A stretch of DNA of 33,065 nucleotides from Saprospiraceae bacterium. GTDB lineage: Bacteria > Bacteroidota > Bacteroidia > Chitinophagales > Saprospiraceae. The first letter of the stretch is position 1; every line of letters starts with the position of its first letter. Shown here one piece after another: positions 1 to 33,065 of this stretch. Both the position numbers and the translations under genes were made by a program. Under the pieces are notes generated by a model, which saw only the letters and a list, made by a program, of their open reading frames with translations, was not told the DNA's origin and did not search any database. The stretch lies in contig JAHQVP010000220.1 of assembly GCA_019634275.1 (NCBI GenBank), positions 1 to 33,065 on the forward strand, given 5' to 3'.

Positions 1-420
1 CGTATAGAACAGGAAGGCGAATATACCCTTGAAGTCGATGGAGAAAAATTCGTTTTGTCGCTTGATGATTTTGTAATTACTTCCGAGGACATTCCGGGAT
101 GGCAGGTTGTAAGTGATGATGGTATTACCGTTGCATTGGACCTTAGCCTCACGGATGCGTTAATCCACGAGGGCATGGCCCGAGAATTGATCAATCGCAT
201 TCAAAATCAACGTAAGTCTCAGGGCTTTGAAGTGACAGATCGCATCAACATTAAGCTACAGTCCTCACCTGCGGTAGAACAATCAATTGCTCACTTTAAG
301 GATTACATCTGCCAAGAAGTACTGGCAGACGAAATAGCAATAGAGGAAGATGTTGACGGAGAGGTCGTCACCTTGACGGAAGACACTTCTCTACGCATCT
401 CGCTGGAGCTCGTTTCATGA
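1..420 (+). CDS. ileS: Isoleucyl-tRNA synthetase, C-terminal end (partial)
   Basis: The reading frame is open from the first base and stops at TGA 418-420, so this is the last 139 codons of a longer gene. The segment IHEGMARELINRIQNQRK followed by a basic, then acidic, beta-rich tail is the C-terminal DUF5915 region of the long IleRS type found in Bacteroidota and eukaryotes. IleRS charges tRNA-Ile in the cytoplasm. The catalytic core (HIGH, KMSKS) lies outside the window, so the assignment rests on this tail only. The stop lies tail-to-tail with crcB: the two coding regions share six bases (415-420, TCATGA), leaving no room for a terminator between them. Confidence 0.88.
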   Translation, partial: RIEQEGEYTLEVDGEKFVLSLDDFVITSEDIPGWQVVSDDGITVALDLSLTDALIHEGMARELINRIQNQRKSQGFEVTDRINIKLQSSPAVEQSIAHFKDYICQEVLADEIAIEEDVDGEVVTLTEDTSLRISLELVS

Positions 421-783
421 AGAAACGACAAGTCGATAGCCTAGATAGAAACACAAAAGGCAGAGAACCACGCTGACTAAAACATTGGTCAGTGCCAGAA
501 TGACTTGTCCATCTTGCAAGAGTTGAAAATTCTCAGCAGTAAAGGTGGAGAACGTACTGAACCCGCCACAGAAGCCAATCATGCCGGCATATTTCCAGGC
601 GGCAGGCGCATCGGGTTTCAGCAACAAGAAGGCGGTCATCATGCCGAGTACGATGCAACTCAATCCATTAGCCAGCAGAGTAGCCCAGGGAAAATCAGCA
701 TCCACTTTTGCCAGTAAAGCAGCCAGTCCAAAACGACACAGGCTTCCTGTTCCTCCCCCTATAAAGATCCAAAGCCACTGCAT
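415..783 (-). CDS. crcB: CrcB/Fluc-type fluoride channel
   Basis: A 122-aa, four-helix membrane protein of the usual Fluc length. It shows the N-terminal GGGTGSLCRF (residues 9-18), the conserved pore-region Asn (N39, in LLANGLSCIVLG) and the signature GFCGGFSTFSTF (70-81). Fluc proteins form dual-topology dimers that export fluoride across the inner membrane. Its ATG shares one base with the stop of the upstream wecA-like gene (TGATG at 785-781), so the two are probably translationally coupled. No fluoride riboswitch can precede it, because there is no leader between the genes. The last 6 bp overlap the end of ileS on the other strand. Confidence 0.92.
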   Translation of the reverse strand: MQWLWIFIGGGTGSLCRFGLAALLAKVDADFPWATLLANGLSCIVLGMMTAFLLLKPDAPAAWKYAGMIGFCGGFSTFSTFTAENFQLLQDGQVILALTNVLVSVVLCLLCFYLGYRLVVSS

Positions 784-1838
784 CAGGAGGCCGATTTAGA
801 TTGCCGACGCTTGCGCACAATGCCCAGCACGAGTGTCCCCACCAATGCGATGGACAACACCAAGATGATAAGGCGCAGTGAGCCAATGTGACTCAATTGA
901 AACACCAATAAGATCATGAGGGCATTCATGGCTACCAACAAAGAGGTGGCCTGCATGTGACTTAGACCCGTATCGATGAGATAATGGTGTATATGTGTAC
1001 GATCCGGACTCAGCGGCGATTTGCCTCGAAAAATGCGCATCGCAAAGACACGTAAAGTGTCAAACAATGGCAGAATGAGTACGCCAATGGCCACTGCCGG
1101 TGCTGCAGGTACGACATAACCGCTGTTAATCGCTTCGTCTTGCAGCTCAATGAACTTAATCGCCAAAATTGAACAGATCAACCCCAGCAAGAGGGAGCCG
1201 GTATCCCCCATAAAAATGCGTGCAGGAGTCAGATTGTAGTTGAGAAAGGCCACTAGAGATCCACTGAGAGAAAAGGCCACGACGGCCAAAGCAACAAAAC
1301 CCGTCAGGTAGAACCACACGCCCAATACCATCGCAATAAGCAGTCCGATTCCAGCCGACAAGCCATTAATGCCATCAATTAGATTGAACGCATTTATGAT
1401 GACAAGGATGACAAAGATGGAGAAGGGTATGGCCACCTGGTCCGGTAAATCATAGATGCCGAAAATGCCGTATAGGCTGCTGATCTTCACGTTCGATTTG
1501 TACACCAAAATCGCCGCCGCGAAAAGTTCTCCAATCAACTTTTTCCAGGGAGCCATAGGCAAAATGTCGTCTTTGGCACCCAACAAGAAAATGATGATGA
1601 AAGCACAAAGTATATACTGCAGGTCTCCAAAAACATCAAACGGCGTCCACAGCACAATGGAGAAGATCACCCCTGCAAAAATGCCAATGCCGCCCAGTGA
1701 CGGGGTAGGAATCTCATGCGATCTGCGCTCACCAGGTACGTCTACCAAATTCTTCTTCGCCGCGATATTTATGATGGATGGGATGGCAAAGAATGTCAAG
1801 GTAAATGCAGTAATGAAACTGAGTATGACATCGTACAT
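783..1838 (-). CDS. WecA/TagO-like undecaprenyl-phosphate sugar-1-phosphate transferase
   Basis: A 351-aa polytopic protein of the MraY/WecA (glycosyltransferase family 4) superfamily, which transfers a HexNAc-1-phosphate from a UDP-sugar to undecaprenyl phosphate at the cytoplasmic face of the inner membrane, starting O-antigen, capsule or similar glycans. Visible motifs are the N-terminal GERRSHEIPTPSLGGIGI, the Asp pair in LGAKDDI (about 90-91), NAFNLIDGINGL (149-160), FMGDTGSLLLG (from about 209) and the HIHH loop (about 282-286) typical of WecA rather than MraY. The ATG at 1838 is chosen; an in-frame TTG at 1844 would add only two residues. The exact sugar cannot be told from sequence. 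It is upstream of and coupled to crcB. Confidence 0.88.
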   Translation of the reverse strand: MYDVILSFITAFTLTFFAIPSIINIAAKKNLVDVPGERRSHEIPTPSLGGIGIFAGVIFSIVLWTPFDVFGDLQYILCAFIIIFLLGAKDDILPMAPWKKLIGELFAAAILVYKSNVKISSLYGIFGIYDLPDQVAIPFSIFVILVIINAFNLIDGINGLSAGIGLLIAMVLGVWFYLTGFVALAVVAFSLSGSLVAFLNYNLTPARIFMGDTGSLLLGLICSILAIKFIELQDEAINSGYVVPAAPAVAIGVLILPLFDTLRVFAMRIFRGKSPLSPDRTHIHHYLIDTGLSHMQATSLLVAMNALMILLVFQLSHIGSLRLIILVLSIALVGTLVLGIVRKRRQSKSAS

Positions 1839-1907
1839 ACCCAAAAGTAGCCAATGTTCCGCTTGCTACGACCGAGGTGCAGCTGTTATTCCTGTATTCC
1901 AGCTGGA

Positions 1908-2618
1908 CTACTCCCGCCTTTCTGCCAGTTCGAGTGTAAAATCAAATGCCAGCGGCCGACCATCCACCTCCACCAGAAGTGTGGCAGAACCGGCTGCAAT
2001 CGGATTGGTAAAGAGGAGATCCCAGCTCTGCTCCTCGCCCGGGGCAATCGTAGTGGTGTCCATCACCCAATCTTCCACATAAAGGATTTGATCATCTATA
2101 TCCCCTTCTGCGAGGGTAAAGGATCGTTGTTCGCCAACAATGCCGGCAGTTGCTTCGGCTGCATAAAAGATCCGATCTGCCGTCGAAAAAGAACCAGGAT
2201 CAACAGCCATTGCCACCACTCCGATGCCGACCCCAATGGCGGATAACACCCCTTGTGTTCGCTTTTCTTTGCGAAGAATAACTTTCTCGTCCTCCAAATG
2301 ATCCAACAATCGATCCTTATTGACGGCTGGCAGCCTATGGGATCTGGCTTCATCCTCGTCTTCAACTACAAGCATAACGTCCTCTGCAGAGATAAACAAT
2401 TCGTCATTTGAGCCATTGTTCACATCCAATTCAAAGACAAGATGATCACCTGCATCCAATCCATAGCGGGCGGTCAGTACCACACTGTCCTCATTAACGG
2501 ATTGATCCATTGGCCCGACTGCGACCACCTCGGTAAAAGTGGGTGTACAAGACCCGAAACCCATCAGAAGGCAGATAAAAGCACAAAGCGATTTGATGCA
2601 GGTATGCAGTGAGATCAT
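1908..2618 (-). CDS. Uncharacterised lipoprotein, 236 aa
   Basis: I do not recognise the family. The N-terminus has a hydrophobic stretch ending in a lipobox-like GFGSC, so a lipid-modified Cys at about residue 24 and envelope location are likely. The mature part is acidic and looks beta-rich at both ends. Between them lies a basic stretch (ILRKEKRTQG) followed by a Gly/Val/Ala-rich hydrophobic segment of about 20 residues (VLSAIGVGIGVVAMAV), which could insert into a membrane or be a buried helix. It follows the 175-aa lipoprotein gene after an 83-bp spacer and precedes the wecA-like gene by about 70 bp on the same strand. Confidence 0.72.
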   Translation of the reverse strand: MISLHTCIKSLCAFICLLMGFGSCTPTFTEVVAVGPMDQSVNEDSVVLTARYGLDAGDHLVFELDVNNGSNDELFISAEDVMLVVEDEDEARSHRLPAVNKDRLLDHLEDEKVILRKEKRTQGVLSAIGVGIGVVAMAVDPGSFSTADRIFYAAEATAGIVGEQRSFTLAEGDIDDQILYVEDWVMDTTTIAPGEEQSWDLLFTNPIAAGSATLLVEVDGRPLAFDFTLELAERRE

Positions 2619-2666
2619 ATTCTAAAATTGAGAAAGTCGGGTGCAATCACGCAAAACAGTCCGGTC

Positions 2667-2681
2667 TTTAGCACAAACTTA
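2667..2681 (-). promoter_or_regulatory. Candidate -7 element for the 236-aa lipoprotein gene
   Basis: On the minus strand TAAGTTTG (2681-2674) is a perfect match to the Bacteroidota -7 consensus TAnnTTTG. Initiation would fall near 2667, giving a leader of about 49 nt. No clear -33 TTG is present at the expected distance. The element lies inside a loop closed by a 7-bp inverted repeat (AAGTCGG / CCGACTT) in the same spacer. Weak to moderate support. Confidence 0.3.
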
Positions 2682-2701
2682 ACGTCCGACTTAAGAAGGC
2701 G

Positions 2702-3229
2702 TTACTCTTCTAAAATCTCTTGCAAACGATCGGCCCATGACTCAATATCTCGTCCAATCTCTTCAAAGAGAGACTCGATCTGGCCTTCATTTCTCTCTAG
2801 AAAATCTTCCAGTTTTCTGCCCGTTTCCTCAAAAACAGCTTCTAGATTTTCTACGACCTCCTCACTGATGATTTCTCCTTGTTCGGCAAACGCCTCGGCA
2901 ATTTCGTCACCGTAGCGATCTGAGTAGTAGGACAAAGTCCCCATCCAGAATTTGGAGCGCTCTGATTTAGTCATCTCTTCCTCGTAAGCGGGATAGCACT
3001 CATCGATAAAGAGGCGAAACCGCTTATCGAAGGCCTTCCACCGCTTATCGTCTGATTCGTAGTCTAATTCGTCTACCTTCTCGATGAAGTTTTCAAATTG
3101 ATTTTGAAAACTGCTCGCGGATCCACCACAGGCTACCTCGGTACATGAAGCAGAACTCAGCATAAGACATCCCACAATGCCCACTCCACACAACAAGTTT
3201 TTCATCGAACGAATAGGTTGGTCCTTCAT
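2702..3229 (-). CDS. Uncharacterised acidic helical lipoprotein
   Basis: A 175-aa protein with a hydrophobic N-terminus ending in LSSASC, a lipobox, so it is probably an envelope lipoprotein. The mature region is very acidic and predicted helical, with a long Glu-rich C-terminal part (ISEEVVENLEAVFEETGR, then LEDFLERNEGQIESLFEEIG) whose spacing suggests amphipathic or coiled-coil helices. It resembles small Bacteroidota lipoproteins of the DUF6565 sort, but I assign no function. The start may be ATG 3229 or ATG 3205 (residue 9, MKNLL), which gives a more ordinary signal peptide. A GTTGAC/GTCAAC inverted repeat sits just upstream (3235-3264). Confidence 0.7.
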   Translation of the reverse strand: MKDQPIRSMKNLLCGVGIVGCLMLSSASCTEVACGGSASSFQNQFENFIEKVDELDYESDDKRWKAFDKRFRLFIDECYPAYEEEMTKSERSKFWMGTLSYYSDRYGDEIAEAFAEQGEIISEEVVENLEAVFEETGRKLEDFLERNEGQIESLFEEIGRDIESWADRLQEILEE

Positions 3230-3360
3230 AATGTGTTGACTTTTTTGTGATCTGTCTTGTCAACCTAATCCACCTACAGAACGATCCGCAGCAGGTGAGG
3301 ATTTCGACTAAAACGACCATTGACTAGATGAGCAAAGCATTCCCGGCGTCGCGTCGAGGA

Positions 3361-4050
3361 CTACTTGCTGTTCAAAGACCAGTCGTACTCGGCGTACGAT
3401 AGAGAACCGGGCGAAGTACCGGTATACTTCTTAATGAAAGAACCTACATCCCCGAAATCCGCAGCATACCATTCGAAAATCTTGGACACCTTCGAGCCTC
3501 CCGAGGAAATCGTATTGAAGTTCTTATCCATTAAAAAGGTCTTTGTGAGGCGCTCCAACTCTGATTCAACATTGGTGGCAGTAAAGGCCTTAGAGGACAA
3601 TGATGGACAAGATCGGGCCGCACAGTTGATGCCAAAATGTACCCGTGCATCACCAAAGCCTTTGATCAAGATCTCCTTCTCGATTTGATTTAAGGTATAT
3701 GAATCTGAGCCTAAAGTAATCCAGGCAACATCCCACGGATTTCCACCATGCAGATCCATGATCGAGCCCACGGGATGGTTGTCCAAGATCAACTTCAAGG
3801 TAAAGGCATTATAGGCGTTCATCCAATATGCCTTTGCAGAAGCGGACCGATCAGTCGCTGACGGCGGATGAGCAGCCAGCTGTTCGCAGTAGGTCTCCAA
3901 ACTTGCTGCCGATGACTTCAGGCCAGCATAGTCGACTCCTGCGGACGAAACATATTTTCCAAGCAATGCATCAAAAGACTGATGATCAACCTGAGCATGC
4001 ATGACGGCATTGGCACCAAGGATAAATAAAAGGACTATTAAGTTTTTCAT
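3361..4050 (-). CDS. DUF547 family secreted protein
   Basis: A 229-aa protein with a cleavable signal peptide (MKNLIVLLFILGANAVMHAQ). The DUF547 signatures are clear: AYWMNAYNAFTLKLIL starting near residue 74, and VHFGINCAARSCPSL (137-151) with the conserved HFG..C...SCP residues, then SKIFEWYAADFG near the C-terminus. DUF547 proteins are widespread in bacteria and plants; the Asn/His/Cys pattern is reminiscent of a papain/transglutaminase-like fold, but the activity is not established. It probably acts in the periplasm. A candidate promoter lies 36-73 bp upstream, so it is likely transcribed on its own. Confidence 0.88.
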   Translation of the reverse strand: MKNLIVLLFILGANAVMHAQVDHQSFDALLGKYVSSAGVDYAGLKSSAASLETYCEQLAAHPPSATDRSASAKAYWMNAYNAFTLKLILDNHPVGSIMDLHGGNPWDVAWITLGSDSYTLNQIEKEILIKGFGDARVHFGINCAARSCPSLSSKAFTATNVESELERLTKTFLMDKNFNTISSGGSKVSKIFEWYAADFGDVGSFIKKYTGTSPGSLSYAEYDWSLNSK

Positions 4051-4085
4051 TTTGTTGAGCTAGGATCTTTACGATAAATATCTCC

Positions 4086-4123
4086 AAAAACTCAAACGTC
4101 AGAAAGCCTAAAGTGGTGCCAAA
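4086..4123 (-). promoter_or_regulatory. Candidate promoter of the DUF547 gene
   Basis: Reading on the minus strand, TTTG (4123-4120) is followed after exactly 19 nt by GACGTTTG (4100-4093). This fits the Bacteroidota primary sigma pattern TTG-N19-TAnnTTTG with a T-to-G change at the first -7 base. Initiation near 4086 would give a 36-nt leader. The -33 element overlaps the T-tract of the terminator of the preceding DUF2807 gene. Confidence 0.45.
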
Positions 4124-4147
4124 GAAAAAGTTAACGCCCATGGCGTC
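4121..4147 (-). terminator. Rho-independent terminator of the DUF2807 gene
   Basis: Directly after the DUF2807 stop codon the minus strand folds into a 5-bp GC-rich stem (ACGCC/GGCGT, loop ATG, extendable by a G-T pair), followed by AACTTTTTCTTT. The short stem plus T-rich tail is a plausible intrinsic terminator. Confidence 0.5.
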
Positions 4148-4152
4148 CTGGA

Positions 4153-4866
4153 TCAGCGCATATGGATATCACTGGCTCCCGAAGAATGCTTCCTCACGTG
4201 CTTAGGATTGCCGTAGATAAACACATCGCTGGCGCCAGATGCAGAGACATCCAAATCGCCATTCACTGTGATGTGGGTGTCCGAGCCTCCAGACGCACTA
4301 ATGATGCACTCCTCAGTAACTTGTAGTCGACGTGCTTCGATATCGCTACCGCCGCTGGCGTCAATCCTGATCTCACGCACGGATCCTCCAAGATCCAAGT
4401 CTGCTCCCCCGGAGCCATTGCACTCCATGGCATTGTAGCGTACTTCCAACTCGATATCACTTCCTCCGGAAGATTCTATCTCCAGAAAGTCGCCTTCGAT
4501 GGTTCCCTTTGCGATGACATCAGACCCTCCAGAAGCCTTCAGTGCTTCTAAATCCCGAAAGGTTGCGTATACCACGATTTGACCCGTATTCTTGCCCCAA
4601 TTCCAGTTGGATCGGGTATTCTTCTTCATTCTAATTCTTAGAGTCCCTCCGCTCACTTCGGTCACAATGTTGTCCATGTCCTTCTCCCTTGCTTCTACTC
4701 GTACTTCGTGGCCATTTCCCTGTGTCATCTGCAGATCTATGCCTCCTCCTACCTCGATTGCATCAAAGCTTCCTACGTTTCTATCTTCTTTAACAACTTG
4801 TGCTTGCACACCCAGGGCAAGGTTACAGAGTGCAGCCAAAATCAGTATGCTTTTTACTTGGTTCAT
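4153..4866 (-). CDS. DUF2807 (GIN domain) auto-transporter-adhesin-like protein
   Basis: The chosen ATG (4866) gives a 237-aa protein beginning MNQVKSILIL with a signal peptide cleaved near residue 22 (VQAQ). The frame is open further upstream to 5025, but those residues are not signal-like. The start of the mature protein (VVKEDRNVGSFDAIEVGGGID) is the DUF2807 opening. It carries seven copies of S-G-[GA]-[SA]-D at residues 112, 133, 152, 171, 192, 210 and 229, a spacing of 18-21 residues that matches the rungs of a right-handed beta-helix. Such proteins are abundant in Bacteroidota and are thought to be surface or periplasmic beta-solenoids; function is unknown. It is divergent from the MATE gene. 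Confidence 0.85.
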   Translation of the reverse strand: MNQVKSILILAALCNLALGVQAQVVKEDRNVGSFDAIEVGGGIDLQMTQGNGHEVRVEAREKDMDNIVTEVSGGTLRIRMKKNTRSNWNWGKNTGQIVVYATFRDLEALKASGGSDVIAKGTIEGDFLEIESSGGSDIELEVRYNAMECNGSGGADLDLGGSVREIRIDASGGSDIEARRLQVTEECIISASGGSDTHITVNGDLDVSASGASDVFIYGNPKHVRKHSSGASDIHMR

Positions 4867-4965
4867 TATGATTCTATTTAAAGGTAGAGACGAGGGTAGG
4901 AAGCGAAAGGTTGCAAATTGAACAATTTTTGTATCCTTACGCCCGCAAGAGGTATTGCGCCATGA

Positions 4966-5060
4966 AGTAAGTAAATAAATCCGACCAGACAATTGATTGC
5001 ATCCACGAGGTGGACAGCAGGACATTGCAGTCTATTTATTTCTCTCACTATTTACTTACT
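4966..5060. promoter_or_regulatory. Inverted repeat in the DUF2807-MATE divergent region
   Basis: An 11-bp perfect inverted repeat, AGTAAGTAAAT at 4966-4976 and ATTTACTTACT at 5050-5060, lies upstream of the MATE start, with the short arms AATAAAT (4974-4980) and ATTTATT (5034-5040) nested inside. It could be two half-sites for a regulator or a foldable leader. No regulator gene is adjacent, so its role is inference only. Confidence 0.3.
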
Positions 5061-5065
5061 ACTCC

Positions 5066-6451
5066 ATGAAAAAATATATTGACTTATTCATCCAGGCCGT
5101 CCGTGGGGATGAGAAAGAATTTACAACGGGCAGCGTAAAAAGAGCCATCTTTCTGCTCTCTGTGCCCATGATCCTGGAGATGATTATGGAGGCGCTTTTT
5201 GCCGTGGTCGACGTCTTTTTTGTTTCTAAAGTGAGCGTCAATGCGGTGGCCACCGTGGGCCTTACCGAATCGGTAATCACCATTGTCTACTCGATTGCCA
5301 TTGGTCTGAGCATGGCGGCTGCCGCGATGGTTTCTCGACGCACGGGAGAGGGAGACAAGGAAGGGGCAGCCATCTCGGCTGTACAGGCCCTGATTATTGC
5401 AGTGGGATTCTCTCTGGTGATATCGGTAGCGGGATTCTTCTTTGCTCCCGATATACTGAGACTCATGGGGGGCAGCGAGGAGTTGATCAATGAGGGTGTA
5501 TGGTACACCCGCATTCTTTTCAGCACCAACTTTGTCATCATGCTGTTGTTCTTGCTCAATGCGATCTTTCGAGGTGCGGGAGATGCCGCAATCGCCATGC
5601 GATCTTTGTGGATAGCAAACGGCATCAACATCATTCTGGATCCATGCCTGATCTTTGGCTGGGGTCCTTTTCCGGAACTGGGACTGGCCGGTGCCGCAGT
5701 AGCCACCAGCATTGGTCGAGGTGTGGGTGTGGCATATCAGTTGCACATCCTTATCAGGGGCAACAACATCATCAAGATCACCCGTCAACACCTAAAAGTT
5801 GTGTGGTCGATCATCAAGCGATTACTCTCTGTATCAATCGGCGGCATGGGCCAGTACTTCATTGCCTCTTCCAGTTGGATCTTCCTCATGAGAATTATAT
5901 CAGAATTCGGCGAACCTGCCATTGCCGGATATACCATTTCCATCCGCCTGATCATTTTTGCCATCCTGCCCGGCTGGGGAATGGCCAATGCTGCCGCCAC
6001 GTTGGTAGGGCAAAACCTCGGCGCTGGACAACCACAACGTGCAGAGGAGTCTGTCTGGAAGTCATCTTTCTACACGATGCTTTTCCTTCTTTTTGTCTCC
6101 ATTGCTTATTTCCTGTTTGCACATCCGATTGCGTCCATCTTTCATGACGATCCCATCGTCCTCGATTTTGCGGTCAAGAGCCTGCGCATCATCAGCATTG
6201 GCTATGTGGCTTTTGCCTACGGCATGGTTGTAGGCCAAGCTTTCAATGGTGCAGGAGACACTAAGACACCAACGATAATCAATTTTATCTGTTTTTGGCT
6301 TCTGCAAATTCCACTTGCTTACCTGATGGGTCTGCATTGGAAACTGGGCGCTCCTGGGGTCTTTTGGGCCATCGCCATCAGCGAAAGCTTCCTAGCCGTA
6401 CTGGCAGTGCTCATCTTTCGTCGTGGAAAATGGAAAACCACTAAGATCTAG
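5066..6451 (+). CDS. MATE family multidrug/cation exporter
   Basis: From ATG 5066 the product is 461 aa (MKKYIDLFIQAVRGDEKEF...), the usual length for a 12-helix MATE transporter. The frame is open from 4997, but the extra residues are not conserved-looking. The N-lobe begins with LSVPMILEMIMEALFAVVDVFFVSK and the C-lobe repeats the pattern at ISIGGMGQYFIASSSWIFLMRII. Gly-rich loops (FRGAGDAAIAMRS; FNGAGDTKTPT) and LAGAAVATSIGRGVG are typical. MATE proteins expel drugs or metabolites across the inner membrane in exchange for Na+ or H+. The substrate cannot be predicted. A hairpin terminator follows the stop. Confidence 0.93.
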   Translation: MKKYIDLFIQAVRGDEKEFTTGSVKRAIFLLSVPMILEMIMEALFAVVDVFFVSKVSVNAVATVGLTESVITIVYSIAIGLSMAAAAMVSRRTGEGDKEGAAISAVQALIIAVGFSLVISVAGFFFAPDILRLMGGSEELINEGVWYTRILFSTNFVIMLLFLLNAIFRGAGDAAIAMRSLWIANGINIILDPCLIFGWGPFPELGLAGAAVATSIGRGVGVAYQLHILIRGNNIIKITRQHLKVVWSIIKRLLSVSIGGMGQYFIASSSWIFLMRIISEFGEPAIAGYTISIRLIIFAILPGWGMANAAATLVGQNLGAGQPQRAEESVWKSSFYTMLFLLFVSIAYFLFAHPIASIFHDDPIVLDFAVKSLRIISIGYVAFAYGMVVGQAFNGAGDTKTPTIINFICFWLLQIPLAYLMGLHWKLGAPGVFWAIAISESFLAVLAVLIFRRGKWKTTKI

Positions 6452-6459
6452 ACACTTAG

Positions 6460-6481
6460 CGTTGTCCGAAAAGAGACAACG
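6460..6481 (+). terminator. Hairpin terminator after the MATE gene
   Basis: CGTTGTC (6460-6466) and GACAACG (6475-6481) form a perfect 7-bp stem with an 8-nt loop, nine bases after the MATE stop. It is followed by TCAATTTTAG, a weak T-tract. It separates the MATE gene from the reductase gene. Confidence 0.5.
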
Positions 6482-6529
6482 TCAATTTTAGAGCCTAGCA
6501 GTTATTATTTCACTTAAACAAAGTAGCCC

Positions 6530-7060
6530 ATGCGAAGGATAGATTATTACGTAGCCACCTCTTTGGATGGCTATATATGTGGACCAGCGGAAGACGTAAG
6601 CCAGTTCTCCCAAGGGGGATCCGGCGTAGATAGATACCTAGCCGATCTGTCGATGTACGATGCCGTGTTCATGGGCCGCAAGACCTACGAATTTGGCTAT
6701 AAATATGGTCTGCAACCAGGCAGTAAAGCCTATCCGCATATGGAGCACTTTATCTTCTCGTCCAACCTGGAACTAGAAAATGCAGCGCCTGGCATCCATG
6801 TTTGCGACCTGCAGGTTGAAACCATAGAAACCATCCGGAAAAGGTCAGGTGGTCCCATCTATTTGTGTGGAGGAGGGCTTTTTGCCCATTGGATGCTCGA
6901 ACACAGGATGATTGATCGCATCATTCTGAAACTCAATCCGATCCTCTTAGGAGCTGGAACTCGACTTTTTGAGGGCAGTGCAGCGGCCCAGTTGGAAATG
7001 AGAGAATACCAGGCCTTTGAAGACATTCACATCCACACCTATCAGGTGATTTATCCATAA
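6530..7060 (+). CDS. DHFR-like / RibD C-terminal domain reductase
   Basis: A 176-aa single-domain protein of the RibD_C/dihydrofolate reductase-like superfamily (YwjB/YyaP type). It begins IDYYVATSLDGYI, has the FMGRKTYE cofactor-region motif (about 47-54), YLCGGG (111-116) for nicotinamide-nucleotide binding, and PILLGAGTRLF (137-147). The family reduces unknown substrates with NAD(P)H; it lacks the deaminase half of RibD and is unlikely to be the housekeeping folate or riboflavin enzyme. It stands alone between a terminator and the convergent CNNM gene, 33 bp away. Confidence 0.88.
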   Translation: MRRIDYYVATSLDGYICGPAEDVSQFSQGGSGVDRYLADLSMYDAVFMGRKTYEFGYKYGLQPGSKAYPHMEHFIFSSNLELENAAPGIHVCDLQVETIETIRKRSGGPIYLCGGGLFAHWMLEHRMIDRIILKLNPILLGAGTRLFEGSAAAQLEMREYQAFEDIHIHTYQVIYP

Positions 7061-7093
7061 AGAGTTGATTCTGACAGGATGGGTGCTGCTCGC

Positions 7094-8350
7094 TCAGTCC
7101 GCGTCTAACGGACCGTAGACCTTTACGGTTTCGATCCGGGTACTGCTTACCTTTTCCAGCAGGAATCGGTATTCACCAAGTGTGATTTCTTCTCCTTCTT
7201 CCGGGATATTGGCGGTGGTCATCACCAGATAACCAGACAGGGTATTGTATTCTCCTTCGGGAAGATTTAGCCCTTCGTACTTTTCGTTGAGGTAGTTGAT
7301 TTCCAATCGACCTGATAACTTCCATTCTTTGGCGCCAAGCTGCTCTTCGATGTGATCTTCAACATCATGCTCGTCCTCTATTTCACCAAAGATTTCCTCG
7401 AGAATGTCTTCCAGCGTAATCACACCAGATGTCCCTCCAAACTCATCAACCACACATGCGATATTTTTACCTTCTTTAATAAAAGCATTCATGAGGTCAT
7501 GAACATTCATCACTTCAGGGACATATGGAATCTGTGACAAGACTTTCTTGAGGCTCTGAGGTTGTTGCAGCATTTGATGGTGATGGATGTATCCGGTCAC
7601 GTTGTCGATGTCTCCCTGATAAGCCAAAATGCGGGACAATTTGGACTCGTCAAAAATGCGAACCACCTCCTTCATTTCTTCGTTTTGATCGATGGCTACA
7701 ACTTCATTCCGCGGGACCATACAATCACGCACTTTGGTTTCTTTCAATTGCAGTGCATTGCGAAAAATCTCAGTGTCTACTTCTTCCTCTTCGGATCCTT
7801 GAAAGTTATCCTGCACATAATGCTCAAGGTCGACGCGACTAAATCGATAGGGCATATCGTCGCTCTTGTTCTTAAAAAAGATCCGCAATACCAATCCACT
7901 CAGACTTGTCATGACCCAAGTCGGTATGGCAAGAAGCACCTTAAAGAACTGCAAAGGGAGCGCCAGGATCTTCATCATACGATCAGCGAAGATCCGGAAG
8001 ATGGTCTTGGGCAAAAACTCTCCAAAGATGAGCACCACTACCGTAATCAACAGTGTCTCTATGATCAGTCTTCCCGGACCAGCTTCAAGCTGGGGCAGAA
8101 GGACACTGCCCAGCAGTCGCGTCATCAATGTGGTAAACACGACCAGCGCTATGTTGTTACCGACCAGCATGGTCCCCAGAAAGTCCGTTGGCTTTTCGTA
8201 AAAGTTGGTCAATATGCGACCGGTCCAGTCTTTCTTCTCTTTGAGCAATTCAATGCCCAACTTATTCGCCGACAGGTAGGCGATTTCTGACCCGCTAAAA
8301 AAAGCCGACAAGACCAAAAACACAAGGATAAACAACAGCAGTGTTCCCAT
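7094..8350 (-). CDS. CNNM/CorC-type transporter-associated membrane protein (hemolysin family)
   Basis: The ATG at 8350 gives a 418-aa protein. It has a DUF21 transmembrane domain (about 1-195; FSGSE at 18-22, FGEFLPKT at about 109-116), a CBS pair (about 208-325; MVPRNEV, then VVDEFGGTSGVITLEDILEE) and a CorC_HlyC C-terminal domain. Proteins of this build bind nucleotides through CBS and are linked to Mg2+/Co2+ efflux. Gliding protein GldE of flavobacteria has the same architecture, but the lptC neighbour fits the non-GldE paralogue better. An in-frame TTG at 8356 would overlap the lptC stop by 4 bp (TTGA). It is the last gene of the T9SS cargo-lptC-CNNM unit. Confidence 0.88.
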   Translation of the reverse strand: MGTLLLFILVFLVLSAFFSGSEIAYLSANKLGIELLKEKKDWTGRILTNFYEKPTDFLGTMLVGNNIALVVFTTLMTRLLGSVLLPQLEAGPGRLIIETLLITVVVLIFGEFLPKTIFRIFADRMMKILALPLQFFKVLLAIPTWVMTSLSGLVLRIFFKNKSDDMPYRFSRVDLEHYVQDNFQGSEEEEVDTEIFRNALQLKETKVRDCMVPRNEVVAIDQNEEMKEVVRIFDESKLSRILAYQGDIDNVTGYIHHHQMLQQPQSLKKVLSQIPYVPEVMNVHDLMNAFIKEGKNIACVVDEFGGTSGVITLEDILEEIFGEIEDEHDVEDHIEEQLGAKEWKLSGRLEINYLNEKYEGLNLPEGEYNTLSGYLVMTTANIPEEGEEITLGEYRFLLEKVSSTRIETVKVYGPLDAD

Positions 8351-8352
8351 GA

Positions 8353-8910
8353 TCAAGGAGAGGTTTCGTTAAGGTCATTCACTTTGACCCGTGCCACTAC
8401 GGAGTAGAGTTGATACTCGGTAAAGTCCTGATTGGCCCTAAATCCGTACGCATAAATCACCTCCTCCGGCTTGGTAAACTTGACGAAGCGATCCGTCGAA
8501 ACCTGCTGCTTTTTCTCATCCCAAGTGAGCTCCGAAGTCTCCAATTTTTCCCCACGTTGATTGATGAGGACGACATTTTCACTCACGACGATGATGCTCT
8601 TACGAGGATAGCGAATCCCATGATCGGCATCCAAAGTGCTCTCTACGTCCTGGGCTCTGTTGAGAAAATCAACATGCAATCCATCAGGGAATTCGTCTTT
8701 GGGCTCTGCTCGATTTAAATGTCGGTGCAGGGTCGGACTCAACAATCGAATGCGGACGTAGGCAGAGTCCGAGTACAGAATCTCGATATCGTTGCCCACT
8801 TCCACCTTGGTGTCCGTCTCTGCAAATAAGGCATCGATCTCCGCAATATCGTTTACGCAACCCAGCGAAGCTAGTGCCCACAAAAGCAAGGCTCCTATCG
8901 TCAATCGCAT
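8353..8910 (-). CDS. lptC: LptC-like LPS export protein (lipoprotein form)
   Basis: A 185-aa protein with a short signal ending LASLGC, a lipobox, so it is probably a lipoprotein anchor rather than the single-helix anchor of E. coli LptC. The body is beta-rich. GEKLETSELTWDEKKQQVST and KPEEVIYAYGFRANQDFTEY correspond to the repeated LptC/LptA jelly-roll strands that carry lipid A across the periplasm between the LptBFG transporter and LptA. Length and position, followed directly by a CNNM protein, match the arrangement common in Bacteroidota. It starts 5 bp after the stop of the T9SS cargo gene and is likely co-transcribed with it. Confidence 0.8.
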   Translation of the reverse strand: MRLTIGALLLWALASLGCVNDIAEIDALFAETDTKVEVGNDIEILYSDSAYVRIRLLSPTLHRHLNRAEPKDEFPDGLHVDFLNRAQDVESTLDADHGIRYPRKSIIVVSENVVLINQRGEKLETSELTWDEKKQQVSTDRFVKFTKPEEVIYAYGFRANQDFTEYQLYSVVARVKVNDLNETSP

Positions 8911-8915
8911 CTTTA

Positions 8916-11906
8916 TTATCGAATCAAATTGATGTCACCAGTAAAGGTAACAGTTTGAGCATCAACGAAGAGCACTTCGACCAGGTATGCAAATACCCCG
9001 GGATTGAGCGGCTTTCCACGAAAACGACCATCCCAGCCACCCGTGGGATTATTTAGTGGCAGGTCGGAGCCATCGTACACCTTTTCTCCCCAGCGATCAA
9101 AGATCTGCACGCGGCTGGCAGCAACTGCAGCCGGACCGGCAAAAATGGTGAATTGGTCATTGCGCCCATCCCCATTGGGGGTGATTGCGTTGGGAATATA
9201 CACCGGACGGTCCAAAATGACATTGACCAGCACGGCATCTTGGGCGGTGCAACCGAGGTCATTGGTAACGGTTAGGGTAAACAGTGTGTTTCTTGTTGGA
9301 AAAGCTGTTGTTTCCCCACATGTCGGGCAGTCTAGGAATTGGGGGTCGGACCACTCGTAAGTAACGGATTGGTCCGGTGTAAACATGCTGCTGAGCTCTG
9401 TAGTAAAGCCCAGTCGAATGGTGGTATCGCCTTCGGCTTGCAGCAGGATTTGTTCCGGTTGGTCTATGTCTTGGGACACAGTATCAATGCATCCGTTGGC
9501 GTCGCGCAGTGTCAGCACATAACTGCCTGCACCCAGTCCAGAAAACAATGCCGGTGATTGGTAGGCGATTCCATCAAGGCTAAACTGGTAAGGGGGCGAT
9601 CCACCCGTAGGCAAGACCTCGATCTCTCCGGTTTCATCACCAAAACAAACGACATCCGCAAACGACCCAATCGACACCCCGATTGGAGGCGGTTCGATTA
9701 TTTGGCCTGCCGCCGTCACCTCGCACTGATTTTCATCTCTAACCGTCAATTGATACTCTCCTGGAGACAATCCTGTAGCATCCGCATCGGTGCTGCCATT
9801 ACTCCAAGTGTAGCGATACATACCCGTACCCCCAACTAAGTCGGTCGCGAGGACGCCGTCATCAAATCCAAAACAAGAGATGTGCGTAGTATCAATGGTT
9901 AGGTCAAGGCTATCGGGCTGCATGATCTCAATGGACTCAAACCTCCGGCACTGCTGGTTGTCTCTCACCTCTACACTGACCACCCCCGCAGTCAATCCAA
10001 CGAGTGTGGCATTATCTCCAAACTGCATGTCCAGATTCCAATCAAACTGAACGGGTTGTGTGCCCTCCAATACATTGACCGAGGCCGTGCCATTGGCAAA
10101 ACCGTAGCATGACGGCGGAGTAAAGTCGGTCACAATCTGCAGGTCCTGATCACTTATTGCCAAAAGGAGCGTATCCAGACAACCACCCGCATCCCGCACT
10201 ACGGTCGGATACAAATCAGCCGGCAAGTTGTCCATGGATTGATCGCTGACGAAACCACTGCCGAAGTCCACTTCAAAGGGCCCGGCCTGTCCTGTAATGT
10301 CCAATGAAATGCTTCCGTTGCTATTGCCACAGGTCGATTCGATGACCGTGGGCAAAATCACCATCCCGGCAGGCTCCGGAACTCGAAAGCTGAATGATTC
10401 TGTGCAGGACTCCGCGTTCATTACCGTAGCCATATATGGACCTGCAGCAAGCGCGTCCAATGTAAATCCTACGTCTCCCGTACTCCAGGTCACGGACGAA
10501 ATCGCTGGTCCGCCCCCTGGATCGATCACCGTAATTTGTCCGTTGGCTATCTCTGGGCAACTTTGCGGTCGTATCATAGAGTCAATGATGATGGCTTCCA
10601 GCACCTCAACCGTTTTCTGCAATGTAGTGAGGCAACCGGTGGTTCCCTCTACGATCAGGGAGATGGTCTTCTCCCCCGGCGTATCATAGGAGACCATGGG
10701 TTGTCGATTTCCTGAACTGGTCTCGGGTGTCGCACCATCGCCAAATACCCACATCAGATTGGTGGTTCCTCTGGACGAATCCGTTAGCTGAACTTCTTGC
10801 CCAAGGCAGAGGATGGAGTCTTCGATTTCAAAATCAGGATCGGGAGCGATAAACTCAGCGGATCCCCCAAAAGTGAGCGAAAATCCATGCCGGGAATTTG
10901 AAAAATTGTCGATTACCAAGGCATAGACTTCACCTTCTACCACCGGCACCGACCGAACGAAATTGTTGTTGCCGCTTTGGCATCCGGCCCGCTCTTCGAA
11001 AACGTCTTGGTCATTGTTAAGGAGTCCCGTCGGCCCGTGACAGTCTATCCAGGTGTTGAGGTCGTCGAGGGTACTGCCAAAGGGACCTGTTGAAAAATTT
11101 GCTCCGCTGGCCATGCATCGAACCACATTGGAGGTATTGCAATCATCCAGTCCATTGAGTCGAATGAGTGCAAAGTCTAAATCATCACTTGGGTTGTTCG
11201 GTGTAAGTACGAAGGTGAGGTCTCCGGTGTTCCGAATCACCCACTTGTACCATGCGGTAGCGTTTTCCGCATTCACCGCTGCGGTCCCTCCATCGTTGTA
11301 TCGATCCAGGCAGGTGTTATCCACCTCATCGGGATCAACTCCTCCGCCCTGCAAAAAGGGGGCATAGAATGACTCTTTACTGCAAAGGACAACTGCCTCG
11401 GCACAGTCATTCTGTGGGGCCGGAATCAAGTTGAAAGAACTGATGCACAACTGGAAGGTGCCGGCTCGGGCAGCACTCACTTTTAAGAAATAGCGCGTAT
11501 TGGGAGTGATGTCATCTAGGAATATTTCCCCAATGTTGCTTCTCGATTGATCGGCACAATCCACCTCCGTCAGCGCACTGCAATCTCCTCTATATAGGGC
11601 CAGCCGGGGATTGACCATGGTTCCTTGTGACCATGCTCCTAAGCGGAAAGCATCCACAACATCACCCAGCACGCGAATATTAACACTGGTGGAGATAGAG
11701 GTAAAGGCAAACCAAACATCGCCAGAATTATTGCTAAAACAATCGGTTCCTGTGGCCGAGCTGCCTTGATTGGTAAATGCTTCGGGACCCGAGCAATAGT
11801 TCTGAATGTTTGCAATTTCCTCGGCCGTACTGCACGTATTGTTGTCAGGCTGAGCCTGCAATCCAAAGAATCCCAAAACAAAGACAATCAGTAATCGTGC
11901 CCTCAT
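8916..11906 (-). CDS. Large T9SS type B cargo protein with PKD and SprB-like repeats
   Basis: A 996-aa secreted protein. A signal peptide (to about residue 18, GLQAQ) is followed by two Cys-rich N-terminal beta-domains (residues about 20-350, each starting with an ND/NN.C..A pattern). Next is a PKD domain with WVFGDG and VSYDTPGEKTISLIV (about 355-435). Then come about five SprB-like repeats, each with C.G..NG or C.G.D.G, W/F.. and a GLxxGxYxxxVxDxxxC core (about 440-835). The C-terminal CHU_C/type B sorting domain has VYIPNAITPNGDGRNDQF, RVQIFDRWGEKVYDG and GWDGRFRGKPLNPGVFAYLV. Such proteins leave through the type IX system and may act in adhesion or gliding. It heads the lptC operon. Confidence 0.92.
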   Translation of the reverse strand: MRARLLIVFVLGFFGLQAQPDNNTCSTAEEIANIQNYCSGPEAFTNQGSSATGTDCFSNNSGDVWFAFTSISTSVNIRVLGDVVDAFRLGAWSQGTMVNPRLALYRGDCSALTEVDCADQSRSNIGEIFLDDITPNTRYFLKVSAARAGTFQLCISSFNLIPAPQNDCAEAVVLCSKESFYAPFLQGGGVDPDEVDNTCLDRYNDGGTAAVNAENATAWYKWVIRNTGDLTFVLTPNNPSDDLDFALIRLNGLDDCNTSNVVRCMASGANFSTGPFGSTLDDLNTWIDCHGPTGLLNNDQDVFEERAGCQSGNNNFVRSVPVVEGEVYALVIDNFSNSRHGFSLTFGGSAEFIAPDPDFEIEDSILCLGQEVQLTDSSRGTTNLMWVFGDGATPETSSGNRQPMVSYDTPGEKTISLIVEGTTGCLTTLQKTVEVLEAIIIDSMIRPQSCPEIANGQITVIDPGGGPAISSVTWSTGDVGFTLDALAAGPYMATVMNAESCTESFSFRVPEPAGMVILPTVIESTCGNSNGSISLDITGQAGPFEVDFGSGFVSDQSMDNLPADLYPTVVRDAGGCLDTLLLAISDQDLQIVTDFTPPSCYGFANGTASVNVLEGTQPVQFDWNLDMQFGDNATLVGLTAGVVSVEVRDNQQCRRFESIEIMQPDSLDLTIDTTHISCFGFDDGVLATDLVGGTGMYRYTWSNGSTDADATGLSPGEYQLTVRDENQCEVTAAGQIIEPPPIGVSIGSFADVVCFGDETGEIEVLPTGGSPPYQFSLDGIAYQSPALFSGLGAGSYVLTLRDANGCIDTVSQDIDQPEQILLQAEGDTTIRLGFTTELSSMFTPDQSVTYEWSDPQFLDCPTCGETTAFPTRNTLFTLTVTNDLGCTAQDAVLVNVILDRPVYIPNAITPNGDGRNDQFTIFAGPAAVAASRVQIFDRWGEKVYDGSDLPLNNPTGGWDGRFRGKPLNPGVFAYLVEVLFVDAQTVTFTGDINLIR

Positions 11907-12044
11907 CTACACCTTATATCCACTTTTCACAACGTTGCTGGCTCTCTGTAGGGTTAAGAATGCCCTTGATTAACGAAAATTTAAGGGACTCCATACAATC
12001 AAGACCCCAAAGATGAACAATCTGTTGGGTAGGCGTCGATTTTT

Positions 12045-12683
12045 CTAATCCAAAAGACCTTTTGCCATCGCTGCTCGAACCAGTCCCACAGAATTGCGCA
12101 CGCCAAACTTGCTGAGAAGATTTTTACGGTGGGTCTCAACGGTATTGAGCGAAATGCCCAACGCAGCGCTCATTTCAGTTGTGGTATGCTCCTTGGCAAT
12201 GAGATGCAGGACTTCCTTTTCCCTTGGAGTAATCTCCGGTATGAAAGACATGCTCTGATCCTGGCCACTCAGGAGATTATTCATCAAGGTCTGCGAAACC
12301 GACTGCCCCAAGTATTGCTGACCACTGGCAACCGTACGGATGGCCTCAATCAACTGGTCTCGTCCGGTATTCTTGAGGATATACCCTTTGGCCCCATTTT
12401 TTAGCATTTGTTGAATGAAGCTGGCCTTGTTGTACATGCTCAGCGCCAGAATATGGACGGACGGAAACTCCTTGCTGACCCGCTTAGCCGTTTCGATGCC
12501 ATTGAGCTGTGGCATGTTGATGTCAAGCAAGAGTACATCGATTTCGTGGTCTTGTAAATATGCCAGCGCCTCCAATCCAGTATGTCCTGTACCTACAACC
12601 TGGATATCCTCTATATCGAGAAGTAAGGTTTGCAGACCATCTACCAGCACGCGATGGTCATCTGCAATAAAGACTCGGATCAT
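12045..12683 (-). CDS. NarL/FixJ-type response regulator
   Basis: A 212-aa two-domain regulator. The receiver has the acidic pair D8-D9, the phospho-acceptor D54 (LLLDINMPQLNG), S82 and K104 (YILKNTG). The C-terminal LuxR/GerE helix-turn-helix starts at ITPREKEVLHLIAKEHTTTEM and contains LNTVETHRKNLLSKFGV. It binds DNA when phosphorylated, usually by a HisKA_3-type kinase, but none is encoded nearby. The start codon lies 18 bp after the rnr stop on the same strand, so it probably shares the promoter at 15447-15483 with rnr. Confidence 0.93.
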   Translation of the reverse strand: MIRVFIADDHRVLVDGLQTLLLDIEDIQVVGTGHTGLEALAYLQDHEIDVLLLDINMPQLNGIETAKRVSKEFPSVHILALSMYNKASFIQQMLKNGAKGYILKNTGRDQLIEAIRTVASGQQYLGQSVSQTLMNNLLSGQDQSMSFIPEITPREKEVLHLIAKEHTTTEMSAALGISLNTVETHRKNLLSKFGVRNSVGLVRAAMAKGLLD

Positions 12684-12701
12684 ATCCTTAAGATAGGGCC
12701 T

Positions 12702-14903
12702 CTAGGAGACTATATCAAAATCGACTTCGGAGGACTCCAGTCGTGCTTCGATCACCTTGACACGAACCTTGTCTCCCACCCGGTATCGAGTTCCCGACTT
12801 GTTTGCGCGGGCACTCAGCCGATTTTCGGGAACCTCAAATACCTCCCCCAGCTTATCAAAACCAACCAGTCCATCTACCCCACTGTCCAGTAAGGTCACA
12901 AACATGCCACTGTCGATAAAGCCAGACACAACGCCCTCAAATTCCTCACCGATAAACTCCTTTATGAATTCGATCTGCTTAAACTTGACGGATGTTCGTT
13001 CCGCATCGGTTGCTTTTCGTTCCTGGTTCGATATGTGCTTCGAGCGCGCTTCGAGCTCGACTTTGTCCGCTCGAAAATCGCCCATCAGGTTGTATTCAAG
13101 AATGCGGTGCACCATTACATCAGCGTATCTTCGAATGGGCGAGGTAAAGTGTGCATAGTGCTCAAATCCCAATCCAAAGTGCCCAATGTTCTCTGGGCTA
13201 TAGACGGCCTTTGCCATGGTCCTCACGGCAGATTTTTCCGCAAACAAGAGATGCTCATCCGTCTTTGCCTGCTCATGCAGTTGTGCAAAGGACTGCCGAA
13301 TTTGTTCGGGGGTATCATGTTTAAAGTCAAAACCAAATTCCATCAGATAAATGGCATACTCCGCCAGCTTCTGAGGATCAGGCTCATCATGCACACGAAA
13401 TACCAATGGGATCGGCGGTTGTGACTTAGTGGCAAGAAAGTGCGCTACCTCTCGATTGGCCAACAACATCAGGTCCTCGATCAATGCATTGGTCTCCTGT
13501 TGTACTTTTGCCTTAATGGCAATGGGTTTCTTCTGATCATCAAGCTCAAATTGGTACTCGGTAGAGTTGAAAGAAATGCCCCCTTTCCCTAGTCGCTTCT
13601 TGCGTAACTTGCGTGACAATCTTGCCACGATCGACAATTCCTGGTGCAAGGGGCCCTGTCCCGAATCCAAAACCTCCTGTGCCTCTTCGTAGGTAAATCG
13701 CTTGTCACTGTGTATGATGGTCTTGCCAAACCAACGGCTTTTCACTTTGGCATTCTTATCCATCTCGAATACGGCAGAGAAAGTCAGGGAGTCTTCATCA
13801 GGTCGGAGTGAGCACAATTCATTGGACAACACTTCTGGCAGCATGGGTGCGGTGCGATCCACCAGATACACGGACGTGGCTCGTTTGAGCGCTTCTTTGT
13901 CTATCGCCGAATTGGGCTTGACGTAATGCGTCACATCCGCAATATGGATGCCCACTTCGAATCGACCGTCCTCCACCATCCGAAAGGAAATTGCATCATC
14001 AAAGTCCTTGGCATTGACGGGATCTATGGTAAAAGTGACCGTCTTACGCATGTCTCTGCGACGGCTGATTTCTTGTGCACTAATGTGTCCTACAAGGTCG
14101 GCAGCCTGCTTTTCTACAAGAGGAGGAAAGTCCATACTAAATCCGTGATCGGAGAGAATAGACTCCATTTTGATTTCATGGCCATCGTCGGCGTCAAATA
14201 TCCGTTCCACCTTGCCCGTGGGGCTTTGTCGATGATTGTCCGGCCATGAAAGTATGCTCACTAAAACGACATCTCCTTCTTGTGCTTTTGCTTGATGTTC
14301 TGGATGCACGTAGATGTCAAAGGGGATGGCATCATTCTCTGGGACAACAAAGGCAAAATTTTTGCTCCAGCGAAAAGTACCCACAAATCGATCCGTACTG
14401 CGCTCCAGAATCTTGGTCACGACTCCCTCCAGTCGCTTACCATAGCGCTTGCCTAACTGAACGACCACACGATCGCCATTCATGGCTTTCATGGTACGTC
14501 TTGCCGGCACATAAACATCTTGATCTAAAGTGTCGCATATTACATAACCAGCACCGCTGCGCGTCAAGTCCATGTACCCATGATGACTTTCCACGGGCTC
14601 GTCATGCATCAGGCCTTTACGAGCACTGCGAAACTTTCCGTCTTTGACGTGCGTGATCTGTCCCTTAGCGGCCAAGGCCTCCAAGGCATCTTGTACTGAA
14701 CTACGAGAATTCGCAATTTTCAATTTCTTAATAAGTTGCTTTGCATGCAGCCTTTTTTTTGGCTGAGCGGCAAGTGTCTTGAGAATCACTTGCTGAAGTT
14801 GTTTTGCGGGCAACTTCTTACCCTTTATTGATCGGCCTCTGGCCATAACAGTTTTTTTTTTAAAATGATACAATGGTTTCTGGCGCTCGTCATTGGCGCT
14901 CAT
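12702..14903 (-). CDS. rnr: Ribonuclease R
   Basis: A 733-aa 3'-5' exoribonuclease. Order: a basic N-terminal winged helix (about 30-95), cold-shock-like RNA-binding domains (about 105-275), the RNB catalytic domain with TIDPVNAKDFDDAISF (Asp at 294, 300, 302 and 303 coordinating Mg2+) and ENIGHFGLGFEHYAHFTSPIRRYADVMVHR split by family-typical spacing, and a C-terminal S1 domain (FEGVVSGFIDSGMFVTLLDSG). It degrades structured RNA in the cytoplasm. The ATG at 14903 overlaps the upstream stop by ATGA, which argues for that start. An internal ATG (14846, MARGRS) is the alternative. Between the two lies a run of ten A residues (14861-14852). Confidence 0.94.
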   Translation of the reverse strand: MSANDERQKPLYHFKKKTVMARGRSIKGKKLPAKQLQQVILKTLAAQPKKRLHAKQLIKKLKIANSRSSVQDALEALAAKGQITHVKDGKFRSARKGLMHDEPVESHHGYMDLTRSGAGYVICDTLDQDVYVPARRTMKAMNGDRVVVQLGKRYGKRLEGVVTKILERSTDRFVGTFRWSKNFAFVVPENDAIPFDIYVHPEHQAKAQEGDVVLVSILSWPDNHRQSPTGKVERIFDADDGHEIKMESILSDHGFSMDFPPLVEKQAADLVGHISAQEISRRRDMRKTVTFTIDPVNAKDFDDAISFRMVEDGRFEVGIHIADVTHYVKPNSAIDKEALKRATSVYLVDRTAPMLPEVLSNELCSLRPDEDSLTFSAVFEMDKNAKVKSRWFGKTIIHSDKRFTYEEAQEVLDSGQGPLHQELSIVARLSRKLRKKRLGKGGISFNSTEYQFELDDQKKPIAIKAKVQQETNALIEDLMLLANREVAHFLATKSQPPIPLVFRVHDEPDPQKLAEYAIYLMEFGFDFKHDTPEQIRQSFAQLHEQAKTDEHLLFAEKSAVRTMAKAVYSPENIGHFGLGFEHYAHFTSPIRRYADVMVHRILEYNLMGDFRADKVELEARSKHISNQERKATDAERTSVKFKQIEFIKEFIGEEFEGVVSGFIDSGMFVTLLDSGVDGLVGFDKLGEVFEVPENRLSARANKSGTRYRVGDKVRVKVIEARLESSEVDFDIVS

Positions 14904-15403
14904 AGGGAATCGGCTTGCTGCAGGATGTCACCCGTCTCCATGATCTCGAATGAAAAAGAACGACTCTGTGCGGGATCATAACTGGATCCATCTGGGGCGC
15001 CGACCCCTTCTACTACACTGATGATGCCATCCTCATCGATCTTGGCCTGTCGGGTTAATATGGTCTTGCCGTTTGACCGTGTTCCAGCAATGACTTGCTG
15101 GGCAATGGGGCTGCCCTTTTTATCAAAAGTGAATACCAAATACGCGTAATCCATCAACTGTGCCCTCCAAATTACCAGGGCCGCACATTCCTCGAATTGA
15201 TCGATCCGAAAACACGGAAGGTATTCGGTAAACTCATCGACTTCATCCTCATCTCGGATAAAAAAGGTATGAAGGAAATCGCCAGGTAAAATCTTGTTTT
15301 CACGCGAAAAGACATGGTGGGTCTCATCCGTCAATTGTACGGGTAGGTCAATTGTGGGAAAGTAGCTGAGCAGCGTACGGAAATTAATTCGCTCTTTCTT
15401 CAT
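14900..15403 (-). CDS. Conserved-looking hypothetical protein upstream of rnr
   Basis: I do not recognise this 167-aa soluble protein. There is no signal peptide or membrane segment. It is acidic and mixed alpha/beta, with DDEV-like acidic stretches (FIRDEDEVDEFTEYLPCF) and a central strand set (AALVIWRAQLMDYAYLVFTFDKKG cut by turns). The region from IAGTRSNGKTILTRQAKIDEDGII onward looks like beta-hairpins. It is the first gene behind a candidate promoter and overlaps rnr by 4 bp (ATGA), so its expression is tied to that of RNase R. A role in RNA metabolism is only a guess from context. Confidence 0.72.
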   Translation of the reverse strand: MKKERINFRTLLSYFPTIDLPVQLTDETHHVFSRENKILPGDFLHTFFIRDEDEVDEFTEYLPCFRIDQFEECAALVIWRAQLMDYAYLVFTFDKKGSPIAQQVIAGTRSNGKTILTRQAKIDEDGIISVVEGVGAPDGSSYDPAQSRSFSFEIMETGDILQQADSL

Positions 15404-15446
15404 GAAAAATTAAAATGGTAGGAAATCGGTGGGATGGGTAAGTAAT

Positions 15447-15483
15447 TCCACTGCAAAGGTGCATCTTTTTCCGTTAGGAGCAA
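15447..15483 (-). promoter_or_regulatory. Candidate promoter of the hypothetical-rnr-response regulator operon
   Basis: On the minus strand TTG (15483-15481) is followed after 19 nt by CACCTTTG (15461-15454), matching the Bacteroidota pattern TTG-N19-TAnnTTTG at all but the first -7 base. Initiation near 15447 would leave a leader of about 44 nt. Confidence 0.5.
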
Positions 15484-15538
15484 GTATTTATGAGAATTGG
15501 CTCATCCACTAATCCGCCCCAATGATGTCCAGCCCTGG

Positions 15539-15555
15539 TTTAGATTAAATCTAAA
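15539..15555. promoter_or_regulatory. 17-bp dyad upstream of sdhC (candidate operator)
   Basis: TTTAGATT-A-AATCTAAA is two perfect 8-bp arms around a single base. It lies in the divergent spacer, centred about 80 bp upstream of the proposed sdhC start of transcription and about 100 bp upstream of the opposite one. The size suits a dimeric DNA-binding protein; the sequence matches neither the Fnr nor the Crp consensus. Confidence 0.4.
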
Positions 15556-15588
15556 TAACCGCGATACACCATCCATCCGATCTCCCAA

Positions 15589-15620
15589 TTTGTTATAGCG
15601 CTTGATTAAAGATAGTTTTA
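15589..15620 (+). promoter_or_regulatory. Candidate sdhCAB promoter
   Basis: TTTG (15589-15592), 20 nt, then TAGTTTTA (15613-15620) fits the Bacteroidota -33/-7 pattern with one mismatch (final G to A). Initiation near 15627 gives a 20-nt leader. This places the AGGAGG at 15620-15625, which is 21 nt from the ATG, at or before the transcript start, so it is not a usable ribosome binding site. Confidence 0.4.
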
Positions 15621-15646
15621 GGAGGAATCGAAAAAGCACGCTGACA

Positions 15647-16327
15647 ATGTCTTGGTTTACACAATTGCTGACTTCTTCATTGGGCAAGAAACTGGTCATG
15701 AGTCTTACCGGACTTTTCCTGATTTTGTTCCTGCCCGTTCATCTAATCGGAAACCTGCAATTGATGGCAGACGATGGGGGCGAGAGCTTCAATCTCTATG
15801 CAAAATTTATGACGGGCAATCCACTGATCAAAACCGTCTCCTATCTCTTGTACGGTTTTATTCTCCTTCATGCCATTCAGGGAATGCTCATATGGAAAGC
15901 TAACAGAGGAGCGGGTGGAGGCTCGTCGAGATATCAGGGAGGGAAGAGCCCTACCGCTTGGTCCAGTCGTCAGATGGCCGGGCTTGGTATGGTAATTCTG
16001 GTCTTCATCTTGCTGCACATGTGGCAATTTTGGTTTCAAATGAAGTGGGGCGATATTGGGACCGCCACGTACGGTGGCGTAGAGACCAAGGACCTTTACA
16101 CCATTGTGCAACACACATTCAAGCAATGGTGGTTCGTACTCTTCTACGTCATCAGCATGATCGTGATTGGGTTTCACCTTCAGCATGGATTTCAGAGTGC
16201 CTTTCAGACCCTAGGCCTAAACCACAAGAAGTATACTCCGGCCATTAAGACATTGGGATTGATTTATTCAATCATCATACCGTTGGCTTTTGCCATCATT
16301 CCCTGCTATATCCTATTGATAAAATAA
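15647..16327 (+). CDS. sdhC: Succinate dehydrogenase cytochrome b subunit (Bacteroidota type)
   Basis: A 226-aa membrane subunit with five predicted helices, the type B SQR/QFR arrangement in which one polypeptide carries two b hemes. Histidines lie in the expected helices: H32 ([10 protein letters not shown]), H75 (LLHAIQGM), H124 (LLHMWQFW) and H177/H180 ([12 protein letters not shown]), the candidate heme ligands. It anchors SdhA/SdhB to the inner membrane and passes electrons to menaquinone. ATG 15647 is used; the frame is open upstream but without a better start. sdhA follows after 13 bp. Transcription probably starts from the element at 15589-15620. Confidence 0.93.
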
Positions 16328-16340
16328 ACGACCTCGGACG

Positions 16341-18338
16341 ATGATATTGGATGGTAAGACACCAGATGGACCGCTTGCAGAAAAATGGACTGCATATCGA
16401 TCGACCATGCCGTTGGTTGCTCCAAACAACAAACGCCGTATTGAGATCATTGTGGTCGGAACTGGTTTGGCGGGTGCTTCTGCAGCTGCAACATTGGGAG
16501 AACTTGGGTACAAAGTAAAGTGCTTCACCTTTCACGACAGTCCAAGGAGGGCACATAGCATCGCAGCACAGGGCGGCATTAATGCTGCAAAGAACTATCA
16601 GAATGACGGAGACAGCATCTATCGTCTTTTCTATGATACCATCAAGGGAGGGGACTACCGCTCACGCGAATCCAATGTGCACAGACTTGCAGAAGCAAGC
16701 ACGCATATCATTGATCAATGTGTGGCACAGGGCGTGCCCTTTGCTAGAGAGTATGGTGGCTTACTTGCCAATCGCTCTTTTGGTGGCGTGCAGGTCTCCC
16801 GCACCTTTTATGCCCGAGGTCAAACCGGTCAGCAACTTCTTTTAGGAGCCTACCAGGCCCTAGCAAGACAGATCTCCTTAGGGGCTGTCACCATGTACAA
16901 CCGCCATGAGATGCTCGACGTGGTCACCATCGATGGCAAAGCCCGGGGCATCATCGCCCGCAACTTGCGTACGGGTAAGCTGGAACGACATGCTGCTCAC
17001 TGTGTCGTCCTTGCTACCGGTGGCTATGGCAACGTCTATTATTTATCGACCAATGCGATGGGTTCCAATGTATCTGCCGCCTGGCGAGCAGTACGAAGAG
17101 GTGCGCTGATGGCCAACCCCTGCTATACCCAAATCCATCCTACTTGTATCCCTGTCTCGGGAGCCTATCAATCAAAACTAACCCTCATGTCCGAGTCCCT
17201 TCGAAACGATGGACGGGTGTGGGTACCAAAGAAAAAAGAAGATCTCCAAAAAATTCTCGACGGCAGTTTGTCTCCGGTCTCCATTCCAGAAGACGACCGT
17301 GACTACTATCTCGAGCGTCGCTATCCCGCTTTTGGAAATCTGGTCCCACGGGATGTGGCCTCACGGGCCGCCAAGCAAGCCTGCGATGAAGGGTTTGGAG
17401 TTAACAAGAGCGGCCTGGCCGTCTATCTCGATTTCGCTTCCGCCATTCAACGCTACGGAAAATCCGAAGCCCACTCGCAAGGACTCCACAATCCCTCCGA
17501 ACAGGACATTATCAAACTGGGAGAAGAAGTCGTCCGTGCGAAGTATGGCAATCTCTTCGAGATGTATGAGAAAATAACCGGTGAGGATCCCTATAAAAGT
17601 CCGATGAAAATTTACCCGGCAGTCCATTACACCATGGGAGGACTATGGGTCGACTATAATCTCGAGACCAACATCCCCGGACTGTTTGCTTTGGGCGAAT
17701 GCAACTTTTCAGACCATGGCGCCAATCGCCTGGGAGCATCTGCACTCATGCAAGGTCTCGCTGACGGATACTTTGTCATTCCGTATACCATTGGCAATTT
17801 CTTGAGCAAGGAGATCCGAACTCCAGCCATTTCTACAGATGATCCCGCTTTCGCTGCTGCAGAAGAAGACACAAGGAATCGAATCCAGCGCTTGATGTCG
17901 GTAAACGGCAAACAGACCGTGGAACAGTTCCATCGTCGTTTGGGATTGATCATGTGGGATTACTGCGGGATGTCGAGAAATGCACAGGGTCTGCAAGAAG
18001 GCCGCAAGAAGATACAAGAGCTGAGGGCCGAGTTTTGGTCTGACGTTAGAGTGCCGGGATCAGCTGATGAGTTTAATCCCGAACTTGAAAAAGCCGCTAG
18101 GGTCGCAGATTTTCTCGAACTGGGAGAGATGATGATGGAAGATGCATTGAATCGGGAAGAAAGTTGCGGAGGACACTTCAGAGAAGAACATCAGACGGAG
18201 GATGGAGAAGCCAAACGAAATGATGCCGACTTTACCTATGTGGCTGCCTGGGAATGGAAAGATGGCGCAGATTCTGAGCTGCACAAAGAACCACTGGAGT
18301 TTGAAAACGTTGAATTGAAGACGAGAAGCTATAAATAG
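16341..18338 (+). CDS. sdhA: Succinate dehydrogenase / fumarate reductase flavoprotein subunit
   Basis: A 665-aa catalytic subunit. The FAD dinucleotide fold is at [18 protein letters not shown] (from about 37). The covalent FAD ligand is H72 in [17 protein letters not shown]. The substrate site includes HPTCIP (from 266) and SESLRNDGR (from about 284), and the second FAD segment is [21 protein letters not shown] split across residues 450-475. The C-terminal helical domain ends in a long acidic/Lys-rich tail typical of the Bacteroidota enzyme. It oxidises succinate to fumarate in the TCA cycle (or the reverse under low oxygen). It sits between sdhC and sdhB with 13-bp and 7-bp gaps, an operon. 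Confidence 0.96.
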
Positions 18339-18345
18339 GAGTACG

Positions 18346-19089
18346 ATGAAGTTGAACCTGAAAGTATGGCGACAAGCCAATGGCCAAGGCAAGGGAAAAT
18401 TTGAATCCTACAACGTGGATGCGGATGAGCACATGTCATTTTTGGAGATGCTGGACGTCCTCAATCAACAGCTCATAGAAGCAGGTGACGATCCTGTCGC
18501 TTTTGAGCACGACTGCAGAGAAGGCATATGCGGTGCCTGTTCCATGGTCATCAATGGTCGCCCTCACGGGCCCAACGCCGGAACAACCACCTGCCAGTTG
18601 CACATGCGATTTTTTAAAGATGGTGACACCATCCACATCGAACCCTTTAGAGCTGATGCATTTCCGGTCATCAAAGACCTGGTCGTCGATCGCAGCGCTT
18701 TCGACCGCATCATTGAGTCCGGTGGCTACATTTCCGTCAACACGGGTCAGGCACAAGATGCCAATGCCATTCCGGTCGAAAAAGAACAGGCCTCCGAGGC
18801 CTTTGATGCTGCCACTTGCATTGGCTGTGGTGCCTGTGTTGCCGCATGTCCAAATGCATCTGCCATGCTCTTTGTTTCTGCCAAAGTAAGTCACCTGGCC
18901 CTTATGCCACAGGGACAAGTCGAGCATGATAAACGGGTACAATCCATGGTCAATCAAATGGACCTCGAGGGATTCGGAAATTGCTCCAATACGTATGCCT
19001 GCGAGGCAGAATGTCCCAAAGAGATTTCTGCCGATAATATTGCGCGGCTCAATCGGAGCTACCTCATCTCCAGCTTGACCAGTGACTAA
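18346..19089 (+). CDS. sdhB: Succinate dehydrogenase / fumarate reductase iron-sulfur subunit
   Basis: A 247-aa protein that carries electrons from the flavin to the cytochrome. The [2Fe-2S] ligands are C57, C62, C65 and C83 (CREGICGAC...C). The ferredoxin-like half has [12 protein letters not shown] (C158, C161, C164, C168) and C213, C219 and C223 ([14 protein letters not shown]), which give one [4Fe-4S] and one [3Fe-4S] cluster in the known enzymes. All expected cysteines are present. It starts 7 bp after sdhA. Confidence 0.96.
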
Positions 19090-19098
19090 GGGCCGGTA

Positions 19099-19128
19099 TC
19101 CCACTTAGCCTGGGAACAAAAAATTCCC
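19099..19128 (+). terminator. Weak hairpin(s) after sdhB
   Basis: Two mutually exclusive 5-bp stems lie 10-40 bp after the sdhB stop: TCCCA/TGGGA (19099-19103 with 19111-19115) and GGGAA/TTCCC (19112-19116 with 19124-19128). The second is followed by a pyrimidine-rich stretch, TTCTCCTTATCTT. They may end the sdh transcript, but neither is a textbook terminator. Confidence 0.3.
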
Positions 19129-19173
19129 TTCTCCTTATCTTAAACTTTGAACCGCTTAGAGCGTCAAAGGATA

Positions 19174-20472
19174 ATGTCAGCTATGCTAAGAATAATCGTT
19201 TGCTGTCTCCTGATGGCTACCCCTAGCTTCGTATGGGGGCAGACTGAATATCTACCTCCAATAGGCTCGGACGGATGGGAAACCATCTCTCCCGCAGCAC
19301 TGGATTGGGACGAAGGGGCACTTACATCGGTCCTAGATTTTGTGAAAGAATCCAACAGCAAAGCCTTTCTTTTGATGGTAGATGGTCGAATGGTCGTGGA
19401 GTCTTACTACGATCGATTTACTCGGGACAGTGTTTGGTACTGGGCATCCGCCGGGAAGTCTCTGGCGGCCGTCATGGTGGGCATCGCCCAGGAGGAAGGA
19501 CACCTCAACATCGAACAACCCACCGCCGATTTTCTGGGAAAAGGGTGGACCGCCGCATCATCCGAGCAAGAAGACGACATACGCATACGACACCAGCTGA
19601 GTATGTCCACTGGACTCAATGACAATCTCTTCTCTTGCACTTTGCCTCAATGTCTGCCTTATTTAACTGCACCAGACAGTCGCTGGTCCTATCACAATGG
19701 CCCTTACACGCTGACACATGAAGTGGTAAAGCAAGCTACGGGCACCAACTTTACCATCTATACAAACCTAAAGTTGGCTAACATCGGACTCTCGGGTGCA
19801 TGGATCCCACTTGATGGGAATCGGATCTTCTTCAGCACTCCTAGAAGCATGGCACGCTTCGGACTCTTTGTACTCAATCGTCTCGCCTGGAGCACCTGGA
19901 GCCCCTTCTCTTCGGATGCCTATTTCGATGCCATGATCCAACCCTCGCAGGAGCTCAACCAGTCTTATGGATACTTGTGGTGGCTTCATGGTCAAGATTC
20001 GCACATGCTCCCAGGCTTGCAGTGGGTCTTTGATGGTCCCATCAACCCAAATTGTCCTCCGGATGCCATTTCTGCCCTGGGTAAAAACGGCCAAGTATTG
20101 GATATCGTGCCAAGCCTCAAGCTGGTCCTCGTACGGATGGGCAATAATCCAGATAATGCCCTTGTACCCGTCCAATTTCATCGCACACTGTGGAATCTGC
20201 TTCAACAGGTCCTGCCAGAGGCCACCCCAAGCACTACGCATCTCTCCCCCAGCATATCGCTCTTTCCTAATCCTGTTTCCGATCGGGTGACGTTGGAGAG
20301 CACGTCGATTTCCTCGCCCAGTATCCAAATCCACGATCTCTCAGGACGCTTAGTGATGTCCCATCCCTGGCATAGTCTCCAACAAGAGATATCCATTACA
20401 GGCCTTGAACCTGGCATATACCATGTCTCGACAGGACACGAACTTCTGGGTAAGATCATAGTACGCCACTAG
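19174..20472 (+). CDS. Secreted serine hydrolase (beta-lactamase/class C family) with T9SS type A tail
   Basis: A signal peptide (MLRIIVCCLLMATPSFVWGQ) precedes a penicillin-binding/beta-lactamase-like domain. The catalytic Ser and Lys are in WASAGKS (S92 and K95 from this start), the tyrosine in YHN (Y173), and a third-box-like GKNGQ follows (about 303). The C-terminus (about 360-432) is a type A sorting domain: ISLFPNPVSDRVTLES, IQIHDLSGRLV, ITGLEPGIYHVS. So it is exported and secreted by the type IX system, possibly as an esterase, amidase or peptidase. The start could be ATG 19174 or 19183; AAAGGA (19166-19171) is 2 or 11 nt away, so spacing favours neither. Confidence 0.88.
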   Translation: MSAMLRIIVCCLLMATPSFVWGQTEYLPPIGSDGWETISPAALDWDEGALTSVLDFVKESNSKAFLLMVDGRMVVESYYDRFTRDSVWYWASAGKSLAAVMVGIAQEEGHLNIEQPTADFLGKGWTAASSEQEDDIRIRHQLSMSTGLNDNLFSCTLPQCLPYLTAPDSRWSYHNGPYTLTHEVVKQATGTNFTIYTNLKLANIGLSGAWIPLDGNRIFFSTPRSMARFGLFVLNRLAWSTWSPFSSDAYFDAMIQPSQELNQSYGYLWWLHGQDSHMLPGLQWVFDGPINPNCPPDAISALGKNGQVLDIVPSLKLVLVRMGNNPDNALVPVQFHRTLWNLLQQVLPEATPSTTHLSPSISLFPNPVSDRVTLESTSISSPSIQIHDLSGRLVMSHPWHSLQQEISITGLEPGIYHVSTGHELLGKIIVRH

Positions 20473-20475
20473 CGT

Positions 20476-20493
20476 CCGGGGGCATTCCTCCGG
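20476..20493 (+). terminator. Hairpin after the serine hydrolase gene
   Basis: CCGGGGG (20476-20482) and CCTCCGG (20487-20493) make a 7-bp stem with one G-T pair and a CATT loop, three bases after the stop codon. No T-tract follows, so it may be a stability hairpin or a weak terminator. Confidence 0.3.
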
Positions 20494-20813
20494 AAGGTCA
20501 TGCACGCTCGCTGGAGACCAGATTCGGGGCTAATTACTATTTCAATGAGCTAGCATCTGGCACACACTAGGCAAATGGTAACATTGTCAAACCAAACACT
20601 ATTGTCGGAACCTTCGATCGGCCTTAACCATTTTAGTTCATCTGATGTGTCAATGTCGACTAGCACAAAATACTGTTTGAGCTAACCCTAACGATTAAAG
20701 GCGTGAGAGAAATCTTAAAGAAAACAAAAGGTGTCTTACTAAAGATCAGCACTTTACAGCGAGTTGATTTTGTGCCGACATTGGCCAGCTGATTAACGTT
20801 AAGAAATGGTTAC

Positions 20814-20852
20814 AGCCGCGGCTTTTGCCGCTCTTTTGCCGCCAAAAGGGCG
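20814..20852. repeat. GC-rich palindrome, tandem 11-mer and hairpin block
   Basis: Within an otherwise AT-leaning spacer there is the 10-bp palindrome AGCCGCGGCT (20814-20823), then two tandem 11-mers, CTTTTGCCGCT (20822-20832) and CTTTTGCCGCC (20833-20843). The second copy is the 5' arm of a 10-bp hairpin (20829-20838 with 20843-20852, loop CCGC, one G-T pair). It resembles a REP-type extragenic palindrome rather than a terminator, since no T-tract follows on either strand. Confidence 0.5.
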
Positions 20853-21045
20853 CCGCCGGAGGCACTCAGAAGGAAGTTGATATAATCAGATAAAAAGACA
20901 ATCGAAATTCAACACGTAAAACCAGCCCATCAAATCGAGAATTAGCCAGATTCGGGAGGTCTCCCTGAAATTTAGCCTCTACCCTACTTGGTGTACAGAA
21001 CAAATGTTAAATAATCAGATTTAACAAAATCTGCCAAGGAGAAGC

Positions 21046-21117
21046 ATGCAATTAATTTACATTTGTAATGTTCCCGTGAACCGTGACGCCCTCCGGACGG
21101 ATAAAAATATCCCATAG
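21046..21117 (+). CDS. Candidate 23-codon small ORF / leader peptide
   Basis: ATG 21046 is preceded by AAGGAG (21036-21041) with a 4-nt gap and opens a 23-codon frame (MQLIYICNVPVNRD...) ending in TAG at 21115-21117. A perfect 7-bp hairpin (CAGATTT/AAATCTG, 21016-21033) lies just upstream, and the 5' arm of the terminator-like stem at 21089 lies inside the ORF. This layout (hairpin, ribosome site, short ORF, terminator) resembles a transcription attenuator, but no plus-strand gene follows. Three of 23 codons are Asn. It may be fortuitous. Confidence 0.2.
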   Translation: MQLIYICNVPVNRDALRTDKNIP

Positions 21118-21164
21118 TCTTATGATCTCATATCTATGACATATCCAAATCCGGAGGGTTTTTT
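21089..21164 (+). ncRNA. Rod-like structured RNA ending in an intrinsic terminator (candidate small RNA)
   Basis: Nested perfect stems: CCCTCCGGA/TCCGGAGGG (21089-21097 with 21150-21158, 9 bp), GGATA/TATCC (21099-21103 with 21142-21146), CATAG/CTATG (21113-21117 with 21134-21138) and TATG/CATA (21121-21124 with 21129-21132), directly followed by six T (21159-21164). About 23 of the pairs are consecutive levels of one long hairpin. Strand is set by the T-tract. A perfect -7 motif TACATTTG (21058-21065) would start a transcript near 21072, though no -33 TTG is visible. The 3' end is a good terminator; that it is an independent RNA is inference. Confidence 0.45.
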
Positions 21165-21269
21165 AATTCCCTCACATCACTGAGTTTCCGTTTGGTTTTA
21201 GACACCCCAAGTTTGACATCCAACTGGATGCCCGACTCTCTCAATATGTAATAAGTAGGTACGCCTCGG

Positions 21270-22706
21270 CTAGAACGAGACATTGCCAGGGGTTCGTGGA
21301 AATGGGATCACATCACGTATGTTAGACATGCCCGTCACAAACTGCACCATGCGCTCGAAACCAAGACCAAACCCGGCATGAGGACAGGTACCAAATCGTC
21401 GAATATCGAGAAACCATGACAGCTCCTCCTGTGGGATATTCATTTCAGCCATCCTACGCTCGAGCACATCAAGACGTTCTTCACGTTGTGATCCGCCTAT
21501 GATTTCCCCAATCCCTGGAAACAACACATCCATGGCACCCACCGTCTTTTGGTCGTCATTCAAACGCATATAAAAGGACTTGATCTGAGTGGGGTAATCT
21601 GTCAAGATTACCGGTTTCTTGCAGTGCTTCTCGACCAGGTAGCGTTCGTGCTCTGACTGCAGATCAGCGCCCCAGTCCTCGATGACAAATTGAAATTTTT
21701 TCTTCTTATTGGGTTTCGAGTTCTGAAGGATGCGGATGGCCTCGGTATAGGTAAGGCGCTCAAAATCCTCGGCCACACAGAATTCTAACTTCTCAATAAG
21801 CCCCATACTGGACCGCTGGTGAGCCGGTTTCTGAGACTCCTCCTGCTGCAATCGATCGTTTAAAAATTGCAGGTCTTCTGGATGAGCGGCTAGTACTTCC
21901 TTAATCAAATACTTCAGCATCTCCTCGGCCAGGTCCTGGTTGTCCTTCAGATTGGCGAAAGCCACTTCTGGTTCGATCATCCAAAACTCAGCCAGGTGAC
22001 GAGAAGTATTGGAGTTTTCAGCCCGGAAAGTCGGTCCAAAGGTATATACACGGCTGAGCGCCAATGCGCCCAACTCTGCTTCCAACTGACCCGACACTGT
22101 CAAGTTTGTCTCCTGTTGAAAAAAGTCCTTTGTAAAATCAACGGTACCGTCTTCCCGTCGAGGAGGATCTCCTGCCGGTAGTGTGGTCACTCGAAACATC
22201 TCACCGGCTCCTTCGGCATCCGAAGCCGTTATGATTGGCGTATGCAAATAGTAAAATGCACGATCGTGGAAGAACTTGTGAATGGCAAAAGACAGGGTAT
22301 GCCGGATTCTAAAGATTGCCCCAAAGGTATTGGTGCGAAAGCGCAGATGAGCAATCTCACGCAGAAACTCCAGCGAGTGCTTTTTCGGTTGGAGGGGATA
22401 GCGTTCTGGGTCTGATGTTCCATGGACTTCGATGGACTCTGCCATGATTTCGACGCGCTGCCCTTTCCCCTGCGACTCAACGACTTCTCCCGATATGCTG
22501 ACAGCAGCTCCCGGACTTAACTTTGCCAAGAGTGCTTCGTCTTCACGCTCATAGTCCACCACTGCTTGAATCGACTGTAGGGTGGTACCGTCATTAACTG
22601 CAACAAAACGATTGCTCCGAAATGTTCTTACCCATCCTTTGACTGTGACCTTAGAACCAAGAGGTTCTGTAGCCAGTATACTGCTGATTTTCTCATGCAA
22701 AGCCAT
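21270..22706 (-). CDS. asnS: Asparaginyl-tRNA synthetase
   Basis: A 478-aa class IIb synthetase that charges tRNA-Asn. An N-terminal OB-fold anticodon-binding domain ([19 protein letters not shown], about 20-110) is followed by the catalytic core. Motif 2 is [15 protein letters not shown] (227-241) and motif 3 is GFGLGFERM (445-453), with RDVIPFPR at 464-471. The Asn-type ending ([11 protein letters not shown]) and the specificity loop fit AsnRS rather than AspRS. It begins 11 bp after the batD stop, so it may be transcribed with the Bat cluster, although it could have an internal promoter. A 7-bp minus-strand hairpin (21215-21232) follows its stop. Confidence 0.96.
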
Positions 22707-22717
22707 CGCACTGTAAT

Positions 22718-24454
22718 TTAGGATTGCGAAGGTAGCGATTCATGCAGAATCGCCTCAAAATCGCGGATCAATGCGACTGCGGATTGATAGGTTGACCTCA
22801 TATTCTCTTCACTTTGCACACCTGCATACAAGGCCGTATCACAGGTCTCGATAAGCTGCAAGGTCGATGCAATCAGGGCAGGTTCGGTACCTACCTCTGC
22901 CAAAACAGTGGCAATACGGTCGCGACTAAACTCTGCGGCGTCAATGGAGAGCCTCCATCCCAGATACTTCTTAATGCTAAAGGCCACTTCCTGATAAAAC
23001 TCCTGCGACGAACCGCTGGTCAGCAGTGCTTCTGCCTCCGTCAATCGAGTTCGTGCCAGCGCCGAATGATCAATCTGAACATCGGGCTCTTCGTCCCGTT
23101 TCCGACTTCGCCATGACATGAGTAGGAAGGCCAAAACCGGTACGGAAAAGGATCCCCAGTACCAGGCACTGGAAAGATATGAGCGCCCCACACGACGAAC
23201 ACGACCATTTGTCGCAATGGGGGCAAGTGCATCGTCTTCGGCCGTCTCCGGCAAAGCATCGTCAGTTGGAATGGTCTTCTTACCAGGGCTGATTGCCAGC
23301 ATCAGTGTATCACTGTCGGTCATAAACCCAACTCCAGGTTTGAAATAATGGAAAGAAGGTGTAAGCAAGAATTTGCCGGGCTTATCAAATGTCAGCAAGT
23401 ATTCGAATCGCTTCTCGCCGCGTACAGAATCAGTGGCATTAACCATCCGTTCCAAAGTTGTTTTGGGATCATACACCTCCACACCGTCCGGCGCTTCCAT
23501 TTTTGGTGCCCTAATGGTTTTAACATCGCCGTTCCCTGTGATGTTCATCACCAGCACAATCGCATCGTCCGTGGTTCCACTGTTCCGATTGACTTGATGC
23601 GTAACGGAAAAAGTACCCACAGCCCCAGAAAATTCAGGTGGTGCACCATCAAGGGCAGAGCGAACATCCAATTCCAAGGCATTGGAAGTGAGGTTACGCC
23701 GGTCATAACTCATCGAAGAGAAGAACCCGCCGAAGGGAGATCGGCGATTTTTTTTCTGTATCCCGATCTGAATCACAATCGGGTCAATCTGTATGGGCCC
23801 GCTTTGCTGTGGATATAATGCCACCTTACGCAGCACTTTGCTGCTGTAGCTCACGCCATTGATTTCGGTGGTAATCACCGGCTCTTTATAAGCATCCAAT
23901 GCCTGTACAAAGCAGGCATCATAGGGACTCTCGGACAATATGTTGTAGTTGTCAATGTTGACCCGAGTGTAAATGCGGTACCGCAGCATAACCTGCTGCC
24001 CTACGTAGGCCAGTGCAGTATCGATCTCTGCTCGCAGAAAAATCTGTGTTTCCGGGTCGACTTCGGCAATGGTAGCTGGATCTTTGGGAGGAGTGACGTT
24101 GATGCTGAGCGGTTTAGACTGCAGCGGTTTTCCCTTAACCAGTATAGAAGCAGGACCAATGGTAAGTTTGCCTTCTTTTAATGCCTGAATGCTATACACG
24201 TACCGCGTTGATGTGGTTCCCTTGCCATTGACAAAGGAAGACTGATACGATCGCATCGGACCACTGATGACGCGAAATCCATCAAAATCTGGAGGATTGA
24301 ATTTTCCTGCCTCGGCATTCTTCAAGGTAAAAGTCACATTAAAAGCCGTTCCGACGGGAACCGATGCAGCATCAGATTCGGCTAAGAATGCCTGGCCTTG
24401 TGCCGGTGCATAGGCCATGAAAAATATCGAAATGAGCACCCAGCCGAGCCGCAT
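22718..24454 (-). CDS. batD: BatD family protein
   Basis: A 578-aa protein with signal peptide ([21 protein letters not shown]), a periplasmic beta-rich region of several Ig-like modules (first module ends in [16 protein letters not shown]...[17 protein letters not shown]), one transmembrane helix (about 431-448) and a cytoplasmic helical C-terminal domain ([18 protein letters not shown]...). This is the standard BatD layout. Bat proteins are associated with aerotolerance and stress survival in Bacteroides and Francisella relatives; the molecular role is not settled. It overlaps the one-domain paralogue by one base (TGATG at 24456-24452), indicating translational coupling. Confidence 0.9.
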
Positions 24455-24963
24455 CAGATCTTTCGGGTTTTGAGTTTTTTCTTAGGTGGCGCCATCAGTG
24501 CTCGAGGTCTCTGGTCCCCAATGCGATGCTCACGAATGGAAGAGTCTTCGCGCAACATGCAATAAATCTCATGTGATTTGGACTCGATCACCTTATCAGC
24601 AGTTTCAAATTGTGCCATCGGTATGCTGAGATCACCTGTATCGGTGATTTTGAAGAAATAACTGTGACTTACTTGCTGGCTCGAATGTCCATTGACAAAT
24701 TGAAAACTGGACGACTGATTAGGGCCCGCAATCAGCACCAAATCATCAAAATCGGGTGGAACGAACTGTCCCTCCAAGTTTTCGGCCGTGTACCGCACCT
24801 CCACAACATCCCCGAGTCCAACGGTATCTGCCGCCACCTCCAGATAAAAGCTCCTCCCCTCCTGTGCACTGAGCACCGCGGAAAAAACAAGCAGTCCCAT
24901 CGTCATCCAGTGGGCGCGAGACAGCCGATTACCAATCTTTCTCCTTCTTGCTTTTTGAAGCAT
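24454..24963 (-). CDS. Short one-domain BatD paralogue
   Basis: An exported protein containing just the first BatD module: YLEVAADTVGLGDVVEVRYT, then GQFVPPDFDDLVLIAGPNQS and VNGHSSQQVSHSYFFKITDTG align closely with the start of the neighbouring 578-aa BatD. It then ends in a basic tail (RALMAPPKKKLKTRKI) with no transmembrane helix. ATG 24963 (overlapping batC by 35 bp) is taken because it supplies a positively charged stretch before the hydrophobic core MTMGLLVFSAVLSAQ; ATG 24906, beyond the batC stop, is the alternative. The frame is open to 25008. It may be a soluble periplasmic partner or the product of a tandem partial duplication. Confidence 0.75.
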   Translation of the reverse strand: MLQKARRRKIGNRLSRAHWMTMGLLVFSAVLSAQEGRSFYLEVAADTVGLGDVVEVRYTAENLEGQFVPPDFDDLVLIAGPNQSSSFQFVNGHSSQQVSHSYFFKITDTGDLSIPMAQFETADKVIESKSHEIYCMLREDSSIREHRIGDQRPRALMAPPKKKLKTRKI

Positions 24964-25657
24964 CTTGTTTGCGCATTTTTTCTTGCACCTTCTGGTCTTC
25001 CTCCTCAATGATTTTCAGCAATTGCATGGCTTGTTCCTTAGACAGCTTTTGTTCTTGTGGTTGTTGCTCCTCCTGCTGATAGTTGTCGTCTTCTTCGCTG
25101 GACTCCTGCTGCTGATCTTGATCTTGTTGTTGTTGCTGTTGTTGCTGCTCCTGCTCATTCTGCTCCTGCTCCTCGTTTTGATCCTGGTCTTGTTGATCTT
25201 GCTGCTGCTGTTGCTGTTGTTGTTGCAGCTCTCGCATGGCCATTAGCAGATTTTGCTTGGCCTCCAGATCAGAGGGGTTGATTCTCAGGGCCTCTTTGTA
25301 GGCTTCCAGACTCTTGGCATATTCCCCATTGAGATAGTGCGCATTGCCTAGATTAAACCATGCATCTGCCTTAAGACCCGCATCTGCAGCGGCAGACTGT
25401 GCCTTTTCGAAGTGCGCTGTAGCGTCACCGTATCTGCGCTGTTTATAAATAGCGTTTCCCAAATTAAAAGTAGCAGCCGCTTTCGGGTCGAGCAGTCCAG
25501 ATTTTCGATAGGCCTCCTCAGCCTCCGTGTATTCCTTTTTATCGTATTTCCGATCTGCATCTCTGCGCAAATCATGCGCCTTCCCTGACTGTGCGTCCGC
25601 AGGTATGACGATCAACGTCATGATGCAAATAAACGGTGTTAATGATTTCCAACCCAT
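24929..25657 (-). CDS. batC: BatC-like TPR protein with Gln-rich region
   Basis: A 242-aa exported protein (signal peptide to about residue 22, PADAQ). It has about three tetratricopeptide repeats (28-142; e.g. AAATFNLGNAIYKQRRYGDA and ADAWFNLGNAHYLNGEYAKS), then a Gln/Glu/Asp low-complexity stretch (145-203) and a conserved-looking C-terminal helix (KEQAMQLLKIIEEEDQKVQEKM). TPRs mediate protein contacts, presumably with the VWA subunits BatA/BatB. Its ATG (25657) lies 19 bp inside the end of batB. Position and architecture match BatC of Bacteroidota. Confidence 0.88.
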   Translation of the reverse strand: MGWKSLTPFICIMTLIVIPADAQSGKAHDLRRDADRKYDKKEYTEAEEAYRKSGLLDPKAAATFNLGNAIYKQRRYGDATAHFEKAQSAAADAGLKADAWFNLGNAHYLNGEYAKSLEAYKEALRINPSDLEAKQNLLMAMRELQQQQQQQQQDQQDQDQNEEQEQNEQEQQQQQQQQDQDQQQESSEEDDNYQQEEQQPQEQKLSKEQAMQLLKIIEEEDQKVQEKMRKQDASKSKKEKDW

Positions 25658-26667
25658 TGTTTAGCACTAACGAAAAAATTGGTCCTTAAGATCCATTCGC
25701 AAAGCAAAAATACGATCCCAAAGCATAAAAAATATTGGTAGAAGCTCTCATACTCAGTGAAAGAGCGCTCTTCAAACTCCTGCTTCTCCATCTGATCGAT
25801 TCGGGCTTTTATGGATGACATAATGCGCTCCTCGTCGGCCAGCCGAAAATATGCTCCCCCTCCCTTTTCTGCCACGGCTTTCAACAGCGTCTCATTCAGT
25901 TGTGTCCTTACCGGCTGCCCGTCAACCCCGCGCTTCCAATCTGTCTGGCCACTGGAATTGCGGACCGGGATAAATGAGCCCTCTACTGTGCCAATGCCTA
26001 TCGTAAAAATGGTGATGCCTTCATCGGCTATCTGTTCTGCCTGCGCTACCGTTTCTGCGTCATGATCTTCTCCGTCCGAGATGATGATTAAGGTCTTTTG
26101 ATAATTCTTGCCCTGTTCAAAATTTTCTGATGCTGTTTGCAAAACATCTTCCAGTGCCGTTCCCTGCGAGGCTGCAAGGGCAGGACTAGCGGACTTGATA
26201 AAGAGCTGTCCCGCAGCGTAGTCTGTGGTGAGTGGCATCTGCAGATATGCATTTCCGGCAAACAGGATCAATCCAATGCGTTCTCCCTTGAGGTATTGGA
26301 TCAGGTTTTGACTAAATCGCTTAGCCTGCTCCAGGCGATTGGGCGCGATGTCCTGACAGTACATGCTGGTAGAAATATCCAGTGCAAGAAAAATGTCGGT
26401 GCTGCGCGCCTTGACCTTTTCACGCTTCGCTCCCCACTGAGGATTTGCCCACGCAATGATCAAGAAGGCCATGGCTACTAGGATGCAAATTCTGTGTACA
26501 AGATCGCGTCTCGGCGTGGGCACCTCCGTCTGCACATTGATTAACTGCGCATCTCCGATCAGATCTCGCTGTTGCAAATACCACTTCCTGGCCAGGTAAA
26601 GCAGCCCAGCCAATGGCAATAATGCAGCCAAAAAGTACAAATGCTCTATGTGCTCAAATCGAAACAT
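25639..26667 (-). CDS. batB: BatB, VWA-domain membrane protein
   Basis: A 342-aa protein with two N-terminal transmembrane helices (about 10-27 and 58-75), a von Willebrand A domain and a C-terminal helix (FYQYFLCFGIVFLLCEWIL). The metal-ion-dependent adhesion site is intact: DISTS (D97, S99, S101), the TTD Thr, and the Asp in IISDGEDHD. It probably assembles with BatA at the inner membrane with the VWA domain on one face. It starts 88 bp after batA and overlaps batC by 19 bp. Confidence 0.92.
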   Translation of the reverse strand: MFRFEHIEHLYFLAALLPLAGLLYLARKWYLQQRDLIGDAQLINVQTEVPTPRRDLVHRICILVAMAFLIIAWANPQWGAKREKVKARSTDIFLALDISTSMYCQDIAPNRLEQAKRFSQNLIQYLKGERIGLILFAGNAYLQMPLTTDYAAGQLFIKSASPALAASQGTALEDVLQTASENFEQGKNYQKTLIIISDGEDHDAETVAQAEQIADEGITIFTIGIGTVEGSFIPVRNSSGQTDWKRGVDGQPVRTQLNETLLKAVAEKGGGAYFRLADEERIMSSIKARIDQMEKQEFEERSFTEYESFYQYFLCFGIVFLLCEWILRTNFFVSAKQWVGNH

Positions 26668-26671
26668 CGCG

Positions 26672-26755
26672 TTAGGTCGTGTTCTTTTTACAACGACGCC
26701 ATGCCGTGACGGTGGCGCTTTTCGCTAATGTGTATGTCATCCTTTCTTGATTCAT
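26672..26755 (-). CDS. Candidate 27-codon ORF filling the batA-batB gap
   Basis: The batA stop TAA is directly followed by ATG (26755-26753), which opens an in-frame 27-codon reading frame (MNQERMTYTLAKSATV...) ending in TAA at 26674-26672, four bases before the batB ATG. The predicted peptide is basic (RRCKK near the end). It fills the only wide gap in the cluster. It could couple translation or be a chance frame; no Shine-Dalgarno site is visible. Confidence 0.2.
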   Translation of the reverse strand: MNQERMTYTLAKSATVTAWRRCKKNTT

Positions 26756-27760
26756 TTAGGGGAACGATCTCAGTATGGTGGCACTAAGCAACAGATGCAA
26801 TAAGAGAAGGCATATTCCAGCCGTTAGAAATTTGCCGTATTCATCGCTATAGCGTTTAAAGCTGGTCACCTCCCTTTCGGTTTTCTCCAATTGGTCTATT
26901 TCGGCATAGATGGCCTGTAGGCCTTCTTCGGACAAGGCACGAAAATATTTGCCCCCCGTAGTGGTTGCGATCTCTTTAAGCAACGGCTCGTTGATCATGA
27001 CGCGGGCATAATCGAATACGTAAGAACCATCACTACGCTTGCCCTGGGGGGTTAGGGCCATCCCCTTCGTTCCTACTCCTATCGTATAAACCTTGACGCC
27101 AATCTCCCGCGCCATTTCTGCTGCTGTAGCAGGTTGAATGTATCCCGTATTGTTGTCGCCATCGGTAAGCAATATGACCACCTTACTTTTTGCATCGCTG
27201 TCCTTAATGCGGTTGACGCCAGTGGCCAGGCCCATGCCAATGGCCGTCCCTTCCTCCAGATTGCCACATTTAAGCTCAGACAAGAATTTCTTGACTACGC
27301 GGTGATCACTGGTGAGCGGGCATTGTGTAAATGCTTCTCCAGAAAACACCACCAGGCCGATGCGATCGTGTTCTCTTTTGTCGACAAATTCGCTGGCTAC
27401 TTGTTTGCTCACTTCCAGGCGATCGGGTTTGAAATCTCGGGCCAGCATACTGCTACTCAAGTCCATTGCAAGGACGATGTCAATGCCTTCTGCCGTCACT
27501 TCTTCTTCCTTTAAGACCTCCTGGGGACGTGCTAATGCGACAATCAATGCAGCCAGTCCTAGCAAAAAGAGCAATGGTAAAAAGTGTCTGAGTTTGGTCT
27601 TCCAGGTTTGTGCAGCGCTCATCGACGAAGCGTCTGCCACCTTAAAGACCGTCCGCTTAGCCAGCCCTTTGCGATAGTGGTACACCCCCATCGCTGCTAC
27701 CAGCAAAAGCAGGAGTAAAATCCATGGGTGTGAAAATTCGATATTTTGCCAGGACCTCAT
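26756..27760 (-). CDS. batA: BatA, VWA-domain membrane protein
   Basis: A 334-aa protein with N-terminal helices (about 12-27 and 60-77), a VWA domain and a C-terminal helix (LTAGICLLLLHLLLSATIL). MIDAS residues are present: DLSSS (D100, S102, S104), the Thr in PLTSD (about T150) and the Asp in LLTDGDNN (D200). The ending SATILRSFP is at the usual BatA length. BatA works with MoxR-type ATPase and other Bat proteins in the envelope. Its ATG overlaps the stop of the upstream gene by 4 bp (ATGA). Confidence 0.92.
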   Translation of the reverse strand: MRSWQNIEFSHPWILLLLLLVAAMGVYHYRKGLAKRTVFKVADASSMSAAQTWKTKLRHFLPLLFLLGLAALIVALARPQEVLKEEEVTAEGIDIVLAMDLSSSMLARDFKPDRLEVSKQVASEFVDKREHDRIGLVVFSGEAFTQCPLTSDHRVVKKFLSELKCGNLEEGTAIGMGLATGVNRIKDSDAKSKVVILLTDGDNNTGYIQPATAAEMAREIGVKVYTIGVGTKGMALTPQGKRSDGSYVFDYARVMINEPLLKEIATTTGGKYFRALSEEGLQAIYAEIDQLEKTEREVTSFKRYSDEYGKFLTAGICLLLLHLLLSATILRSFP

Positions 27761-28650
27761 TCTTCTTCCGTTGAAATGGAACGGGTGGTCCGAACCAGCT
27801 GCTCGGCCTTGACCATAAAATCTTGATGGATCGTAGCAGAAGGAGTGGCTTTGGCAAACTTAACCATGTCCGCGATGTTGAGAATTTCACTGAGGTCATT
27901 GCGCTGTTGAGCCAGTAGTCCAACCTTGGAAAGCGACGACAGAATCTCTCCCGTGGTAGACTCTAATGCCGGCACATCAAATTTTTCCTCCAGATACCAG
28001 CGAATGGTATGGGTAAGTTCAGATTGGTACTCCTTGATTTTTCCAGCTTGCCAAAGCTTCTTGGCATCTAATGCAGCCAATCGCTGTAGTGCGACCTCAT
28101 CAGGTGGCAAAGGGACTTCCACGATCACCTCCTCGGTATTTTTATCTTTTGATCGCCTTAAATAGAGGGCCATCAATCCCAATAACACAACCAGCGCCAG
28201 CAAGTATGGCCAGACATCGCGAAGGGTAAGACTCTCCTTTCTGATTTCTCTCAGCGGCGCAAGTCCGGTAGAATCAATGGTAATGCCATAAACCTCCAGT
28301 GCAATGTCATTGGAGCTCACCCTTTGACTTCTGCCTTGAGGGGTACGGTAAGTGAGGTGCAGGGGAGGCAAAACGAGATAGCCCGTGTCAAAGACCATAA
28401 ACTGCATTTGGAGAGCGAGTCCCTCCTCCGTGGAGTGCCATGGCGAGCTTCCTACGGGCTCCACCTTGCGCTCCAGCCAACCCGTAACATCCAAACTGTC
28501 GACTTGTTCCTCCGCTATTCCAGTCAACGTCAACTGAGCTGTCCGCAGGTCACCGATGAGCATTCGATTGCTGTCGACACGGACATCAAACTGTTGACAC
28601 CAAAGAGGGGTGCAAACAAGCCAGGCAGCAATCAGAGCAACTGTCTTCAT
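27757..28650 (-). CDS. BatD-like / DUF4381-like single-pass membrane protein
   Basis: A 297-aa protein with signal peptide (to about residue 19), a periplasmic beta-rich region, one transmembrane helix (about 147-164) and a cytoplasmic helical domain (VALQRLAALDAKKLWQAGKI, then ELTHTIRWYLEEKFDVPALEST) resembling the C-terminal half of BatD and DUF4381 proteins. This slot between DUF58 and BatA is conserved in the cluster in Bacteroidota. It is coupled on both sides by 4-bp ATGA overlaps with DUF58 and batA, which suggests fixed stoichiometry in one complex. Confidence 0.8.
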   Translation of the reverse strand: MKTVALIAAWLVCTPLWCQQFDVRVDSNRMLIGDLRTAQLTLTGIAEEQVDSLDVTGWLERKVEPVGSSPWHSTEEGLALQMQFMVFDTGYLVLPPLHLTYRTPQGRSQRVSSNDIALEVYGITIDSTGLAPLREIRKESLTLRDVWPYLLALVVLLGLMALYLRRSKDKNTEEVIVEVPLPPDEVALQRLAALDAKKLWQAGKIKEYQSELTHTIRWYLEEKFDVPALESTTGEILSSLSKVGLLAQQRNDLSEILNIADMVKFAKATPSATIHQDFMVKAEQLVRTTRSISTEEE

Positions 28651-29516
28651 CGTGCGCGTTTTTTAAAAAACTGCCTCAAAGCGGTAATGTAGGACGCTCC
28701 GGTTTCCACTGCGATAAGATCAGCTCCATTCTTGCGAAACAAAGCAGTTAAATTCTCGGACCGCTGTGCAAATCGGTTGCGATGCTCTGCCCTTATGGTT
28801 TCACTGCTTGTATCCAGCCAGTGCTCTCCGCCTGCCTCTATATCGCCAATGCGAATCAGCCCTGCCTTGGGCAGCTCTCGCTCAAAGGGGTCGACCATGT
28901 GCAACCCAATCAAGTCGTGCTTTCGTGCAGCCACTTGGAGAGCACGCTCGAAAGGAGGTGCAATAAAATCCGTCATCAAGAAGCAGATGCTCCTTTTCTT
29001 GACGACATTGTTGAAGTATTCCAGCCCTTGTTCAATGTCTGTCTGCTTGCCTTCGGCGCGATGCTCGATCAGTTCTCGAATGATGCGAAGGATATGCTTC
29101 CGACCCTTCTTGGGCGGAATGAACAAGTCGATCTGATCCGAAAACAAAATCAGCCCTACTTTATCGCTGTTGTTCATTGCAGAGAATGCCAAGACGGCAC
29201 TGAGCTCGGTAATGAGTTCCGCCCGCAACTGATGGCGGGTACCAAATCGCGAAGACGGGCTGACGTCAACCATCAACATCACCGTGAGCTCACGCTCTTC
29301 TTCAAATACCTTGATGTGGGGAGTTCCGGTTCGGGCAGTCACATTCCATTCTATATTGCGTACATCATCGCCATAGTGGTAGTCTCGAACTTCGCTAAAC
29401 GACATGCCCCTTCCCTTAAAGGCAGAATGATACTCCCCCGAAAAAAGCTCATTGCTGATGCCCCGGGTCTTGATTTCTATCTTCCTGACCTTTTTTAGAA
29501 GCTCCTTCGTATCCAT
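28647..29516 (-). CDS. DUF58 domain protein (VWA-like)
   Basis: A 289-aa cytosolic protein. The DUF58 core FKGRGMSFSEVRDYHYGDDVRNIEWNVTAR (split by residue 40-62) with IKVFEEERELTVMLMVDVSPSS is unmistakable, and the MIDAS-like DVSPS is at D84, S86 and S88. The C-terminal half keeps the VWA-like fold (ICFLMTDFIAPPFERAL). DUF58 proteins are standard partners of MoxR ATPases. It lies 22 bp downstream of moxR. Confidence 0.93.
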   Translation of the reverse strand: MDTKELLKKVRKIEIKTRGISNELFSGEYHSAFKGRGMSFSEVRDYHYGDDVRNIEWNVTARTGTPHIKVFEEERELTVMLMVDVSPSSRFGTRHQLRAELITELSAVLAFSAMNNSDKVGLILFSDQIDLFIPPKKGRKHILRIIRELIEHRAEGKQTDIEQGLEYFNNVVKKRSICFLMTDFIAPPFERALQVAARKHDLIGLHMVDPFERELPKAGLIRIGDIEAGGEHWLDTSSETIRAEHRNRFAQRSENLTALFRKNGADLIAVETGASYITALRQFFKKRAR

Positions 29517-29538
29517 CTATTCCGAATTTGCAAACGGG

Positions 29539-30537
29539 TTACGGTACTTCTACCGCATTCAGAATTTGCTTGATGATGTCCTCACTGCTCACGTTCTCGG
29601 CTTCAGCCTCATAAGTCAGCCCAATGCGATGCCGTAAGATATCCTGACAGACGGCACGAACATCTTCAGGAATCACAAATCCTCTTCTCTGCAAGAAAGC
29701 ATACGCTTTTGCTGCCAATGCCAAATTTATGCTTGCTCGGGGGCTGCCTCCGTATTCAATCAAAGCTTCAAAGTCAGCTAGACCTGCCTTAGCCGGGTAC
29801 CGAGTCGCAAATACGATGTCCAAGATGTACTGCTCAATTTTGTCGTCCATGTAGATCTTACGCACCGTTTTACGTGCCTTGAGGATCTGATCGGCTTTGA
29901 CCACTGGGCCTATCTGCGCAAAATCTTCCTCCTGTAGGTTTCTGCGTATGATCTCTCTTTCCTCTTCCTTGGTCGGATAGTCAATTTTGACCTTCAGCAT
30001 AAATCGATCCACCTGCGCCTCCGGCAGTGGATAGGTCCCTTCTTGTTCTATCGGATTTTGCGTCGCCAATACGAGAAAAGGTTCGTCAAGTGTATAAGAA
30101 TGATCACCGATGGTGACTTGCTTTTCCTGCATGGCTTCAAGCAATGCACTCTGCACCTTGGCTGGTGCTCGGTTAATCTCATCGGCCAGAACAAAGTTGG
30201 CAAAGACTGGACCTTTTCGCACCGTAAAATCACTCTCAGCAGGATTGTAAATGAGGGTACCGATGATGTCCGAAGGAAGCAAATCAGGAGTAAACTGAAT
30301 ACGACTAAACTTGGCCTCAATGGCGGTTGCCAACGTTTTTATCGCCAGGGTCTTGGCCAAACCGGGCAACCCTTCTAACAATACATGCCCTTTGGTCAGC
30401 AGACCCAGCAGCAGGCGTTCAATCATGTGGTTTTGTCCGACAATTACCTTGGCCGTCTCCTGCTGCAGCGTTTCTACAAAAGCGCTTTCAATGTAGATCT
30501 GCTGGTTGATCGCCTCAATGTCTATAGAGTGTTGCAT
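29539..30537 (-). CDS. MoxR-family AAA+ ATPase
   Basis: A 332-aa chaperone-like ATPase. Walker A is GLPGLAKT (56-63), Walker B is VLADEINR (about 116-123), followed by the family motif KVQSALLEAMQEKQVTIGDHSYTL and sensor 1 ATQNPIEQEGTYPLPEAQVDRF. The C-terminal lid contains GGSPRASINLALAAKAYA. MoxR proteins help mature or remodel VWA-protein complexes. It is the first gene of the nine-gene cluster. Only 41 bp separates it from the divergent gene at 30579, so the promoters overlap. Confidence 0.94.
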   Translation of the reverse strand: MQHSIDIEAINQQIYIESAFVETLQQETAKVIVGQNHMIERLLLGLLTKGHVLLEGLPGLAKTLAIKTLATAIEAKFSRIQFTPDLLPSDIIGTLIYNPAESDFTVRKGPVFANFVLADEINRAPAKVQSALLEAMQEKQVTIGDHSYTLDEPFLVLATQNPIEQEGTYPLPEAQVDRFMLKVKIDYPTKEEEREIIRRNLQEEDFAQIGPVVKADQILKARKTVRKIYMDDKIEQYILDIVFATRYPAKAGLADFEALIEYGGSPRASINLALAAKAYAFLQRRGFVIPEDVRAVCQDILRHRIGLTYEAEAENVSSEDIIKQILNAVEVP

Positions 30538-30578
30538 CTTCGTTATTCGTGTGATATCAATTTATAAGGAGCACAAAA

Positions 30579-31265
30579 ATGGAAAAATCCCCGCGGAAAT
30601 CGACCCGATCCTCTAGCGCTTGGCGGCACAACAGCAGTCCCGGGAGCATTTCCTGCATCTTCGATCTAACTGGATTCGCACCATGGCTATTGTTGGGCGC
30701 CTTTAGCATTTTGCAATTTATCGACCTGCCTGCGCAAACGCCCGAGCAACTGGCTAATAAAGTACTGGTCGTGATCATCCCCACCCAACATAAAAGCATC
30801 AAGGCACGCACCGAGCAGGTAGCGCAAGAACCGACCAACGATCGCTTGCGCCTTGATCTCGAGAGGCGCATCGGGGAGCAACAACGATTTGAGGAGGAAC
30901 TGCTTAGTGCTATGAGCGGGTTTGCATTTTCTGAATGGGCTTACATTCAAGACACCCTCCTCAGGCATAGGACACAAAAGGACTCCCTGGTTGTATGCCT
31001 GCCGGATGGAAGTGCTCATGCACTTCATCAAGGCACCATCTGGTACTTACGAAAAGGCACCGCCCCTTCTGGTGCTGAAGGTCTGATCCTATGTGATCGT
31101 GATCTACAAGCCTTACCAAGGCCTTTTCCTGGATTTTATAAACTCAATCGATTTACCAGTGTACTGGAAAACATCTTTGGGAGACGGGGCACTCCCTGGC
31201 GTCCCCTTGGAGACATCGTTAAAAAGATGGATCAAAAGCTAGCGCGCTGGGCGCAGAAATCCTAG
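30579..31265 (+). CDS. Unknown exported or membrane-anchored protein, 228 aa
   Basis: I do not recognise this family. ATG 30579 is supported by an AAGGAG at 30566-30571 with a 7-nt spacer, unusual in this window. The N-terminus has about 31 polar Ser/Arg-rich residues and then a hydrophobic segment (FAPWLLLGAFSILQFIDL) ending in PAQ, so it is a long signal peptide or a signal anchor. The mature part is helical with many charges (LRLDLERRIGEQQRFEEELL), then a beta-like section with VVCLPDGSAHALHQGTIWYL and a basic C-terminus. It runs divergently from moxR and ends flush against a convergent lipoprotein gene (TAGCTA, both stops adjacent). Confidence 0.62.
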   Translation: MEKSPRKSTRSSSAWRHNSSPGSISCIFDLTGFAPWLLLGAFSILQFIDLPAQTPEQLANKVLVVIIPTQHKSIKARTEQVAQEPTNDRLRLDLERRIGEQQRFEEELLSAMSGFAFSEWAYIQDTLLRHRTQKDSLVVCLPDGSAHALHQGTIWYLRKGTAPSGAEGLILCDRDLQALPRPFPGFYKLNRFTSVLENIFGRRGTPWRPLGDIVKKMDQKLARWAQKS

Positions 31266-31592
31266 CTATTCTTCCTCCTTAAGAATGGGTTCCAGTTTGA
31301 TCGATCGGTCGGGCTTTACCAGAGGCGGTTTTTCTGGCTTTTGCAACGGTGGTGGCCGGTCGATCGAATCCAATTCAATCAAAATGGGATCTGAACGGAA
31401 GGCACTGTCCACTGCCCATAGTGCCGCGGCCATGGTTTCTTCATGGCATTCTTTCATTTTTTGATCCCTATACCGTTTGATCCTTTCTGCCAGGGCCTCA
31501 TCCATCAACTGTTGCCGAAGGCTCTCATCCATCTGTTGGACACATCCTGCCATGCAGAAAGAAATCAATATGAGGAAGCGCCTAACGTTCAT
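31266..31592 (-). CDS. Small lipoprotein downstream of the two-component system (second of pair)
   Basis: A 108-aa protein with a lipobox (SFCMAGC) at about residue 17. The mature part is a charged helix with a Cys and a WAVDS motif (CHEETMAAALWAVDSAF), then a Pro/Lys-rich tail (RPPPLQKPEKPPLVKP). Its Cys-x12-Asp-Ser spacing matches that of the neighbouring 84-aa lipoprotein, so the two may be paralogues. It overlaps that gene by 11 bp (31582-31592) and ends flush with the convergent gene at 31265. Function unknown. Confidence 0.7.
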   Translation of the reverse strand: MNVRRFLILISFCMAGCVQQMDESLRQQLMDEALAERIKRYRDQKMKECHEETMAAALWAVDSAFRSDPILIELDSIDRPPPLQKPEKPPLVKPDRSIKLEPILKEEE

Positions 31593-31836
31593 GCTGATCG
31601 ATTAAGTACTTTATTTCTTCCAGCCGCTCGGTCCAAATGGAATCAATCCAAGCGTCAATATGCGCATGTCGATACGCTTGGCAACTGTCTACCAGGTCCA
31701 GTTCCAACTGGATCCGTTCTTGGCGATAAAATGAATCCACCAACGTCAAATCACCCACCGTAAGCTTGTCTTCAGGAGCAAAACAACTGCTCAAAAGGAA
31801 AACGAGCAGGCACGCTAAGAGTACTCTCACTCGCAA
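31582..31836 (-). CDS. Very small lipoprotein coupled to the response regulator (first of pair)
   Basis: An 84-aa protein with a strong hydrophobic signal ending in LLSSC (lipobox, Cys about 18). The mature part is about 66 residues, helical, with CQAYRHAHIDAWIDSIW. It overlaps the response regulator gene by 10 bp (31827-31836) and the next lipoprotein by 11 bp, so all four genes appear translationally linked. The family is not recognised. Confidence 0.7.
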   Translation of the reverse strand: MRVRVLLACLLVFLLSSCFAPEDKLTVGDLTLVDSFYRQERIQLELDLVDSCQAYRHAHIDAWIDSIWTERLEEIKYLIDQHER

Positions 31837-32516
31837 TTCAGTTTAAATCCGACTCCATGAACATTCATGATTTGCAAAGATGGGTCCTTTTTAAGGTACT
31901 TGCGCAGTCGACTAATAAATACATCAAGGCTTCGGCCCAAAAAGTAGTCGTCCTCTCCCCAAATCGTCTCCAAGATGTCACTTCTGCGCAGTACGGTGTT
32001 TTTGTGCTTGAGGAGAAAGTTGATCAGGTCGGCTTCTCGCTGCGTAAGCGTTCTTGATTCTCCATCTTCATGCGATAGCGTCAAGTTGGCAAAGTCAAAT
32101 TCGAAAGTTCCCAGGCGTTGAATACTGGGCTGAGCATCGCTACTTATGTTTCTTCGCTTTAGAAACACCTCGATCTTAAAGATAAGCTCCTCAATACTAA
32201 AGGGTTTCGTCACGTAGTCATCTCCTCCCAGGCCAAAGCCATGAAGTCGGTCTTCCTTTAAGATCTTGGCGGTGAGAAAAATAATAGGCACCTCCTTGTT
32301 TCGTTTTCGGATCTGTTCTGCCAAGGTAAATCCGTCCACACCGGGCAACATGACATCCAGTATCGCCAGATCAAATTCGAAGGAGCGAATGGCTTCCTCG
32401 GCAGACGTTCCGGAATTGCAATGGTGTACCACATATCCCTTTTGTTCCAGATTGTCTCGAGTCACAAATCCCAGTGTCTCATCATCTTCTACATATAGTA
32501 TGGTAGCCTCTTTCAT
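31827..32516 (-). CDS. OmpR/PhoB-type response regulator (RprY-like)
   Basis: A 229-aa regulator. The receiver carries the acidic residues D11-D12, phospho-acceptor D54 (AILDVMLPGVDG), T82 and K104 (VTKPFS). The C-terminal winged helix (about 131-229) ends with the transactivation loop and recognition helix region LDVFISRLRKYLKKDPS and VHGVGFKLN. It resembles RprY of Bacteroides. ATG 32516 overlaps the kinase stop by 4 bp (ATGA), and the gene runs into the small lipoprotein genes. Confidence 0.93.
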   Translation of the reverse strand: MKEATILYVEDDETLGFVTRDNLEQKGYVVHHCNSGTSAEEAIRSFEFDLAILDVMLPGVDGFTLAEQIRKRNKEVPIIFLTAKILKEDRLHGFGLGGDDYVTKPFSIEELIFKIEVFLKRRNISSDAQPSIQRLGTFEFDFANLTLSHEDGESRTLTQREADLINFLLKHKNTVLRRSDILETIWGEDDYFLGRSLDVFISRLRKYLKKDPSLQIMNVHGVGFKLNCE

Positions 32517-33065
32517 GTCTTACAGGTTATGATGATCGTAGTGCCTTGTCCCAAAACGCTTGTTATCTGAAAATCCCAGCCGTGCGCATCGCAAAGCTTC
32601 TTTACATAGTGCAGCCCCAAGCCAAAACCTTTGGCATTGTGCACGTTGCCGGTTGGCACCCGATAGAACTGATCCGTAACTTTCTTCACGTCCTCTGGGG
32701 CAATTCCGATTCCTTGATCAGTGACTCGAAGCTCAAAATCTCCCTGGTAGTGTGTAGCCACTGTGATCATGGGTTGTGCATCAGAGTACTTTATCGCATT
32801 GTCCAGGAGATTATGCAGGATGTTGGTCATGTGGTGTCGGTCGCACAGCACGACCGAAGAGCCGGCTTGCAGATCGGTCTCAATCACGGTATCTGACTTG
32901 GTCGCACTTTCAATCTGGTCAGCAATGACTTCATTGATCAGGACGTGCATGTCGACTGGCTGCTTTTCCAACGTGATGCTTCCTCGACGTACATCAGCAA
33001 TCTGCAGCACCCGCTCTACTTGATTGCTCAAGTGCTCCCCCTGCGATTGGATGATGCCTGCATAG
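32513..33065 (-). CDS. Sensor histidine kinase, C-terminal part (partial)
   Basis: The frame is open to the window edge on the minus strand, so the 5' portion (sensor domain and H-box) is missing; the apparent start at 33031 is an internal TTG. Residues read ...YAGIIQSQGEHLSNQVERVLQIADVRRG, which is the second helix of the HisKA dimer. Then come the N-box LHNLLDNAIKYSD, the G1-box VTDQGIGIAPED, QFYRVPTGN and the G2-box KGFGLGLHYVKKL of the ATP-binding domain. It would phosphorylate the adjacent response regulator. The 4-bp overlap marks them as a cognate pair. Confidence 0.92.
   Translation of the reverse strand, partial: YAGIIQSQGEHLSNQVERVLQIADVRRGSITLEKQPVDMHVLINEVIADQIESATKSDTVIETDLQAGSSVVLCDRHHMTNILHNLLDNAIKYSDAQPMITVATHYQGDFELRVTDQGIGIAPEDVKKVTDQFYRVPTGNVHNAKGFGLGLHYVKKLCDAHGWDFQITSVLGQGTTIIITCKT

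Follow-up and report, generated by a model that had tools for sequence, protein, structure and literature searches.

The window analysed here, a 33,065-nt stretch of Saprospiraceae DNA, very probably contains an independent small RNA (sRNA) gene, located in the spacer next to asnS. As judged by comparison of the eight genomes that carry it, the element has a promoter box, an upstream site and a terminator stem, is under strong purifying selection and is present in one copy per genome. From these features we infer a transcript, a regulator, action in trans and a mode of pairing, and the complete reading, a regulated free-standing sRNA gene acting in trans by mRNA pairing, is favoured with some reserve. 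An independent small RNA had been considered plausible in an earlier, sequence-only reading of the same DNA, and this proposal is now supported by the conserved promoter box, upstream site and terminator, by base changes in the closing stem that compensate each other, and by extreme conservation in eight genomes. The candidate sRNA matches no Rfam family, since neither gathering nor permissive thresholds returned a relevant match to the element, and an open-access literature search revealed no paper combining Saprospiraceae and sRNA. The element would represent a well-delimited candidate sRNA family of about 95 nt for the Saprospiraceae; the present analysis supplies it with a covariance model, predicted 5' and 3' ends and the location of a probable regulator site.

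Genomic setting and predicted fold

The spacer (20473–21269) contains no listed ORF and asnS is convergent to the element, in agreement with the gene-free convergent spacer described previously. The upstream gene ends at 20472 and thus 616 bp away, consistent with the earlier estimate of more than 600 bp; its product has a beta-lactamase fold and a type IX secretion tail. Six of the eight carriers exhibit the gene order sdhCAB > RNA > < asnS, one of them (G212) with a further gene between the element and asnS. In the window, an extra inserted gene and dispersed repeats separate sdhB from the element. Genome G001 is rearranged: there, the element is flanked by a CHAT/TPR protein gene and an enolase-superfamily gene, at a distance of about 7 kb from asnS.

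Dispersed repeats make up the left half of the spacer (20528–20947). Spacer positions 56–332 recur at 78–86% in contigs C227, C357 and C202 of the same genome, parts of 365–475 recur at 79–91% in its contigs C59, C67, C357, C341 and C202, and the part 325–392 has several further copies in G001. Two different genes with a type IX C-terminal tail (Por_Secre_tail) flank the element on opposite sides in different lineages (window 19147–20472; L086 2237–3247, the second below the cut-off).

Table 1. Coordinates and strands of the element, its predicted signals, its neighbour and the separate 6S-Flavo-like RNAs (window positions unless a genome and contig are given).
Feature	Position	Strand	Remarks
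Inverted repeat ATGTTAAA-N8-TTTAACA, probable transcription factor site	21004–21026	+	ATGTTAAA with an inverted partner in 8/8 genomes
−7 box TACATTTG, consensus TAnnTTTG	21058–21065	+	8/8 copies
Predicted small RNA, ~95 nt	21070–21164	+	ends predicted from the −7 box (start) and the T tract (end)
Conserved 5' segment UCCCAUGARCCG	21072–21083	+	from alignments; without conserved pairing; candidate base-pairing region
Terminator hairpin	21089–21158	+	closing stem 21089–21097/21150–21158; near-invariant inner part 21099–21146
Stem 1, 9 bp	21089–21097 with 21150–21158	+	CCCTCCGGA with TCCGGAGGG
Stem 2, 5 bp	21099–21103 with 21142–21146	+	GGATA with TATCC
Stem 3, 5 bp	21113–21117 with 21134–21138	+	CATAG with CTATG
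Stem 4, 4 bp	21121–21124 with 21129–21132	+	TATG with CATA
T6 tract completing the intrinsic terminator	21159–21164	+	T tract in all copies
asnS, convergent neighbour	21270–22706	minus	
6S-Flavo-like RNA, L113	G112:C111:184974–185113	minus	model from three copies
6S-Flavo-like RNA, L114	G600:C678:3368–3503		model from three copies

The four stems of 9, 5, 5 and 4 bp and the tail of six T were found exactly where the sequence-only reading had placed them (Table 1), and stem 1 can be extended by one G-U pair (21088/21159). The predicted fold of 21085–21170 reaches −28.0 kcal/mol as opposed to −15.2 ± 3.1 kcal/mol in shuffled sequences (z = −4.16; 1 of 200 shuffles as good). The closing stem is GC-rich and is followed by the T tract, as in an intrinsic terminator of the element's own. 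The rod-like shape proposed earlier is one of two predicted folds: in the window, the second stem has a nearly isoenergetic rival in a GGATA/TATCC hairpin inside 21099–21112 (P 0.50 vs. 0.48). Each of the eight genomes contains both GGAU(A) partners. However, only the window and JAUILM have a predicted occupancy of about 50:50 for the two folds, which is strongly one-sided in four others, and a conserved two-state switch is not claimed.

In the alignment of the eight copies, which was fitted to the model and thereby favours structure, pairing is found in 99.5% of cells; the compensatory changes are still readable by eye, as in the closing stem, where CCGG/CCGG in some copies corresponds to CTGG/CCAG in others. 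Five cells in three pairs of this stem have both sides changed, and the covariation score was reached by none of 500 shuffles, with slid controls far lower. Conversely, the 14 pairs further inside hardly vary in sequence, with a single broken cell in eight genomes, and therefore contribute no covariation evidence; comparison cannot prove that these stems form. The compensatory changes that, according to the sequence-only reading, would support the structure are seen in three pairs of the closing stem, but not in the inner stems, which are too invariant for covariation.

Distribution and conservation

A BLAST search with the whole spacer yielded one striking match, in G001, the sole other sampled genome of the genus, which is limited to window positions 21057–21168. 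When the two are aligned, the hairpins are nearly identical and the flanks unrelated. BLAST of 199 family genomes revealed three more carriers, and a covariance model search of 398 family genomes identified exactly eight carriers of the 94-nt unit in three genera with one match each, all at E 9e-22 or better. Covariance models R1 and R2 score 107–108 bits in the window and 86–116 bits in the seven other genomes. The same eight carriers, seven species and the window, were recovered from genomes of about 85,000 species by exact matching of a 20-base pattern with 19 fixed positions; their records name Saprospiraceae, Lewinellaceae or Bacteroidia MAGs throughout, and each of the seven named carriers is a MAG. 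Among 398 genomes of the order, only the window's copy rose above noise, the other model hits being weak (21–24 bits). The element is absent from the asnS-adjacent loci of other family members, where the flanks examined are also devoid of an sdh gene. In an asnS tree, the carriers occupy three places without a resolved mutual order, and a single origin is neither shown nor excluded.

Across the eight genomes, which belong to environmental bacteria only distantly related to one another, the aligned unit has a mean pairwise identity of 0.84, as opposed to 0.68 for asnS DNA and 0.76 for its protein; the fourfold-degenerate sites of asnS are saturated at 0.28 identity. Identity amounts to 0.93–1.0 in the hairpin interior and drops to a background of about 0.25 within a few bases outside the unit. 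At the level of sequence, the alignment delimits a short, sharply bounded unit under strong purifying selection, whose strongest constraint maps to the hairpin interior and the 5' UCCCAUGARCC segment. Since this conservation is far above that of the silent sites in the neighbouring gene, the RNA probably does something sequence-specific.

Promoter box, upstream site and proposed mechanism

The conserved signal reaches further upstream than the hairpin delimited in the sequence-only reading, to about 21004. All eight copies contain the motif TAnnTTTG 50–55 nt before the core, which suggests, by sequence only, a promoter belonging to the element itself. TAnnTTTG is the −7 box of the primary sigma factor of Bacteroidota (PMC9723704, PMC7366714) and spans positions −12 to −5 (PMC9723704), so that transcription in the window would start near 21070 and the RNAs would measure 94–104 nt. 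A −33 box is weak or absent, and no −33 motif is identifiable in F. johnsoniae either (PMC7366714).

Further upstream, ATGTTAAA is invariant in all eight genomes and located 54–56 nt before the −7 box. In every genome an inverted partner (TTTAAGA in one carrier) stands either before or after it, which results in two architectures, either ATGTTAAA-N-TTTAACA, the type found in the window, or TTTAACATATGTTAAA. The inverted repeat is the sole match of its kind in the window and was not found in 100 shuffles, and among 114 loci the motifs of the upstream site are confined to those of the element. Elsewhere in the genome, the palindrome occurs at two places with 2 mismatches, as opposed to one such place for the reversed-pattern control. 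The inverted repeat is a probable binding site of a regulator, that is, a transcription factor.

In the proposed mechanism, a regulator binding this repeat at about −66 from the start would control a sigma-A-type promoter (TACATTTG), which in turn would drive transcription from near 21070 until RNA polymerase stops at the T tract near 21164. The resulting RNA of about 95 nt would comprise a short 5' tail followed by one long interrupted hairpin, the closing stem of which would double as the intrinsic terminator. The hairpin interior and the conserved 5' segment may then be the trans-acting parts, with base-pairing to mRNAs as their most probable mode. Provided that the element is an independent sRNA gene, trans-acting base-pairing is its probable mode of action; when up to eight neighbouring genes per genome were examined at their start regions, no consistent pairing signal emerged.

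Free-standing sRNAs encoded in intergenic regions are known from other Bacteroidota, namely GibS of B. thetaiotaomicron (PMC7366714) and Rfp18 of F. psychrophilum (PMC9723704). Both share with the element a predicted secondary structure and a conservation limited to one clade, which is Bacteroides for GibS, Flavobacterium for Rfp18 and the Saprospiraceae here, and for GibS the start has been mapped and the terminator is intrinsic (PMC7366714). The element differs from the two by its lack of an Rfam match and by belonging to a different bacterial family.

Alternative readings

An independent small RNA could also bind a protein, as a sponge or scaffold, instead of pairing with mRNAs. The near-invariant segment is the hairpin interior with its 14 pairs, which would equally suit a structure recognised by a protein; however, neither a known protein-binding motif nor an Rfam match was recognised, and this possibility is considered doubtful, with mRNA pairing more likely than protein binding. 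A related and rather unlikely proposal holds that the near-invariant interior, with its two mutually exclusive GGAU(A) partners, may be a structure that is recognised, or a switch, and would sequester a protein or act as a sensor. If true, the element would be a new riboregulator going beyond a simple antisense sRNA.

The hairpin might instead be merely a terminator without RNA function, ending sdhCAB transcripts or preventing antisense read-through into asnS. In most carriers, an intrinsic terminator is indeed located downstream of sdhCAB and faces asnS. However, termination requires the stem and the T tract and not the loop, yet it is the arms that vary while the loop is 93–100% identical, and the promoter box and inverted repeat upstream are conserved as well. 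Furthermore, a whole gene precedes the element after sdhB in the window and the G001 copy lies beside neither operon, which renders this explanation improbable. As a terminator that faces asnS, the hairpin could provide the protection from antisense read-through suggested in the sequence-only reading, but such a role explains neither the invariant loop nor the G001 copy 7 kb away.

In six of the eight genomes sdhB is immediately followed by the element, a position also compatible with an sRNA released by processing of the sdhCAB 3' UTR. An sRNA downstream of sdh genes is likewise found in enteric bacteria, where SdhX (RybD) is cut from the sdhCDAB-sucABCD mRNA by RNase E (PMC6393394). Unlike SdhX, the element has a conserved promoter box of its own and is untied from sdh in G001. 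Given that the predicted −7 box and the upstream site are kept in all eight genomes, and that the unit persists despite the gene inserted after sdhB in the window and the rearrangement in G001, an SdhX-like origin is quite improbable. The persistence of the element in G001 away from both asnS and sdh is counted in favour of a free-standing sRNA gene.

A small ORF or leader peptide might start from the ATG in CCCATGARC, as an ATG or GTG is present in seven of eight copies and five could encode M(N/S)R...KSHS(F/V/L)MISYL. In three of the eight copies, however, those of the window (VNRDALRTDKNIP) and JAUILM among them, the frame is broken, with a distance from ATG to stop that is not a multiple of 3, and G001 has no start codon. 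Since the reading frame is not kept, coding was rejected as highly improbable and the element is regarded as non-coding. A 22-codon ORF preceded by AAGGAG is found at 21046–21114, overlapping the promoter box and the 5' portion of the element; the other carriers conserve only the −7 box and the RNA itself, and not the start of this ORF or its upstream portion.

A mobile or repeated DNA element, as might be suspected from the different neighbours in G001 and the dispersed repeats elsewhere in the spacer, was rejected as extremely improbable on the basis of the single copy per genome, the synteny in most carriers and the absence of matches to viral contigs or plasmids, with only 29-nt chance matches in Listeria phages.

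The resemblance to 6S-type RNAs raised by the sequence-only reading was not supported. The element and 6S-Flavo RNA (RF01685) have in common a long interrupted, hairpin-like overall shape and their occurrence in Bacteroidota, but their sequences are unrelated, and the element, at about 95 nt, lacks a large two-sided central bubble. No 6S family appeared among the Rfam matches at E up to 10. However, RF01685 yields no hit above its cut-off in 120 family genomes, and a search for 6S by Rfam alone is therefore blind here. Three weak RF01685 hits elsewhere in the family align convincingly to 6S-Flavo, and the model built from them (R3) detects a separate 6S-like RNA of about 136–140 nt in two of the carriers, at 84.5 bits in G112 and at 43.5 bits in G600, but has no match in the window. 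As both carriers hold both RNAs, it is hardly conceivable that the element is the 6S RNA of the lineage, and this identity was rejected; for the window's own genome alone, which is incomplete and yielded no 6S RNA, the rejection is less firm.

Some Saprospiraceae thus encode a 6S-Flavo-like RNA that scores 34–38 bits with RF01685 as opposed to a cut-off of 85. It follows the pattern CTCAACA...CTAGGGCGGGCCTC...GGGGATTACCGAACC...GGGGTC and is about 134–149 nt long, as observed at loci L113, L114, L103, L104 and L105.
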